From Chlorobium sp. (lineage in GTDB: Bacteria > Bacteroidota > Chlorobiia > Chlorobiales > Chlorobiaceae), in assembly GCA_005843825.1 (NCBI GenBank), contig SZXX01000016.1, positions 1 through 64,000 on the forward strand: a stretch of DNA of 64,000 bases, read 5' to 3'. A program made the translations under genes and the position numbers. Positions 1 to 64,000 of the stretch are shown in pieces (position 1 is the stretch's first letter; each line of letters opens with the position of its first letter). The notes beneath the pieces were generated by a model that worked only from the letters and a program-made list of their open reading frames with translations, did not search any database and had not been told where the DNA came from.

Positions 1-320
1 CTGCCTATCCGGCAGTGAACGGACCTCCGTCACCTGCTTATCCGCACCACTTTTTCTAAGCTGCCTATCCGGCAGTGAACGGCCGCGATCAAAGCATCTC
101 TCAACTCTTGATTTTCTAAGCTGCCTATCCGGCAGTGAACAAGATCATCAAGATCAAGGAAGAGATGTTTAGTTTCTAAGCTGCCTATCCGGCAGTGAAC
201 ACTTTTCGCATCAGCTCTATCTGAGCGGGTGATTTCTAAGCTGCCTATCCGGCAGTGAACATAATGATACCGAAAATAGTTCTCCGGAGCCGTTTCTAAG
301 CTGCCTATCCGGCAGTGAAC
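1..320 (-). CRISPR. Type I-F CRISPR array, cut by left window edge
   Basis: Five complete 28-nt repeats (53-80, 113-140, 173-200, 233-260, 293-320) and the last 20 nt of a sixth (1-20) recur at exactly 60 nt, separated by five unrelated 32-nt spacers (21-52, 81-112, 141-172, 201-232, 261-292). All visible repeats are identical. Read on the minus strand, the repeat starts GTTCACTGCC and ends GCTTAGAAA, with a CTGCC/GGCAG hairpin around a GGATA loop, which is the known I-F (Cas6f-processed) repeat form and would leave an 8-nt CUUAGAAA handle. Orientation is set by the leader and cas6f lying to the right; the newest spacer should be 261-292. The array continues left of the window, so its total size is unknown. 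Confidence 0.98.
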
Positions 321-448
321 AATCGTTGTTTTTACATAAAAATTTTATTTTAAAAGAGTTAAAAGATTTTTTTAAAAAAAACCTTCTTTGAGAAGTAGAT
401 TTCAAACCATTAACTATCAATGGCTTCTTCGTGAAAAGAAAAAAAGGG
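321..448 (-). promoter_or_regulatory. CRISPR leader
   Basis: A/T-rich gene-free stretch between cas6f and the leader-proximal repeat, the normal place for a I-F leader and array promoter. It contains long A and T tracts, and a near match (one mismatch, 415-427) to the IHF consensus WATCAANNNNTTR. IHF bending is known to direct leader-end spacer integration in I-F systems; its use here is only a guess. Confidence 0.7.
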
Positions 449-1009
449 TTAAAACATAGGAACTGTTGCCTGGTTGCTTAATGCATAGAGATTAAATATT
501 CCAGGTACTTGATTTATTGTCACCTCTTGGCGTATAAACAACTGAAAAGATTGTCCTGTGCTTACGCTTTTTAGTGTTAGATAGGGAAGGTTTAAATGTT
601 TTTGAACGGAATCAGGTATAATTGCCAAGGCCTCTTCCTCAGTTATTTTTTTTCTTTTTATGAGTCTACGCCTCATTCGCTCAGCATTGCTTTTACATTG
701 CACCCGCTGTACCTTGATATAACTAGTTCCAGCGGGCACCTCCTGAATATTTCCTATCCACAAGTGATCCCGTAGACCAGTCAGAGGAACATTTGGCATC
801 AAACACATTAAACCTTCCTCAGTTCCATGAAGCCTCAATCTCATCCCAAGCTGTTTTCTTTTAAGGTTGAAGTCAGGGAAACTCAGACCAATATCGGAGC
901 GTCCTGTCTTTACCAGTGCACTATGTAGCTTGCTATACAATACATTCATAATGATGCTGGGAATAAATTCCGGATCAGGAAGAATTTGAATCTCTAAATA
1001 ATGGTTCAT
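449..1009 (-). CDS. cas6f: Cas6f (Csy4) CRISPR RNA endoribonuclease
   Basis: Processes the array transcript by cutting at the 3' base of the repeat hairpin and stays bound to the crRNA as the head of the Csy surveillance complex. The 186-residue product lines up with Pseudomonas Csy4 from its first residues (MNHYLEIQILPDPEF). The catalytic His29 is present (KLH at 27-29), as are the arginine-rich helix that grips the repeat stem (RMRRRLIKRKK) and the TGQSFQLFIR strand. The ATG at 1009 is chosen over one 36 nt upstream because it matches the family start and follows a GGAG box; it begins 4 nt after the csy3 stop. It lies directly before the leader and array. Confidence 0.96.
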   Translation of the reverse strand: MNHYLEIQILPDPEFIPSIIMNVLYSKLHSALVKTGRSDIGLSFPDFNLKRKQLGMRLRLHGTEEGLMCLMPNVPLTGLRDHLWIGNIQEVPAGTSYIKVQRVQCKSNAERMRRRLIKRKKITEEEALAIIPDSVQKHLNLPYLTLKSVSTGQSFQLFIRQEVTINQVPGIFNLYALSNQATVPMF

Positions 1010-1013
1010 GATT

Positions 1014-2069
1014 TTACTCCTTGCCACTTTCACCGAATACGCCACCTCGTATCAGTGTTGCCATAACAAAATGCTGTGACCCTTTTTCGGCTGGGATCTT
1101 ATCACGAGTTACCCAGGAATCAAGTAATGAATAGAAATCTGCCTTTTCTTTTGGTTGGCGGTATGCTTTGCCCATTGAAGTCACCGAACCATAAGGTTCG
1201 ACGGCAATAGGTCCAACATTCTCTGTATCGTTTTCATTGGGATACCAGTCATCGATAGTACGAAGTGCATTACCGATTTTTTGTGAGTGAATAGCAGCAT
1301 TTTCAGCTACGGAATAGAGTGTCTTGCTCTTTTGGCCTTTGCCAGCACTGCTTTTGTCTAAAATCAATTCCTGGCTTGGGTAGACTTCCTGTCCTTCACC
1401 GATACGAACAAAAGCCACGACATCCAGCAGTACATATCCATCGTCTTTAAGCCCGGCTTCAATCACGTTGCTTAACGCACCCATTGAGTCATGTGATTCA
1501 GACGGCACATTAAAGTCGCGCAGTGAAAACGTCAGCGCATCGAATTTCCATGTTTGTACGCTGTCGCCAGTACGGGAGCTTACCTGCACCTCAATATTCT
1601 CGGCACCCAACCGGTTGCGCCACAAAAAACGGCCATTGGCAAGGTTGCAAGCATATCGCTTTGAGAGTTCACCAAATCCATTTTGACTCACATAGGACTG
1701 CACTATCTTACTGAGCTTTTCTCTATATGCCGAGTTATTACAGGCCGATGGACTGCCCGCTCCACCTAATACCCTCAGGGTAAAGCGAATTTTCAGCGTG
1801 TCGCAATTATTTGGGAGTGTGGCTACATCAACTCGCTGAAGATTCGGGTTTTCAATGGCTGCATCCAATTTTGCAGGATCAGCAGCATCTTTAGCTTTAA
1901 GTCGATTAGAAATAGTGCCACGCACAGCTTTTTCACGAACAATTATTGGCGACCAATTCTTAGCATCGGATCTTTTATCCCAATTGCCAGCAAAAAACAG
2001 GGCATCTGAGGGATCAAGTTTACGTTCAAAAGCCAAAACAGAGGCTGTTTTAATGTCAGGGTTTGCCAT
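1014..2069 (-). CDS. csy3: Cas7f (Csy3) crRNA backbone protein
   Basis: Forms the six-subunit backbone that coats the spacer part of the crRNA in the type I-F Csy complex. The product is 351 residues, the usual family size, beginning MANPDIKTASVLAFERKL and carrying the conserved WSPIIVREKAVRGTISNR stretch near residue 40-55 and the CNLANGRFLWRNRLGAE segment in the middle. The ATG has a clear AAAGGAA ribosome site. It is the fifth gene of the cas operon, 41 nt after csy2 and 4 nt before cas6f. This gap is larger than the other junctions, and the separate ribosome site fits the higher copy number needed for the backbone subunit. Confidence 0.96.
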   Translation of the reverse strand: MANPDIKTASVLAFERKLDPSDALFFAGNWDKRSDAKNWSPIIVREKAVRGTISNRLKAKDAADPAKLDAAIENPNLQRVDVATLPNNCDTLKIRFTLRVLGGAGSPSACNNSAYREKLSKIVQSYVSQNGFGELSKRYACNLANGRFLWRNRLGAENIEVQVSSRTGDSVQTWKFDALTFSLRDFNVPSESHDSMGALSNVIEAGLKDDGYVLLDVVAFVRIGEGQEVYPSQELILDKSSAGKGQKSKTLYSVAENAAIHSQKIGNALRTIDDWYPNENDTENVGPIAVEPYGSVTSMGKAYRQPKEKADFYSLLDSWVTRDKIPAEKGSQHFVMATLIRGGVFGESGKE

Positions 2070-2110
2070 GGTTAAATTCCTTTAAATTATAGTTATTGTT
2101 GAGGATAAAG

Positions 2111-3043
2111 TTATGAACAAATACATCTGTAAAGACCTTTTTCAACATCTGCATCGTGTTGCCAGAAAATATTCCCGGTACCAGTTAAACGATGAGGGCT
2201 TATCCATTGGCCCAATGAATACAGACATTCTACAAAGCAAAATGGGGTCTCATTATCTCGAGCATTGAGCACCTGCCCAGCTTCGTAGCATTGAGCAATT
2301 GATCGGTAACCTACAGGTATGGGTACAATCCATCCTGGTTTTTTACGTATTTCCCATTCAACAGTTTCTGATTCAGGTTCGGCGGCAACAGGCTCATAAT
2401 TCAGACTTGATAAATCAAGCAAGGCATCAAGGGATGTGGCTTCCGGGTTGGTTCTTTGCAATTCAGTGGTACGCTCATACAGCAAATCTTCTCGGCTGGT
2501 CAACAAAAAGCCGGGTAATAGACGACGAAGCTCTGTATTAAGTGCCTCGCCCGTAATATCCCAATCCATCAAGCGCGTCTTTCCCTTTTTTGTAAAAGAA
2601 GAAAGGATGCTGCCGCCGGCAAAACGAAGGCAAAGAGCCGTATCGTTTATAGTGGCGGCCATTTGCTCCACTTCCGAAGGGTTCATTTGTAAATAACTAT
2701 CGCTTTGTATCTGTATCAAGAGACTCAGTGTGATATGCGCTCGTCCTTCTTCAGCAAAAGAAGGTGAGTCACCGTCTTTGTTGAGTGGGTTCCGAGTTAA
2801 ACAAAAAACTTTATCCCCTCTTTCTGGAGAAAATATCTGAGGTTCAAAACGATGGCAAACAACAGCTACGCCACAAAAACTCAGGTCACTATAGCGTGAT
2901 TTGAGTTTACGCTCCAGAGCATGCGCAAAGCCAAGAATTGCGGTTATTGAAGGGAATCCCCAAGTCAGTGGACTGGAAATACAGTTGACATTTTGTATGC
3001 GCAACCAGGGTAACACCAATAATGCGTCAGGGTTCTGGATCAT
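2111..3043 (-). CDS. csy2: Cas5f (Csy2) protein
   Basis: Binds the 5' handle of the crRNA together with Csy1 and caps the tail of the type I-F surveillance complex. The product of 310 residues starts MIQNPDALLVLPWLRIQNVN, which is the family's typical N-terminus, followed by SSPLTWGFPSITAILGF. A start 54 nt upstream is open but adds residues absent from the family. The chosen ATG overlaps the csy1 stop codon as ATGA and follows CCGGAG with good spacing, so the two genes are translationally coupled, as expected for proteins that form a heterodimer. Confidence 0.95.
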   Translation of the reverse strand: MIQNPDALLVLPWLRIQNVNCISSPLTWGFPSITAILGFAHALERKLKSRYSDLSFCGVAVVCHRFEPQIFSPERGDKVFCLTRNPLNKDGDSPSFAEEGRAHITLSLLIQIQSDSYLQMNPSEVEQMAATINDTALCLRFAGGSILSSFTKKGKTRLMDWDITGEALNTELRRLLPGFLLTSREDLLYERTTELQRTNPEATSLDALLDLSSLNYEPVAAEPESETVEWEIRKKPGWIVPIPVGYRSIAQCYEAGQVLNARDNETPFCFVECLYSLGQWISPHRLTGTGNIFWQHDADVEKGLYRCICS

Positions 3044-4326
3044 AGGTCTATCTCCGGAGTGAGCCATGCAAGCTCTTTTTGTAAAAGTTTTTTCCATTCA
3101 AGGCGCTCAGCATCGCCAAAACGGAGATGATCAGTTTGTAAGGTTGCGTTAAGCCAGTTGGCAAACTCATGGCATATCCGGCTCTCCCAGTCTGTAGTTT
3201 CCCTTTGTTTTTGCCAGTCGTCATCAGCTCGCTCTGGATCTAACCAGAACGCCTGAGCCTGGTTAAGCCGGCACTCCGGGTTTTGTGTCCAACCGGGCAG
3301 TAACCCTTGTATCTCTGAGGAGTACTGTAATAACCTGTCTATAATTTCAGAGACTAATTCGGCTCTTCTTTGACGAATCTCTGCATTACTCTCGCGGTCT
3401 TGCACCTTGATCAAAAAGTTTTTAAGCTCGTTGATAAGGCGCTTGGCTTTCCCTGCAAATATTTTCGGGAATATGGTATCAACCCCAAGAGGTGGACGAA
3501 CTGCTGAAGAATGCCATGATGGGGGAAGTGATGGTAGCAAGTAAGCCATCCCTCTGCGTTCGCTGTTTAACTGGGAAATATTTTGCGGCTTGGTTCCCCC
3601 AAAATTTTGAACAGCCAAGTTCGGGTAATCCCTATAACCGTGAGGATGATAGTTCTCCTCCCGCCTTGCTTTACGAGCGGCTTTAGTATCATCTTCATAC
3701 CTGGTCTGAACCTGCTTATAAACTTCATGGACTAGAGCAGTCGGAAAGAGTGGTGCCAAAAGGTGGTATTTTCTATCTGGCAGGGGGAAGTAGATTTGCT
3801 TTGCAAGAGTGTCTGAAGATGCACTGCTCTTCATTTCTTTGATAGCACCAAACAGCTGAAACCATCTGTCTTTTTTTTCTTCTGATGCTGGTAATGAAAG
3901 CCGAAATGCATTATCATTACGCAACATCCGAGATAACAGAGTCTCTTCTTGATGCTTTAATTGCAGGAACTTGTAAATATCCAATGCGGCAGCATTACCG
4001 ACAACATCATGGAGAGGCAGTTTGATACTTGCTGTTGAGACACAGAATGCATCATGATTATCATCTTTTGATGCATACAGAGAACTACCTCTCGCGTCAG
4101 GATTTTGATATTTTATTGCATGAGTGACCAATGTTAATTCTTTAACACGCAGGGATTTATTATCCAGCCATGCTTCCAGTTGATACTCCTTCCTCAGGGC
4201 CGTATCTTTTTCATCATCCAACTCGTTTAGTTTCTTCAGCTTATCTTCTAAGCGATCATAAAGGAATTTCTCCATGATCTCCTTTAATGCCGTCGCCTCG
4301 GCCATAACCTCAGTGTTTGGTTGCAT
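3040..4326 (-). CDS. csy1: Cas8f (Csy1) large subunit
   Basis: Large subunit of the type I-F Csy complex; in the family it pairs with Csy2 on the crRNA handle, reads the PAM and recruits Cas2-3. The 428-residue product has the expected order: a charged helical N-terminus, the conserved GNAAALDIYKFLQLKH region near residues 110-125, the AVQNFGGTKPQNISQLNSER motif near 250-265, and a helical C-terminal bundle. The first ATG (4326) lacks an obvious ribosome site; a second Met at 4305 follows GAGG and is an alternative start. It lies 54 nt after cas2-3 and overlaps csy2 by 4 nt. Confidence 0.95.
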   Translation of the reverse strand: MQPNTEVMAEATALKEIMEKFLYDRLEDKLKKLNELDDEKDTALRKEYQLEAWLDNKSLRVKELTLVTHAIKYQNPDARGSSLYASKDDNHDAFCVSTASIKLPLHDVVGNAAALDIYKFLQLKHQEETLLSRMLRNDNAFRLSLPASEEKKDRWFQLFGAIKEMKSSASSDTLAKQIYFPLPDRKYHLLAPLFPTALVHEVYKQVQTRYEDDTKAARKARREENYHPHGYRDYPNLAVQNFGGTKPQNISQLNSERRGMAYLLPSLPPSWHSSAVRPPLGVDTIFPKIFAGKAKRLINELKNFLIKVQDRESNAEIRQRRAELVSEIIDRLLQYSSEIQGLLPGWTQNPECRLNQAQAFWLDPERADDDWQKQRETTDWESRICHEFANWLNATLQTDHLRFGDAERLEWKKLLQKELAWLTPEIDL

Positions 4327-4380
4327 TCTACAGCTTATTTAGTGTTCTTGGTTAAGTTCCATATTACTGTGTCATGTTGC

Positions 4381-7300
4381 TCATTCGTTATATCGTCGGA
4401 TACCTAAAACATGATGATAACGCCATCCCTGTTCAGCGCCTCTTTTTGGGAGCTCCACCCATCCAAAGCGCCGGGCACACTCTCTTCGATCCATTGAGAA
4501 TCGAACGGCTAAAGAGTCTACCATCGACAGATAATCATTTTCGATAAACGGATGGATGCGTTCACCGACGCTCAGATTTATTCGTTGAAACAGGCCGTCA
4601 GTCGCCTTTGGTTCATCACATTCCAGATCATAAAAACAAGCGGAGTCTTCGTACTCATCAAGCAAAAGCCCAAAGCGCTGTCTCCCTAAAGGATCATATC
4701 GAAATGGTGTTTCCCTTTGCCATTCGCCAGCCAATATCGCCTGAGTTTCCCACCATATTTGGATAGGTTCAGTCATGGCCCCTTGACCAAGCATCAGTGC
4801 CTGTAATCTGGCATGTTCCAGGTCAGCCAGATTATCTTTTGGCGAAAGAGTCACTCCCGACACAATTCTTGGCGAGGCATTGATCTCTTTATATTGCTCT
4901 GGTTTTAATAGCTGTTCAAGTTCGTGAGTGTTGAGAGGATAAAGTTTTGTCTCAAACCCAGGGTGGCAAAAAGTCGGGTTGCTATGTGTCTGTTCCAGAC
5001 TTTTAATATTGGTACCCAAAAGAAAAATATTAGGTGTATCACAGGGTTCAGTTCGGTGGCGTTTAACGCGGCCTGCCAGCTGAATGATTGAGCGCATTGA
5101 TGATGGTTCCACAATAGCCCAATCGTAGTCATGGTCTCGCCCCACTTCAGCCACGGGTGTCGCCAACACCACAATCAGAAGATTTTCTTCCTCGGTCTTA
5201 TCAATCATGTTGCGGAGGAATGGATCAAGAAAAACCTTTTCCGGATCTTTACGATCAAGGAGCCGATCAAGCTTTGATTCAATTTCCGAACGAACCAGCA
5301 AGGGGTGATGGGAGTGATAACAACAGAGCCTGATCTGATGATTTTGCCCTGCACCAAGAGAAAAAAGGGTTTGGGCAATATCAATGAGTGGATCAATATT
5401 GGCCAGTCGTATCAGTCCAAAACTTACCTGTTTCCTTGTCTGAGGGTCGATACTGTGATGGCTTTTATGCAGCTGGTGAAGCAATGTATGAAGCTCCTTG
5501 GCGACGTCGCTTCGAATGTCTTTCTTTTGCTGGCTCTTGCTTGTTATTGGTACAATCACTGCGCGCCGTCGGACTGCTGCTCCCTCCAGCTTTTTCAATC
5601 GTGCGGCCACGACTTCATCATGTGCTTGACGATAACTCGATGATTCGTGATGGTAACTTGCTGTGGCGCTGTTGTTATGTTCATCGAACCAGGCACAACA
5701 GATATTTACAGGCTGCCCGGGAATTCCTCTTGCTTTTTGGAATTGTGCTCGCCCTGCACTATACGCCTGAAATAACCCTTCAACCAGTGATGGGGGAAGG
5801 GTTGCCGATGAAAGCAGAATTTTGCAACCCAACAATCCAGCCCAATGAACCAGTCGGGTTAAGGCGGGTAGATCTGCTATATCGAAATCATCAGGTTCGT
5901 CCAGCACCAGATCTGAAGTCAGCAGCCGAAGCATCGGCGCAATTTGCCTGCCCCCTTTTGTCGCTTCTGTAGCTCCAATAAGATGATCGATGGTACAGGT
6001 AAGAATTGGTGCGGCAATCAAAGATTGTGCATGAGGTGTATTTTGAATCCACTGACCTAATGGCCCGATATCCAAAGTGCCATCAAAATGGACATAACTA
6101 TAGTCAGTCGGTAAAAGCGATTCCGATGATTCTGAACCACATGCTTGAATGTGGAGTTCTTCTTTTGTGTCAGATTCCAGGTTGAACAATGCTTTAACAG
6201 CTGTTGAACCTATCATGACAGCCAAATCATCCGATTCCAAGCCAAGTCTTGTTCGATACGCTTCACCTGTTTGCAGGGTTAACGTACGCAACCCCAACGC
6301 TATGGTAAAACGCGCACCTTTCACCGGGTCTGCCAAGCCATACATAATTCTGGCATTGGCAAAGGTTTTGCCACAACCGGTAGACGCCATATTGACACCA
6401 AAAAAGCCATTTGCAGCGGCCTGTCCGCGTATGGAACATGCAAGATCATAGGCATTATCCTGCCAGCGATACCGCGCATCTACGGAACGTTGTTTAAATC
6501 CTTTGTGTCGGGCAATCCGTGGTAAAGAACGTTCGAGCGTTGGTAATGTTTGTAGAATCCTTCTGGCATTACTTTCCACTCCAAGCAAATGCTCGTCAAG
6601 CCGTTGTTTCTGTTTGCCGGTAAGGTGGTCAGTATTGGCGAACAAAGGAAATCCGGTATCACCGAGTTCAGGATGTACCGGTAAACTGGAATAGTAATGA
6701 TCGGCAAGCATCAGACCCAAACGGGCAAGATGCAAAGTATAGATGCTTTCCAGCCAGGGAGTTGAAAGCAGGTTCGGTCGTTTCAACGCAACATCAGCAA
6801 GGTATCGTGCACGTACTTGCCAATGAGTGCTGTTTATGGGTAGTTGTTTGAATTCCCAACAAGGCATCTTCTCTTGTTTCGATGCCTCGGTACGAGATGA
6901 GTTCCATTCGGGACCTAATTGCATCAGTAACGAATTGAGCCGTTTAGAGTTAAACCGAGGTTTCTGAGATTGTCCGTCAGTTTTAATCCACTGCTGCTTT
7001 GGAAGTTGATGATGGGTTACCATCAACCATGCAATAGTTTGGGCAAATGGTGGTAATGTTTTAAAAGGGCTTTCAGCTGATTGATCTTCTCTTCCATCTG
7101 TAATTAAAATGTCAAAATAGGAACGGATGTCGAGAGCGGATTCTCCCTTACCGATATTGGATAAACATGTTAGCCAGGCAGTGTCTTTTGCCGTATTATC
7201 CTCAGCTATACCAAGAGTCGCTTTGGTGACAAATGCCTCAAAAAGACGCAATGAAACCCACTCATGCCGGTAAGCATCAGCAACAGCTTTTTTGTTGTCG

Positions 7301-7710
7301 GTAAGTTTTTTCTGGAAACCAAGACTTGCCTTGCCAAAATCGTGAAACAGCGCACCGATAGAAGCCAAAATCCGTATATCCTGTAGGGTATGCCAATCAT
7401 TTTCATCTTTTCTTCGTAAGACATCAGTTGTTGTACTGTTTGTAGGAACCATCCCGCGCTCATTGAATTGACTGGCATTTCCGACAATCCAAAGAAGGTC
7501 CGTACGATCCTTGCCTCGAATCCAGTGGCAAGCTATTGCGCTGTTTCGTCTTGCTGTGCGTTTCAGGAGCTTTTTGATGGTATAAAGACCCTGCTGAGTG
7601 ATGTGCGTCTGCCATGTCCGGCTTCCAAACCGTTCAGCGAATTGATCAAGGATCCGCCTTGTTTCTGGAAGGGCATTTTTAGAGCATTCCGATACGAATA
7701 AAACATTCAA
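4381..7710 (-). CDS. cas2-3: Cas2-Cas3 fusion, type I-F nuclease-helicase
   Basis: Combines adaptation (with Cas1) and target DNA destruction in one 1109-residue protein, the hallmark of I-F systems. A Cas2-like ferredoxin fold spans about residues 1-95. The HD nuclease follows, with its HD pair at 123-124 (LFHDFGKASLGF) and a later THHQLPK motif. The superfamily 2 helicase carries Walker A STGCGKT near 443, a DEPDD Walker B near 602 and a SSATLPP motif III; a C-terminal helicase half and tail complete it. The start is TTG at 7710: it matches the family N-terminus (MNVLFVSEC), follows GGAG by 7 nt, and overlaps the cas1 stop as TTGA. No ATG start gives the conserved Cas2 beginning. All key motifs are intact. 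Confidence 0.97.
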   Translation of the reverse strand: MNVLFVSECSKNALPETRRILDQFAERFGSRTWQTHITQQGLYTIKKLLKRTARRNSAIACHWIRGKDRTDLLWIVGNASQFNERGMVPTNSTTTDVLRRKDENDWHTLQDIRILASIGALFHDFGKASLGFQKKLTDNKKAVADAYRHEWVSLRLFEAFVTKATLGIAEDNTAKDTAWLTCLSNIGKGESALDIRSYFDILITDGREDQSAESPFKTLPPFAQTIAWLMVTHHQLPKQQWIKTDGQSQKPRFNSKRLNSLLMQLGPEWNSSRTEASKQEKMPCWEFKQLPINSTHWQVRARYLADVALKRPNLLSTPWLESIYTLHLARLGLMLADHYYSSLPVHPELGDTGFPLFANTDHLTGKQKQRLDEHLLGVESNARRILQTLPTLERSLPRIARHKGFKQRSVDARYRWQDNAYDLACSIRGQAAANGFFGVNMASTGCGKTFANARIMYGLADPVKGARFTIALGLRTLTLQTGEAYRTRLGLESDDLAVMIGSTAVKALFNLESDTKEELHIQACGSESSESLLPTDYSYVHFDGTLDIGPLGQWIQNTPHAQSLIAAPILTCTIDHLIGATEATKGGRQIAPMLRLLTSDLVLDEPDDFDIADLPALTRLVHWAGLLGCKILLSSATLPPSLVEGLFQAYSAGRAQFQKARGIPGQPVNICCAWFDEHNNSATASYHHESSSYRQAHDEVVAARLKKLEGAAVRRRAVIVPITSKSQQKKDIRSDVAKELHTLLHQLHKSHHSIDPQTRKQVSFGLIRLANIDPLIDIAQTLFSLGAGQNHQIRLCCYHSHHPLLVRSEIESKLDRLLDRKDPEKVFLDPFLRNMIDKTEEENLLIVVLATPVAEVGRDHDYDWAIVEPSSMRSIIQLAGRVKRHRTEPCDTPNIFLLGTNIKSLEQTHSNPTFCHPGFETKLYPLNTHELEQLLKPEQYKEINASPRIVSGVTLSPKDNLADLEHARLQALMLGQGAMTEPIQIWWETQAILAGEWQRETPFRYDPLGRQRFGLLLDEYEDSACFYDLECDEPKATDGLFQRINLSVGERIHPFIENDYLSMVDSLAVRFSMDRRECARRFGWVELPKRGAEQGWRYHHVLGIRRYNE

Positions 7711-8678
7711 TGTGCTTCTCCGGTAGTCAAGGCAATCTCTTTCAAGGAATCAATAATAAAGTCAAGGGCTTCATGTTTGGTAAAACTCCTTATGCAGGCT
7801 TGACGGAAGTCGCTTTCATCATCGCCGCGTACAGCAGCAACAAAAGCTAAAGGCAGTACCAAAGCGTCTTTTATAAGATCAGCAGCATCAAAAACAAGAC
7901 CTCCACGGCGTGTTTTGCCATGTAATACCGCCAACCCGTGGGGCAGACCTAACACCCATGTTGCAGAAGCGCCCAAGCCGTATGCTAGATAATTCCCATG
8001 ATCAAGAAACTTGTTTGCAGGATCAGTGCCTTGCCCTTTTTTTGATCGTGAAAAGTCACCATAGTGCACAGCCTTTGCCGCAAATTTGAACAGGAGTTTG
8101 CTGAGCCGGGCCTCCATCGTAAGCAACTGCATAGTGTCTTGCGCTAACGGTAGATCATCACAAAACTTATCCAACACATGCTGCAACTCCACAAGATCAA
8201 TCAGAAAACCTTCATCACACAAAACCTTCTTTGCCCAATGATGACGAATGAAATTCAGCCGTTTCAGCTGTAAGGTTTTTGCTGCATCAAGTCGTTGCTT
8301 ATCATCGAACCAAAACTGAACCCAGGCTTGCAGGTATTCCGTAGGGCGATATTCACATTGGGGAGAAAACCAGGACACTTCAAAATCAAATTCATTGGCG
8401 CTGAATAATGGGGTTCCGCCGCCCCCACAAAATCCAACCAAAACGCCAGCTTTTGCCAATCCACGCATAGCAGACTGAGTAATCGAAGTGCCTGTTCCTA
8501 GGAGTATTGTTGTCGTATTGGCAATCGGTATATTCCAATAAAGTGAATCTTTCCCAGCATCAGTCAGGTACTCCACCCTACCACCATTGGTTAACACTCG
8601 ACAATGCTCCAAATAATAAATATTGGCACGCTTCGAATGGAGTATCGTTTTTAAGTCAGAGGATGATATGTCCTGCAT
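7707..8678 (-). CDS. cas1: Cas1, type I-F spacer integrase
   Basis: Integrase that, with the Cas2 part of Cas2-3, inserts new spacers at the leader end of the array. The 323-residue product shows the I-F Cas1 signature SKRANIYYLEHCRVL, the GTGTSITQ and GFCGGGGTPLFSANE stretches, and the metal ligands expected from the Pseudomonas enzyme: E189 (TMEARLSK), H253 (LAVLHGK) and D264/D267 (FDAADLIKD). It is the first gene of the cas operon, so the operon promoter should lie in 8679-8915. The stop overlaps the cas2-3 TTG. No ribosome site stands out upstream of the ATG. Confidence 0.97.
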   Translation of the reverse strand: MQDISSSDLKTILHSKRANIYYLEHCRVLTNGGRVEYLTDAGKDSLYWNIPIANTTTILLGTGTSITQSAMRGLAKAGVLVGFCGGGGTPLFSANEFDFEVSWFSPQCEYRPTEYLQAWVQFWFDDKQRLDAAKTLQLKRLNFIRHHWAKKVLCDEGFLIDLVELQHVLDKFCDDLPLAQDTMQLLTMEARLSKLLFKFAAKAVHYGDFSRSKKGQGTDPANKFLDHGNYLAYGLGASATWVLGLPHGLAVLHGKTRRGGLVFDAADLIKDALVLPLAFVAAVRGDDESDFRQACIRSFTKHEALDFIIDSLKEIALTTGEAH

Positions 8679-8915
8679 TTTCTGTTTTGTTGCTTGGGGG
8701 AGGATAAGAATAATAAACCACGATCTGGATATCCCGTTATTACTTCATTTAATTACAAATTATTACACTCACAATAAAGTGAAATTGAATAAATTCTTAC
8801 ACAAAAAAGATAACTCAACATGTAGGTCAAAAGCTGTCCTAGGTTATCCTAAGTTTCAATTTTTTTACCTTACAGATAATCAGTCCGGCAGTAAGAAGAG
8901 TCAACCTTCAACGTT
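8679..8915. other. A/T-rich divergent intergenic region, presumed cas promoter
   Basis: Gene-free 237-nt stretch between cas1 (minus) and the next plus-strand ORF. It is A/T-rich and should hold the cas operon promoter and perhaps a divergent one. I see no convincing -35/-10 pair or operator palindrome by eye. Confidence 0.4.
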
Positions 8916-9428
8916 ATGGATGCATACCAATTGGGGAAACTCTTTCCCCATGAAGAATACTGTACTGGCCGGGAAATGAATGTGGCGATACCGACAGAAG
9001 GTTTTTTCCATATCCTGATGTCTCTCAAAAAGATTTCACGCAAAGAAAGAACACTTTTTACAAGAGGGTCAATCACCGCGTCACTCTTTGAGCAGCGTGA
9101 CATTCCTTTTCTGGGTTTAGATTTTGGAGAGAATTTCAGTATTGATATCTCTTTTGATATCTCAAAATTTGATAATGAAACCCGCAGAGTCTGGTTGGCA
9201 TCAGAGACAAATGCAATTGCACTGTTTCTTGTGGAAGCAACAACAGGTATCATTGAAGGCATGCGCCTTATTGGCGTAGGGTTTGCTCCCGAGTTGCGTG
9301 CAATCTGTGCCAGGCAAAAAGGCCAGAAGGGCATCGCAGAGCGTGTTCTCCTCATTCATTCAGCGTTTACAGCAAAGGATATGGTCCGACATGCTATCGC
9401 AAAAACAGTCTTCAAACAGCATTCTTAG
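8916..9428 (+). CDS. Hypothetical protein, function unknown
   Basis: Open frame of 170 codons that I do not recognise. The product is soluble-looking, with mixed alpha/beta character, no signal peptide and no membrane segment. It contains a phenylalanine-rich stretch (LDFGENFSIDISFDISKF, about 69-86) and a C-terminal basic helix. The start is uncertain: ATG 8916 has no ribosome site, and a second Met at 8976 is equally possible. Its 3' end overlaps the start of the damaged umuD by 38 nt in another frame. It may be a real gene coupled to umuD or a relic from the same rearrangement. Confidence 0.45.
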   Translation: MDAYQLGKLFPHEEYCTGREMNVAIPTEGFFHILMSLKKISRKERTLFTRGSITASLFEQRDIPFLGLDFGENFSIDISFDISKFDNETRRVWLASETNAIALFLVEATTGIIEGMRLIGVGFAPELRAICARQKGQKGIAERVLLIHSAFTAKDMVRHAIAKTVFKQHS

Positions 9429-9777
9429 CTTTCCATCGCCAGCTGAGGAGTTCTTCGGGATGAAGCTCGACCTGAATGAAGAGCTTATCAAGCACCCTGA
9501 AGCCACGTTCTACGCTAGGGTAAGAGGCCATTCAATGAAAAATGGAGGCATTCAAGATGGCGACCTGCTGTTTATTGATAAGGCACAGGAGCCAAAAGAT
9601 GGCTGCGTTGCTGTGTGCGCAATTGACGGTGAGTTCACGTTGAAGCGCCTTGCAGTCGAGAAAGAAGGCCTTTAGCTCATGCCCGCCAATGCTAAATTCA
9701 AGCCGATCAAGATTACCGAAGAAAACGACTTTTTGGTGTGGGGTGTTGTTGCCTATGTGGTGCACAAGGTGCGGTAA
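9391..9777 (+). pseudogene. umuD: umuD-like S24 peptidase, broken by in-frame TAG
   Basis: The frame encodes a UmuD-type LexA-fold peptidase: FPSPAEEFFGMKLDLNEEL, the serine motif GHSMKNGGIQDGD and the lysine motif FTLKRL. It then meets TAG at 9673-9675 and continues in the same frame (LMPANAKFKPI...WGVVAYVVHKV) to TAA at 9775-9777, so the break is a single nonsense codon, not a frameshift. In E. coli UmuD the aligned residue is Gln (VQLIP), so CAG to TAG by one C-to-T change is a likely origin. The N-terminus also lacks the usual Cys/Ala-Gly self-cleavage site before FPSPA, so both ends look damaged. No umuC follows. Without readthrough the product ends at 94 residues. Confidence 0.85.
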
Positions 9778-9821
9778 TTCACATATTAGATTCTACAAGC
9801 ATTGCAGTTAAAACTCCTTCC

Positions 9822-10583
9822 ATGTGCGGTCGATTCGTCTTCTTTGAGCTCAAGGATTTCATCAGGCAGCTCCACCAGTACGAACTCCCTTTTGTCGAGG
9901 AGCAGGAGATAGACTTTTCAGCAAACTACAACATTGCCCCCGATACCGATATTGTAGCTCTCCTGGGAGACCAGAGCAAGTATACCCTCACGCTTGCTCA
10001 CTGGGGCGTTATCCCGCACTGGGCAAAGGCAATGCCGAAAGTCAGGCCTATCAATGCACGCGCCGAAACCCTTGCCATAAAGCCATACTTTCGCCACATG
10101 CTGCATCGGACGCACTGCATAATCCCTGCCAGCGGTTTCTATGAATGGAAGCAAACGGCACAGAGCAAAAAGCAGCCTTACTACCTTCACCGGGTTGACG
10201 GCAAACCCATGGCATTCGCAGGATTGTGGGACATCTGGAAAGAGGATGCCAGTGCAGCACCTGTTGTGTCGTGCACCATTATTACCACCGATGCTAACAG
10301 CGAAATGAAGTTCGTTCATGATCGTATGCCGGTTATCCTTGAGCCGGAACAGTGGAAAGAGTGGCTCGATGCCAGCAAGCCAGAAGCAGGGAAGCTGCTG
10401 CAGCCAGCCACAGACGGTGCACTTGCTCTCTCCCCGGTCTCAACAAAAGTCAACAACCAAAAGAACAGCCAGCACGACTGCATTGTCCCTTATAACGAAA
10501 GCAATGAGATCGGAGAGCTGTTTATAGTTGCTTTTTTAGTAAAATATTCAAGCTTTATGCCGTCTCCCTTAAGCTCCTCATAA
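9822..10583 (+). CDS. SRAP-family protein (YedK/HMCES), abasic-site DNA-protein crosslinker
   Basis: SOS-response-associated peptidase-fold protein. In the family the N-terminal Cys2, exposed after Met removal, forms a covalent link with abasic sites in single-stranded DNA and shields them. The frame is open further upstream, but ATG at 9822 gives the required MCGRF start. Other family motifs are present: NYNIAPDTDI (the Asn that contacts the abasic site), WGVIPHWAK, INARAET, HRTHCIIPASGFYEWK (catalytic Glu), FAGLWDIW and the VHDRMPVIL histidine. The length is 253 residues; the last 30 or so residues (after IVPYNESNE) look unlike the family. It lies 44 nt after the umuD remnant, in line with the known association with SOS genes. 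Confidence 0.92.
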   Translation: MCGRFVFFELKDFIRQLHQYELPFVEEQEIDFSANYNIAPDTDIVALLGDQSKYTLTLAHWGVIPHWAKAMPKVRPINARAETLAIKPYFRHMLHRTHCIIPASGFYEWKQTAQSKKQPYYLHRVDGKPMAFAGLWDIWKEDASAAPVVSCTIITTDANSEMKFVHDRMPVILEPEQWKEWLDASKPEAGKLLQPATDGALALSPVSTKVNNQKNSQHDCIVPYNESNEIGELFIVAFLVKYSSFMPSPLSSS

Positions 10584-10594
10584 TAAAGCTGCTG

Positions 10595-11128
10595 TTATTT
10601 GACCTTGGCAAGGTTTTCCAGTGTTTTTTTGCCTGCGTTTTTGAGTGTTTCATCCTTGTCGATATTGGCGGAGGATATCAGGATGTAGTAGCCATCTTTG
10701 AACATGTGAAGGCCACCTATAGCTGTGAATGCTTCATTACCGAACTCTTTGACATCTGTTTTTGAGTCGCCAATCAATTTTTTGGTTTCGCGGTAAATTG
10801 TTTCTGAACCGACTCCGGTTGGAGGCATAAAGGAGTCCTGTGTAAGTGATATCTGAAGATACTTTTTTGAAGATGTATTCACTGGTTTGTAAAAGCAGAT
10901 TTTTTGGCCGACAGCTTTTGTTTCTCTTTTTTCTCCCTTTTCAACCGCTTCTCCAAGGATCTCTGCAGCCTCATTTTGATTGATGAGAAGCTCAGGCTCG
11001 ATGATTTTTCCCTTCGTTGCGCTTGCTTGGGCAGGAGTTGCGTTTTCTTTCGGTTTGTCATTACCGTTGCAGGCTCCGAGGGCAAGCGTAACGCTTAGTA
11101 ATAGAATGAATCCTTTTCCGTTTTTCAT
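10595..11128 (-). CDS. Putative lipoprotein, function unknown
   Basis: A 177-residue exported protein with a lipobox (LALGAC, Cys20) after a short hydrophobic signal, so it is probably lipid-anchored in the envelope. The mature part begins with a Lys/Ala/Gln-rich linker, then a compact domain containing NQNEAAEILGE and a repeated pattern of short strands ending in YYILISSAN. This resembles small DUF3558-like lipoproteins in layout, but I cannot name the family with confidence. It stands alone, converging on the SRAP gene 11 nt away and separated from acs by a terminator. Confidence 0.8.
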   Translation of the reverse strand: MKNGKGFILLLSVTLALGACNGNDKPKENATPAQASATKGKIIEPELLINQNEAAEILGEAVEKGEKRETKAVGQKICFYKPVNTSSKKYLQISLTQDSFMPPTGVGSETIYRETKKLIGDSKTDVKEFGNEAFTAIGGLHMFKDGYYILISSANIDKDETLKNAGKKTLENLAKVK

Positions 11129-11173
11129 AGTCTGAATCTGGTTAGTTTGTTTCGAGATCGTGTGTCGAAAAAC

Positions 11174-11201
11174 AAAAAGCGCAGCCGAGGCTGCGCTTTT
11201 T
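11174..11201 (-). terminator. Rho-independent terminator of acs
   Basis: Perfect 13-bp inverted repeat (aaaaagcgcagcc / ggctgcgcttttt) with a 2-nt gap, giving a strong hairpin and a T run on the minus strand, 35 nt beyond the acs stop. Confidence 0.92.
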
Positions 11202-11235
11202 GTTTTGAATTGCTTCTTCAGGATGTAAGCGGGGC

Positions 11236-13236
11236 TTAATCGTCTTCGTTTGAGCGAAGGTTTTCAAGAACGCCGAAATCCTCAAGCGTGGTGACGTCTC
11301 CCTTGATCTCGTTGCTTGTGGCAAGTTCGCGGAGGAGGCGGCGCATGATTTTTCCGCTGCGTGTTTTCGGCAAGCCTTTTGCCCATCTGATTTCATCAGG
11401 TTTGGCAATTGGTCCGATCTCTTTTGCAACGTGGTTGCGAAGCTCTTCACGCATTTTCATGTCACCGACATATTCATCCTTCAGCGTTACGAAGGCTACA
11501 AGGGCATTACCCTTAAGCTCATCGGGACGGCTGACAACAGCTGCTTCTGCAACGGCCTCAAAGGATACAAGGGCGCTTTCGACTTCACTGGTGCCAAGGC
11601 GGTGACCTGATACGTTGACCACATCATCCACACGTCCCATAATCCAGATATAGCCGTCATCATCCTTGCGGGCTCCGTCGCCGGTGAAGTACATGCCTGG
11701 GAATTCTGACCAGTAGGTTGATTCATAGCGCTTGTTGTCGCCATAGATGGTACGGAGCATTGACGGCCATGGTTTTTTAATGACCAGGTATCCGCCTTCG
11801 TTGGCTTTGCACGGGGTTCCATCTTTGTGAACCACGTCGACGGCAATGCCTGGCAGTGGTCGTGTTGCCGTGCCTGGTTTTGTAGGGGTCGCACCAGGAA
11901 GTGGAGAGACCATGATGCCGCCGGTTTCCGTCTGCCACCAGGTATCAACGATAGGACATCTTTCCTGTCCTACAACCTTGTGATACCACATCCATGCTTC
12001 AGGGTTGATTGGTTCTCCAACCGTTCCAAGCAGGCGGAGCGAGCTGAGGTTGTGTTTTGTGACCCATTCGTTTCCTGCGCGTATAAATGCGCGGATAGCA
12101 GTCGGGGCTGTATAGAGGATTGTAACCTTGTGGCGGTTGATGATATCCCAGAACCTGTCCCACTGAGGGTAGTTCGGAGCACCTTCGTACATGAGAAGTG
12201 TTGCGCCGTTAAGCAGAGGCCCGTATACCATGTAGCTGTGTCCGGTAATCCAGCCTACATCGGCTGTACACCAGTAGATGTCTTCATCCTTGATATCAAA
12301 AACATATTTGAACGAGCTTGCTGCATGCACCATATATCCGGCAGTGGTGTGCAGGATACCTTTTGGTTTTCCGGTTGAACCGCTTGTATAGAGAACGAAA
12401 AGGGGATGTTCTGATTCCACCTCGACCGGATCGCATTCATCAACGGCCAGACCCATAAGATCATGCCACCAATGGTCCATGCCGTTATGCATGTTGACCT
12501 CTTCATTGGTCACTTTCAGGACGATGACGCTTCTGATTGACGGGGTATTGACAATTGCTTCATCAACGATAGTTTTCAGGTTGATGGAGCCTCCACGGCG
12601 TCTTGTTCCGTCTGCACAGATAACCATCTTTGCACGTGAATCATTGACACGTTCGGTGATTGCATGAGCTGAGAATCCGGCAAAAATAACATTGTGTACA
12701 GCGCCTACACGAGCACAGGCAAGAACGGCGATGACAAGCTCAGGAACCATGCCCATATAGAGAGCAACGCGGTCTCCCGGCTTGATGCCTGCGATTTTCA
12801 GGACATTTGCAAATTTGCTGACCTGACGGTGAAGTTCACCATAGGTCAGAACCCGCTCATTGCCTTCTTCACCTTCCCAGATAATAGCAGCCTTGTTTTT
12901 TCTCCAGCTGTTCACATGGACATCAAGGGCGTTGTAACAGATATTTGTTTTTCCGCCATTAAACCACTTGGCATAGGGGGTATTCCACTCCAGCACGGAA
13001 TCATACTTTTTAAACCAGTGGAACTGGTCTGCAATCCCGCCCCAATAGGCTTCAGGATCAGCATCTGCTGAAGCATAAAGCTTCTCATATTGCTCCATTG
13101 AGGAGACATAGGCGTTTTTCGAAAATTCTGCCGGGGGTGGAAATTTCCGTTTTTCAGACAGAACCGAGCTGATCGAATCGTTGTCAGAAGATGTTGCGAC
13201 TGGCTGAGTGCTGGATGTTGTTTCGTCTGTAGCCAT
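11236..13236 (-). CDS. acs: Acetyl-CoA synthetase (AMP-forming)
   Basis: Activates acetate with ATP and CoA to acetyl-CoA via acetyl-AMP, allowing acetate photoassimilation together with pyruvate:ferredoxin oxidoreductase. The 666-residue product has the family order: N-terminal [15 protein letters not shown], the P-loop [15 protein letters not shown] near 287-301, [24 protein letters not shown] near 435, the hinge region [19 protein letters not shown], and the C-terminal [14 protein letters not shown] with the lysine that is acetylated in regulated members. The length is standard. It is a single gene with its own terminator; leuS lies upstream on the same strand with a 175-nt gap that probably holds the acs promoter. 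Confidence 0.97.
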
Positions 13237-13411
13237 TGATAACAGATTTTATGTGTTTAATAAATAGAGACTACCCCCGTCACAGGTATTTGAGAACAAA
13301 AAATCAGCGGTCGAAGCGGAAAAAACGAGAAGCAAGACCAATATTTTACAAAAGAAATAGGCAAAAAAAAAATCTTAGCAACTATTTAAGTATGCATCAA
13401 TTTTCCAGCGA

Positions 13412-15829
13412 TTATTTTACCGCAAAACTTACCAGTTTGTCCGGGATAACTATTTCGCGGACAATAGTTTGTCCTTCAAGAAATTTCAGCACTGATTCAA
13501 CTTTTTTTGCCTCTGCAAGCAACAATTCTTTCGGACTTTTTGCCGGAGCAAGGAAGGTGCCTCTCAGTTTTCCATTGATCTGTACGGCAATGGTTAAAAC
13601 CGTGTCTTCGACTAATTGAGGATCATAAGAGGGAAAATGTTCAGAGCTGATCGATACGCTGTGTCCGATGGCTTCCCAGAGCTCTTCCGAAATGTGGGGT
13701 GCATAGGGAGCAAGCAGCAGCAGCAGTGTTTCAACGGCCTCTCTGTTCTTGCATCCGGCCTTTTGCAGCTCGTTGACAAAAACCATCATTTCGGCGATAG
13801 CGGTATTGAATTTGAGATTTTCAGTATCTTCGCTGACCTTTTTGATCGTTTTATGCATGCGTCTCAGCAGTTCATCAGGCATGGCCTCCATAGTAAGTGA
13901 TGCTGCCGGCCCTTCATGCTCAGGATAAATCAGGCGCCACACTTTCGACAGAAAACGGCTTACCCCTTCAATTCCATTGGTGTTCCATGGCTTTACCTGT
14001 TCCAGAGGGCCGAGAAACATTTCATACAGACGAACAGCATCGGCGCCGTAACGTTCCAGAACGTGGTCGGCAGGGATTACATTGCCGCGCGATTTCGACA
14101 TTTTTTCATTGTCTTCACCGAGAATCATTCCCTGGTTGAAGAGTCTCTTGAACGGCTCTTTTGAACTGACGACGCCGATATCAAAAAGAACCTTGTGCCA
14201 GAACCTTGCATAGAGCAGGTGAAGAACGGCGTGTTCTGCCCCTCCGATATAGAGGTCAACATTCATCCAGTACCGTTCCTTTTCAGGATCAATAAGCTGC
14301 ATGGTATTGTCAGGATCGATAAAACGGAGATAGTACCAGCAGCTTCCGGCCCATTGGGGCATGGTGTTTGTCTCTCTCCTGAAAGAGCCGTGTTCATCGG
14401 AACCGTAGAGCCAGTCCGGAATATTTGCAAGCGGTGATTCTCCGGTGGATGAAGGCTGATATGCCTCAACCTCGGGCAGAACAAGTGGAAGGTTTGTTTC
14501 CGTTCGAAGTGTTCCGTCCTCGTAATGCTTGATCGGGATAGGCTCTCCCCAGTAACGCTGGCGGCTGAATATCCAGTCGCGGAGTTTATAGTTAACCTTT
14601 CTTTCGCCAACTTTTTTCCTTTCAAGCCATGATGCCATGCGCTCAAAAGATTCGCTGAAGCTGAGCCCGTCGAGGGTTATTTCGCTGTTGGATGAATTGA
14701 CACAGGTGCTGTCCTTGTCTTCAAAAACTTTTTCCTGAACATCATGGGGGCTTTTGATGACCTCAATGATCGGAAGGTTGTATTGTTTGGCAAATTCCCA
14801 GTCTCTCGAGTCATGTGCGGGAACCGACATGATGGCTCCGGTACCGTAACTGGTCAGCACAAAGTCTGAAATCCATACGGGAAGAGGTTCATTTGTCGCA
14901 GGATTAATGGCATAGGAGCCGGTAAAAACGCCTGTTTTTTCTTTCTGAAGTCCGGTGCGTTCAAGTTCGGTTTTCAGTTTTGCCTGACCGATATAATGTT
15001 TTACCTCAACAAGCTGTTGTGCGGTTGCTAGCTTTTCAGCAAGCGGATGTTCAGGTGAAATAACCAGGTAGGTTGCACCGAAAAGGGTATCGGGCCGGGT
15101 TGTATAGACTCTCAGTTTCTCTTTGTGGCAGGGGAGCTCAAAATCAATGTTTACGCCTTCAGAACGTCCAATCCAGTTGCGCTGCATCTGTTTGACATTT
15201 TCGGGCCATTCAAGCTCTTCGAGATCAGCAATCAGTCGATCTGCATAAGCGGTTATTTTCAGTACCCACTGGCGCAGAGGACGGCGGATAACGGTATAGC
15301 CTTCTGCAATTTTTTCTTCTACCTCTTCATTCGCCAGTACAGTCTTCAGCTCTTCACACCAGTTGACGTCCACCTCCGACATATAGGCCAGCCCCATATC
15401 ATAGAGCTTGAGAAAAATCCACTGTGTCCACTTGAAATATCCCGGATCGGTGGTATTGATCTCCCTCTCCCAGTCGTAAGAAAAACCCATAGCCTGCAGG
15501 GTTTCCTTAAAGCTTCTGATATTATTTTCAGTAGTGGTTTTCGGGTGGGTTCCTGTTTTAATGGCAAACTGTTCAGCAGGAAGACCGAAGGCATCCCATC
15601 CCATCGGGTGCAGTACATTATAGCCACAGCTTCTTTTGTATCGTGCGGTGATATCTGAAGCAGTATATCCTTCAAGATGTCCGACATGGAGACCTGTACC
15701 GCTTGGGTAGGGAAACATGTCGAGCACATAGTATTTCGGTTTATCAGCCTCTTTGCCTGTTGCAAAGGTATTATGCTTCTGCCAGCTGGCCTGCCATTTC
15801 TTCTCTATTGTTGAAAATTCGTACTTCAT
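13412..15829 (-). CDS. leuS: Leucyl-tRNA synthetase
   Basis: Charges tRNA-Leu in the cytoplasm. The 805-residue class I enzyme shows the HIGH motif as HVGH (48-51, in PSGTGLHVGHLEGYTASD) and KMSKS near residue 575 (DNEKMSKSRGNVIPADH). Between them lies the CP1 editing domain with the TRPDTLFGATYLVIS threonine-rich motif and the GTGAIMSVPAHDSRDWEFA segment. The C-terminal anticodon-binding bundle follows. The frame is open 57 nt further upstream, but ATG 15829 gives the family start (MKYEFSTIEKKWQ). It sits downstream of the pnp terminator and is probably transcribed from its own promoter in 15830-15910. Confidence 0.97.
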   Translation of the reverse strand: MKYEFSTIEKKWQASWQKHNTFATGKEADKPKYYVLDMFPYPSGTGLHVGHLEGYTASDITARYKRSCGYNVLHPMGWDAFGLPAEQFAIKTGTHPKTTTENNIRSFKETLQAMGFSYDWEREINTTDPGYFKWTQWIFLKLYDMGLAYMSEVDVNWCEELKTVLANEEVEEKIAEGYTVIRRPLRQWVLKITAYADRLIADLEELEWPENVKQMQRNWIGRSEGVNIDFELPCHKEKLRVYTTRPDTLFGATYLVISPEHPLAEKLATAQQLVEVKHYIGQAKLKTELERTGLQKEKTGVFTGSYAINPATNEPLPVWISDFVLTSYGTGAIMSVPAHDSRDWEFAKQYNLPIIEVIKSPHDVQEKVFEDKDSTCVNSSNSEITLDGLSFSESFERMASWLERKKVGERKVNYKLRDWIFSRQRYWGEPIPIKHYEDGTLRTETNLPLVLPEVEAYQPSSTGESPLANIPDWLYGSDEHGSFRRETNTMPQWAGSCWYYLRFIDPDNTMQLIDPEKERYWMNVDLYIGGAEHAVLHLLYARFWHKVLFDIGVVSSKEPFKRLFNQGMILGEDNEKMSKSRGNVIPADHVLERYGADAVRLYEMFLGPLEQVKPWNTNGIEGVSRFLSKVWRLIYPEHEGPAASLTMEAMPDELLRRMHKTIKKVSEDTENLKFNTAIAEMMVFVNELQKAGCKNREAVETLLLLLAPYAPHISEELWEAIGHSVSISSEHFPSYDPQLVEDTVLTIAVQINGKLRGTFLAPAKSPKELLLAEAKKVESVLKFLEGQTIVREIVIPDKLVSFAVK

Positions 15830-15920
15830 GGTGTTTTGATGAATTGCGCTGTCTCCCCCGAAACAACTACCAGCGGGGTAACACAACGAGCCTTACTGTA
15901 CGAGAACCTGGTAGTAAAAA

Positions 15921-15954
15921 AAAAGGCAGTGCAGGGTTAACTGCACTGCCTTTT
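15921..15954 (-). terminator. Rho-independent terminator of pnp
   Basis: 14-bp inverted repeat (aaaaggcagtgcag / ctgcactgcctttt) around a 6-nt loop, followed on the minus strand by a run of eight or more T, 14 nt past the pnp stop. Confidence 0.93.
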
Positions 15955-15967
15955 CCGATTGTCGAGG

Positions 15968-18166
15968 TTAATTGTTTTCTGTGACGGGTTCTGTTGCCGT
16001 CTCATGTTCCTGTGCCTCGGCAACAGCTTTTATTGAAAGAGCAAAACGCATTTTTCCGGTACGGGGATCTTTGCGGACTTCAACAAGTTTAACCCTCACC
16101 TTGTCACCGACTTTCAGGTGATCGCTGGCTTTATTGACTCTTTCCTTTGAAATTTCAGAGATGTGCACCAAGCCGTCGGTTTTTGGAAGAAACTCTACAA
16201 AAGCACCAAGTTCATCACGAACGTCTTTAACCTTTCCGTTGTAGATCATGCCGACTTCAGGTTTTGCTGTAAGGCCTTTTATAATGGCAAGAGCAGCGTT
16301 GGTTCCTTCAGTGGTTGAGCAGGCAATGGTGACGGTTCCATCGTCTTCAATGTTGATTTCAGCTCCGGTTTCCTCTGTGATACTGCGGATAGTCTCTCCA
16401 CCCTTGCCGATAATCATGCCGATGCAGTCAACCGGTACCTTGATGGATGTGAGTTTCGGTGCAAAGTTTGCCAGATCCTGGCGGGATTCGGGGATCGCTT
16501 CTTCCATTTTGTCGAGAATGTGAAGTCGTCCTCTGCGGGCCTGCTCAAGAGCTGTTTCGAGAATGTGATAGTCAAGTCCGTCGATCTTGATGTCCATCTG
16601 GCAGGCTGTAATGCCATCCCTGGTGCCGGATACTTTAAAATCCATATCACCAAGATGATCCTCATTGCCGAGAATATCAGAAAGCACAGCGTATGCTGCT
16701 CCTTCCTTGATCAGTCCCATGGCAATTCCTGATACCGGCTTTCTGATTGGAACACCTCCATCCATCAAGGCAAGCGTTCCGCCGCAAACTGAGGCCATTG
16801 AGGAAGAACCGTTCGATTCAAGAATGTCCGAAACAATACGGATGGTGTAGGGGAACTCAGCGTCGGTAGGAGCTACCATTTTAATGGAGCGCTCGGCAAG
16901 ATTGCCGTGCCCGATTTCTCTGCGTCCGATGCTGCCGAGTCTTCCAACTTCACCAACGGAAAATGGAGGGAAGTTGTAGTGAAGGAAGAATTTTTTATCG
17001 GCATTGTTTGTCAGGTTATCTACTGACTGTGCATCTTTACTGGTTCCGAGGGTAACGGTTACAAGAGCCTGGGTTTCACCTCTGGTGAAGAGTGCCGAGC
17101 CGTGTGCTCTCGGGATGACTCCAAGTTCAATGCTGATTGGTCTTACCTGGTCAAGGGCTCTGCCGTCAAGTCGTTTTGAGTCATCAAGAATCATGTGGCG
17201 CATCACCTTCTTTTCGACCGAATGAATCTGTTCTTCAATGATATGCGGGTTCACAAAGAGAGCTTTTGAGGAATCGGCAGCAATATCCTCAGCGCTGATA
17301 GCGGCTTTGAAATGCTCAACGATTGACGCTATGGATTCTTTGTAGATGAGGGCTGTCTGGTCGGCGCGTTCTTCTTTCTGGAGCGGAGTATAAGCAAGCT
17401 CTTTGAGACGGGATTCACAACATCCACGAATGAATTCGGTCAACTCTGCTGGGATTACTGTCGGCGCAAATGGTCGGCCTGGTTTTCCAACCTCTTTCGC
17501 AATCTCGTTCTGGAGTGCTGAGAGTTTGCGGATAGCATCGTGACCGAACTTGATGGCTTCAAGCATCTCGGCTTCTGAAATTTCTTTCATTTCACCTTCC
17601 AGCATACAGATGGTATCAATTGTGCCACCGATACAGATATCAATATCGCTCTCCAGGAGCTCGTTGACATCAGGATTAATGACAAACAGACCGTTGATTC
17701 TGCCAACCCGGACTTCTGACATCGGATTATGGAAGGGAATGTCGGAGACCATGATTGCTGTTGATGCAGCCAGGCCGCCGAGCACGTCGGCATCATTGAT
17801 CTGGTCTGAAGATATAACCGTTACAATAATCTGTGTTTCATAAAGGTAGCCGTCAGGAAAGAGCGGTCTGAGTGCACGATCGATCAGTCTTGCTGAAAGG
17901 ATTTCTTTTTCTGAAGGGCGGCTTTCACGCTTGAAAAATCCACCGGGGAATTTGCCTGCAGCCGAATATTTTTCGCGGTATTCAACCTGAAGCGGAAAGT
18001 AGTCCTGATTCGGTGGAGGTGTTTTTTTGCTTGACACAACGGTTGCAAGTACCATAGTGTCGCCAAGACGGACTACTACAGCGCCATCAGCCTGTTTTGC
18101 CATTTTGCCGGTTTCGATAGAAATTATCTTCCCCTGGCCGAGATCAATTTTCTTGTTAATAATCAT
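15968..18166 (-). CDS. pnp: Polynucleotide phosphorylase
   Basis: Phosphorolytic 3'-5' exoribonuclease for mRNA turnover, working as a trimer and in the degradosome. The 732-residue product has the complete layout: first RNase PH domain (about 1-215), linking helices, second RNase PH domain with [19 protein letters not shown] (about 540-560), KH domain ([19 protein letters not shown]) and a C-terminal S1 domain ([18 protein letters not shown] to [11 protein letters not shown]). It ends in a short acidic tail. The start ATG follows AAAGAT. It is followed by a strong terminator and preceded by a 180-nt spacer after panC, so it probably has its own promoter. Confidence 0.98.
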
Positions 18167-18346
18167 GGATATCTTTAATAGTGTGAGAAAAATGCTGTCC
18201 GGTATTGTTTATGCATACGTTTCCATTTCCCGGCCATACTCAGTGTCTACTTCAGTGTTTTGCCCTATGCCAAAAACAATGAACGCGTTTTCAAATATAA
18301 TACAAAAAAGTCTCTTCCGGTAACCTTGATCACTCCCGCGGTATTC

Positions 18347-19198
18347 TCATGCCCTGATCTTTGCGTTGTCAATCAGCCGGACTGTTCCTGAGTACATGGC
18401 AAGAAGCAGGCGGTACTCTTTTCCTGTTTCTGCAGTCTCAACCTGTTCAAACGTTGCTTCGTCAACAAAACCGGCGTAATCGGAGCGGCATCCCGGTGTT
18501 GCGTTGATCATCAGTGTAATCTCTTCTGCAATTGCCGCAAGGTTATAGTCATGTTCAGCAACCCTTTTTTCGGCATGGCCGATTGCCTTGTAAAGAATGG
18601 CCGCAGCATCACGCTCCTCGATTGAGAGGTAGATATTTCTTGAACTTACCGCCAAGCCGCTTTGTTCTCTGACAATGGGTGCCTCAATAATTTTTATATC
18701 CATATTCAGATCCTGGACTACCCTGCGGATAACGGCGAGCTGCTGGGCATCCTTTTCGCCGAAGACGGCTATATGAGGTTTTGTAATATTTAACAGTTTG
18801 GTAACAATGGTTGCAACACCTTTAAAATGGTCAGGCCTCTTCTCTCCTTCGAACCCTTTTGTTACTTCGCTGCATTCAACTGTAGTCTGATAGTGTTCAG
18901 GGTAGATGCTTTCAGTTTCAGGTGCAAAAAGGAAATCGACTCCGGCCGCTTTTGCCATGGCAACATCTTTCTCGAAAGGCCGGGGATATTGATGGAGGTC
19001 TTCGTTCAGTCCGAACTGGGTCGGGTTTACAAATATTGTGAGAATAATTGTGCCTGCGGTCTGCTGCGCAAGTTTTATCAGGCTCAGGTGCCCTTCGTGC
19101 AGTGCGCCCATAGTCATGACGACGCCAATACACTGCCGGTTAAGTCGTAGTTTTTCGGCAATGGCCTGCATCTGTCCGGGTTCAGTGATGATCTGCAT
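18347..19198 (-). CDS. panC: Pantothenate synthetase
   Basis: Joins pantoate and beta-alanine with ATP to make pantothenate, the precursor of CoA. The 283-residue product has the nucleotidyltransferase HIGH-like motif in [14 protein letters not shown] (about 29-42), the pantoate site [23 protein letters not shown], and the [13 protein letters not shown] motif with the KMSKS-like loop. ATG 19198 lies 2 nt after the rsmI stop; a GTG at 19204 overlapping that stop as GTGA would add two residues. The spacing shows co-transcription with rsmI. No panB or panD is in the window. Confidence 0.96.
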
Positions 19199-19200
19199 AG

Positions 19201-20013
19201 TCACGCTTCTGATTTGATGGTTTTTTTTCCGGCAGTGTGGACAACGACAACAAACTCTCCTCTTGTTTTTCCATCTGCAAGTCGTTGACGGATCTCTTCA
19301 ATGGTTCCGGTAATATACTCTTCATGAATTTTGGTCATCTCCCGACCGATGAAAATCTGTGCTTCAGGCAGGACCCTCTCGAGTTCGTCGAGAAGCTTCA
19401 TAATCCTGAATGGCGACTCATACACGATAAAAGTGGCCTGCAGTGCGGCGAGAAATTCGAGTCTGGTTTTACGCCCTTTTTTATGGGGAAGAAACCCCGC
19501 GAAAAAAAAATTGTTGACCGGAAGCGGGCAGGCTGACAGTGCGGCTGTAAGAGCGCATGCTCCTGGAATCGGAATAACCTGCAGGTTTCGTTCATGCAGG
19601 GTGTGCAGAAGCGCATATCCTGGATCGCTGATAATCGGGGTTCCTGCATCAGTAATGAGGGAGACGTCAGTGCCATCTTCAAGCAAAGCGACAATTTGCC
19701 CTATTGCTCTTGGTTCATTGTAGTTGTGGTAACTGATGAGTTTTTTGCCGGTAATATCAAGATGTTTAAGCAGAATTGATGCGCGGCGCGTATCTTCACA
19801 GGCGATTGCTCCCGACTCGGCAAGAGTTTTTATTGCTCGCAGTGTAATGTCTTCGAGATTACCGAGCGGCGTGGCAACAACGTAAAGTGTTCCGCTATGT
19901 GAAGGTGGAGTTTGCAACAGATAAAAGACGGACTTGAACGAAGGGTTTGTTATGGTAAATTCATAATGGTATTTAGTATAATAATAAAAATACGATAAAC
20001 AGCGTCCAGTCAA
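19201..20013 (-). CDS. rsmI: 16S rRNA 2'-O-ribose C1402 methyltransferase
   Basis: Methylates the ribose of C1402 in 16S rRNA at the ribosomal P site using S-adenosylmethionine. The tetrapyrrole-methylase fold is evident: [61 protein letters not shown] and [13 protein letters not shown], in family order. The first 40 or so codons of the open frame (to 20013) look non-conserved and nearly abut the divergent oppF start, so the true start is probably further in, possibly a TTG or CTG just before QTPPSHSG near 19917. No Met is available there. It is the upstream partner of panC. Confidence 0.92.
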
Positions 20014-20015
20014 AG

Positions 20016-20996
20016 ATGAAGGATCAAAGGCGATTACTGTCGGTCAGGGACTTACGGGTACATTTTTCTGAGAGAAAGAACGGTGGTTTTGGAAAACCAG
20101 TGCCGATAAACGTCGTCAACGGGGTTTCGTTTGACGTTTTTCAGGGAGAGACACTTGGCCTGGTAGGAGAGTCAGGCTGCGGCAAAACTACTCTTGGCCG
20201 GGCATTGATACGCCTTGGCCATTCAGTTGTGACCGGACATATTGAGTTTGAAGGTCATGATATTACCTGTCTTGGCAATCGTGAATTCCGCTCTCTTCGC
20301 AAACAGATACAGATGATATTTCAGGATCCATTCGGATCGTTGAACCCCCGGTTGACTGTAGGGCAGATGCTTGAGGAGGTATTGCTTGTTCATGGTATTG
20401 CCCGCGGGAGTGCTGCACGCAAGAGGATTGAAGAACTGCTTGATCTCGTTGGTTTGAATAGGGAGTATTTCAACCGTTACCCCCATGAGTTTTCAGGAGG
20501 GCAGCGTCAGCGGATCGGTATTGCAAGGGCACTGGCCGTTAACCCGAAATTCATTATATGCGATGAGCCTGTTTCCGCCCTTGACGTTTCGATACAGTCG
20601 CAAATCATTAATCTGCTCAAGGATCTTCAAAGGGATCTTGGATTGACCTATCTTTTCATAGCTCATGATCTTTCAGTAGTTGAATATATTTCTGACAGGG
20701 TTGCCGTCATGTATCTTGGCAAAATTGTTGAGATTGCTGATTCCGCTGAGCTCTATGCCAACCCTAAGCATCCTTATACGAAAGCCCTGCTGTCAGCAAT
20801 TCCCAATCCTGAACCTGGAGCAAAGAGCGGACGGATTCTCTTGAAAGGGGATTTGCCGGGGCCTATGAATATCCCTGCAGGATGCGGGTTTCATCCTCGA
20901 TGCCCGGTTGCGATGGATGAGTGCAGGCTCGTGGAACCGCAGCTCAAAAACTTTGATAATAATAGACACGAGGTAAGCTGTCTTCTTTATAAATAA
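20016..20996 (+). CDS. oppF: Oligopeptide/dipeptide ABC transporter ATPase (OppF/DppF type)
   Basis: ATPase subunit that drives import by an Opp/Dpp-type peptide or nickel transporter. The 326-residue product has Walker A GESGCGKTT (51-59), the Q-loop (QMIFQDPFGSLNPR), the ABC signature FSGGQRQRIGIARAL, Walker B FIICDEPVSALD and the switch histidine (IAHDL). The C-terminal oligopeptide-transporter extension contains the cysteines CGFHPRCP, ECRL and SCLLYK typical of OppD/OppF and known to bind an iron-sulfur cluster in some members. The matching binding protein and one permease lie 18 kb away (38185-40962); OppC and OppD are not in the window. sppA follows after 7 nt and may be co-transcribed. 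Confidence 0.93.
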   Translation: MKDQRRLLSVRDLRVHFSERKNGGFGKPVPINVVNGVSFDVFQGETLGLVGESGCGKTTLGRALIRLGHSVVTGHIEFEGHDITCLGNREFRSLRKQIQMIFQDPFGSLNPRLTVGQMLEEVLLVHGIARGSAARKRIEELLDLVGLNREYFNRYPHEFSGGQRQRIGIARALAVNPKFIICDEPVSALDVSIQSQIINLLKDLQRDLGLTYLFIAHDLSVVEYISDRVAVMYLGKIVEIADSAELYANPKHPYTKALLSAIPNPEPGAKSGRILLKGDLPGPMNIPAGCGFHPRCPVAMDECRLVEPQLKNFDNNRHEVSCLLYK

Positions 20997-21003
20997 TCCG
21001 ACT

Positions 21004-22803
21004 ATGCTAAATAACAAGCGGGGATGTTTCCGCAACAGTTGTCTTGGTCTCATCATCATTGTTGTGCTGCTTGCTGGCGCCGTGTTCTGGGCTGTTCGTT
21101 CTTCACATACCCTGCCTGACCGCTTTGTGCTCTCCATTCCGCTGAGCGGAAAGATCACTGAAATTCACCATGATAGCTCCTCGCTTCCGTTTGTCTCTTC
21201 CCGCGAGTCACTTTCTATGCAGGAGCTGTTGTTTATATTCGATAATGCGGCCACTGACGATCGGGTAAAGGAAGTGCTGCTTGATATCGGAGGGCTGCAG
21301 GCAACTCCGGCAAAAATAGCTGAACTCAGGCAGTCTATTGAAAAAGTTCGCCGAGGCGGTAAAAAAGTTACTGCATTCCTTCACTCTGCCGAGGATAAAG
21401 ATTATCTCCTCGCTACGGCATGTGACTCAATTATTCTTGAACGAGGCGGATTTCTTCTGCTCGATGGGTTGAAGGCGGAAACGCTCTTTTATACCTCTCC
21501 ACTCAAAAAATTAGGCATTGCTTTCCAGGCTGCTCAATGGAAAAAGTACAAGAGTGGTATTGAGCCTTTTATGTTGACAGAGTCAAGCAAGGAATCGCTG
21601 GAAGAGATTAATACCATGCTTGACGAGGTGTTTGATGATTATCTCGCTTATGTATCGAAAAGGCGTGGAATCACTCGAGATGCTTTAACCACAGTCATGA
21701 ACAATGAACCGCTTTTGTCGGCAAAGAGAGCTAAAGCGCTCAAGCTTATTGACGGCATAGCCTCTTCCTGGGAACTGCAGCGATCCTTGACGAAAAAAAT
21801 ATCAGGGCATGAGCTGACGAGTGATAACGATGTTTTTGTCCGTGCCGGTCAGTACCGTTCAGCAGTTCAATGGCCTCTTAAAGCTGACAGTGATGACAGG
21901 ATTGCGGTGATTACGCTTTCCGGCATGATTGTTCGTTCTGCAGTGGGAGGTGCTTCTGAAATGAGTGAAGGTGTTGATGTTGAGACGCTGAAAAACTCCC
22001 TTGATGCTGCTCTTGAGAATAAAAAGGTTAAAGCCCTTGTTCTGCGTATCGACAGTCCTGGTGGTGATGCCCTTGCGTCAGCCGACATGCTGCAGATGCT
22101 CGATTCGGCTGCGGTAAAAAAACCTCTCGTTGTTTCCATGTCAGGGGTTGCGGCCTCCGGTGGTTATATGGCGGCTCTTGCCGGAAAAACCATCTATGCC
22201 CAGCCGCTGACCATAACAGGATCAATAGGCGTCTATTCCTTGAAACCAAACATTCAGGGGCTTGCTGAAAAAGCAGGACTGGGCCGTACGGTCGTGACCC
22301 GAGGCAGGTATGCAGATGCCAACACGCTCTTCAAACCGCTTGAAGGCGATGCATATAACAAATTTGTTGCGGCCTCGGGGGAGATTTATTACGATTTTAT
22401 TGGACAAGTCGCTGCTTCACGAAAAATGAGTCTCGATCAGGTTGACTCTGTTGCTGGTGGAAGGGTATGGACAGGAAGCCGTGCGCTGAAAGCTGGCCTT
22501 GTTGACAGGGCAGGAGGACTTTTTGATGCTATTCATGCAGCACAGCTTCTCGCAAAGATCGATCCGGCAAAACACCCCGGGCTGCTGCTTTACCCGGCGC
22601 AGAAAACCTGGTGGGAATTTCTTTTGCAGGGAAGTGATACCGGGTTGGCTGAAAGGATCAGTGTCGCTATAAGAAAACAGCTGATGCATGAGATCATTCC
22701 AGAGCCTCAGTTCAGTTCCCTGGAGGCTTATTATGAAATGCTGATGGTCTCCGGCCAGCTTCATATGCTTGCCGTTATGCCATGCGAGATTATTATCCGC
22801 TGA
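21004..22803 (+). CDS. sppA: Signal peptide peptidase SppA, long (67K) type
   Basis: Membrane-bound serine protease that degrades cleaved signal peptides. The 599-residue protein has one N-terminal membrane segment (about 13-31, LGLIIIVVLLAGAVFWAV), then two S49 halves, as in the E. coli-type double-domain enzyme. The Ser/Lys dyad is split between the halves as in the family: Lys183 in WKKYKSG and Ser385 in VAASGGYM, with RIDSPGGDALAS forming the oxyanion region. TITGSIGVYSLKPN and RGRYADAN are also conserved. It starts 7 nt after oppF. Confidence 0.94.
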   Translation: MLNNKRGCFRNSCLGLIIIVVLLAGAVFWAVRSSHTLPDRFVLSIPLSGKITEIHHDSSSLPFVSSRESLSMQELLFIFDNAATDDRVKEVLLDIGGLQATPAKIAELRQSIEKVRRGGKKVTAFLHSAEDKDYLLATACDSIILERGGFLLLDGLKAETLFYTSPLKKLGIAFQAAQWKKYKSGIEPFMLTESSKESLEEINTMLDEVFDDYLAYVSKRRGITRDALTTVMNNEPLLSAKRAKALKLIDGIASSWELQRSLTKKISGHELTSDNDVFVRAGQYRSAVQWPLKADSDDRIAVITLSGMIVRSAVGGASEMSEGVDVETLKNSLDAALENKKVKALVLRIDSPGGDALASADMLQMLDSAAVKKPLVVSMSGVAASGGYMAALAGKTIYAQPLTITGSIGVYSLKPNIQGLAEKAGLGRTVVTRGRYADANTLFKPLEGDAYNKFVAASGEIYYDFIGQVAASRKMSLDQVDSVAGGRVWTGSRALKAGLVDRAGGLFDAIHAAQLLAKIDPAKHPGLLLYPAQKTWWEFLLQGSDTGLAERISVAIRKQLMHEIIPEPQFSSLEAYYEMLMVSGQLHMLAVMPCEIIIR

Positions 22804-22817
22804 ATCGCACGCCTCTC

Positions 22818-22854
22818 CCCCGCCGGGGCAATTTACAGATTACCTCCGGCGGGG
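22818..22854. terminator. G/C-rich hairpin between convergent sppA and porin genes
   Basis: Perfect 9-bp inverted repeat (ccccgccgg / ccggcgggg) around a 19-nt loop in the 71-nt gap between two converging genes. There is no clear T run, so it may be a weak or factor-assisted terminator for both. Confidence 0.55.
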
Positions 22855-22874
22855 AAACCTCTATCCTCATACCA

Positions 22875-24212
22875 TTAAAACTTGTAGGTCAATGAACTTT
22901 GCATCCTGATTGCATTGCTTTCGGGAGCATTGTTGTAGTCGGTTTTCCACTCTGAAAGCTGCAATCCCAGGATGAAATTCCGGGTTATTTTCTTTACAAA
23001 AGTTGCGAAAATGGTCTGATTGAGTGTTCTTCCGCCAAGAGGGAGGTCGTTATCATTCGGGTTGTCAATACCGGCTCCGATACTGAGACTGGTTGAAGGG
23101 GAGAGGGTATATCTGAGTGCAGTCCATCCGCCTTTGGAACGAATATCGTTGAGTGTGACTGTATTAACGCCCTGACCAATTCCTCCCCAGTAGTCGTCAA
23201 GATTCGCTCCGGTAAAGAATTCGCCGGCAAATGTGAGCTTTTCACTGAGTGGCATCGAAAGTTCCATATTGCATGACCATGAGTCAAGCGTTTTATGATT
23301 TCCTGTTTTATCGGTATCCCATTCCTCCTGGCCGTAATGGCCAGACACAGCAAGTGTTGCCGGCTGGTTTTCGACCAGAAGTGGTTCGGAAAAAGCAATT
23401 CTTCCCTGGATGGTTGGCATGTTGGCGTCTTTGCCGGGATCGGTGTTCCATGTATCAGCCAGGGTGTTTGTTTCGCCGATGGTTCTGGAAGCTGCTGCAG
23501 CCAGTTCAATGCGACTGTTATTACCAGTTGAAAAGCCTTTTGTAAGACGAAGCTGGGGATGACGTGACCCTATATTGCCGGCAGCCCACATAATGGCCGG
23601 ATCGTCAACAAAGGGGATCAACGATGAGATTACATCCCAGGTTTGACCTGCGATAATGCTGAAATCGGAAGCGGGCCAGTAAGCTTTAAGATAAGCATGA
23701 CGCATTCTCGGGTTCATGTTGTTTTCAGTGCCGCCTCCGAGAAAGTCAATCTCAATGTTGCCGGAAAGTTTTATGGTGTCAGTATCAGGGCCGCTCAGGT
23801 TCAGACCAAGCCTGGTGGCGGTTCCGGTAAGATCCCATTCGTTATCATGATTATTCAGACCTTCAGGACGAACCCACAAGGCAATATTTCCGGGGTTTAT
23901 TTTTCCGGTATCGTATGATGCGTCAAGGCGGGCAAAGCCATAAAGTTGAACTTTTACACCGGAATCGGGCGATACAGTTACGGCATTCAGTGGTTCAATG
24001 TTTTTGGGAGGAGCTGGTTGTACTGGAATCTCTAAAGGTTTTGAAGCAGAAGAATTTGTTTTAACCAGCGCTTTCAGTTCGGCAAGTTCCTGTTCGAGTC
24101 GGCTGATGCGAGCATCAACGGTTTCTGCGGTTTGGGCTGCATGAGAGGGCGCAGCGGTGAAAAGTGTGCCTGCAATCAGCAGGGCATAACTGAACTTTCC
24201 CCTTGCATTCAT
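22875..24212 (-). CDS. Outer-membrane porin with N-terminal coiled coil
   Basis: Predicted beta-barrel channel in the outer membrane. The 445-residue protein has a signal peptide (cleavage likely after SHA, residue 25), a short coiled coil (TAETVDARISRLEQELAELK), a Pro-rich linker and then a barrel region. The barrel has alternating aromatic strands such as KVQLYGFARLDASYD, IKLSGNIEIDFLGG and FSIIAGQTWDVISSLIP, and ends in a terminal Phe (SSLTYKF), the usual BAM targeting signal. The layout resembles DcaP-like porins; the substrate cannot be inferred. It is transcribed alone, with about 110 nt separating it from comM. Confidence 0.88.
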   Translation of the reverse strand: MNARGKFSYALLIAGTLFTAAPSHAAQTAETVDARISRLEQELAELKALVKTNSSASKPLEIPVQPAPPKNIEPLNAVTVSPDSGVKVQLYGFARLDASYDTGKINPGNIALWVRPEGLNNHDNEWDLTGTATRLGLNLSGPDTDTIKLSGNIEIDFLGGGTENNMNPRMRHAYLKAYWPASDFSIIAGQTWDVISSLIPFVDDPAIMWAAGNIGSRHPQLRLTKGFSTGNNSRIELAAAASRTIGETNTLADTWNTDPGKDANMPTIQGRIAFSEPLLVENQPATLAVSGHYGQEEWDTDKTGNHKTLDSWSCNMELSMPLSEKLTFAGEFFTGANLDDYWGGIGQGVNTVTLNDIRSKGGWTALRYTLSPSTSLSIGAGIDNPNDNDLPLGGRTLNQTIFATFVKKITRNFILGLQLSEWKTDYNNAPESNAIRMQSSLTYKF

Positions 24213-24322
24213 GTATGGGCTCCGTAGGATTGTTTATAATAATTGTAACACTGTTGTAAATATAGGTATACCTGCTGCAATTTTTTTACAGTTTTTGGTC
24301 TCGGCCTTCTATGGCTTTACAA

Positions 24323-25879
24323 TCAAAAGCTCCAGAAATCGCGATCGAGGTTACGGTATTGAATGCCCTGGATAAGATGCTTCATTGCAATGTGTTCGGA
24401 ACCGTCAAGATCGGCAATGGTCCGGCTTACCTTAAGGATGCGGTCATGTGCCCTTGCCGAAAGGTTCATGTGGTTCATGGCATCCATGAGTTTTTGTGAG
24501 CTCTCTTTGTCAAGCTTGCAGAACATCTTGATCAGTTTTGTATTCATCTGGGCATTGGTATAGATTTTTGGTGATGCAAGTTCAGCAAACCGCTCCAGCT
24601 GGATTTTTCTTGCCGTTATAACCCGCTTGCGGATGCTCCTTGAGCTTTCAGATGTTATTGTCGAAAACAGGTCGATATTTTCAACTTTTGGAACATCGAT
24701 ATGTATATCAATGCGGTCAAGCATCGGTCCGGAAATTTTGGCAAGATAACGCTGGATCTGCTGCGGCGGGGCGGTCAGGTTGCCGTCGGGGTCTTTCAAT
24801 GCGCCTGCAGGACTCGGGTTCATTGCAGCTATGAGCATAAAGCCGGCAGGATACCTTGCAGTGACAGAGATTCTCGAAACGGTAACTTCGCGGTCTTCAA
24901 GGGGTTGGCGCAGTACCTCAAGAGCATTTCGGGTAAATTCGGGCAGCTCGTCAAGAAACAGAATACCGTTGTGCGCAAGGCTTACTTCTCCGGGTTTTGC
25001 TGTTGCACCTCCCCCGATAAGAGCGACGTTACTCGTTGTATGGTGGGGGTTGCGGAATGGCCTTGTCACCATAAGTGGCCGGTCTTTTTCAAGCAGGTTG
25101 GCTACCGAATAGATTTTTGTGGTTTCAAGTGACTCTTCAAAGGAGAGGGGAGGCAGAATACCCGGCAACCCTTTTGCCAGCATGGTTTTTCCGCTGCCCG
25201 GAGGGCCGATCATAATAACATTATGCCCCCCGGCTGCAGCGATTTCGAGGGCTTTTTTTGCTGCACCCTGCCCCTTGATATCAGAAAAATCAACGGGATA
25301 TTCCTCTTCGGTGTTAAAGAGTTCTGCGATATTGACAGTTACAGGGGCGCGCTCTGTCTGTCCTGTAAGCAACGCGATGGTCTCGTTAAGACTTTCTACG
25401 CCGAAAACTTCAATACCTGAATGTGATGCACAGACAGCCACAGCAGCTTCAGCAGCATTTGAGAGCGGTACTATCAGGCGTTTAATCTGTTCTTTTCCTG
25501 CCATGATTGCCACTGGGAGTGCACCGTTAATTTTTCTTACCGAACCGTCAAGGGCAAGCTCCCCCATGATCAGTAAATCATCATATCTGATAGTGATAAG
25601 TTGAAGCGATCCCAGCAGTCCGATGGCTATAGGGAGATCGAATGCTGTTCCTTCTTTTTTTATATCAGCAGGAGCAAGGTTGACGGTGATTTTTTTTGGA
25701 GGGATAGTAAATCCTGAATTTCGGATTGCCGTAAGAATTCGTTCCCTGCTTTCCCGGATAGCATTGTCCGGAAGGCCGACAACCGTAAATGAGGGGATGC
25801 CGCCGGAGACGTTGGTTTCAACCGTAACCTTGATAGCGTCAATACCGATCAGGGCGGAGGCGTTGAGAGTAGAGAGCAT
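24323..25879 (-). CDS. comM: ComM/YifB-family AAA+ ATPase (Mg-chelatase-like)
   Basis: AAA+ helicase of the ComM family, which in Vibrio and Haemophilus promotes branch migration during integration of transformed DNA. The 518-residue protein has an N-terminal LonC-like domain (IGIDAIKVTVETNVSGG, VGLPDNAIRESRERI, NLAPADIKKEGTAFDLP), then the ATPase core with Walker A GPPGSGKTMLAKG near 217, FRNPHHTTSNVALIGGG, Walker B ILFLDELPEF, and a C-terminal helical region (NLSARAHDRILKVSRTIADL). Despite the Mg-chelatase name it lacks the BchI layout and is not the pigment enzyme. It stands alone at the edge of the accessory patch. Confidence 0.95.
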   Translation of the reverse strand: MLSTLNASALIGIDAIKVTVETNVSGGIPSFTVVGLPDNAIRESRERILTAIRNSGFTIPPKKITVNLAPADIKKEGTAFDLPIAIGLLGSLQLITIRYDDLLIMGELALDGSVRKINGALPVAIMAGKEQIKRLIVPLSNAAEAAVAVCASHSGIEVFGVESLNETIALLTGQTERAPVTVNIAELFNTEEEYPVDFSDIKGQGAAKKALEIAAAGGHNVIMIGPPGSGKTMLAKGLPGILPPLSFEESLETTKIYSVANLLEKDRPLMVTRPFRNPHHTTSNVALIGGGATAKPGEVSLAHNGILFLDELPEFTRNALEVLRQPLEDREVTVSRISVTARYPAGFMLIAAMNPSPAGALKDPDGNLTAPPQQIQRYLAKISGPMLDRIDIHIDVPKVENIDLFSTITSESSRSIRKRVITARKIQLERFAELASPKIYTNAQMNTKLIKMFCKLDKESSQKLMDAMNHMNLSARAHDRILKVSRTIADLDGSEHIAMKHLIQGIQYRNLDRDFWSF

Positions 25880-26267
25880 GACGAAATAGTTGAATAATTT
25901 CGGTATTTATACACTTTTTATAATAGCATATAATACGCCAATATCTCGTCTATATTTTGATGGTGTGAGAAATAGGTGAGTCCAATGGAAAGGCGGCACA
26001 ATTTTAGTATTCAAAGAGGGCACTGGAATACCAAAAGATGACCTTGAAACAGAGCGACGGCTCAGGTTGCTCCAGAACGGAGGGCATTATAAGGGGTAAA
26101 AAAATTGAGGCCCTGTTACAAGCCTCAATAGAATCAAAACTAGACATTATTGCGCTGTACGGGCAACCCTTGTGGTCGCCCTCCGTTGTAGCTGTGAAGC
26201 AAATTCTGAATGATTTCAGAAAATCTTACGGAGTTACTTATTGCAGATCGCCTAATTTCAAATGGAT
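25880..26267. other. Gene-free A/T-rich stretch with ORF debris
   Basis: No convincing gene in 388 nt. The comM promoter should lie at its left end. Short fragments such as LVFKEGTGIPKDDLETERRL (around 26010-26070), ending at a TAA, and IEALLQASIESKLDIIALYG (around 26103-26160) read as protein-like pieces in different frames, suggesting decayed coding sequence, but I recognise neither. The stretch also holds a terminator for the H-NS-like gene. Confidence 0.4.
26098..26129 (-). terminator. Rho-independent terminator, minus strand
   Basis: 8-bp perfect inverted repeat (attgaggc / gcctcaat) around a 10-nt loop, followed on the minus strand by seven T. It lies 139 nt beyond the stop of the H-NS-like gene. 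Confidence 0.7.
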
Positions 26268-26579
26268 TTATTCCTGCACTCTGTATTGTTCTATACTTTC
26301 GCCTCTTTTTTCAACATCCTTAACCCAACCCGGCTTCGGGCCTCTGCCTACCCAATACTCATGTTCATTTTTTCTGAACTTTATAACAGCTGGGCTTTTT
26401 ACTCCGGATTTGGCTGTTTTTCCCTTCCTCTGAAGTTCTTCAACCGTAATATTGTAAGCGTCGAGTTTATCCTTAATCTCTTTAATTATGGCAATACGCT
26501 CGTTCTTGATAATATCATCTGCTTCTTTTTGAAGCTGAGCTATTTTCGATTTAAGTTCTGAAAGTTTTGTTGAAGACAT
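26268..26579 (-). CDS. H-NS-family nucleoid-associated protein
   Basis: Predicted DNA-binding nucleoid protein of 103 residues. Residues 1-52 form a charged coiled-coil-like oligomerisation region (LSELKSKIAQLQKEADDIIK). A basic linker (KGKTAKSGVKSP) follows, then the C-terminal DNA-binding motif YWVGRGPKPGWV (75-86), which matches the H-NS pattern W-x-G-R-G-x-x-P-x-W that inserts into A/T-rich minor grooves. Family members silence horizontally acquired A/T-rich DNA. The gene itself sits in an A/T-rich patch next to an insertion sequence, and H-NS proteins are mainly proteobacterial, so transfer is plausible. The start ATG has no visible ribosome site. Confidence 0.85.
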   Translation of the reverse strand: MSSTKLSELKSKIAQLQKEADDIIKNERIAIIKEIKDKLDAYNITVEELQRKGKTAKSGVKSPAVIKFRKNEHEYWVGRGPKPGWVKDVEKRGESIEQYRVQE

Positions 26580-26727
26580 AATTTATTGATTTTTAATTAT
26601 TTAAAGTTATTCTTCCTTATGGGGAAAATTAATGATAAATGTAATAAAAAAATATTTAATTAAAAGTGGATTATTTTAAGGAAGAAAATCCTGGTCTCAA
26701 TTATGCTGAATTATTATTGAGTCAACT

Positions 26728-27534
26728 TCAGAAGGATAAAGTTAATGTATCGATCCATTTCACTATTTCGTCTTTTGCATTATCAGGCGCACTGAGATGA
26801 GTTGCATTCAAGATCAGATATCTATTAAGCGGATTGGACGGCCATTTTTCAAAGACATACTCTTTTCCCGCGTTATATAAAACATCTTCCGGACCGGCAA
26901 CTATCCAAAACAGAGGAATTCGCTGAGTCACCTTAGATGCGGAAATCGGCATGGAAGCCATTCCGCACGGGTCATTGAAACTGTAATACGTAGCGGCAGT
27001 CATGTTGATGCTTTCGTACCTGCCGCCATTGAGATCAATAAATGACTCCCTCTCTCCCCCTTGACCGGCTTTGATCATTTCATTTGCCTTATTGAGACTT
27101 GACTCAACGTTCATATGATACTTATGCAGATCAGGAGTATGGCCAGGGGCTACAGCAATAATGGCATCAATTTTTTCATGTCCATAGGCAGCATAGGCGA
27201 TAGAAGCATTGGCACCCATACTATGTCCTGCAAGAACAATGATTTTTGCGCCTTTTTTTCGTAATTCCTGAATATTATTTTCAACAATCCCCAATGCTGC
27301 CGGATAATCAACATCATATCCTCTTGATTTGCTCCAGGGCATTAATGGTGTAAGGACAATATACCCCTTCTCCTTTAATGATGTCGCCAGAGTATTGATA
27401 TGCTGGGATGGATTTCCCCATTTGCCGTGAAGCAGTACAACTCCGACCGTATTTTTGGTTGCAGCATGTACATCACAGGCAAAAACAGAAAAGAGTATCA
27501 GAACCTTTAATACAAGAATATGAATTTTCGCCAT
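26728..27534 (-). CDS. Exported alpha/beta hydrolase
   Basis: Predicted periplasmic serine hydrolase of 268 residues. A signal peptide covers about residues 1-24 (cleavage near VHA). The hydrolase fold follows: the oxyanion strand VGVVLLHGKWGNPSQH, the nucleophile elbow AGHSMGANAS (Ser near 104), and a C-terminal His in LNATHLSAPDNA; the acid is probably the Asp of AGPEDVLYN. The layout resembles dienelactone-hydrolase and DUF3530-like exported esterases; the substrate is unknown. It is a single gene in the accessory patch with wide gaps on both sides. Confidence 0.85.
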   Translation of the reverse strand: MAKIHILVLKVLILFSVFACDVHAATKNTVGVVLLHGKWGNPSQHINTLATSLKEKGYIVLTPLMPWSKSRGYDVDYPAALGIVENNIQELRKKGAKIIVLAGHSMGANASIAYAAYGHEKIDAIIAVAPGHTPDLHKYHMNVESSLNKANEMIKAGQGGERESFIDLNGGRYESINMTAATYYSFNDPCGMASMPISASKVTQRIPLFWIVAGPEDVLYNAGKEYVFEKWPSNPLNRYLILNATHLSAPDNAKDEIVKWIDTLTLSF

Positions 27535-27879
27535 TTTGTCGTGTCCTCAAAGTAAAAATTATATGCGATTACAATGTTCTGTATCTAAAGTAATGCATAC
27601 AACATTGTGTTTTGTTATTGAATAATTCTTTAAAGTAATTACCAATAGAAGTTAACGCTTTGTTATTGCATAATTAATCATTTCAAGCCAGACAAACTAC
27701 GTTCAATATATTTACAGCAGGTAACCAAAAAGGCCTTCAATCTAAAAAAGGGCCGTTTTGGTTGCGAAGTGTATTGCCGTTACTGCATGAATGCAAAAGG
27801 AGCCGGATTATCTCCAGCTCCCTTTTGAACCTATCGGCTATACATCAATTACTTTTCTGTGTCTGTTGGCTGCAGTTAG
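27535..27879. other. Intergenic region, no gene seen
   Basis: 345-nt A/T-rich gap. The right part holds an imperfect terminator hairpin (27795-27826) serving the gene at 27880-28368; the left part should hold the promoter of the hydrolase. No ORF with coding character was seen. Confidence 0.5.
27795..27826 (-). terminator. Imperfect terminator hairpin
   Basis: aaaaggagc pairs with gctcccttt with one bulged base across a 12-nt loop; a short T run follows on the minus strand, 53 nt past the stop of the small exported protein gene. Confidence 0.5.
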
Positions 27880-28368
27880 CTATCGATTGCGATCATGGCG
27901 TTCGTCACGGTTCTCTTCACGGCGTTGATTCCTGTCATCCCTGCGGTCGTGTTCGTTATGCTGATCTCTGCCTTCCCAGTACTGGTGGTCATGCTTGCGA
28001 TACTCTCTGTCACGCAGTCTCCCGATCTCGTCCCAGCGGTGCGCTCTTACTGCATGGGGAAGCCTGTCAAAGCTGACCACATCCCAAGGACCTCTGTAAT
28101 TCGAAGAACGGTACCAGCGGCCATCACGGTTTATAAAATAGCTGCCATCAATGAAAATGAAGTTATAAGGACTTCTTACTGCTACTGAATATCCAAGTTC
28201 AGGGACATAGATAAATGTAGGTCTTGTATCGATAACAAAATGAGGTCTATCTCCAACATTGACGTGGATGCCGCCTATTCTTACGCCAACTTCTGCATGG
28301 GTATCGGCTGGATGATATGCAAAAAACAGACCGGCAACTCCTGCTGCCATCAACATGGTTTTCTTCAT
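27880..28368 (-). CDS. Small exported protein with charged His/Asp/Arg tail
   Basis: 162-residue protein, function unknown. A signal peptide covers about residues 1-25 (cleavage after THA). The mature part has a beta-rich domain with aromatic strands (SPYNFIFIDGSYFINRDGRWYRSSNYRGPW), reminiscent of small exported proteins with a YRS-NYRGPW motif. The last 50 residues are almost only His, Asp, Glu, Arg, Asn and Gln, so this part is probably disordered and could bind metals or nucleic acid. The insertion sequence at 28444-29738 lies only 75 nt upstream of the start codon, where the promoter would be expected, so expression may have been altered. Confidence 0.75.
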   Translation of the reverse strand: MKKTMLMAAGVAGLFFAYHPADTHAEVGVRIGGIHVNVGDRPHFVIDTRPTFIYVPELGYSVAVRSPYNFIFIDGSYFINRDGRWYRSSNYRGPWDVVSFDRLPHAVRAHRWDEIGRLRDREYRKHDHQYWEGRDQHNEHDRRDDRNQRREENRDERHDRNR

Positions 28369-28434
28369 GATTACTTGCGTCTTAAAATGTTATTAAAAAG
28401 TAAGAACACTTTTCTGTTAAGGCTTAATTTTAAC

Positions 28435-28443
28435 AGTCAATCT
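28435..28443. repeat. Left target-site duplication (9 bp)
   Basis: agtcaatct, identical to 29739-29747 on the other side of the insertion sequence. Confidence 0.93.
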
Positions 28444-28462
28444 CAGTAGTGTCCGGTTAAAA
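28444..28462 (+). repeat. Left inverted repeat of the IS
   Basis: 19 bp, exact reverse complement of 29720-29738. The outward bases ct (28442-28443) also pair with ag (29739-29740), but these belong to the duplicated target. Confidence 0.95.
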
Positions 28463-28552
28463 ATGAAAAAGGTCTGAAAACGCTTGAGAAACGGCGATAT
28501 TAAAAGTGACTAAACAATTGATATCAGCCCTATACACAAGGAGTTCCAGACC

Positions 28553-29725
28553 ATGAAACAAGTTACAACGATGCTCGGTGAGTTGCTAAAGATTTTTCCG
28601 AGATACGAATTCGAGAAACTCGAAAAGCAGCACCAAAGCAACCACTACACAAAGTATTTCACGGGCTGGCAACAACTAATTACTCTATTCTATGCACAGA
28701 TTGTCGGTCATGACAGTCTGCGAGGCATTCAAACAAGCCTTGGAGTCCATGCTCAAAAATGGTACCACCTCGGACTGGAAAACATCAAGAGAAGCACCTT
28801 GTCGGATTCGATGAAAAACCGCCCACACCAAATCTATGAAGGACTGTTTTACAAGTTGCTCGACAAATGCCGGTCAGTTACTCCTGACCATAAGTTCAGA
28901 TTCAAAAACCCTCTCTTTTCAATGGATGCCACGGTCATTGATCTCTGCCTAAGCGTTTTTCCATGGGCAGAATTCCGTCAACGCAAGGGGGCCATCAAAT
29001 TGCACTACCTTTTTGACCACCGGGGCTCGCTGCCAGCATTCATGGTCATGACGGACGCTAAACACCATGATGTCCGGGTTGCAAGAAGCGAAGAGAAACT
29101 TGATTTTCACCTGTTGCCGGACAGCATCATTTCGTTTGACCGAGCCTATATCGATTTCCAGTGGCTGTATACCCTTGATCAGCGTAAGGTCTGGTTTGTA
29201 ACACGCTCAAAAACAAACATCCAGTACCGAATCATCGGACAGCATCAACCGATAACGAATAAACAGGTAACTCGGGATGAAAAAATTGAATTGGTCATTG
29301 ATGGTACAAGAGCAAAATACCCGAAAGCGTTTCGTCTGGTCTGTTATACTGACCCGGATACCGGCAAGGAATATGAGTTCATCACCAATAATATGAAACT
29401 CGCAGCCTCAACGATAGCAGCCATTTACAAATCTCGCTGGCAGATTGAAACATTTTTCAGGTGGATCAAACAAAACCTGAAAATCAAGTCATTCCTTGGT
29501 ACCAGTCAGAACGCTGTATTGACGCAGATTTGGATAGCCATGTGCTATTATCTGCTCTTGTCCTACATCAAGTTCCAGACGAAATACCGACATTCATTGC
29601 AGGAATTGACCAGAATGATCGCTGCAGTCGTCATGGAGCAGCGCTTATTGATCGATATTTTATCTCTCAAAGAACAATCTCTCAAAAAGGCGAGGGAGCC
29701 GGTACTTCAACTGGCTTTATTTTAA
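28553..29725 (+). CDS. IS4-family DDE transposase
   Basis: 390-residue transposase with the N-terminal DUF4372-like region (FEKLEKQHQSNHYTKYFTGW) and a DDE catalytic core: D125 in LFSMDATVIDL, D196 in ISFDRAYIDF and E299 in the YREK motif (Y292, R295, E299, K306 within YKSRWQIETFFRWIKQ). All are present and the frame is intact, so the element is probably active. A ribosome site AAGGAG precedes the ATG. The stop lies inside the right inverted repeat. Confidence 0.95.
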   Translation: MKQVTTMLGELLKIFPRYEFEKLEKQHQSNHYTKYFTGWQQLITLFYAQIVGHDSLRGIQTSLGVHAQKWYHLGLENIKRSTLSDSMKNRPHQIYEGLFYKLLDKCRSVTPDHKFRFKNPLFSMDATVIDLCLSVFPWAEFRQRKGAIKLHYLFDHRGSLPAFMVMTDAKHHDVRVARSEEKLDFHLLPDSIISFDRAYIDFQWLYTLDQRKVWFVTRSKTNIQYRIIGQHQPITNKQVTRDEKIELVIDGTRAKYPKAFRLVCYTDPDTGKEYEFITNNMKLAASTIAAIYKSRWQIETFFRWIKQNLKIKSFLGTSQNAVLTQIWIAMCYYLLLSYIKFQTKYRHSLQELTRMIAAVVMEQRLLIDILSLKEQSLKKAREPVLQLALF

Positions 29726-29738
29726 CCGGACACTACTG
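29720..29738 (-). repeat. Right inverted repeat of the IS
   Basis: 19 bp, exact reverse complement of 28444-28462; overlaps the last codons of the transposase gene. Confidence 0.95.
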
Positions 29739-29747
29739 AGTCAATCT
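29739..29747. repeat. Right target-site duplication (9 bp)
   Basis: agtcaatct, identical to 28435-28443. Confidence 0.93.
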
Positions 29748-29835
29748 ATCTCTTTCAAGATTGTTGCTGATAATAACATAAGAGACGATTTTTCTTATTG
29801 TTTCCAGCGCAATAATATCCAAAGGCTTTATTTTT

Positions 29836-32604
29836 TTATCCTGTTGTGCGCAATCCTCCTGATATGGCGTTGACGGTCAAAAAGAGTTCCAACAGCAGGG
29901 TGTCGGACTTTTCCTGTTTATCAGAATCCTGCAGTTCCCTCCATTGCTTCAAGAGCTTTATCTGCTGATGGTGCAGCAGGTCAAGTCCTTCGTGACGCAG
30001 GACGATAAATTTATTGACATTAAGCCGTTGAGTCTCAAGAGGCCCGGCAAAGAGGATTTCGATATACTTTTTTGTTCGATGGTATTCTGTTTCGATCATA
30101 CCGAGAATGTGTTCCCTGATAGTGCTGTCAGTGACAAGTGTCGCATACTTGCGCATGATGTTCACGTCAGCAGATGCAATGCTGGTATCGGCATTGCTGA
30201 TAATGTAGCGAAGGGGAGGCCAGACGTGGCTGCGGTTCCGGATATCCTCAAATATCTCCGGGGAGCTGTTCTCCAGATATTCAAGTGCAGAGCCCACACC
30301 GTACCAGCCCGAAAGTGAAAAACGCGCCTGGTTCCAGCTGAATACCCAGGGAATGGCGCGCAGGTCTTCAAGACTGGTTTTTCCGCTTCTTCGAGAAGGT
30401 CTGGAACCTATTCTTGTTGATTCAATAATGTCAATAGGTGTGGCTTCACGGAAAAATGTGAGAAATCCTTCTTCGCCGATCAGCTTCCGGTAAGCCTGAT
30501 TGCTTTTATCCGAAAGAAGATCCATTATCTGCTCAAGGGGATGCTCTCTTTTTGGCCCCACTCTCTGCCTGATAAGAACTTCGGCTGCTCCAGCCATGAA
30601 AAGTTCGAGATTATAGACTGCACTGATGCGGTTGGCATACTTTTGGGCAATGGTTTCGCCCTGTTCTGTAAAACACATACCGGCATTAAAGGATCCCCAG
30701 GGTTGCGCCCTGATAAAACGGTGAGTCGGGCCTGCTCCACGACTGATACTCCCGCCCCTTCCATGAAAAAACAGGATCTCAGTATCAGCAATTTCACCTG
30801 CTTCAAGCAGAGATTCCTGGGCGCGATAAAGTGTCCAGGTGCTTGAAAAAATTCCCCCGTCTTTGTTACTGTCGCTGTACCCGATCATAACCTCCTGGAG
30901 CCTTCTTTTCTTTCCAGTCGAATTTCTTCGGTAATCGAGACTTCGTTGTGTAACCGGGTGGCGGAGAAATTCCTTAAGGATTGCAGGGCTTCTTTTCAGA
31001 TCTTCAATGGTTTCAAAGAGCGGGACGACAGGGAGCAAACAGGCGTCTCCATCTTCGGAAGTTGTCATCAATCCTACTTCCCTTGCGAAAATGTAGACGA
31101 TAAGAAGGTCAGAGACGTTTCTCGTCATGCTGACAATGAGTGAGCCAAGAGCGCCTGTACCGTACTGTTTGGTATGTTGTACTAAAACCCTGTAGCAGGC
31201 AAGCACGGTGTCCGCTTCAGGACCCGCCGTCATATCGGGATGGGTAAACGGCCGTGGTGACAGCAGTTCCCGATCAAGAAATGCTCTTCTTTCCGCTTCA
31301 TCCCATTCCAGAAAATCACTGCCATTCATACCTGCAGCGGTCATCAACTGCGAGAGGGCCAGTTCATGAACACGGCTGTTTTGTCGGATATCAAGGGTTC
31401 CGAGATGGAAACCGAACGTCTGAACGATTCTATAAACAGGGGTAACTTCCATATCGGCAATATGTTGAGCTCCTACAGCAAGGAGGGACTCACGTAAAAG
31501 CGAGAGATCCTCCAAAAGTTCTTCCGAACCGATATAATGGCTTCGTTCAGAGGATACAGCACTAGTCTCAGATGTATCAGTTTCAAGGGGAAGCGAAGCG
31601 ATCATAAGGTTCAGAAACTGCCGCCAGGGTTCATGCCGGTTTCTGTGTAAAGCTTCATATCCAGCTTCTCCAAGCTTGCTGCTGAGGCTGTCGATGCGAT
31701 GGATGAGCCCGTCACCTGGAGACTGAAGTCTTTCTGAAAGACTTAATTTTGATGCCAGGTCTATGAGATTATGCAGGACAAGCGTGAGAGCCTTCTTGCG
31801 CATTTCAGCAAGAGTCTCTTCAGTGACCGTAGCTGTTACAAGCGGATGGCCGTCACGGTCACCGCCAACCCAGCTGCCGAAGGTAATGCGAGGCAGATTT
31901 CTTGGGTCAGATAGTCTGCGACTATCAAATCCTGCCTCATGCCACGCCTGCAGAAGGCGTTTATCAAGCATGGGTAAGACTTCAGAGAAAATATTATAGA
32001 GATAGTGAATCACATTTCTCCTTTCAGCCGATACCTGGGGTTTTTCGAAAAGTATTTCTCCCGTTCTCCAGAGCCTTTCCATGACCACCTTAATCTCATT
32101 TCGGATTTCAAGCTGTTCAAGCGGGGTCCACATCTGGTTTTCACGTTTTACCAGCAGCAGATAAAGCTGACGATGCTGCTCAAGCACTGTTTTTCGTTTT
32201 GCTTCCGTCGGATGTGCTGTCAGAACAGGCTCAATAGAAACCTCCGGCAGCAGTGAAGAGATGGTTGTTTCAGGGATTCCAAGTTTTTTGAAACGTGACA
32301 ATGTTTTACCCCATAGACCGGTCAGATGTGATAATCCGTGTTCAGCTTCCAGCGAACGCCGATTTTGTGCGGCGGAGTTTTCTTCCGCCATGTTGAGAAG
32401 TTGGAAAAAAATTGAAAACGCCTGGAGGGCACGCTCCGAATTAGGATAGTTTTCAAGGGGGATGCCGGCGTTCTGCCAAGGCAGGTGGTCTGCGAGTTCA
32501 TTATCTCCAAGGTCACGGAGTACCTCCTGAAAGCATTGAAGAAGAAACAGAAAATCGCGTTCTGCTTTTGCGAAATCAATAATGCTGCTTGTGGTCGTTA
32601 TCAT
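29836..32604 (-). CDS. ppc: Phosphoenolpyruvate carboxylase
   Basis: Carboxylates PEP to oxaloacetate; in green sulfur bacteria it feeds the reductive TCA cycle. The 922-residue product has all main motifs: VLTAHPTEAKRKTVLEQHR with the catalytic His, FGSWVGGDRDGHPLVT, MIGYSDSNKDGGIFSS, FFHGRGGSISRGAGPTHRFI, SRPSRRSG and the C-terminal NAISGGLRTTG. ATG 32604 is preferred over an in-frame TTG at 32616; neither has a good ribosome site. The length is typical of bacterial PEPC. The IS right end lies about 100 nt past the stop codon. Confidence 0.97.
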   Translation of the reverse strand: MITTTSSIIDFAKAERDFLFLLQCFQEVLRDLGDNELADHLPWQNAGIPLENYPNSERALQAFSIFFQLLNMAEENSAAQNRRSLEAEHGLSHLTGLWGKTLSRFKKLGIPETTISSLLPEVSIEPVLTAHPTEAKRKTVLEQHRQLYLLLVKRENQMWTPLEQLEIRNEIKVVMERLWRTGEILFEKPQVSAERRNVIHYLYNIFSEVLPMLDKRLLQAWHEAGFDSRRLSDPRNLPRITFGSWVGGDRDGHPLVTATVTEETLAEMRKKALTLVLHNLIDLASKLSLSERLQSPGDGLIHRIDSLSSKLGEAGYEALHRNRHEPWRQFLNLMIASLPLETDTSETSAVSSERSHYIGSEELLEDLSLLRESLLAVGAQHIADMEVTPVYRIVQTFGFHLGTLDIRQNSRVHELALSQLMTAAGMNGSDFLEWDEAERRAFLDRELLSPRPFTHPDMTAGPEADTVLACYRVLVQHTKQYGTGALGSLIVSMTRNVSDLLIVYIFAREVGLMTTSEDGDACLLPVVPLFETIEDLKRSPAILKEFLRHPVTQRSLDYRRNSTGKKRRLQEVMIGYSDSNKDGGIFSSTWTLYRAQESLLEAGEIADTEILFFHGRGGSISRGAGPTHRFIRAQPWGSFNAGMCFTEQGETIAQKYANRISAVYNLELFMAGAAEVLIRQRVGPKREHPLEQIMDLLSDKSNQAYRKLIGEEGFLTFFREATPIDIIESTRIGSRPSRRSGKTSLEDLRAIPWVFSWNQARFSLSGWYGVGSALEYLENSSPEIFEDIRNRSHVWPPLRYIISNADTSIASADVNIMRKYATLVTDSTIREHILGMIETEYHRTKKYIEILFAGPLETQRLNVNKFIVLRHEGLDLLHHQQIKLLKQWRELQDSDKQEKSDTLLLELFLTVNAISGGLRTTG

Positions 32605-32852
32605 AAGGCAAAACAATTCTCTGGTTAGTGCGGCACTTTGTGCAGTATTCTAAAAAATTAAATGAGTTACAAATTATCTTGCCTTTCCTTGAAAGCCTTG
32701 ACTCAAGGATAGGGTATGCTCCTCAAGTTTCAGCAGATAGTGAGGTATAAAGACAACCTTTTTAAGCTTTCTGTTTGCCGCCTTTACTATTTATGCTTAT
32801 CTTACTGCATAATTTTTTGGGTAAGCCACTAACACCTAATTCATTACCACTC

Positions 32853-33494
32853 ATGGACAACAAATCAAATGGTAAGCTTATTGCAGTTGCATTAGGCGGG
32901 GCTGTCTTAATGGGGTCTCTGTTTTTCGGTTTGTCATTTTTAACCGGATACAAGGTGCCGGCTGAAAACATTTCAGTAATACTCACTCCTCTGCGCTCCT
33001 TTGCCGGATGGCTATCGTTAATTTGTGGAGCCTCTCTTATTATTATGGGGCTTGGCAAAATGTCGTCGAGAATCAGTGACAAGTGGTTTTTGAGTTTTCC
33101 TCTCAGTATTATTGCCATTGTTGCCGTCATGTTTGCGCTCCTGTGGCTAAGGCCCTCGGGAATTTTATTGTCAACCACGGGTCGTACCACGACTGAGGAT
33201 GGCAAATACATTCGTTCGGTCAAAGAGCTCACTGCATTTCTGGAAAAACCTTCCGCCACCGCCAAAAATCATCCAGTTCCTGCCGGTTTTGATTTTGCGG
33301 CCAGCAAGACTCTTACTGATGGAAGGTGTAACAAATGTCATACGCTTGCATCTGTTCAGGATGCTTTCAGGACCAAGTACAAGAAGACAGGCAAAGTTGA
33401 TGTCGTAGTCAATCGCATGCAGACTAATGCCGGTTCAGGTATAACCCCGGATGAAGCTAAAACAATCGTTATCTATCTGGAGAACAAGTTCTGA
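32853..33494 (+). CDS. pscC: Reaction-centre cytochrome c (PscC, c-551 type)
   Basis: Membrane-anchored monoheme cytochrome that passes electrons to P840 in the green sulfur bacterial photosystem. ATG 32853 is chosen because it gives MDNKSNGKLIAVALGG, the start I recall for PscC; the frame is open 78 nt further up. The 213-residue product has three membrane segments (about 9-31, 50-69, 79-99) and a C-terminal heme domain with CNKCH (159-163) and a candidate axial Met189 (VVNRMQ). This three-helix plus heme layout is specific to PscC. It is a single gene ending at a bidirectional terminator shared with queF. Confidence 0.9.
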   Translation: MDNKSNGKLIAVALGGAVLMGSLFFGLSFLTGYKVPAENISVILTPLRSFAGWLSLICGASLIIMGLGKMSSRISDKWFLSFPLSIIAIVAVMFALLWLRPSGILLSTTGRTTTEDGKYIRSVKELTAFLEKPSATAKNHPVPAGFDFAASKTLTDGRCNKCHTLASVQDAFRTKYKKTGKVDVVVNRMQTNAGSGITPDEAKTIVIYLENKF

Positions 33495-33530
33495 TTGCCC
33501 TGAGCTTCTTTTCTGTATCCAACGTTTATA

Positions 33531-33567
33531 AAAAAAGCCTCTGAGAGATACTCTGAGGCTTTTTTTA
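33531..33567. terminator. Bidirectional terminator between pscC and queF
   Basis: aaaaaagcctc(tg)agag pairs with ctctgaggctttttt around a 3-nt loop with a 2-nt bulge; A and T runs flank both sides, and the genes converge here. Confidence 0.88.
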
Positions 33568-33578
33568 TCTCTTTTTTT

Positions 33579-33929
33579 TCAATGTGAGCTCTTATAGTTG
33601 ACGCTGACAGTTTCGGTTATTCCTCCTCTTGCTTTCCACTCTGTGATCACGCTTAGTGACCTTGGCTGAAGAGCGTCGACAAGATCATCAAGAATCTTGT
33701 TCGTGATATTCTCATAAAAAATACCGGCATTGCGGAACTCGAAAAAATAATATTTCAGTGATTTCAACTCGATACAGGTTTTATCAGGGACATAACGGAC
33801 AGTTATGGTTCCAAAATCAGGAAGACCCGTTATTGGGCAGACAGAAGTAAACTCAGGGTTGACGATCTCAATAGTGTAGTCTCTGTCGGGATACGTATTG
33901 TCAAAGATTTCAAGGAGCTCTTTTTTCAT
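33579..33929 (-). CDS. queF: 7-cyano-7-deazaguanine reductase QueF
   Basis: NADPH-dependent reduction of preQ0 to preQ1 in the queuosine pathway. The product is 116 residues, the short unimodular form. The catalytic Cys31 lies in EFTSVCPITGLPDFG, with Asp38, and the QueF signature ELKSLKYYFFEFR spans 54-66. Codons up to 33998 are open but lack conservation; ATG 33929 (MKKELLEIFDN) matches the family start, though no ribosome site is seen. Other queuosine genes are not nearby. Confidence 0.95.
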   Translation of the reverse strand: MKKELLEIFDNTYPDRDYTIEIVNPEFTSVCPITGLPDFGTITVRYVPDKTCIELKSLKYYFFEFRNAGIFYENITNKILDDLVDALQPRSLSVITEWKARGGITETVSVNYKSSH

Positions 33930-34091
33930 AGGATAGCAGATGTTGATTGACTTTTTAAGGAAAGTTTTTCCAGATACGTTAGCGTCTTTTCGATGCAAAA
34001 TAGAAATCCATGGCGATTTATCGGTAAATTCAATTGATTTTTTTGTTCGTTAAAAGCTGAAATCGCACTCTATTTCGGAGGGGCAGCGTCG

Positions 34092-34835
34092 TTGTGTCAG
34101 AAAAATAAATGGCAGGGTCTTGTTATGCATGAATCCATTGACGGAGACGGTCAGGAGTTATCTCTTCTTTATAAAACGTTGGCTGCTGAATATGATCTTA
34201 CAGAAACATCGTATACCTTCGGAGGGCACTCTTTCAGCTTTTTGAGTGTTCTTGACAGTTATGCTCTTCTTGACCGGATATCGCCTGAAGAGTTTGTTAA
34301 AGATGAACAAATGCCTTACTGGGCGGAAATATGGCCTTCTGCAATAACCCTTTCGTCATTTATTGCCGATGAACTTCCGCTTAAGGGTTTGCGAGTCATT
34401 GAAATAGGCTCCGGTGTTGGTATGGCTTCGACTGTTGCAGCATGGAAAGGTGCCAGTGTTCTCGCTACAGACTATTCTGTGGAAGCTCTTCGTTTTGTGA
34501 AGTATAATGCCTTGAAAAACAAGCTCTCTTTTGATATTGAACGACTTGACTGGCGGCTGGTGAAGTGCAGTGAAAAGTTTGACATTCTGTTTGCTGCAGA
34601 TGTGCTTTATGAAAGGGTAAACCTGCTGCCGATTGTTACCGCGATTGATAAACTTCTGAAAGCCGACGGCGCGGCATACCTCGCAGATCCGCGAAGAAGA
34701 ATGGCGGAACAGTTTCTTGAACTTGCTGCAGAAAACAATTTTTCCATAACTCCTTTTCCCCGGAAGTATACTGGAGGCTCTAAAGATGTTGCCGTCAATA
34801 TCTACAAAATGACCAGGCAAAAAAACACTCCATGA
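34092..34835 (+). CDS. Class I SAM-dependent methyltransferase, lysine-methyltransferase-like
   Basis: 247-residue protein with a Rossmann methyltransferase core: MPYWAEIWPSAITLSSFI, motif I VIEIGSGVGMASTVAA (about 100-115), ATDYSVEALRFVKYNAL and DILFAADVLYE. The pattern W-E-x-W-P before motif I and D-V-L-Y-E after it is shared with the METTL/Nnt1 protein-lysine methyltransferase group; the substrate is unknown. The start is TTG 34092 with GGAGG 10 nt upstream; an ATG at 34125 (MHESIDG) is an alternative. Its stop overlaps the next ATG as ATGA, so it is translationally coupled to the DUF4905 gene. Confidence 0.85.
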   Translation: MCQKNKWQGLVMHESIDGDGQELSLLYKTLAAEYDLTETSYTFGGHSFSFLSVLDSYALLDRISPEEFVKDEQMPYWAEIWPSAITLSSFIADELPLKGLRVIEIGSGVGMASTVAAWKGASVLATDYSVEALRFVKYNALKNKLSFDIERLDWRLVKCSEKFDILFAADVLYERVNLLPIVTAIDKLLKADGAAYLADPRRRMAEQFLELAAENNFSITPFPRKYTGGSKDVAVNIYKMTRQKNTP

Positions 34836-35695
34836 AGAGCACCCAAAAGCAGCTTTCTCTTCGCTGGTGTTATCATGCCGGTCATGGCGCGCTGATATGG
34901 CAGCTCATGTTTACTGAAACCGGTGATCTTATAGGCCAGAAGCGCTTTACTGCTGACCGACGGGCCCTTTTTTTCTCTATCGATATACTTACCGGCAAGG
35001 TTCTTTGTGATGATTACCTGCTGATGGATCACCATCATCCTGTTCCTGCTGGAGACGGCTGGTTTGTCGGACTTGAAACAACTCTCGGAAATCTTGTCTA
35101 TTGCTACGCCTATCAGTCCGAAAGCCCTGAACATAAAGGGATCTGGGCGCTTGATCTCCGGGATAACAGGGTAGTCTGGTCACGACCTGATATTGTTTTT
35201 GCCGCCAATCTTGACCATGAGTTTCTCGTCTATCAGCTTTCGACTTTTGGGGGGTTCCCTGAGCGTCATTTTCTCCTCATCGATCCCTTTACCGGAGCGC
35301 TCATCCGTACCCTTGGTCTCGATAGTCCTGCAGTCAATGCAATAAGGCAGGTGGTTGTTCCTGAGGAGGATCGGCAGCAGGTTATGCTTTCAGACTTTGT
35401 GACCATGGAAATGACTGAAGAGCGTAGGGCCTTGCAGCGGGTCGGCATCACTGAATCCACCCGCTGCGAATGTATTCTCAAGGGTACATTCACCGTTGCC
35501 GCTGTACATGAACAGTCTGAGTCGACAGGCTTGTGGCACTCTGTTCTTAACGTATGGGCAATGGACTCTCTGGTCTATGCAGACACGATGGAAGAGAGTG
35601 TCGAAAAGCCATGCCTCAACAATTTTCTCATACGGAGCGAAAATTTGTATTACCTTAGAAATAAAGAGGAACTGGTTTGTGTTGCACTTACATGA
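34832..35695 (+). CDS. DUF4905-family protein, function unknown
   Basis: 287-residue cytoplasmic-looking protein without signal peptide or membrane segment. It has repeated beta-strand patterns ([66 protein letters not shown]) like blades of a small beta-propeller, the pattern of DUF4905 proteins in Chlorobi and Bacteroidetes. The molecular function is not known. It is the middle gene of a three-gene operon with 4-nt overlaps on both sides (methyltransferase before, xerC after), so the three proteins are probably made together. Confidence 0.8.
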
Positions 35696-36702
35696 AAAAT
35701 TCATCCTCCTCCCCTTCACCTGATTTATTGCCTGAAGGCTCACTTCCAATAGATGACTTTCTTGATACACTCAGGAGCCGTAAAAATCTTTCACCGAATA
35801 CTGTTATTGCATACAGAACAGATCTTGTTCAGTTTTTTTCCTTTCTTGCCAGGCATTTTCAGCTCAACGATTTAAGCGGCTTTAACCATGAGCAGCTTAC
35901 AGCAATTGATGTTCGCCTTTTTTTTGTGTCATTGATCGAACGTGGTATTCAGCAGCGATCAATTGCCAGAAAACTGGCAGCAGTCAAAAGCTATTACCGG
36001 TATCTGCAGGAGATCGGAGAGATTAAGAGCTCCGTTTTTTCCTATATCACCACCCCAAAGTTTCCTCGGCGGGTACCTGGCTTTTTAACAGAGCAACAGA
36101 CTGAAAAGCTTTTTAACGAAGTGCTTCCGACTGCTGGTGACGATTCTGTCAATTCTGAAAAACACTGTCTGGAAGCATCTTTTGTCCAGGAACGTGATCG
36201 AAGCATCCTTGAGTTGCTTTATGGAAGCGGGCTTCGTATCTCAGAGCTTACCAGTCTGACAATGGAAAGCCTTGATCTCAAGAGTGGATATGTCAAGCTG
36301 ACAGGAAAAGGCAGAAAGCAGAGAATTGTTCCGGTGGGCAAGGCGTGCATGGACGCACTTAAAAAATATTTTGAAGTACGAAGAAACTTCTTTAGAATAA
36401 ATACAAATGGGGAAGCTGGAGCCTTACGGTATGTTTTTTTAACCAATAAAGGTAAAAAGCTTTATCCCATGCTTGTCCAGAGATTGACCCGGAAATACCT
36501 CTTTGCTGTCACTGAACAAAAACAGAAGAATCCACATATTCTGCGCCACAGTTTTGCCACACACCTGCTGAACAGTGGAGCAGATCTTAACAGTGTCAGT
36601 GAAATGCTTGGACACAGTAACCTGTCAACTACCGAAATATATACTCACGTTACTTTTGAGCGCTTAAAGGAGGTTTACCGGAAAGCGCATCCAAACGCAT
36701 AG
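35692..36702 (+). CDS. xerC: Tyrosine recombinase XerC
   Basis: Site-specific recombinase expected to resolve chromosome dimers at dif. The 336-residue product has the N-terminal SAM-like core-binding domain ([20 protein letters not shown], about 22-41) and the catalytic domain: Arg in [12 protein letters not shown], Lys in [15 protein letters not shown]-x-x-R in [12 protein letters not shown], His in [14 protein letters not shown] and the Tyr nucleophile in IYTH. ATG 35692 overlaps the DUF4905 stop as ATGA. About 25 residues of insertion ([20 protein letters not shown]) sit before the catalytic domain. Confidence 0.93.
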
Positions 36703-36787
36703 ATCTACAGTGCGGCTCCCCGTTACCATATTCACCGCGGGAGCCTTGTTCTTTCTTTACGTTCAACTTATTATAACGGAGGTTATT

Positions 36788-37108
36788 ATGACGAAAGCAG
36801 TCGTTAGTGATGTTGTCAATGTTAAGGTTACCTTGCGCCACTCCAATAATCATACAGACATAGAAGAGTATGCCCGCAACGCCGTAATTCCACTGTTAAA
36901 AATCTTCCCGGGTATTATCAGTTGCCATATCATTCTGGATCATCAGAAAAATGACTTTGAAAAAAACAAGCTTGCCGAGATAACGGTGCATGTTCCACAG
37001 AATGTTCTTGTCGCAAAGGAATCCGGCGCAGTTTATGAACAGACAATCGACAACTGCGTTGAGGCATTGAGCCGGCAGCTCAAGAAATACAAGGAAAAAC
37101 TACAATAA
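36788..37108 (+). CDS. hpf: Ribosome hibernation promoting factor, short HPF
   Basis: Binds the 30S subunit near the A and P sites and stabilises idle ribosomes. The 106-residue product has the beta-alpha-beta-beta-beta-alpha pattern of the HPF/RaiA domain (VNVKVTLRHSNNHTDIEEYARNAV, ISCHIILDHQKN, LAEITVHVPQNVL, ALSRQLKKYKEKL). It lacks the C-terminal dimerisation domain of long HPF. ATG 36788 follows a strong GGAGG site; the frame is open 78 nt upstream, but without support. A hairpin separates it from hprK, 88 nt downstream. Confidence 0.88.
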   Translation: MTKAVVSDVVNVKVTLRHSNNHTDIEEYARNAVIPLLKIFPGIISCHIILDHQKNDFEKNKLAEITVHVPQNVLVAKESGAVYEQTIDNCVEALSRQLKKYKEKLQ

Positions 37109-37127
37109 CAGTATCCTGGCACAAAGT

Positions 37128-37160
37128 CTGCAGGGCATATTCCTGACGCCCTGCAGCTTT
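37128..37160 (+). terminator. Hairpin between hpf and hprK
   Basis: Perfect 9-bp inverted repeat (ctgcagggc / gccctgcag) around an 11-nt loop, followed by a short T run (cttttc). Probably attenuates rather than fully ends hpf transcription. Confidence 0.65.
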
Positions 37161-37196
37161 TCAGGAAGGGTTTTATCACTTCGAAAGCGAGATACC

Positions 37197-38192
37197 ATGA
37201 AACTTGATCAAAAAGGATTAAAAAAGCGATCCATAACGGTCGCCTATTTTTTTAATACCATTGGTACGAAGCATGATATCAAATTGCGGCGTCTGAACAA
37301 TGTTGACGAACAGAAGCGAAGGATTTTTGAGCGTGATCTTCACCGTCCCGGACTGGCCTTGGCCGGCTTTACCAATCTGTTTACCTACAAACGGGTTCAG
37401 ATTCTTGGAAATACCGAAACCAGGTTTTTAAATCATCTTGATGAAGATGAACGAAACAGGGTGTTTGAAAATCTTGTTCGATTCAAAATACCTTGCATTA
37501 TCCTTACCAGCAATAACAAACTCCCGCAGACGCTGCTTGATATGGCTACCAAAGCGGGCATTCCTGTCTATATTACCCGCCTCTCTTCAACTAAAACCAT
37601 CTATTTTGTCACTGGTTTTCTTGACGACCAGTTTTCGTTATACCAGCAGTATCATGGCTCAATGGTCGATGTTTATGGTGTTGGAGTGATGATTATCGGT
37701 AAAAGCGGTCTCGGAAAATCTGAAATTGCACTTGATCTTGTTGAAAGGGGGCACGGCCTTGTAGCTGATGATGTCGTTGTTATTCAACGGAAAGGCGAGT
37801 CAATGATGCTTAATGCCAAAAGAAACACTATCATTGACCATTTTATGGAAATCCGTGGACTTGGCGTTGTTGATGTGCGTGCAACTTTTGGTATCCGGGC
37901 AATTCGTGATGTCAAGGAGGTACAGGTGGTTGTAGAGCTTCTTGAATGGGATAAAGAGATGGTCTATGAGCGGCTTGGCCTCGATACCAAATACATAAAG
38001 ATTCTCGGTGTTGACGTTCCATTGGTGCAATTGCCTATATTCCCCGGTAAAAATATCACCGTTATCATTGAAGTGGTTGGCCTTAATTTCCTTTTGAAAC
38101 GATACTCTAATTATGTTGCCGCCGAGGCGCTTACCGACAGGATAAAAAACGTGATCAACAGTGAAAAACAAGAGGATGATAGTGATGATTGA
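37197..38192 (+). CDS. hprK: HPr kinase/phosphorylase
   Basis: Phosphorylates and dephosphorylates a serine of HPr-like proteins in response to metabolic state. The 331-residue product has an N-terminal domain (about 1-135), Walker A GKSGLGKSE (168-176), the acidic GLVADDVVVI segment and the signature MEIRGLGVVDVRATFG. The length is standard. In this bacterium sugar PTS uptake is not expected, so HprK probably serves a regulatory role, as proposed for other bacteria with incomplete PTS. The next gene (oppA-like) starts inside the last codons of hprK. Confidence 0.95.
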   Translation: MKLDQKGLKKRSITVAYFFNTIGTKHDIKLRRLNNVDEQKRRIFERDLHRPGLALAGFTNLFTYKRVQILGNTETRFLNHLDEDERNRVFENLVRFKIPCIILTSNNKLPQTLLDMATKAGIPVYITRLSSTKTIYFVTGFLDDQFSLYQQYHGSMVDVYGVGVMIIGKSGLGKSEIALDLVERGHGLVADDVVVIQRKGESMMLNAKRNTIIDHFMEIRGLGVVDVRATFGIRAIRDVKEVQVVVELLEWDKEMVYERLGLDTKYIKILGVDVPLVQLPIFPGKNITVIIEVVGLNFLLKRYSNYVAAEALTDRIKNVINSEKQEDDSDD

Positions 38193-39990
38193 AAAAAGTG
38201 CCGAGAGGGTTTCTTCTCTGTCCATCAGGCTGGCAGGTTATCTGCTGGTCCTTTTTACTCTGTTTACCCTATCTTCCTGCAATCGACATAATGACAGTAA
38301 AGGAAATGGCAGCAAGAGTCGTGCAGCTATGGACACTACTCTTGTTATCTCAATGCTCGGTGATGCTGATTATCTTAATCCGGTTATCGGTGCAACCGTT
38401 ACCTCAAGCAATATTTTTGGTCTTATCTATCCCTCTCTGCTGCAAAGCGAGTTTGATACCACGACAGGCCTGATGAATTACATGGCTCTGGAGAAAAAAC
38501 TGAGAGCAGTAACACCGGGTCAGGGCAAAAAAGCACCAAAAGGAGCTATCGCCAGGAGCTGGCGTCTATCGGATGATCATAAATCGCTTACCTACATTCT
38601 CCGGAGTGATGCGTTCTGGGATGACGGAAAGCCTATTGTCTCTGCAGATTTCAAGTTTTCCTATCAGCTCTATGGCAACCCGGTGATTGCCAGTGCCCGG
38701 CAGCAGTACCTTGCAGAGCTGGTTGGTGCCGACAAGGGCAAAGTTGATTTTGATAAAGCCATCGAAACGCCAAATGATACAACACTGATTTTCAGGTTTT
38801 ACAAGCCGGTTCCCGAGCAGCTGGCACTTTTTCATACCTCGCTTACCCCTCTTCCAGCTCACCGTTGGAAAGATGTTAAGCCCGATGAGTTTCGTCACTC
38901 TCCGCTCAATCTTACTCCCCTTGGAGCAGGCCCATACAAGCTGAAAAGCTGGCAGCAGCAGCAGGAAATTTTACTTGTATCAAGCAGAAAGTCAAATCTT
39001 CCTAAGCCAGGGAACATTCCGGCAATTTCTTTCAAGGTCGTTCCTGATTACACGGTCAGGGTGACGCAGCTTCAGACCGGCACGGTTGATGTTGTGGAAA
39101 ATATCAAACCGGAAGATTTTACTGCCCTGTTGAAAGCAAATCGTCAGATTGATATTAAAACAGTCGGTCTTCGAGTGTACGACTATGTCGGCTGGTCAAA
39201 TATAGACCAGGCAGAGTATCGCAAAAACGGCACATTCAAACCTCATCCGTTGTTCGGTTCGGCCAGAGTCAGAGTTGCCCTTACGAATGCTATTGATCGT
39301 CAGGCGATCATCGATGGATATCTGAAGCAGTATGGCGTTATCTGCAATAATGATATTTCACCCTCTCTGAAATGGGCATATAATAACCGGATAACCCCTC
39401 ATCCATACGATCCTGCAAAAGCATCAGCTCTGCTCAAGTCTGAAGGCTGGCTTCCGGGTCCGGACGGTATTCTGCAAAAAAACGGCAAAAAATTCAGTTT
39501 TGTTCTCTATACCAATGCCGGTAATGCGAGAAGGAACTATGCCAGTGTTATTATTCAGCAAAACCTTCGTGCAATAGGTATCGATTGCAAGCTTGATGTT
39601 CAGGAATCCAATGTTTTTTTTGAAAGCCTTCAGTCTGGAAAACTTGATGCCTGGATGGCAGGCTGGTCTATCGGTCTGGAAATTGATCCCCTTGATGTAT
39701 GGGGTTCAGATCTCAAAAAGAGCCGGTTTAATTTTCCCGGTTACCGCAACCCGAGAGTTGACGAACTGTGTGAGCTGGCCAAGCAAAAAATGGACCCTGT
39801 GGAAGCAAAGCCTTACTGGCTTGAATATCAGGAAATCCTTCATCGTGATCAACCAATAACCTTTCTTTACTGGATCAAGGAAACACAGGGATTCAATAAG
39901 CGTATTGAGGGTGCGGAACTCAATATTTCTGGAACTTTTTATAATGTTGACGACTGGAGGCTCAGGCCTTCCGCGAATATTGCTCAATAG
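38185..39990 (+). CDS. oppA: Peptide/nickel ABC transporter substrate-binding lipoprotein (SBP family 5)
   Basis: Captures a peptide or similar ligand for an Opp-type importer. The 601-residue precursor has a lipoprotein signal with lipobox (TLSSC). The family 5 fold shows in LGDADYLNPVIG, ARSWRLSDDHKSLTYILR, WDDGKPIVSADFKFSYQL and RVRVALTNAIDRQAIIDGYL, with the C-terminal WMAGWSIGLEIDPLDVW region. ATG 38185 has AGAGG 9 nt upstream and overlaps the hprK stop by 8 nt. Other Met codons nearby are less well placed. It is followed 6 nt later by the permease gene; the matching ATPase (oppF) is 18 kb away. Confidence 0.9.
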   Translation: MIEKSAERVSSLSIRLAGYLLVLFTLFTLSSCNRHNDSKGNGSKSRAAMDTTLVISMLGDADYLNPVIGATVTSSNIFGLIYPSLLQSEFDTTTGLMNYMALEKKLRAVTPGQGKKAPKGAIARSWRLSDDHKSLTYILRSDAFWDDGKPIVSADFKFSYQLYGNPVIASARQQYLAELVGADKGKVDFDKAIETPNDTTLIFRFYKPVPEQLALFHTSLTPLPAHRWKDVKPDEFRHSPLNLTPLGAGPYKLKSWQQQQEILLVSSRKSNLPKPGNIPAISFKVVPDYTVRVTQLQTGTVDVVENIKPEDFTALLKANRQIDIKTVGLRVYDYVGWSNIDQAEYRKNGTFKPHPLFGSARVRVALTNAIDRQAIIDGYLKQYGVICNNDISPSLKWAYNNRITPHPYDPAKASALLKSEGWLPGPDGILQKNGKKFSFVLYTNAGNARRNYASVIIQQNLRAIGIDCKLDVQESNVFFESLQSGKLDAWMAGWSIGLEIDPLDVWGSDLKKSRFNFPGYRNPRVDELCELAKQKMDPVEAKPYWLEYQEILHRDQPITFLYWIKETQGFNKRIEGAELNISGTFYNVDDWRLRPSANIAQ

Positions 39991-39996
39991 CTTGTT

Positions 39997-40962
39997 ATGC
40001 TGATTTATATCTTTAAACGGCTTTTGATAGCCATTCCGTTGATTTTCGGGGTATTGACCCTTACATTTTTCATTATCAGACTTGCTCCCGGTGATCCTGC
40101 AGCTTTTTTCATCCAGCCGGGGATAAGCCCGAATGTTGCAGAGCAGATCAGGGCGCAGTATGGGCTGAACGACCCTTTGCCTGTGCAGTATTTCAAATGG
40201 CTTGCCAATGTTCTGCAGGGTGATTTCGGTCGCAGTTTCAGTCGTGCCCAGCAGCCGGTTTTCGATGTTATTGCCGAAGCGCTGCCGATCACATTGACTA
40301 TAGCTATACTGACCCTTATTGCAAATTTTACCTTTGGCATTCTCATCGGGATTATTTCTGCAGTTCGACAGAACACTTTTCTCGACAGGTTCCTGACTGT
40401 TACAGCATTGTTTTTTTATTCGATGCCGGAGTTCTGGTTTGCCCTGATGATGATTATTCTTTTAGCCCTTAAATTTCCTTTTTTCCCCGTGTCAGGCCTT
40501 AACGAGATTGGTGCTGAAAGTTACGGGCCTCTGGGTTTTCTGCTTGACCGGGCATGGCATCTTGTGCTGCCGGTTACCGTACTCAGCATTAATGGTGCTG
40601 CAGGTATTGCCCGTTACGTCAGGGGAAGCATGCTGGAGGTTATCCGGCAGGACTATATCCGCACCGCAAGGGCCAAGGGGTTGTCGGAAAATGTGGTTAT
40701 TTTCAAGCATGCACTTCGCAATGCACTTCTTCCGGTAATAACCCTGATGGGAAGTGCATTGCCTTTTATATTCAGCGGAGCTTTGTTTATTGAGGTGATT
40801 TTTGCTTTTCCGGGTATGGGACGGGTGACGGTCGAAGCGATTTTTGCAAGGGATTATCCACTGATTATTGCCAATACCTTTATTTCCGGCTCTCTTATAG
40901 TGATGGGCAATCTTTTTGCCGATGTTCTCTATGCTGTTGCGGATCCGAGGATAAAGCTCTGA
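39997..40962 (+). CDS. oppB: Oligopeptide/dipeptide ABC transporter permease (OppB/DppB)
   Basis: Inner-membrane permease of 321 residues with six predicted membrane segments. The OppB N-terminus (IFKRLLIAIPLIFGVLTLTFFIIRLAPGDP) and the EAA loop YIRTARAKGLSENVVIFKHALRNAL are clear, ending FADVLYAVADPRIKL. It lies 6 nt after oppA. The expected second permease (OppC) does not follow: ruvB comes next. The transporter must complete itself with subunits encoded elsewhere. Confidence 0.94.
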   Translation: MLIYIFKRLLIAIPLIFGVLTLTFFIIRLAPGDPAAFFIQPGISPNVAEQIRAQYGLNDPLPVQYFKWLANVLQGDFGRSFSRAQQPVFDVIAEALPITLTIAILTLIANFTFGILIGIISAVRQNTFLDRFLTVTALFFYSMPEFWFALMMIILLALKFPFFPVSGLNEIGAESYGPLGFLLDRAWHLVLPVTVLSINGAAGIARYVRGSMLEVIRQDYIRTARAKGLSENVVIFKHALRNALLPVITLMGSALPFIFSGALFIEVIFAFPGMGRVTVEAIFARDYPLIIANTFISGSLIVMGNLFADVLYAVADPRIKL

Positions 40963-40995
40963 ATGCTATGCTGATAAACCTGTAATGTTTTTTGT

Positions 40996-42030
40996 TTGAG
41001 AATAGAACTCCTCAATACGCCACCTGATGCCGTTGAGACCAGGATCGAAGAACAGATTCGACCAATCTCAATGGATGATTTTGCCGGGCAGCAGCGGCTG
41101 ACCGATAATCTGAAAGTTTTTATTTCAGCAGCAAAAATGCGCGGTGATGCACTGGACCATGTCCTCTTATCCGGTCCACCAGGGCTCGGAAAGACGACGC
41201 TTGCCTATATTATTGCATCCGAAATGGGAAGCAGCATCAAGTCAACGTCCGGTCCTTTGCTTGACAAGGCAGGTAATCTCGCAGGACTTCTGACTGGTCT
41301 TCAAAAGGGGGATGTGCTTTTTATTGACGAAATTCACCGTATGCCCCCGGCTGTTGAGGAGTATCTCTATTCAGCCATGGAGGATTTCCGCATTGATATC
41401 ATGCTCGACAGCGGGCCTTCGGCAAGGGCGGTGCAGTTGCGAATCGAACCCTTCACCCTTGTTGGCGCAACGACTCGTTCCGGTCTTCTGACCTCACCAC
41501 TCAGGGCAAGGTTCGGCATTAACAGCCGCTTTGATTACTATGCACCGGATATTCTCGAAGGAATTATAATAAGAGCTTCAGGGATTCTCGGTATAGGAAT
41601 TGATGACGAGGCTGCCTCCGAAATTGCCGGGCGTTCCAGGGGTACCCCCCGCATTGCAAACAGACTGCTTCGGCGTGCCCGGGATTTTGCTCAGGTAGAC
41701 GGTGTAGAGCTTATAACCCGCTCTATTGCCATGAAGACCCTTGAGTGTCTTGAAATTGATGAGGAAGGACTGGATGATATGGATAAAAAAATCATGGACA
41801 CCATTGTCAACAAATTCAGTGGTGGACCAGTCGGGATAGCCTCTCTCGCCGTATCGGTAGGTGAAGAGCGGGATACCATTGAAGAGGTTTACGAGCCTTA
41901 TCTTATCCAGGCAGGTTACCTCACAAGGACAACAAGGGGACGGGTTGCAACGCGTCAGGCATTTTTACGGTTCTCAACCGGAAGTGACAGCAATGAATAC
42001 CCTTTGTTTGATGGACAGCAGGACCGGTAA
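40996..42030 (+). CDS. ruvB: Holliday junction branch migration helicase RuvB
   Basis: AAA+ motor that drives branch migration with RuvA during recombination repair. The 344-residue product has Walker A GPPGLGKTTLA (about 60-70), Walker B VLFIDEIHRM, sensor 1 GATTRSGLL, arginine-finger region SPLRARFG and the C-terminal winged helix (GGPVGIASLAVSVGE to GYLTRTTRGRVAT). The start must be TTG at 40996: a stop lies 21 nt upstream in frame and no ATG exists, while MRIELLNTPPDA fits related RuvB starts. ruvA and ruvC are not nearby. Its 3' end overlaps the TPR gene by 38 nt. Confidence 0.97.
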   Translation: MRIELLNTPPDAVETRIEEQIRPISMDDFAGQQRLTDNLKVFISAAKMRGDALDHVLLSGPPGLGKTTLAYIIASEMGSSIKSTSGPLLDKAGNLAGLLTGLQKGDVLFIDEIHRMPPAVEEYLYSAMEDFRIDIMLDSGPSARAVQLRIEPFTLVGATTRSGLLTSPLRARFGINSRFDYYAPDILEGIIIRASGILGIGIDDEAASEIAGRSRGTPRIANRLLRRARDFAQVDGVELITRSIAMKTLECLEIDEEGLDDMDKKIMDTIVNKFSGGPVGIASLAVSVGEERDTIEEVYEPYLIQAGYLTRTTRGRVATRQAFLRFSTGSDSNEYPLFDGQQDR

Positions 42031-43741
42031 ATTACCAGCACACCGATTTGACCGGTTGAGGCTCATCTTTTTTGTGCTTGGCGGTGCAATGTTCTCAATT
42101 ATTTCCCTTTCATCATGTTCTTCCCGGCCCGTTCTTTCCGGGATGCCCGTTTCCGACTCTCTCTTTGAAGCCTCAAAAAGGGAGTTTGTAGCAGCATCGC
42201 TTTTGAGTGCTAAAGAAGATTATCAGGGTGCCGCTGACGGTTATAAGAAGCTTCTGATACTCCAGCCATCGAATGCAGCGATTCATTATGCGCTCTCAAA
42301 AGCCTACGTTGGTCTTGGCCTTATTGACTCAGCCCGCCAGCATAGCGAAAAAAGTGTTGTGCTTGATTCCGCAAATAAATATTACCTGAGGTTTCTTGCC
42401 GGCCTGTCTCATCAGATGCACGATTACCCCCGGGCCTCCGATCTCTACCGCCAGCTTGTTGCTCTTGAACCTGGCAGTCCTGAACCGCTCACCTATCTGG
42501 CTCTGGCATATCTTGCTGCTGAACAGCCCGAAAAAGCCCTTGCTGTTTTTAACGAACTGCTTGCTTTAGACCCAAAGGATAAAACGCTCCAGGCACAGGT
42601 ATTGCTGATGCAGATAAAACTCCTTCATTATAATGATGCTATAAGTACAGTAATGGATCTGATTGAGAAGGGCAATGGCAAAGAGAAGCTAAGCCTCACT
42701 CTCGGAGAACTCTACATGCAGACAGAGCAGCATGATCTTGCTTCCAGAACATTCAGGGGTGTGATTCAGGAAAATCCCGGATTTATTCCAGCATGGCTAG
42801 CCCTGTTCGAGGTCTCTGTAAAAACAAAAAACCGTCCTGTTTTTCTTGAAGATCTTAACCGCTTTTATGATTCCAATCAGGTAAGTCTCCAGCAGCAGAT
42901 TGATCTTGCCAAACTCTTTATTGTCCGATCAAACAAGGACAGCACCTTTGTTGATCCATCTTTTATCATGATCGAGGCAATCAACAAGCGTCATCCAAAC
43001 AACAGCAAGGTCTATGCGCTTAGAGCTAATGTCAAGCTGTTACATAACCAGGAAGCCGAATCCATACATGATTTTAAAAAGGCACTGACACTCGACTCCG
43101 GCAATATTTCAATATGGGAGGATCTTGTAGCCGCGTATCTCACGCTGAAGGAGAACCGGCAGGCTGAAAAAACGGTTGCCATCATTAAAAAGCGATTTCC
43201 GGTTCGCCCGCTCAGGTTTCGGGCTATGGAAGGTGAAGTCTGTTTTCGAACTGGTAACGTTAAAAAAGCGGCGCTGCTGCTGGAAAAAGTGGTGCAGCCA
43301 AACGTGGCCCATAAGGATAAACAGCTTTATCTCCAGGCTGGCAGCACCCTTGCTGTATGCTATGATAAACTTGGCTTTTCCGATAAAAGCATTCGCCTCT
43401 ATGAGAGCATTCTTGACATTGATGCCGGTAATATTTTTATGATGAACAATCTTGCCTATGTTCTTGCTGAACGAGGGAAAGAACTCTCAAGAGCCAAAGA
43501 ACTCGCGCTGAAGGCCGTTACTGCAGAACCCGAAAATGCCAGCTACCTCGATACGCTTGGCTGGGTACTCTTCAAATTGGCAGAATATGACAAATCGCGA
43601 GAACACCTTGAAAAAGCATCGGCACTTGATACGCGTGAGCCTGAAATACTTGATCACCTTGCCCAGGTATACCAAAAGCTCGGAAACCCTGAGAAGGCGC
43701 AGGAACTGATGGCGAAGATGCAAAAGCTGCAGAAGAAGTAG
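41993..43741 (+). CDS. TPR-repeat lipoprotein
   Basis: 582-residue protein with a hydrophobic segment and lipobox (SIISLSSC, about residues 36-43), so probably attached to an envelope membrane. At least eight tetratricopeptide repeats follow, for example AADGYKKLLILQPSNAAIHYALSKAY, ASDLYRQLVALEPGSPEPL, and three near the C-terminus (SIRLYESILDIDAGN, LDTLGWVLFKLAEYDKS). Such proteins scaffold envelope complexes; no specific partner can be named. ATG 41993 has GGAAG 8 nt upstream and lies inside the end of ruvB, so it is coupled to it. Longer starts would lie deeper inside ruvB. Confidence 0.87.
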   Translation: MNTLCLMDSRTGKLPAHRFDRLRLIFFVLGGAMFSIISLSSCSSRPVLSGMPVSDSLFEASKREFVAASLLSAKEDYQGAADGYKKLLILQPSNAAIHYALSKAYVGLGLIDSARQHSEKSVVLDSANKYYLRFLAGLSHQMHDYPRASDLYRQLVALEPGSPEPLTYLALAYLAAEQPEKALAVFNELLALDPKDKTLQAQVLLMQIKLLHYNDAISTVMDLIEKGNGKEKLSLTLGELYMQTEQHDLASRTFRGVIQENPGFIPAWLALFEVSVKTKNRPVFLEDLNRFYDSNQVSLQQQIDLAKLFIVRSNKDSTFVDPSFIMIEAINKRHPNNSKVYALRANVKLLHNQEAESIHDFKKALTLDSGNISIWEDLVAAYLTLKENRQAEKTVAIIKKRFPVRPLRFRAMEGEVCFRTGNVKKAALLLEKVVQPNVAHKDKQLYLQAGSTLAVCYDKLGFSDKSIRLYESILDIDAGNIFMMNNLAYVLAERGKELSRAKELALKAVTAEPENASYLDTLGWVLFKLAEYDKSREHLEKASALDTREPEILDHLAQVYQKLGNPEKAQELMAKMQKLQKK

Positions 43742-43808
43742 TCTCCACCTGTCTTTCGGAGCCCCTCGACTTTTTTATAACAACTCCTCAACATAAAAGG
43801 GACATACC

Positions 43809-45266
43809 ATGTCAAAAATGTATACAACTCCAGGAGTGTATATCGAAGAAATCAACAAATTCCCACCTTCAATTACAGGAGTAGAAACGGCGGTTCCGGC
43901 ATTCATAGGCTACACCGAAAAGGCCACTCTGACAGATATTGACGATTTACATCTCAAACCCGTCAGGATAGATTCTATGATAGAATATATGCAACATTTC
44001 GGAGGGGCTCAGAAAGAAGAGAACATTAAGGTATCCATCGACGAACAGAAAGATGAGACAGATAAAACCATCTCGCTGAAACAGAGTACCTGTTTTATTG
44101 ACTCAGGTCGATCAAAACATATCATGTATTATGCATTGCAACTGTTTTTCAATAATGGTGGCGGTCCATGCTACATCGTATCGGTGAGTCCGTATGAAAG
44201 TTTGGGAACTGATCTGAACATTGAGAAGTTGAAAGATGGTTTGAAAAAATTAGAAAACAGAGAGGAGCCAACACTCATTATCTTTCCTGAAGCGCAATAT
44301 CTTACGACAATCAACGATTTCCAGGTACTTTACAATTTAGCGCTCGAACAATGTGAAGCATTGAAAAACCGTTTTGTGGTAATGGATGTGTATGGCTGCG
44401 ACGAACAATCACTTTTAAAAAAAGGTGTCACACTGTTGGACACCATCAGAAATTTCAGAGATAATGGTATTGGCAACGACAATCTGAAATATGGGGCAGC
44501 TTATGCGCCCAACATCAATACAACACTGGATTTTGTCGTCGATGAGACAAAAATCAAGGTAAAGTACACTGTAACACCCGCCCCTGTTAACCCTGCTCAG
44601 CCGGGTGTGGTAACCCTTGATTCTTTAAAGATTACTGACAACAATACATACGAAAAGGCAAAAAAGGCACTCAGAGATATGCACTGTCCAATGCCGCCAA
44701 GCGCTGCCATAGCAGGCATTTATGCTTCTGTCGACAAGAGTCGGGGTGTATGGACGGCACCGGCAAACGTGACTCTCAAAGCCGTAATCAAGCCGGTAAC
44801 CGATTGCTCTAAAAATGAACAGGATTTTATGAACATTGATGCGAAAGCTGGCAAATCCGTCAATGCTATCCGTTCATTCATCGGCAAAGGGACTATGGTC
44901 TGGGGTGCTCGCACGCTTGCCGGAAACGATAATGAATGGCGTTATATCAACGTCCGCCGTTTTATCAACTTTGTGGAAGAGTCCACAAAAAAGGGTGCCA
45001 TGCAGTTTGTCTTTGAGCCAAACACTGTCAATACATGGGTGAAGGTTCAGGCCTCGATTGAAAATTTTCTCACAACACTCTGGCGTCAGGGAGCGTTACA
45101 AGGCGATAAATCTGAGCATGCGTTTTATGTGGCTGTTGGATTAGGAAAAACCATGACACCCCTTGATATTGTTGAAGGAAACCTCATTTTAGAAATAGGA
45201 ATGGCCGTTGTCAGACCGGCGGAATTTATCATTCTTCAATTCTCGCAAAAAATGGCAGCATCTTGA
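43809..45266 (+). CDS. Phage tail sheath-like protein (contractile injection system)
   Basis: 485-residue protein of the contractile tail sheath family. It starts MYTTPGVYIEEINKFPPSITG, the classic sheath N-terminus, followed by VETAVPAFIGYTEKA. The conserved C-terminal sheath domain is present: SFIGKGTMVWGARTLAGND, WRYINVRRFINFVEESTKKG, VFEPNTVNTW, LTTLWRQGALQG and a final beta strand (RPAEFIILQFSQK) that in sheaths exchanges with neighbouring subunits. The middle is variable and Lys/Asp-rich. A good ribosome site (AAAGGGA) and its own terminator make it a single-gene unit. No tube, baseplate, spike or ATPase gene lies nearby. Confidence 0.9.
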   Translation: MSKMYTTPGVYIEEINKFPPSITGVETAVPAFIGYTEKATLTDIDDLHLKPVRIDSMIEYMQHFGGAQKEENIKVSIDEQKDETDKTISLKQSTCFIDSGRSKHIMYYALQLFFNNGGGPCYIVSVSPYESLGTDLNIEKLKDGLKKLENREEPTLIIFPEAQYLTTINDFQVLYNLALEQCEALKNRFVVMDVYGCDEQSLLKKGVTLLDTIRNFRDNGIGNDNLKYGAAYAPNINTTLDFVVDETKIKVKYTVTPAPVNPAQPGVVTLDSLKITDNNTYEKAKKALRDMHCPMPPSAAIAGIYASVDKSRGVWTAPANVTLKAVIKPVTDCSKNEQDFMNIDAKAGKSVNAIRSFIGKGTMVWGARTLAGNDNEWRYINVRRFINFVEESTKKGAMQFVFEPNTVNTWVKVQASIENFLTTLWRQGALQGDKSEHAFYVAVGLGKTMTPLDIVEGNLILEIGMAVVRPAEFIILQFSQKMAAS

Positions 45267-45327
45267 TGCCTTAACAATGAATCAGGGCGTGTCATCTCCT
45301 GTTTTCCGGGACAATATTTCAGAAAAG

Positions 45328-45360
45328 AAAAAAGGCGAGGAGATTATCCTCGCCTTTTTT
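45328..45360. terminator. Bidirectional terminator between sheath gene and nifJ
   Basis: Perfect 13-bp inverted repeat (aaaaaaggcgagg / cctcgcctttttt) around a 7-nt loop, with A and T runs on both sides, between converging genes. Confidence 0.94.
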
Positions 45361-45383
45361 TATGTCGATTTCAATGTGAGTCC

Positions 45384-48300
45384 TTATTTCTCATTACCGA
45401 AGGTGGTGCGTGCCGCCAGGTATTCGTAATGAGCCCAGCGTGTATCAACCTCTTTCTGGATGGCCGCATAATACTCATCGGCAAGAGCGGGATGGCTCTT
45501 TTTGAGCATTCTGAAGCGGTTTTCCATATTGAGGAAATTTGCAACCGGAATTTTAGGCTTTTTCGAATCGAGAATAAGCGGATTCTTTCCTTCCAGCAAG
45601 CGGGCAGGATTGTAGCGGTAGAGTATCCAGTGTCCGGAATCCACTGCAGCTTTCTGATTCTCAAGTGCGGTTGACATATTGATGCCGTGAGCAATACAGT
45701 GAGAATAGGCTATGATGATCGACGGGCCATCATAAGCTTCGGCTTCGAGGAATGCTTTCAATGTCTGTTCGTCACGGGCTCCCAAGGCAACAGAGGCAAC
45801 GTAGGCAGTTCCGTAGGACATTGAGATCATACCGAGATCCTTTTTGGTCGCTGTACGTCCTGCAGCTGCAAATTTAGCCACAGCGGCTTTCGGTGTCGCT
45901 TTTGATGCCTGTCCACCAGTATTGGAATAAACCTCGGTATCGAGAACAAGCAGGTTGATATTTTTGTTTCCTGCAGTAATATGGTCAACACCGCCGTAGC
46001 CGATGTCATAAGCCCAGCCATCACCACCGACGCCCCATACGCTCTTTTTTACAAGCATATCAGCCACGGAGAGAAGATTTCTTGCATCGGCAGAATCGAT
46101 TGTACGAAGCTTATCTTTCAGGATGGCCACCCTTGTTCTCTGTTCAAAGATTTCAGGTTCGCTGAGCTCTCGCGCCTCAAGTATCTCTCGAGTAAGCGTG
46201 TCTCCGATTTCAGCAGAAACTCTTTTCAACAGTTCGCGTGCATATTCCCGCTGTTTGTCAATGGAGATTCTGAAACCAAGGGCAAATTCTGCTGTATCTT
46301 CAAAAAGTGAGTTTGACCACGTTGGCCCGCGACCATCTGAATTGGTGGTATAAGGAGTTGTCGGGAGGTTTCCGCCGTAGATCGATGAACAACCGGTGGC
46401 ATTGCCGACAACAAGACGGTCGCCGAAGAGCTGCGTCATGAGTTTGACATACGGAGTTTCGCCGCAGCCGGAACATGCTCCTGAAAACTCAAACAGGGGA
46501 ACCTGAAGCTGCTGTTCCTTGATCAGCTTGGTATTGATTTTGTTCCGGTCAAATTCCGGAATGTTTAGAAAGAAGTTCCAGTTGTCAACCTCTGTTTCAC
46601 GAAGTGGTTTTTGCAACTTCATATTCAAAGCTTTTCTTTCCGGGTTGGTTTTATCCCTTCCAGGACAGACATGCGCACAGAGTTCGCATCCGGTACAGTC
46701 CTCTGGAGCTACCTGGATGGTGTACTTCATCCCTTCCCAGCTTGCGCCCTTTGCTTCAGTGGATTTGAAGGTGCGTGGTGCGTTTGCAAGGTATTTAGCA
46801 TCATAGACCTTCGCCCGGATTACGGCATGAGGACAAACCATGGAGCATTTAGCGCACTGTATGCATAGATCGGGTTCCCAGACCGGAATTTCGTCGGCAA
46901 GGTTACGTTTTTCAAATTTTGAGGTTCCAGTCGGGTAGGTCCCGTCAGCTGGCATATCGCTGACTGGAATATCGTCGCCATCACCGGAAATTACTTTTGC
47001 AAGAACGTTACAGACAAAGTCGGATGCCTCGCCGCTAATAGGCTGACGGAGTGTTTTTTTGCTGTCAGCAATGGAGCCGATGGTGACCTGATGCAGGTTG
47101 GAGAGTGTATTATCTACAGCCTGAATATTCTGTTTGACTACCTCATCTCCCTTTTTGCCATAGGTCTGTCGAATGGAGTTCTTGATTTGTTCAATGGCCT
47201 CTTCACGTGGCAGTACACCTGATATGGCAAAAAAGCATGCCTGCATAATCGTGTTGATGCGCTGACCCATTCCGCTGTTATGAGCTACTGGATAGGCATC
47301 AATAGTGTAGAGCTTAGCCTCTTTCTGAATCAGATGTTCCTGAACAACTTTCGGCAGTTTATCCCAGAGTTCATCCGGAGCATAAGGAGAGTTAAGAAGT
47401 AGCGTTCCTCCTTTCTTGAGATTTTTCACGAGATCGATCATCTCAAGGAAAATCCAGTGGTGGCAGCCGATAAACTGAGCCTGTGTGATCAGATAGGTTG
47501 AACGAATCTCATGCGGTCCGAAACGCAGGTGAGACATGGTAATTGACCCGGCTTTTTTGGAGTCGTATACAAAATAGCCCTGGGCAAAGTTTTCGGTGTT
47601 TTCACCGATAATCTTGATGCTGTTCTTATTGGCTCCGACTGTTCCGTCTGAACCAAGGCCGTAAAAGAGAGCCCTGAACATCTCGTCAGGTTCTATAGAG
47701 AACGTACGGTCATAATCGAGGCTTGTATGGGTAACATCGTCATTGATGCCGATTGTAAAATGGTTTTTCGGTTTCCCCAGTGCCATGTTGTCATAGACAG
47801 CCTTGATCATTGCAGGGGTAAACTCCTTTGATGAAAGACCATATCTGCCGCCGGTAATGCCTGGCATGGTTTTCAGCAGTCCATTCTGCAGGCCTTCAAG
47901 AAGGGCATTGACTATATCGAGATAGAGTGGTTCTCCTGCACTTCCTGGTTCCTTGATACGGTCAAGAATGGAAACGGATTTTACAGTTGGCGGCAGTGCA
48001 GCAATAAAGCGTTCAATATCAAACGGGCGGAACATGCGCGCATGGATGACGCCGACTTTTTCACCCTGTTTGTTAAGATATTCAGCCGTTTCACGGGCGG
48101 CCTCAACTCCGGATCCCATCAGCACAATAACCCTGTCAGCATCCGCTGCACCGTAGTACTGGTAAAGTTTATAGTACCGTCCGGTCAGCTCGCCGAATTT
48201 ATCCATCAATCGTTGAGTGATTTCGGGGCAGGCATTGTAATAGCTGTTGACGGTTTCCCGTCCCTGAAAATAGACGTCAGGATTCTGCGATGTTCCGCGA

Positions 48301-48944
48301 ATAATGGGAGCATCAGGGCTCATGCGGCGGTTGCGATGCGCGATGACAAGCTCATCGGGTACCATTGCTTTTATAACATCATCAGAAACAACCTCAATTT
48401 TAGCAATCTCATGAGAGGTTCTGAATCCGTCGAAGAAGTGAAGAAATGGTATTCTTGATTCAAGTGTTGCCGCAGCTGAAATAAGGCCAAGATCCATCAC
48501 TTCCTGAACAGAACTGGATGCCAGAAGTGCAAAGCCTGTTCCTCGAACCGACATGACATCACCATGGTCACCAAATATTGAAAGTGCCTGTCCCGCCAGT
48601 GCGCGGGCTGAAACGTGTATGACGCATGGAGTCAGCTCACCGGCAATTTTATACATATTCGGAATCATCAGCAACAGACCCTGTGATGCGGTAAACGTGG
48701 TTGTCAACGCACCGGTCTGCAACGCACCGTGAACTGCGGCTGCAGCTCCGGCCTCGCTCTGTAATTCATCAATCTTGGGAACTGTTCCCCAAATATTTTT
48801 TTTCCCTTCAGCAGCCCATGCATCGGAATATTCACCCATCGGCGAAGCCGGAGTAATCGGGTAGATACAGATAACTTCGCTTGTACGATAAGAGACATGA
48901 GCCAAGGCTTCATTTCCCTCCATTGTTTTAAAGATCCGGGTCAT
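45384..48944 (-). CDS. nifJ: Pyruvate:ferredoxin (flavodoxin) oxidoreductase
   Basis: Single-chain enzyme that reversibly converts pyruvate and CoA to acetyl-CoA, CO2 and reduced ferredoxin; in green sulfur bacteria it works as pyruvate synthase for CO2 fixation. The 1186-residue product has the alpha domain (SEVICIYPITPASPMGE), the gamma domain, two 4Fe-4S clusters (CIQCAKCSMVCP and CTGCELCAHVCP), and the TPP domain with a further cluster (CSGCGETPY, GDGWAYDIGYGGVDH). ATG 48944 gives the family start MTRIFKTMEGNEA; the longer frame to 49010 is not conserved. It is transcribed alone. Confidence 0.97.
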   Translation of the reverse strand: MTRIFKTMEGNEALAHVSYRTSEVICIYPITPASPMGEYSDAWAAEGKKNIWGTVPKIDELQSEAGAAAAVHGALQTGALTTTFTASQGLLLMIPNMYKIAGELTPCVIHVSARALAGQALSIFGDHGDVMSVRGTGFALLASSSVQEVMDLGLISAAATLESRIPFLHFFDGFRTSHEIAKIEVVSDDVIKAMVPDELVIAHRNRRMSPDAPIIRGTSQNPDVYFQGRETVNSYYNACPEITQRLMDKFGELTGRYYKLYQYYGAADADRVIVLMGSGVEAARETAEYLNKQGEKVGVIHARMFRPFDIERFIAALPPTVKSVSILDRIKEPGSAGEPLYLDIVNALLEGLQNGLLKTMPGITGGRYGLSSKEFTPAMIKAVYDNMALGKPKNHFTIGINDDVTHTSLDYDRTFSIEPDEMFRALFYGLGSDGTVGANKNSIKIIGENTENFAQGYFVYDSKKAGSITMSHLRFGPHEIRSTYLITQAQFIGCHHWIFLEMIDLVKNLKKGGTLLLNSPYAPDELWDKLPKVVQEHLIQKEAKLYTIDAYPVAHNSGMGQRINTIMQACFFAISGVLPREEAIEQIKNSIRQTYGKKGDEVVKQNIQAVDNTLSNLHQVTIGSIADSKKTLRQPISGEASDFVCNVLAKVISGDGDDIPVSDMPADGTYPTGTSKFEKRNLADEIPVWEPDLCIQCAKCSMVCPHAVIRAKVYDAKYLANAPRTFKSTEAKGASWEGMKYTIQVAPEDCTGCELCAHVCPGRDKTNPERKALNMKLQKPLRETEVDNWNFFLNIPEFDRNKINTKLIKEQQLQVPLFEFSGACSGCGETPYVKLMTQLFGDRLVVGNATGCSSIYGGNLPTTPYTTNSDGRGPTWSNSLFEDTAEFALGFRISIDKQREYARELLKRVSAEIGDTLTREILEARELSEPEIFEQRTRVAILKDKLRTIDSADARNLLSVADMLVKKSVWGVGGDGWAYDIGYGGVDHITAGNKNINLLVLDTEVYSNTGGQASKATPKAAVAKFAAAGRTATKKDLGMISMSYGTAYVASVALGARDEQTLKAFLEAEAYDGPSIIIAYSHCIAHGINMSTALENQKAAVDSGHWILYRYNPARLLEGKNPLILDSKKPKIPVANFLNMENRFRMLKKSHPALADEYYAAIQKEVDTRWAHYEYLAARTTFGNEK

Positions 48945-49210
48945 ACTGGCAGTCCCACTTGATTTGTATTGATGAATTAGATTCGTGCAGAGCACTGAAG
49001 TGAATACCACGACGGAAATAAAATAATCGTAGCATGCGTAATCAAATCGAGGCGACCAGAAAGATATTAAAAAAAATGATTTTTGATAAATTTAATTAGA
49101 TTTCGGCATTGCTTTAGAAGAGTCAGCAGACAGGCCGTATTTCAAGCCCTGTTGCAACTCTATTCTTTGCTTATCGTTAACATTCAGATCAGAAAAGGAA
49201 AAGAGGTTTT

Positions 49211-49957
49211 ATGGACGCGGAACATTCTGAAAACATAGTGTATGGCAGAAATGCTGTTCTTGAGCTTCTCCAGCAAAAACCTGAGACCATCGAGAAGATT
49301 TATTTTCAGTTTAACACCTCTCACCCGAAGCTCAAGGAAATAATCATCAGCGCAAGAAGGCTGAAGCTTGTGACCGGCAAGGCACGGCTTGAAAAGCTTT
49401 CCCTGATTGCAGGAACAACAAAGCATCAGGGCGTTTGTGCTTTGATCAGCTCAGTTACCTATTACTCGCTTGAGGAGGTGCTGCAGAGCCCTCGAAATAC
49501 ATTTCCCCTTTTTGTTGTGCTGCAGGGCCTCGATGATCCTCACAATATCGGAGCTATTATCAGAACTGCTGAAGCTGTTGCCGCTGATGCCGTTGTGCTT
49601 GTCGAGGGAAAGGGTTCACCCGTTAACGCCGTTGTTAACAAGGCATCTGCCGGTGCGCTTTCACATATGAGGGTCTGCAAGGTTAAAAGTCTTGTGCGCG
49701 CCCTGGAATTTCTGCATCTGCAGAACGTTCAGATTATAGCTGCCGATATGGATGCAGAGCTGAATTATACCGATGCTGACATGAAAAAATCAACGGCAAT
49801 TGTGCTCGGTATGGAGGGAAGCGGCCTTGCTCCTGAAGCGTTGGAGTTCTGTGATCATGTTGTCCGTATTCCCATGGCCGGCTGTGTGGAATCCCTGAAT
49901 GTGAGCGTGACGGCAGGGGTGCTGCTCTATGAAGCAATGAGGCAGCGGCTTGCATAA
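49211..49957 (+). CDS. rlmB: TrmH/RlmB-family RNA 2'-O-methyltransferase
   Basis: SPOUT-class methyltransferase that methylates a ribose in rRNA (G2251 of 23S rRNA for RlmB) or tRNA. The 248-residue product has an N-terminal substrate-binding domain (VYGRNAVLELLQQKP) and the three knot motifs: LQGLDDPHNIGAIIRTAEA, VLGMEGSGL and IPMAGCVESLNVSVTAG. The layout and N-terminal YGRNAV fit RlmB better than TrmH, though the exact target cannot be proved. A clear AGAGG ribosome site precedes the ATG. Confidence 0.9.
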   Translation: MDAEHSENIVYGRNAVLELLQQKPETIEKIYFQFNTSHPKLKEIIISARRLKLVTGKARLEKLSLIAGTTKHQGVCALISSVTYYSLEEVLQSPRNTFPLFVVLQGLDDPHNIGAIIRTAEAVAADAVVLVEGKGSPVNAVVNKASAGALSHMRVCKVKSLVRALEFLHLQNVQIIAADMDAELNYTDADMKKSTAIVLGMEGSGLAPEALEFCDHVVRIPMAGCVESLNVSVTAGVLLYEAMRQRLA

Positions 49958-50090
49958 CGCCCTATTGCATCAATGAGTTGAAAGGAATTTTATTCTCTCT
50001 TTTTTCAGCTCTTTGAAAAAAAATATTACCTTGTTTCTCACTCTTTCAGTTACTGACTTCGGAACTCAAATAACACATCTTCTCTCTGCC

Positions 50091-50474
50091 ATGACTATTC
50101 TTGAAAATCTTCGTTATACCAAAGACCATGAATGGATTAAACTGCTGGAAGATGGCAGTTCTGCACTGGTCGGCATTACTGACTTTGCCCAGTCAGAGCT
50201 TGGCGATATTGTTTTTGTAGAGCTCAAATCTGTCGGAACAAAGCTCAAAGAGCATGAGGTTTTCGGTACAGTTGAGGCCGTAAAAACAGTCGCCGATCTT
50301 TTTGCACCGGTTGCCGGTGAAATAGTTGAGGTGAATGACTCGCTCGACAATGCTGAAATTGTTAATCAGGAGCCTTACAATAATGGCTGGCTGGTCAAGA
50401 TCAAGGTTGACAATCCTGCCGCCCTCAATGCTCTCCTCGATGCTTCAGCATATCGTCAGCTGATAGGGGAGTAA
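50091..50474 (+). CDS. gcvH: Glycine cleavage system H protein
   Basis: Lipoyl carrier that shuttles the aminomethyl group between the P, T and L proteins. The 127-residue product has the lipoylation Lys65 in [13 protein letters not shown] and the family segments KDHEWIKL and [19 protein letters not shown]-like. ATG 50091 ([15 protein letters not shown]) is chosen; the frame is open 78 nt upstream without conservation. It precedes gcvPA by 2 nt, so they form an operon; gcvT and gcvPB are not in the window. Confidence 0.96.
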
Positions 50475-50476
50475 TT

Positions 50477-51811
50477 ATGCCATTCATTGTTAATACAGCA
50501 AGTGAACGTGAGGAAATGCTTCGGGCAATTGGTGCAGCCTCTTTTGATGAACTTATTGTCGACATCCCGGAAGAGATCCGCCTGAAAAAAGCTCTTGATG
50601 TTTTTCCTGCCTTGGATGAACTCCAGGTTCGGAAACTGCTTGAAGGTCTCGCTTCTGCCAACAGGAGTACCTCCGATTATGTAAGCTTTCTCGGGGGAGG
50701 CGCATACGACCATTTTATTCCTGTAGCCATCAAAACCATTGCTTCCCGCAGTGAGTTCTACACGGCATATACCCCTTACCAGGCGGAGGTATCCCAGGGA
50801 ACCCTTCAGGCTATTTATGAGTACCAGAGCCTTATATGCCGTCTTTACGAGATGGATGTAACCAATGCGTCAATGTATGACGGGGCAACAGCTCTCGCCG
50901 AAGCGGTATTGATGGCCATGAACGTCACAGGCCGTGGTCAGGTTGTTGTGGCAGGAAAGCTTCATCCATACAACAGCTCTGTTCTCAAAACCTATCTTGA
51001 GGCTTCAGGTCATACAGCAGTCATTCAGAATACCCTTGAAGATGGTGTCGGGAGTATCTCTTCCTTGAAAGGACTTGTTACCGACAGCGTGGCTGCAATC
51101 GTCGTTCAGCAACCGAATTTTTACGGTTGTCTTGAAGATGTTGAGGCCATACGCGATATAGCTCATGCAAACGGAGCACTTTTTATTGTTTCAGCTGATC
51201 CGGTCTCTCTTGGTGTTCTGGCTGCTCCGGGAAGTTACGGGGCTGATATTGCGGTTGGCGAAGGCCAGCCCCTTGGTAATCCGCAGAGTTTCGGCGGTCC
51301 ATATCTCGGAATATTTACGGTGAAACAGCAGCTTGTCCGCAAGATTCCCGGCCGTCTGGTCGGAATGACCAAAGACCGGGATGGCGAGGATGGGTTTATT
51401 CTCACCCTGCAGACCCGCGAGCAGCATATACGTCGCGAAAAAGCAACGTCGAACATCTGCAGTAACCAGGCACTTAACGCTCTTCAGGCAGCGGTCTATC
51501 TTTCATTGCTTGGCAAAGAGGGTATCAGGGAGGTTGCTGCTCAGTCAGCCTGTAAGGCGCACTACCTGGCAGGAAAAATTGCTGCAATTCCTGGATTTTC
51601 CCTGAAGTACACGTCGCCTTATTTCCGTGAATTTGTTGTGGAGACTCCAATCCCAGCTGCCGCTGTTATTGCGGCGATGCTGGAAAAGAAGGTATTTGCA
51701 GGTTACGATCTGGCTGCTCACGATGAAACCGGACTGCTTATTGCCGTCACTGAAAAACGGACAAAAGAGGAACTTGACAGTTTTGCTGAAAACCTTGGGG
51801 CTCTTATATAA
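50477..51811 (+). CDS. gcvPA: Glycine dehydrogenase (decarboxylating) subunit 1
   Basis: One half of the split P protein of the glycine cleavage system, which decarboxylates glycine with pyridoxal phosphate and loads the H protein. The 444-residue product starts [19 protein letters not shown] and has the family motifs [46 protein letters not shown] and [20 protein letters not shown]. The PLP lysine belongs to the other subunit (GcvPB), which is not here. A GGGGAG ribosome site precedes the ATG. Its 3' end overlaps the end of convergent dapA by 8 nt. Confidence 0.96.
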
Positions 51812-52694
51812 GCCCCAGGGACGTCAGTTCCTTGTCAATGATAGCCTTGCTTTCTGACGACAGGGGTACAAGAGGCAACCTGTAGTTCTCCTCAATCATT
51901 CCCATCCGTGCAAGAATATATTTTACCGGCACCGGATTGCTTTCTATAAAGTTCAGTCTGAACAGATTGCGATAGGTGCTGTTTATTGCTTGAGCCTCTG
52001 CAAGATCTCCACGCCTGACAGCCTCGACCAGCCCCTTGACTTGCGAAGGCACCTCATTTGCTGCTACGGAAATAACCCCATCACCACCCATAGCGATAAA
52101 CGGCAGAATAAGCGAATCCTCACCGGTCAGCACAGAGAAGTTGTCCGGACGCTCTGCAAGAAGCTCTGCGATTTGAGTGAAGTTGTCCGAAGCTTCCTTT
52201 ACAGCCGCAATATTTTCAAAATCACGGGCGAGTCTTAGAATTGTCGACGCAGTAACATTGCAACCGGTTCTTCCTGGAACATTGTAAATAATAATCGGCA
52301 CCGACACAGCTTCCGCGATATGCTTGTAGTGCTGGTAGATTCCTTCCTGCGAAGGCTTGTTGTAATAAGGCGCAACGGAAAGAATAGCTGAAGCCCCGGC
52401 TTTTTCAGCGTTTTTTGCCAACTCTACAGCATGCAGCGTAGCATTCGTTCCTGCACCTGCAGCTATTTTTATTTTCCCGCCCGCCTCTTCCTTTACAGTA
52501 CGGATAATTTCAAACTGTTCTTCTCCGGAAAGGGTTGGAGACTCGCCGGTCGTGCCGCAGGGGATGATCATATCTGTTCCAGCTTCGATATGAAACTGTA
52601 CCAGTCTCCTTAAAGCATCCGTATCGATCGATCTTTCCTGGCTGAAAGGGGTGACCAGTGCGACAGCTGATCCTGAAATGTATCGTCTAGACAT
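51804..52694 (-). CDS. dapA: 4-hydroxy-tetrahydrodipicolinate synthase
   Basis: Condenses pyruvate with aspartate semialdehyde in lysine and diaminopimelate synthesis. The 296-residue TIM-barrel enzyme shows [10 protein letters not shown] (47-56), Tyr137 in [11 protein letters not shown] and the Schiff-base Lys166 in [11 protein letters not shown] 52694 ([17 protein letters not shown]) matches the family; a start 12 nt upstream is also open. Its stop lies within the last codons of gcvPA on the other strand. Confidence 0.97.
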
Positions 52695-52791
52695 ACGTTT
52701 TATCACTGATTAATGGTATTCGTTATCGTGAAGATACTGAAAGGGAAAAGAAAAACAGGGCACGGAAAACTGAAAAGTAAAAAATTTCACT

Positions 52792-53142
52792 TCAGAGGCC
52801 TTTTTTGGATCCATCTTTTGTGGACTTTTTTTGTTTAGGCAATGGCAATTCTCCGGCAGAAATTCTTATAAGATCAGCTAACCACTGCCTGTCGTCCCAT
52901 TTCTCGCCAGAAATAAGAAAGTGTGGCTTTGCCCCGGAATACGGGGGTGCCTCAACAACTGCTCCAATAAACGCCCTGCCGGCATGAGTAGGCTTGACAA
53001 ACAACTGATCGTCACAAACCAGGGCTACCACCTTGGTGTCGCAATAAAGAGCATACTCGCCGAACATTTTCCTGGCGAAAACTGTACCCGACTTGGCTAT
53101 TTGCTCAAGGATGTAGTCAACTGTGCTTTGACGAGATGCCAT
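52792..53142 (-). CDS. TfoX N-terminal-domain protein
   Basis: 116-residue protein with the TfoX/Sxy N-terminal domain: VDYILEQIAKSGTVFARKMFGEYALYCDTK with the conserved K-M-F-G-E-Y core, then LVCDDQLFVKPT and APPYSGAKPHFLIS. In gammaproteobacteria TfoX regulates competence genes, but stand-alone N-domain proteins are widespread and their role is unknown. It ends in a Lys-rich tail. It lies between dapA and recN on the same strand. Confidence 0.85.
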   Translation of the reverse strand: MASRQSTVDYILEQIAKSGTVFARKMFGEYALYCDTKVVALVCDDQLFVKPTHAGRAFIGAVVEAPPYSGAKPHFLISGEKWDDRQWLADLIRISAGELPLPKQKKSTKDGSKKGL

Positions 53143-53186
53143 TCTTTTCTATTTACGGAGATTTTGCGGTCCAAATTTATTGTTTT

Positions 53187-54893
53187 CTAAACGGATTGAG
53201 CGGCAGCAACAAGTTCAGCGGCGTGATTGAGGGATGAGGATGAAATTTCTTTTCCGCTGATAAGTCCGGCAATGGCCTGCAGGCGGCTTTCATGGTCGAG
53301 AGCGCTCACTTCAGTTACAGTCCTGTCGTTCTGCAGGGATTTTTGAACCTGAAGGTGCAATTCGGCCATTGCAGCGATTTGAGGCAGGTGGGTAATGGCT
53401 ATTATCTGATGCAGACGCGAAAGTTTTTTAAGACTTTTACCAACGGCTTCGGCAACACGGCCGCTGATGCCTGTATCGATCTCATCAAATATAAGGATCG
53501 GGAGCTTTGAAGATTCAGCCAGTGCGCTTTTCATGGCTAGCATGATCCTTGAAATTTCTCCACCGGATGCAACTTTAATGAGGGGCCTTGGTTTTTCACC
53601 GGGATTGGTGGAAATGAGAAATTCAGTACGGTCGTAACCGCTGTTGAATGCAGAGAATTTCTTTCCTTCGATAGTGATTTCACCCTCACCATCCTCCTCA
53701 TGGGTTATGCTGACAATAAAGGTGGCATTTGGTATGCCGAGCTCTGCCAGCTGCTTTTGAATCTCCCGTTCAAGCAGTCTGGAGGCATCCAGCCGCTTGC
53801 CGGAAAGCGTGCAGGCAAGTATTGAAAGCTCTGTTCTCTGCAGGGTGATTTGCTGCTGGAGATGGTTGACCTCTTCTTCGAGGTTGCCTTCAAGCGCTAT
53901 CTTCGTATCCAACTCATTCTGCAGTTCGATCAGTCCGGAAAGTGTTAGACCATACTTCTTAGAGATGCGCTGGATTTTGAGCTGGCGTTCCCGCAGTGAG
54001 TCAAGCCTCGCGGGATTAAAATCAATATCTGCTGAGTAGCTTCTCGTGAAACGGGCGAGTTCATCGATTATACTTTTTGCTGTGCGGGTTTCCTCGATAT
54101 GGATATCGAAGCGTTTGTCAATCACAGCAAGCTTTTCAACTAGATGCAATGCCGCAGCTACAGATGAATAAACGGAGTGTTCGCTGTCGTAAAGAAGTTC
54201 GTTAAGGGAAGAGCTCAGGCTGAAAAGGGTTTCAGCATTTTCAAGCAGCATTATCTCGGTTTCAATACCCTCATCTTCGCCGTTTTTCAGGTCAAGTGCG
54301 TGAAGCTCGTTCAACTGGAAATCCAGTATCTCTTTTTTGTCATGAATCTCAGCTGCTTCTTTTTTTAGCGTGACCAGCTGCTTATGCAATTCCTGAAGCG
54401 TAGCGCGGGCGGCTTTGTAGGCGCTGACTTCGGCTGTGGTTTGTGCAAAATCGTCAAGCATGGTTTCATGTGTGTCGGCATGCAGCAGAAGCTGGTGTTC
54501 ATGCTGACCGTGGAGGTCAATAAGTATCTCTCCTGCCTGTTTAAGGAGAGCAGCTGTGCTCGGTGTGTCGTTGATGAAACAGCGGGATTGACCGCTTGAA
54601 GAGAGTTCCCGGCGGAGAATAAGCTCCGTTGTTGTTTCTATCTCTGCCGCATTCAGAAGGGTATCAAGCTTTTCAGAATGAACCTCTTTGAGAACCGCCT
54701 CAATGACAGCCTTGGTTGAGCCGGTTCTTACAAGATCACTGCTTGCCCTCTCACCAAGAACCAGGTTGAGTGCTCCGATAAGAATGGATTTACCGGCACC
54801 GGTTTCACCGGTGATAATGGTCAATCCAGGTGTGAACTCAATCGATAGCTCCTGGATCAGTGCGTAATTTTTTATATAAAGGCTGAAAAGCAT
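53187..54893 (-). CDS. recN: DNA repair protein RecN
   Basis: SMC-like ATPase acting early in double-strand break repair. The 568-residue product has the N-terminal head (LFSLYIKNYALIQELSIEF) with Walker A GETGAGKS (29-36), a central coiled coil interrupted by a short hinge, and the C-terminal head with the ABC signature KVASGGEISRIMLAMK, Walker B LPILIFDEIDTGISG and the ITHLPQIAAMA switch. The length is standard. It is a single gene. Confidence 0.97.
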   Translation of the reverse strand: MLFSLYIKNYALIQELSIEFTPGLTIITGETGAGKSILIGALNLVLGERASSDLVRTGSTKAVIEAVLKEVHSEKLDTLLNAAEIETTTELILRRELSSSGQSRCFINDTPSTAALLKQAGEILIDLHGQHEHQLLLHADTHETMLDDFAQTTAEVSAYKAARATLQELHKQLVTLKKEAAEIHDKKEILDFQLNELHALDLKNGEDEGIETEIMLLENAETLFSLSSSLNELLYDSEHSVYSSVAAALHLVEKLAVIDKRFDIHIEETRTAKSIIDELARFTRSYSADIDFNPARLDSLRERQLKIQRISKKYGLTLSGLIELQNELDTKIALEGNLEEEVNHLQQQITLQRTELSILACTLSGKRLDASRLLEREIQKQLAELGIPNATFIVSITHEEDGEGEITIEGKKFSAFNSGYDRTEFLISTNPGEKPRPLIKVASGGEISRIMLAMKSALAESSKLPILIFDEIDTGISGRVAEAVGKSLKKLSRLHQIIAITHLPQIAAMAELHLQVQKSLQNDRTVTEVSALDHESRLQAIAGLISGKEISSSSLNHAAELVAAAQSV

Positions 54894-54981
54894 GGCCGGG
54901 TATCTGGTTGTGCACTTTCAGTAAAAAGCTAAAACTCTAAGAAAAGGAATACACTGGTAACATTACTTGTGGAGCACAGAC

Positions 54982-55005
54982 AAAAAGCCCTCTTGAGGGC
55001 TTTTT
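54982..55005 (-). terminator. Rho-independent terminator of tatA
   Basis: Perfect 10-bp inverted repeat (aaaaagccct / agggcttttt) around a 4-nt loop, 35 nt past the tatA stop. Confidence 0.9.
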
Positions 55006-55040
55006 CGCAAAGTTTATCCATTATCAGAAAAGGGTTCGGC

Positions 55041-55223
55041 TCATTTTTTCGGCTTTTCATCGGCCTTGTTGCTATCCTCATCCTCGTCTTCACTCTGGGA
55101 TTTTTTAAACTCCTTTATCCCTTTTCCCATTCCTCTTGCAAGCTCTGGAATTTTTTTTGCCCCAAACAACAGCAGGACTATAACCAGAATAAGCAAAAGT
55201 TCCTGTCCACCTATTCCAAACAT
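55041..55223 (-). CDS. tatA: Twin-arginine translocase subunit TatA
   Basis: Pore-forming subunit of the Tat system, which exports folded proteins. The 60-residue product has the short N-terminal membrane helix ([13 protein letters not shown], about 8-20), the conserved [22 protein letters not shown] hinge and amphipathic helix, and an acidic C-terminal tail ([14 protein letters not shown]). A GGAGGC ribosome site precedes it. tatC is not nearby. TatA and TatE cannot be separated by sequence. Confidence 0.95.
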
Positions 55224-55336
55224 AGGAGTGCCTCCGGGAAATTACGATAATAAAGAGTATGCTTCATGACTCTTATATAAGCAATCTGTTTTCTTAAACC
55301 AACTCTTCCAGGCAGACCGGCGGCTGAATTCATTGC

Positions 55337-55975
55337 TCAATATCGAGCAAGAATTGTTTCACCTGCACAAGTTATCTGGCCCGGCTTAACCTCTACTGAG
55401 GCAGAAGGCGGCAGGAAGAGATCGACCCTTGAACCGAACTTGATCATGCCGAACCGGTTTCCAGACATGACTGTTTCGCCTTTATTGAGCGGGCAGACAA
55501 TTCTTCTCGCTAAAAAACCTGATACCTGGTTGAAGAATACCTCTATCTCACCATTGTCAATACCGATCTCCATTTTTTCATTACTTTCCATGCTTTCGGG
55601 GTCGAAGGCCATCAGGAATTTACCGGGACAGTATCGAAGATGTGTTACTTTTCCACTGAGGGGTATGCGGTTGACATGAACGTTGAATGGCGACATAAAA
55701 ATACTCACCAGCGTTGAGGATTTGCCGGTAACCTTGTTGACATGCGGCTGAACAAGCAGAATTTTGCCATCGGCCGGAGCCAGAACTGTCCGGTTTTCAC
55801 CGGGAATGTTCCGGTTTGGATCACGGAAAAAATAGAGGGTAAACACTATAGCAATGCCGACAATAAGGATGATGGTTATCTTGGCCCAAAAAGGAAAAAA
55901 GAGGGCGGCAGCGCTCATGAGTATGCACATGAGAAAAACTTTTGTCATGGTGCTGTTGCCGTATGAAGTGAACAT
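55337..55975 (-). CDS. psd: Phosphatidylserine decarboxylase, short type
   Basis: Membrane-bound pyruvoyl enzyme making phosphatidylethanolamine. The 212-residue product has two N-terminal membrane segments (about 11-28 and 32-50), then FFRDPNRNIPGENRTVLAPADGKI, SIFMSPFNVHVNRIPLSG and the self-cleavage motif KFGSRVDLF, whose Ser becomes the pyruvoyl group. The size fits the short archaetidylserine-decarboxylase-like class common in Chlorobi. The start may instead be Met10 (55948). Divergent from tilS. No pssA is adjacent. Confidence 0.93.
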   Translation of the reverse strand: MFTSYGNSTMTKVFLMCILMSAAALFFPFWAKITIILIVGIAIVFTLYFFRDPNRNIPGENRTVLAPADGKILLVQPHVNKVTGKSSTLVSIFMSPFNVHVNRIPLSGKVTHLRYCPGKFLMAFDPESMESNEKMEIGIDNGEIEVFFNQVSGFLARRIVCPLNKGETVMSGNRFGMIKFGSRVDLFLPPSASVEVKPGQITCAGETILARY

Positions 55976-56137
55976 CTCTTGAAGTCTATGATCAGTTTTT
56001 TATGATAACCCACCTTATGATAATTATTTATCTTGTACATGAGAAGAATGGGTGATTATTTTTCATTTTTTTTATTATTCCGATTGGAATTATCTCTTTG
56101 AACTCTATTTCCTGTATCAAAGGAGAGTGGCGAGCCA

Positions 56138-57118
56138 ATGAATGCGCTAGAAAAAAAGTTTCTTGAGCAGATCAGAACAAGGCGACTGGTCGAAGAGGGT
56201 GACAGGGTACTTGTCGCTGTTTCCGGAGGGCCGGATTCGATGGCAATGCTTTCACTGTTCGGAGCAGTAAAGGCTGTACTGCATTGTGACCTTGCAGTTG
56301 CTCACTGCAATTTTCAGCTTCGGGGTTCAGAAAGTAATATGGATGAATGTTTTGTTAAAGATCAATGCATATCACTTGGCCTCGAGTGTTTTGTGGAACA
56401 GTTTGGTACTCTGCGTTTTGCCGCAGAGTGCAGGAAGTCCGTCGAGGAGACCGCCAGGATTCTGAGATATGGTTTTTTTGAAAAGGTGATAGCTGAGAAA
56501 GGGTTCACAAAGATAGCAACAGGTCATCATGTCAATGATAATGCCGAGACGATTCTTTTCAATTTATTCAGGGGTGTTTCTCTTCCGGGGTTAAAAGGCA
56601 TCAGGGCTCAAAATGGTAAAATCATCAGACCGATGCTTCTGTTTCATAAATCCGATATTATCTCGTATCTGAAGGAGAAAGGTATTGCCAGCAGAACCGA
56701 TACCAGTAACCTTGTCAACGACTATGACAGAAATTTTATCAGGAATCGTATTATTCCTGTGATTGAAGAGCGCTTTCCTTATAAACTCATGCCATCGCTT
56801 CAAAGACTGTCGGAACAGGCGGGGGAGCTGGAGGAGTTTCTTGAACTATATTTTGAGAATCTTGTTGAGCGTGAGCCGGGTCTCTCTCTTACAGACGGGA
56901 TGCTTGATGTTCCGGCACTGCAACGGCTTATGATTTTTGAGCAGAAAGAGGTTTTCAAACGCGCTTTACAGGATATGGAAGCTCCTGTTGACACTCAAAC
57001 GCTTCAGAAACTGGTCGATCTTCTCCATACCCAGCCGGGAAAAATGGTCATGACCGGCGGTCAATTGCGGGTGCTATGGAAAGGATCATCGCTTTATTTT
57101 GTACGCGATACTCATTAA
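56138..57118 (+). CDS. tilS: tRNA(Ile)-lysidine synthetase TilS
   Basis: Converts the wobble cytidine of the CAU-anticodon isoleucine tRNA to lysidine with ATP and lysine. The 326-residue product has the PP-loop VSGGPDSMAML (SGGPDS 29-34), LAVAHCNFQLRG, ATGHHVNDNAETILFNLFRG and RTDTSNLVNDYDRNFIRNRIIP. It is the shorter form, lacking most of the C-terminal domains of E. coli TilS. A strong AAAGGAGAG lies about 12 nt before the ATG. Confidence 0.95.
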   Translation: MNALEKKFLEQIRTRRLVEEGDRVLVAVSGGPDSMAMLSLFGAVKAVLHCDLAVAHCNFQLRGSESNMDECFVKDQCISLGLECFVEQFGTLRFAAECRKSVEETARILRYGFFEKVIAEKGFTKIATGHHVNDNAETILFNLFRGVSLPGLKGIRAQNGKIIRPMLLFHKSDIISYLKEKGIASRTDTSNLVNDYDRNFIRNRIIPVIEERFPYKLMPSLQRLSEQAGELEEFLELYFENLVEREPGLSLTDGMLDVPALQRLMIFEQKEVFKRALQDMEAPVDTQTLQKLVDLLHTQPGKMVMTGGQLRVLWKGSSLYFVRDTH

Positions 57119-57130
57119 GCTGTAAAGCGG

Positions 57131-58165
57131 TTACTCTTTTTGCTTCGCGCGTTGGAAGAGTTCAATCGGCAGATTGGTATGAATGATCACTGATTCGAGG
57201 TTCTGCTGGATCTCGATTTTATTAAGCAGTTGTTTTGTCTGCCCGCCTGTTCTCGTTCCTGAAAGTTCAGACAGTTTAAGTGCTCCCCAAAGGAATGTTG
57301 AGGCAAAATAAGCGCCTTTTCGACTTGCATATACCCATTCGCTCTGCCCTTCCAGACCATTGTTTAACTTTACAGAGAGTGCCAGATTCTGGATACGGTT
57401 CAGGTTTCCCAGGGTTTGTATATCCCCGTTTGCCGAGGTGAGGCTTTGGAGAGCCCCTATGGTCCAGGCAACAGATGGCAGCGCAAACCAGAGATGTGAT
57501 TTGTAGACGGCCTTATTGATGAGTGTTGTGGATAGAGAGTCTCTCTGATAAAAGCTCCCGGTTGGTATGAGGAACTCCTTCAGCATTTTTCTGTTGCTTG
57601 CCAGTGCAATTTTCCTCGAACTGAGAGGGCAGAGCCAGAGGGTGCTGTCCATGGAGTAGCATTGGCGGCCGCCAATTATTTCAGAAGTTGTGCTGTTTTT
57701 TCTGAGAAACGATTCAGGGAGTTTTTCGGAAACCGGCCCCCAGGCAATTCCAAGAAACTCCTGCTCTTTATACCCATGGCGTTTGAAACTGATCAACAGT
57801 GTGTCAACGTCCAGAGATGGATTGATATTCGCTGTTTTCAAAAGGGTGTTTAGGCTGCCTTTCGCCTCGAACAGCGGAGCCTTTTTAAGGGAGTCAGGAA
57901 TGATTTTCTGCCACAGAGAGCTTAGGCGGATATCTTTAAGGCCGATGTAAATCAGGGCATCACTCTTTCCCGGAATGTGCTCTACAATAGTTTTAAGCTC
58001 AGGGCTTAAGGGCTCAGGCTGAAGCCGCTGTTTCGGATAGTTGATCCAGAGAACAACAGCAAGAAAGCAGAGAAAACCGATAACGCTTATTGACATGAGG
58101 AGTCCCGGTCCTTTTTTCAGGGAGCGCTTTTCGGGTGTTGCTTCAGGTTCGGCATTCCTTGGCAT
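57131..58165 (-). CDS. Membrane-anchored protein, function unknown
   Basis: 344-residue protein with a positively charged N-terminus (KRSLKKGP) and a single membrane segment (about 22-41, LLMSISVIGFLCFLAVVLWI), so most of it should face the periplasm. The soluble part has short repeats of the type DALIYIGLKDIRLSSLW and IALASNRKMLKEFL, similar to the pattern in DUF3352-like proteins, but I cannot name the family with confidence. It starts 13 nt after the rnhA stop and is probably co-transcribed with it. Confidence 0.8.
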   Translation of the reverse strand: MPRNAEPEATPEKRSLKKGPGLLMSISVIGFLCFLAVVLWINYPKQRLQPEPLSPELKTIVEHIPGKSDALIYIGLKDIRLSSLWQKIIPDSLKKAPLFEAKGSLNTLLKTANINPSLDVDTLLISFKRHGYKEQEFLGIAWGPVSEKLPESFLRKNSTTSEIIGGRQCYSMDSTLWLCPLSSRKIALASNRKMLKEFLIPTGSFYQRDSLSTTLINKAVYKSHLWFALPSVAWTIGALQSLTSANGDIQTLGNLNRIQNLALSVKLNNGLEGQSEWVYASRKGAYFASTFLWGALKLSELSGTRTGGQTKQLLNKIEIQQNLESVIIHTNLPIELFQRAKQKE

Positions 58166-58178
58166 ACTTCAAAAGAGA

Positions 58179-58619
58179 TTAGGAATTGGTTTTGATAGCT
58201 TGACGGGCAAGTTCATCACAGCGGTTGTTGTACGGGTTGTCGCTGTGGCCCTTTACTTTATGGAAGGTAACGTCCTGTAATCTAATTAACGTCAGTATTT
58301 TTTGCCAAAGATCAACGTTTTCCACATTTTTTTTTGCCGCTGTTTTCCAGTTATTCGCTGTCCATCGTTTCAGCCACCCTTCATTGATGGCGTTGACGAG
58401 ATAGCTGGAGTCGCTGTACAGGTGAACCTCGCAAGGCTCCTTGAGTGCTTGGAGCGCTTCAATGGCTGCGCTGAGCTCCATGCGGTTATTGGTTGTGGCG
58501 GGTGAGAACCCTGAGATTTCACGGATTGAAGCGCCATACATCAGGAGAGCTCCCCATCCGCCTTTTCCGGGATTGCCGCTGCAGGCGCCGTCGGTGTATA
58601 TGATTATTTTTTTTTTCAT
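58179..58619 (-). CDS. rnhA: Ribonuclease HI
   Basis: Degrades RNA in RNA-DNA hybrids during replication and repair. The 146-residue product has all active-site residues: Asp10 (YTDGACSGNPGKGGWG), Glu48 (NNRMELSAAIEAL), Asp70 (HLYSDSSYLVNAI) and the late Asp in NRCDELARQA; VKGHSDNPYNNR holds the catalytic His. ATG 58619 gives the family start; six more codons are open upstream. The start is just beyond the rpmB terminator, leaving little room for a separate promoter, so partial readthrough is likely. Confidence 0.96.
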   Translation of the reverse strand: MKKKIIIYTDGACSGNPGKGGWGALLMYGASIREISGFSPATTNNRMELSAAIEALQALKEPCEVHLYSDSSYLVNAINEGWLKRWTANNWKTAAKKNVENVDLWQKILTLIRLQDVTFHKVKGHSDNPYNNRCDELARQAIKTNS

Positions 58620-58627
58620 CGACAAAA

Positions 58628-58657
58628 AAAGGCTCAACCTTGAATGGTTGAGCCTTT
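58628..58657 (-). terminator. Rho-independent terminator of rpmB
   Basis: 12-bp inverted repeat (aaaggctcaacc / ggttgagccttt) around a 6-nt loop with seven T following on the minus strand; 44 nt past the rpmB stop. Confidence 0.9.
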
Positions 58658-58701
58658 ATAAGATAGTGAAAAATCTTGTATGACCGGTTGTCGCCGAGGA
58701 C

Positions 58702-58920
58702 TTACTTTAACAGTTTAGCAAGTTCAGCTGTTCCGGTTTTAGCGATAATTTTCATGGCTTTTGCTGAAAGCTTAACCTTTACAAAGCGCTTTTCTTCTTC
58801 AATCCAGATTCTTTTTGTATGGAGGTTCGGCTCAAAACGGGTACGGACGTGGTTGTTCGCATGGGAAACCGTATTGCCGTACTTAGGTCTTTTACCGGTC
58901 AGTAAACAAACTTTAGACAT
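58702..58920 (-). CDS. rpmB: 50S ribosomal protein L28
   Basis: Large-subunit ribosomal protein of 72 residues: [38 protein letters not shown] and [16 protein letters not shown] are the family blocks. It is not linked to rpmG here. The gene is followed by a strong terminator. Confidence 0.97.
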
Positions 58921-58992
58921 GGTGCTATCAATTGGTGTTAAAAAAACGTCACGGAATATAACAATAGTTTTACAAACCGGAAACGTATTGTT

Positions 58993-59985
58993 TCAAGGCC
59001 GGATACCGACAGCGCAAACCATCATTGATATGACATAGAGCAGTGTGCCGAAGGAGTTATACCATACTGCTTTTTCCCTTGGATTTGCAATCAGGATTTT
59101 CTGCATCGGCAGCTGAGCGACCAGAAGAATCAGGGCAATCACGGTCGTGGTCATTGATCCTTTCAGCAGAAGAATGGATATGGCTGCAAGCTGGGCTGCA
59201 TCCATTACAACAGAGGCAAGTATCGCAGCTTTCTTCTCACCGAGCTGCACCGGAATTGAGGCAACCTTGCGGATATTGTCGCCAACAACTGATTTAAAGT
59301 CGTTCAGCGTCATTATACCGTGTGCTCCGAGTGAAAAAATAATGGCTAAAGCAATGGTTTCCCTTGAAGGGATGCCTTGTGTAATGGAAAAACTGCCAGT
59401 CAGCCATGAGACTCCTTCATAGGCAAGGCCGACAATAAGATTGCCGAACCATCCGTTTCTTTTAGCCCTGATAGGCGGGCCGGAGTATGCGTGCGACATG
59501 AGCACACCGACAAAAGCAATGACGACCACATAGGGGTGAATGGAGAGCGCAACAAGAAAGCCTGTAATGATCAGGCCGAAGGTAATAAGCCAGCTGGCAG
59601 ATTTTGATATTTTACCTGCAGGGATTGGACGGTCAGGTTCATTGATGGCGTCAACTTCACGGTCAAAGTAGTCGTTCATGGTCTGCGACATAGCGCACAT
59701 GAGCGGTCCGGCAAGAAGAATGCCTCGAAGAAGAATAGACCAGTTTGCGGTAATGCCTTCACCGGTTGAAACGACACCACAGGCAAACGCCCACATGGGC
59801 GGGAACCAGGTGACCGGTTTCATGAGCGGAAGGATAGCGGAAGGCTCAATGCGGAATCCTGGCTTGTTGACGTTATCCAGAGCCTTCTGGATGGCCTTTT
59901 GCCTGGCATCGCTTACTCCTGACAGGCGAAGCTTGTCGGAGATGTTCTGATGCATTTCAGGGTTTAGCGTGTCGCGTCCGTTCAT
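58993..59985 (-). CDS. bchG: Bacteriochlorophyll synthase BchG
   Basis: Esterifies bacteriochlorophyllide a with a polyprenyl tail, the last step to the reaction-centre pigment. The 330-residue UbiA-family prenyltransferase has several membrane helices, LKPVTWFPPMWAFACGVVS-like start (LMKPVTWFPPMWAF), the first Asp-rich motif NDYFDREVDAINEPDRPIP, GPPIRAKRNGWFG and the second motif HGIMTLNDFKSVVGD. These match BchG of purple bacteria closely; the bacteriochlorophyll c enzyme BchK is more divergent. The first 45 residues are an extension absent in purple bacteria. ATG 59985 is chosen over an in-frame TTG at 59991. Confidence 0.93.
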   Translation of the reverse strand: MNGRDTLNPEMHQNISDKLRLSGVSDARQKAIQKALDNVNKPGFRIEPSAILPLMKPVTWFPPMWAFACGVVSTGEGITANWSILLRGILLAGPLMCAMSQTMNDYFDREVDAINEPDRPIPAGKISKSASWLITFGLIITGFLVALSIHPYVVVIAFVGVLMSHAYSGPPIRAKRNGWFGNLIVGLAYEGVSWLTGSFSITQGIPSRETIALAIIFSLGAHGIMTLNDFKSVVGDNIRKVASIPVQLGEKKAAILASVVMDAAQLAAISILLLKGSMTTTVIALILLVAQLPMQKILIANPREKAVWYNSFGTLLYVISMMVCAVGIRP

Positions 59986-60060
59986 GGGCAATAATGATTC
60001 TCACTTCGGCTCGAAAACAAGGCAGTTAGTATACAAGTTTTTTGATAAAAAGATAAGGAT

Positions 60061-61116
60061 TTAGTTCATGCCCGCAGAGTATCGTCGAGAGAGTTCAGCA
60101 TTTATTTGCAGAATCGTAGTAAACCTTTTTTCGGTTTGACCACTTTCCAGAGCCTCTTTTGCTAAAATAAAGCCTTCCTTGATGCAGGGTACTTTTCCCG
60201 AAACATAACAGGCCATTGCAGTGGTGTAAAGGGATGCATCCATGTGTGCTGCAGGTGCACTCCCGTCAAGGATACGGCGGATAATAAGTGCGTTTTCGTC
60301 CCGGTCTCCACCCTGGATCTCCGATAATGCATGTCTGGTCAATCCGAAGTCTTCAGGATGAACTGTATGCCGGGTGACAGAGCCGTTTTCGATTTCTATA
60401 ATATAGGTTGGGCCGTTAAGGCTTGGTTCATCAAGCGCTACGCCTTCTTCAGTCATGGAATGAACAACCATTGCGTGGCGGGTGCCTGTCTGTAACAGCA
60501 CTTCAGTATAGAGTTCCATAAGTTCAGGTTTGAAAACACCCACAAGCTGCCGTTTTGACCGGGCTGGATTAATGAGAGGCCCCAGAATGTTGAAAATCGT
60601 TCTTATGGCCAGTTCGCGGCGTATATGGGCTACCTTTTTCATTGAAGGGTGGTAGAGGGGAGCAAAAAGGAAGGCGAATCCTGTTCGTTCAAACAGCTCT
60701 TTTGTTGCTTCCGGCGGAAGATCGATAACGAAGCCGAGTGCTTCAAGAACATCAGCGCTGCCGCAATTGCTTGTTACTGAACGGTTACCATGCTTGGCAA
60801 TGCTGACACCGGCACTGTTTGCAATAATTGATGCGGTCGTTGAAATATTAAAAGTGCCGGCATGATCACCTCCTGTGCCGCAGGTATCGACAGCGTCATC
60901 ATCAAGCACAATCGTGTCTGCCTTCTCGATAAGGCTGTAATATGCGCCTGTGACTTCCCCGGGAGTAACCCCTTTTTGTTGAAGGAGTGCGAGCAATGCG
61001 GCTATGACAATTTCGGAAAACCGGCCATCCATAATGCTGTTCATGCAGAATGTCATTTCTTCCTGCGAAAAATTGTCGCCTTCAAGAAGCTTTTGCAGTA
61101 ACTTTTTTTGAGGCAT
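60061..61116 (-). CDS. trpD: Anthranilate phosphoribosyltransferase
   Basis: Second step of tryptophan synthesis: joins anthranilate to phosphoribosyl pyrophosphate. The 351-residue product has [18 protein letters not shown] with the PRPP loop (GTGGD, 80-84), the [21 protein letters not shown] motif and [12 protein letters not shown]. Length is standard. It stands apart from other trp genes. Confidence 0.97.
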
Positions 61117-61237
61117 GAAGCAGATTGGTTGGCAAATAAGTGCGAATATTCGTAAATGTAAATAATAAGAAGAATTGCTTGTATTGTAAAAGACTCATTA
61201 CAGATGCTCCGTAATTTCCAAGAATATATTGCAACTT

Positions 61238-62332
61238 ATGGATATTAAACAGATAACCCCATACAGCGAAAAAGCTCTCGGGATGGTTCTTGCGAAAATG
61301 ATGAGTCGGGCACTTGACTCCTGTATTGTTACCGATCTTTCTGTTATCCGCTGGCTTACCGGTTTCAGCGGTTCAAATGCAAGGCTGGTTGTTACCCCTG
61401 AAAAAAGCTGGTTGTTTACGGATTTCAGATATAAAGAGCAGGCCAGTCGTGAGGTTGAATATGCCGAAGTGGTTATTGCAGCTGACGGATTTTCGGCAGA
61501 GCTTGCATCAGGTCGATATCCCCTTGGAGAAACGGTTGGGCTCCAGTCTGATAAAATCACATGGCACGAAGCCTCTCAGCTTATTGAACAGCTTCATGGT
61601 AAACAGCTGGTAATACCTGTTGATTCTTTTTTCGATGAGTTCAGGATGATCAAGCATGAGATTGAGCTTGTGAAGATGCGTCGAGCTGCTGAAATCAGCG
61701 AACTGGTATTGGCAGAAGTGCTTACCATGATTTCACCATCTGTAACGGAACTTGATATTGCTGCTGAAATTTCTTTTCAGCATAAAAAGCTTGGGGCAGA
61801 TAAAGACTCTTTTGAGCCTATAGTGGCCGGTGGTCCCCGATCTGCCATGCCTCATGCCCGGCCGTCAAGGGCTGTTTTCAAGTCAGGAGAGCTGATTGTT
61901 ATCGATATGGGATGTGTCTATGAAGGATATGCATCCGACATGACCAGGACTGTTGCGCTTGGTCATGTATCAACCGAAGCCCGTAATGTCTATCGAATCG
62001 TGAAAGAGGCTCAGGCTCTCGGCCTGGCTTCGACAAAGTGCGGCATGAAGGCTCAGGAGCTTGATGGCGAGGTGCGACGGTTTATTACTGCTCATGGGTA
62101 CGGTAATGAGTTTGGCCACGGACTTGGTCATGGTGTAGGTCTTGAGGTGCATGAGGAACCAAGGATCAGCCTGAAAGGGGAGTGCATACTGAAGGAGAAT
62201 ATGGTTTTTACTATTGAGCCTGGGATCTATCTGCCGGGAAAATTCGGGGTTCGTATAGAGGATACGGTGGTGATGGGGCCGAATGGTGTTACTCCGTTTC
62301 AGAGCTTCAGTAAAGAGCTTATAGAATTATGA
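61238..62332 (+). CDS. M24 metallopeptidase (Xaa-Pro aminopeptidase type)
   Basis: Di-metal peptidase that removes N-terminal residues before proline. The 364-residue product has an N-terminal creatinase-like domain (VTDLSVIRWLTGFSGSNARLVV, FTDFRYKEQA) and the pita-bread domain with the five metal ligands: both Asp in IDMGCVYEGYASDMTRT, His in FGHGLGHGVGLEVHEEP, Glu in TIEPGIY and Glu in RIEDTVV. ATG 61238 is preferred over a TTG at 61229. It is followed 23 nt later by cutA. Confidence 0.93.
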   Translation: MDIKQITPYSEKALGMVLAKMMSRALDSCIVTDLSVIRWLTGFSGSNARLVVTPEKSWLFTDFRYKEQASREVEYAEVVIAADGFSAELASGRYPLGETVGLQSDKITWHEASQLIEQLHGKQLVIPVDSFFDEFRMIKHEIELVKMRRAAEISELVLAEVLTMISPSVTELDIAAEISFQHKKLGADKDSFEPIVAGGPRSAMPHARPSRAVFKSGELIVIDMGCVYEGYASDMTRTVALGHVSTEARNVYRIVKEAQALGLASTKCGMKAQELDGEVRRFITAHGYGNEFGHGLGHGVGLEVHEEPRISLKGECILKENMVFTIEPGIYLPGKFGVRIEDTVVMGPNGVTPFQSFSKELIEL

Positions 62333-62355
62333 TTGTTTAATTTTCTTCTGAGAGC

Positions 62356-62685
62356 ATGGAGAGTAAGTATTGCATGGTTATTACCACTGCTCCTGATCGG
62401 GAGGAAGCTGAAAACCTGGCGGACGGTATTCTTGGCAATCGTCTCGCGGCCTGCGTGCAGTTGAGTGATATCAGGAGTTTTTTTCTATGGGAAGGAACAA
62501 CGCAGAAAGAGAGTGAAGTTGCTCTCTATATCAAAACCACAGAAGCGTGTTACAGTGATCTTGAAGCCTATATTCTTGAACACCACTCCTACGATGTGCC
62601 TGAAATTATAAAGCTGCCCGTAACCGGCGGATTGCCCGCTTATCTGAACTGGCTCGACTCAACTACCGCTTCGCCGAAAGCCTGA
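62356..62685 (+). CDS. cutA: CutA divalent-cation tolerance protein
   Basis: Small trimeric PII-like protein linked to copper and other metal tolerance; its biochemical role is still unclear. The 109-residue product shows TAPDREEAENLADGILGNRLAACVQL, the SFFLWEGTTQKESEVAL strand region and HHSYDVPEIIKLPVTGGLPAYLNW. Length is standard. Probably co-transcribed with the peptidase gene upstream. Confidence 0.95.
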   Translation: MESKYCMVITTAPDREEAENLADGILGNRLAACVQLSDIRSFFLWEGTTQKESEVALYIKTTEACYSDLEAYILEHHSYDVPEIIKLPVTGGLPAYLNWLDSTTASPKA

Positions 62686-62723
62686 ACATTCAGGATGGCA
62701 ATCAACCACAATATTTCAGCCTG

Positions 62724-63893
62724 TCAGCTTCGCTGAAGCAAAGCTCTGATGTCAGCGGTGAAGGATGCCATGACGAGCAAGGGGCTGGCGTTGCGTTCGA
62801 TGGCGCGGATTGCATCTTCGGTGATGGTTGATATCTGGAAGAAATCAGGATTGGGAAAGTTATGAGCAAAACGGTCAATAGCATCGCTGATGTCCGGATT
62901 GTTCAGTTCCTGAAAGTCGGGTTTGATCCGGCGGTGGTTGACATCCTGAAAGAAGAGCAGGAGAGCGGCAAGAAAAAGTGAGAGTTCACTCCGCGAAAGG
63001 TTTTTTGCGTTTTGTTCGCATGCAGTGATGGCTTCATGGAAGCGGCTTGGTGTCAGCACCAGACGAAGGTAGTCGAGCGCCTGGTTGCGAAGCATAATGG
63101 TTGCTGTTTCCGACTCTGTGCTGTCGCGGCTGTTGATAAGCTCCCATGCAAGGCGAAGGTTTCCTCTTGAAAAACTTACAATAAAGCTCAGTTCAGGCTC
63201 CTTGATTTCCGGACGGTTTTCCTGCAGCCAGAGCTTAAGTTCTCCTGCTGTAACCCGTGAAAATTTGATGGCCTGGCATCGTGAGCGGATTGTGGGCAGC
63301 AGGGCTTCAGGTCTTGATGAAACTAGAATAAACAGAACGTGGGGAGGCGGTTCTTCAAGGAGTTTCAATATCTTGTTGGCGGCCGAAGGGTGAAGGCGCT
63401 CTGCCTGCGAAATAATAAAAATCTTTTTACTCCCCTCTCTTGGCATAAAAGACGCCTTATGCTGAAGGGTGATAATCTGTTCTGTCAGAATTCCCATGGA
63501 GCGCTCCATGGCAGGGGAAAAATAGGGGTTCAGCTTCTTTTGTTCGATCAGTGCATCGTACCGCTCTTTTGCTTCTGTAAAGCGCTTATTCTCTTTTTTG
63601 GCTGAGTCACCCGGATCGAGCAGGGCCGATTCTACCGGGAAAATATACTCAACATTCGGATGCATGAACGACTGAATTTGCATACAGTCAGGGCATGTTC
63701 CGCAAGCTCCTTCACTTTCAGAAGCATCAGCTGATCGACAGTTGAATATGGAGGCAATTTCAAAGGCTGCTGATTCCTTCCCCGACCCTTCCGGGCCGGT
63801 GAAAAGGTAAGCATGTGCGAATCTCTCTGTTTCAAGCGCTTTCCGAAGGGTTCGGATTTGCTGTTTCTGACCAATAATGTTTTTCCAGCTCAT
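62724..63893 (-). CDS. holB: DNA polymerase III delta' subunit
   Basis: Clamp-loader subunit of the replicative polymerase. The 389-residue AAA+ protein starts MSWKNIIGQKQQIRTLRKAL, with a modified P-loop TGPEGSGKES (about 32-41), a zinc-binding module (four Cys between 52 and 70, CRSADASESEGACGTCPDC), KIFIISQAERLHPSAANKILKLLEEPP and the sensor LVSSRPEALLPTIRSRCQ. The zinc module and SRC motif also occur in DnaX, but the length and lack of a long C-terminal domain favour delta'. It starts 16 nt after the ilvE stop. Confidence 0.9.
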   Translation of the reverse strand: MSWKNIIGQKQQIRTLRKALETERFAHAYLFTGPEGSGKESAAFEIASIFNCRSADASESEGACGTCPDCMQIQSFMHPNVEYIFPVESALLDPGDSAKKENKRFTEAKERYDALIEQKKLNPYFSPAMERSMGILTEQIITLQHKASFMPREGSKKIFIISQAERLHPSAANKILKLLEEPPPHVLFILVSSRPEALLPTIRSRCQAIKFSRVTAGELKLWLQENRPEIKEPELSFIVSFSRGNLRLAWELINSRDSTESETATIMLRNQALDYLRLVLTPSRFHEAITACEQNAKNLSRSELSLFLAALLLFFQDVNHRRIKPDFQELNNPDISDAIDRFAHNFPNPDFFQISTITEDAIRAIERNASPLLVMASFTADIRALLQRS

Positions 63894-63909
63894 GCCTCTC
63901 TTGCCGGCC

Positions 63910-64000
63910 TCAGATAAAGGTCAGCCAGTTGTATGGGTCTTCACCGGTCTGAACGATTTTCAGGTACGCATGCTGCAGTGCTTCGGTAATAGGGCCGCGT
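63910..64000 (-). CDS. ilvE: Branched-chain amino acid aminotransferase, 3' end only
   Basis: Last 29 codons of a minus-strand gene that enters from the right edge: RGPITEALQHAYLKIVQTGE then DPYNWLTFI and a TGA stop (63910-63912). The R-G-P-I-T-E motif followed by a Tyr-Lys-Ile stretch is typical of the C-terminus of IlvE-type transaminases. Only 91 nt are visible, so the call rests on this short piece. Confidence 0.7.
   Translation of the reverse strand, partial: RGPITEALQHAYLKIVQTGEDPYNWLTFI

What the first reader, a model, noticed from the sequence alone, without database searches (positions are those of the whole stretch)
43809..45266. Solitary contractile tail sheath gene
A full-length sheath protein with the conserved C-terminal domain stands as a single-gene unit with its own ribosome site and strong terminator, between a TPR lipoprotein and nifJ. 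Tube, baseplate, spike and AAA+ ATPase genes are absent around it. It may belong to an extracellular injection system encoded in pieces, or be a domesticated sheath with a new structural role.
Basis: partly seen in the sequence, partly recalled or inferred. Interest (0 to 1): 0.55.

Follow-up and report, generated by a model that had tools for sequence, protein, structure and literature searches.

The report
Lone injection-sheath gene without its machine
This bacterium carries one intact gene for the contractile outer sheath of a syringe-like protein machine but none of the other main parts that were searched for, and the same oddity recurs in distant relatives, in one case at the same chromosomal place in two sister species, which suggests that a sheath can be kept for some other use.

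Summary
Window 43809-45266 encodes an intact 485-aa contractile injection system (CIS) sheath. Closest in the PDB: the Anabaena thylakoid-CIS sheath (E 3.5e-142); closest in genomes: a Brocadia CIS sheath (65%). Tube, spike, baseplate and gp25 profiles find nothing in this 98%-complete genome while control genomes ring, so a CIS 'encoded in pieces' is unlikely.

The gene lies between a TPR gene and nifJ, which are adjacent in 11 of 16 relatives printed: it was gained, and by the tree not from the chlorobial-type CISs. Its 'own' terminator is the old TPR/nifJ one.

Solitary sheaths recur. Of 392 genomes of the phylum, 85 have such a sheath, 9 of these no tube, and no other CIS gene was seen beside any of the nine. 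With Hymenobacter norwichensis there are ten, from at least 4, probably 6, changes on the tree. Two congeners keep a solitary sheath at one syntenic site with dS saturated and dN 0.31: selection.

Best reading: a stand-alone, polymerisation-competent sheath, perhaps forming tube-less polysheaths. For the window copy alone a young relic is not excluded.

The parts
43809..45266 (+). Solitary CIS-type contractile sheath gene, 485 aa, intact frame
43742..43808 (+). 67-bp gap between the TPR gene and the sheath; AAAAGGG ends 7 bases before ATG (plausible ribosome site)
   Evidence: sequence; not tested
45328..45360 (.). Terminator hairpin of the ancestral TPR/nifJ convergent junction, now downstream of the sheath
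   Evidence: 14-pair stem; same place beside nifJ in relatives without the sheath
41861..43741 (+). Flanking TPR protein (ORF start overlaps ruvB; the true start probably lies further in)
   Evidence: relatives
45384..49010 (-). Flanking pyruvate:ferredoxin oxidoreductase (nifJ), convergent with the sheath
   Evidence: adjacency in relatives

Best explanation
A complete sheath gene of a contractile injection system came in alone, by the tree from outside the chlorobial-type CIS lineages, and settled between a TPR gene and nifJ. It belongs to a recurrent class of solitary sheaths that evolve faster than CIS sheaths but keep most of the sheath core and the N- and C-terminal arms that join subunits in known systems. 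I infer that the product polymerises by itself into tube-less, contracted-type polysheath tubes or rings and serves as a stand-alone structure in the cell. Shown: homology and fold; no tube, spike, baseplate or gp25 found in the genome; recurrence; purifying selection on one orthologous pair elsewhere. Inferred: polymerisation, cytoplasmic location, and any function in the window organism.
For: Full-length homology and fold. Absence of tube, spike, baseplate and gp25 with working controls. Empty site in 11 of 16 relatives printed. Placement with Brocadia, Nitrospira and Geomonas sheaths (13-row clade 100/100). Nine of 85 sheath-bearing genomes among 392 lack a tube, and no other CIS gene was seen beside any of the nine; baseplate not found in the six new genomes. 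G157 and G183 hold sister solitary sheaths at a syntenic site, 61% identical, dN 0.313 with dS saturated. Changes in the window copy avoid columns conserved in CIS sheaths (4 of 101 against 28 of 138 sister-invariant columns, p 1.8e-4) and spare all 28 invariant Gly and Trp. P8, Y11, E14 in the N arm and P470, E472, F473 in the C arm are kept in all ten solitary sheaths. Phage sheaths self-assemble without tube or baseplate (PMC6357053, PMC6088184; passages read).
Against: The window copy changed 32 of 239 sister-invariant columns (13%) against 2-7% for each sister and has the longest branch of its near kin (0.48 against 0.055-0.19), as relaxed constraint would give. The other nine solitary sheaths have lost 5-21 of 112 CIS-conserved columns, CIS sheaths at most 6. 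Neutral drift leaves no stop in 25% of runs at 5% amino-acid change and 6% at 10%. H. norwichensis has a truncated CIS-like ATPase next to its sheath, so that case looks like decay. No gene is shared by the solitary loci. The diffocin sheath does not self-assemble (PMC6088184, passage). If G157 and G183 lost a CIS independently, part of their selection would be older than solitude.
Confidence: 0.5

Rival explanations
1. Young relic or passenger: the gene came by horizontal transfer, or is the last survivor of a transferred cluster, has no function, and has not yet been broken.
For: Recent gain (four relatives with 89-91% identical TPR proteins lack it). Faster change than its sisters. P(no stop) is still 0.25 at 5% and 0.06 at 10% neutral change. 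A decayed neighbour in H. norwichensis.
Against: Intact frame; changes avoid the conserved core, are milder than random (p 0.043) and spare Gly and Trp. No trace of other CIS genes around it. Solitary sheaths elsewhere are under selection.
Confidence: 0.35
2. Interference or co-option: the solitary sheath co-assembles with, and poisons or serves, contractile tails made in the cell by invading phages or acquired CISs.
For: Assembly arms and the two domain-I helices are kept. Scattered distribution and repeated gain would fit a defence or satellite gene.
Against: No phage sheath in the phage collection covers 80% of the protein; the matches listed are 23-31% identical. No defence genes or mobile elements were recognised beside it. 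Nothing tests co-assembly.
Confidence: 0.08
3. The rest of a CIS is encoded elsewhere in the genome, in pieces or in an assembly gap.
For: 57 contigs, 97.95% complete. Some bacteria are known to scatter CIS genes (recalled, not checked here).
Against: Four profiles miss in G000 and ring in control genomes. Several kinds of part would all have to fall into the missing 2%. The same lack appears in well-assembled genomes (G295 in 2 contigs, G299 in 7; tube and baseplate tested).
Confidence: 0.05

Closest known systems
Thylakoid-anchored CIS of Anabaena, sheath Cis2/All3325 (PDB 7b5h; PMC8894136, passages read)
   Same: Full-length homologue (E 3.5e-142) and best fold match (Foldseek E 1.8e-52, TM 0.70)
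   Different: There 23 sheath layers surround a tube on a baseplate, from one gene cluster (PMC8894136 passages); here no tube, spike, baseplate or gp25 was found in the genome
AlgoCIS sheath Alg2 (PDB 7adz/7ae0; PMC8894135, passages read)
   Same: Same sheath core, handshake arms and attachment-helix domain by homology
   Different: Alg2 is longer (692 aa) with a further domain, and is part of a complete CIS
CIS sheaths of Brocadia, Nitrospira, Geomonas, Thiothrix and a Pararhizobium plasmid (L089, L090, L091, L160, L086)
   Same: Closest sequences, 59-65% identical over the full length
   Different: Each lies beside at least two other CIS genes and changes more slowly
Polysheaths of phage sheath proteins (gp053 of FV3; T4 gp18, phiKZ) (PMC6357053, PMC6088184; passages read)
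   Same: Precedent that a sheath protein alone can form stable tubes
   Different: Seen with recombinant or mutant phage proteins; assembly of the present protein is untested

Membership tests
CIS-type contractile sheath protein (Cis2/Alg2 family) | Full-length sequence homology to CIS sheaths | tested here: met
   phmmer to All3325 over residues 3-483, E 3.5e-142; 65% identity to a Brocadia CIS sheath
CIS-type contractile sheath protein (Cis2/Alg2 family) | Pfam Phage_sheath_1C and Phage_sheath_1 domains | tested here: inconclusive
   PF17482 50.6 bits, above its cut-off of 26.9; PF04984 28.9 bits, below its cut-off of 31.4
CIS-type contractile sheath protein (Cis2/Alg2 family) | Sheath fold | tested here: met
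   AF2 pLDDT 81.6; best match 7b5h, Foldseek E 1.8e-52, TM 0.70, rmsd 11.9 over the whole chain, so the domain arrangement is unsure
CIS-type contractile sheath protein (Cis2/Alg2 family) | N- and C-terminal arms for the handshake between subunits | tested here: met
   By sequence only: conserved arm residues kept
CIS-type contractile sheath protein (Cis2/Alg2 family) | Assembles into a contractile sheath around a tube | not testable with these tools
   No tube gene found in the genome; assembly needs experiment
Contractile injection system (whole machine) | Inner tube gene | tested here: not met
   Profile A1: no match in G000; 3 of 3 controls ring
Contractile injection system (whole machine) | Spike and baseplate genes | tested here: not met
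   Profiles A2 (spike), A4 (large baseplate protein), A3 (gp25): no match in G000; controls ring
Contractile injection system (whole machine) | Cap protein and AAA+ ATPase | not tested
   Not searched genome-wide; none seen in the window by tblastn with CIS-locus ORFs
Prophage remnant | Other phage genes nearby; close phage homologues | tested here: not met
   Flanks are a TPR gene, ruvB and nifJ; in 50,697 phage records no place covers 80% of the protein. Not every ORF of the window was tested for phage families
Pseudogene or relic | Broken frame or loss of conserved residues | tested here: inconclusive
   Frame intact; 2 of 112 CIS-conserved columns lost; but 32 of 239 sister-invariant columns changed
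Recurrent solitary sheaths (as defined here) | CIS-type sheath in a genome without CIS tube, with no other CIS gene beside it | tested here: met
   One of 9 such genomes among the 85 sheath-bearing of 392

The most novel reading that the evidence does not exclude
Bacteria repeatedly domesticate single polymer proteins of contractile injection systems: sheaths without a tube and, in other genomes, tubes without a sheath are kept by selection as stand-alone self-assembling structures, and the window gene is a recent case of the sheath kind.
Probability: 0.3. Interest if true: 0.8.

Novelty: new variant of a known kind. Interest (0 to 1): 0.6.

Why it matters
A sheath is normally thought to be useful only around a tube on a baseplate. 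A class of solitary sheaths, one pair of which was held by purifying selection at a fixed locus, would mean that a sheath can earn its keep alone. This is directly testable: do these proteins form tubes in cells, and what changes when they are removed? The tubes found without sheaths make the pattern wider. It also warns surveys that take a sheath hit for a CIS: 9 of 85 sheath-bearing genomes here have no tube. On print: six searches of an open-access library (lists capped at 8-15 rows, subscription journals mostly not held) listed no paper that by title or opening abstract is about solitary or orphan CIS sheaths. The phrase search returned two botany papers. This is weak evidence of novelty.

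Tried and rejected
CIS encoded in pieces: set aside after genome-wide profile searches. Descent from the chlorobial-type CIS sheaths: the C-terminal part is up to 73% identical to their long sheaths, but over the full length the protein groups with Brocadia, Nitrospira, Geomonas and others. Phage origin: only partial matches. A shared partner gene beside solitary sheaths: none found; a TPR gene is upstream in 2 of 10 (window, L178). Loss of tube contacts: the charge of two domain-I helices in solitary sheaths (2 to 5, and 0 to 2) is near that of CIS sheaths (means 2.3 and 1.8), but I could not say for certain which helix is the attachment helix. Viral contigs: one scan, one match of 22 residues at a contig edge, not followed. 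PF06841 in the own genome rang in no control, so I used a home-made tube profile. dN/dS on the window gene itself: no close orthologue in hand. NCBIfam has no model for these sheaths.

Limits. The tree holds a hand-picked 53 rows, so the number of origins may change with sampling. The ORF caller in my scripts is greedy and misses genes in G+C-rich loci (for example the sheath of L098), so absence beside a sheath was trusted only with genome searches or named ordinary neighbours. For the six new genomes only tube and baseplate were searched genome-wide. Biopython's dS could not be computed for the G157/G183 sheath (NG86 saturated, YN00 failed).

Full report
What is there. ORF 43809-45266 (+) encodes 485 aa. 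It carries the sheath C-terminal domain above its Pfam cut-off and the subtilisin-like sheath domain just below, matches PHROG tail-sheath families, and aligns end to end with the Anabaena CIS sheath All3325 (E 3.5e-142) and in two pieces with the 692-aa AlgoCIS sheath. An AF2 model (pLDDT 81.6, pTM 0.79) finds 7b5h first (Foldseek E 1.8e-52, TM 0.70, rmsd 11.9). Its first 20 residues are of low confidence, as expected for an arm that binds a neighbouring subunit in assembled sheaths (handshake described in PMC8894135, passages read).

Is the rest of a machine present? The genome has 2.55 Mb in 57 contigs and is 97.95% complete. One sheath was found. Profiles built from CIS proteins of related genomes for tube (A1), spike (A2), large baseplate protein (A4) and gp25 (A3) give no match in G000, nor in G019 and G011. 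Controls rang: G037, G016 and G068 for the first three, G037 and the Brocadia genome for gp25. tblastn with all ORFs called in seven CIS loci against the window and the next 6 kb found only the sheath, ORFs overlapping it on the other strand, and one rRNA-methyltransferase paralogue.

How it got there. TPR gene and nifJ lie next to each other in 11 of the 16 relatives printed (L057-L072; gaps of about 80-120 bases; 13 further loci were not printed), with a hairpin between them in those read. In the window 1.6 kb with the sheath lies inside that junction, and the hairpin 45328-45360 keeps its place beside nifJ. In 5 of the 16 nifJ was not found next door; in two of these (L057, L058) the frame downstream reads as a different membrane protein. 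Four near relatives, 89-91% identical in the TPR segment used, lack the sheath. So it was gained in this lineage. Its codon usage fits the window's larger ORFs rather poorly (6th worst of 40), a weak sign.

From where. The nearest relatives are Brocadia 65%, Nitrospira 62%, an uncultured Bacteroidales 62%, Thiothrix 60%, a Pseudomonadota MAG 60%, Geomonas 59% (best 80 of at least 573 kept) and a Pararhizobium plasmid 58.6%, against 42-49% for the short sheaths of the window's own order. On a 53-row IQ-TREE the gene lies in a 13-row clade (100/100) as sister of the Brocadia sheath (88/96), with an end branch of 0.48 against 0.055-0.19 for its near sisters. The 11 non-solitary members of that clade each lie beside at least two other CIS genes.

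Solitary sheaths recur. In the order (98 genomes, 37 with some sheath match), G019 and G011 also carry solitary full-length sheaths. In 392 genomes of the phylum, at least 90% complete, 85 have a CIS-type sheath (E up to 1e-30) and 86 a CIS tube (E up to 1e-6): 76 have both, 9 a sheath only, 10 a tube only (lists compared). The nine are G000, G011, G019, G157, G181, G183, G295, G299 and G350. All nine loci were read and no tube, spike, gp25, baseplate or cap was detected within about 6-10 kb. The six new genomes also lack the large baseplate protein, while three control genomes have it. Among the 83 loci, Hymenobacter norwichensis (L095) is a tenth case: no tube or baseplate in its 6-Mb genome and one weak gp25-like match (E 3.9e-7). 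Two short loci of that set (L134, L161; under 5 kb) could not be judged. On the tree the ten need 6 changes, at least 4 by well-supported branches; L177, L179, L180 and L182, from three families, form a clade (100/99), L178 and L181 another (100/97). Sampling was by hand, so CIS members may yet fall into these clades.

Are they under selection? G157 and G183 (one genus; a third member, G245, has sheath and tube genes) hold sister solitary sheaths at one site. The neighbourhood shares an aldose epimerase (83%), a glycosyl hydrolase family 3 protein (75%) and a 455-aa protein (57%), though the genes next to the sheath differ. The sheaths are 61% identical; dN is 0.313, within the range of the three flanking genes (0.125-0.368), and dS is saturated. 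Neutral drift to saturated dS would have erased the similarity, so selection has acted; I read this as selection on a solitary gene because the common ancestor at this site was most simply solitary too. For the window gene the case is weaker. It changed 32 of 239 columns invariant in seven sisters, against 4-19 of 243-258 for each sister tested in the same way. These changes avoid columns conserved in CIS sheaths (4 of 101 against 28 of 138, p 1.8e-4), spare all 28 invariant Gly and Trp, and are milder than random changes (p 0.043). Simulated neutral drift leaves no stop in 25% of runs at 5% amino-acid change, 6% at 10%, 1.5% at 15% and 0 of 400 at 30%. So most of its divergence arose under constraint, but part may predate the transfer, and a short neutral phase now is not excluded. 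L040 shows the same contrast more strongly (6 of 113 against 78 of 221, p 1.3e-10), L095 likewise (5 of 99 against 24 of 123, p 0.0013). Against this, the nine other solitary sheaths have lost 5-21 of 112 CIS-conserved columns (window 2; CIS sheaths median 1, at most 6): they are drifting away from the CIS norm, by relaxed constraint or by a new role.

Mechanism. All ten keep P8, Y11 and E14 of the N-terminal arm and P470, E472 and F473 of the C-terminal arm; two helices of the tube-side domain keep about their charge. Several phage sheath proteins form stable polysheaths without tube or baseplate (PMC6357053, PMC6088184; passages read), though the diffocin sheath did not. I therefore propose self-assembly into tube-less tubes or rings. 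What these do is open; the genes next to solitary sheaths are ordinary and differ from locus to locus.

A wider pattern. Of the 10 genomes with a tube but no sheath, five loci were read; in each the tube is the only CIS gene seen within about 6-9 kb. Two of the five (L185, L186) are near-identical regions. So lone tubes exist too.

Verdict. The window copy may still be a young relic.

Noticed in passing
L184:8847-9284, L185:8692-9138, L186:8933-9379, L187:8351-8782, L188:8874-9356: CIS tube genes (PF06841 in L185) in genomes without a CIS sheath; five of ten such loci read, each without another detected CIS gene; ordinary neighbours (GyrI-like, Rce1-like, radical SAM, MFS and others).
   Followed up: partly
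L095:11509-13046 (Hymenobacter norwichensis DSM 15439): Next to the solitary sheath lie a 298-aa protein without Pfam match and a CIS-like AAA ATPase (52% to that of L116) that ends right after its AAA domain, so this locus looks like a decayed CIS.
   Followed up: partly
L032-L036: CIS loci of the window's relatives with two sheath genes in tandem, one of about 490-504 aa and one of about 665 aa.
   Followed up: no
L032:9-2903 and L039:6513-9473: The same ArsA ATPase plus 357-aa gene pair (78% and 91% identical) lies upstream of a full CIS in G007 and upstream of the solitary sheath in G019, although the sheaths are only 46-47% identical: perhaps an insertion hotspot.
   Followed up: partly
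window 43742-45383; L057, L058, L064, L065: The TPR/nifJ junction holds different genes in several relatives, so it may be a site that often takes up DNA.
   Followed up: partly
L178:10598-11548: A TPR gene ends 12 bases before the solitary sheath of G181 on the same strand, as a TPR gene also precedes the sheath in the window; two of ten, perhaps chance.
   Followed up: no
L183:8001-8069: A viral contig (IMG/VR) with a 22-residue match to the sheath at its edge.
   Followed up: no
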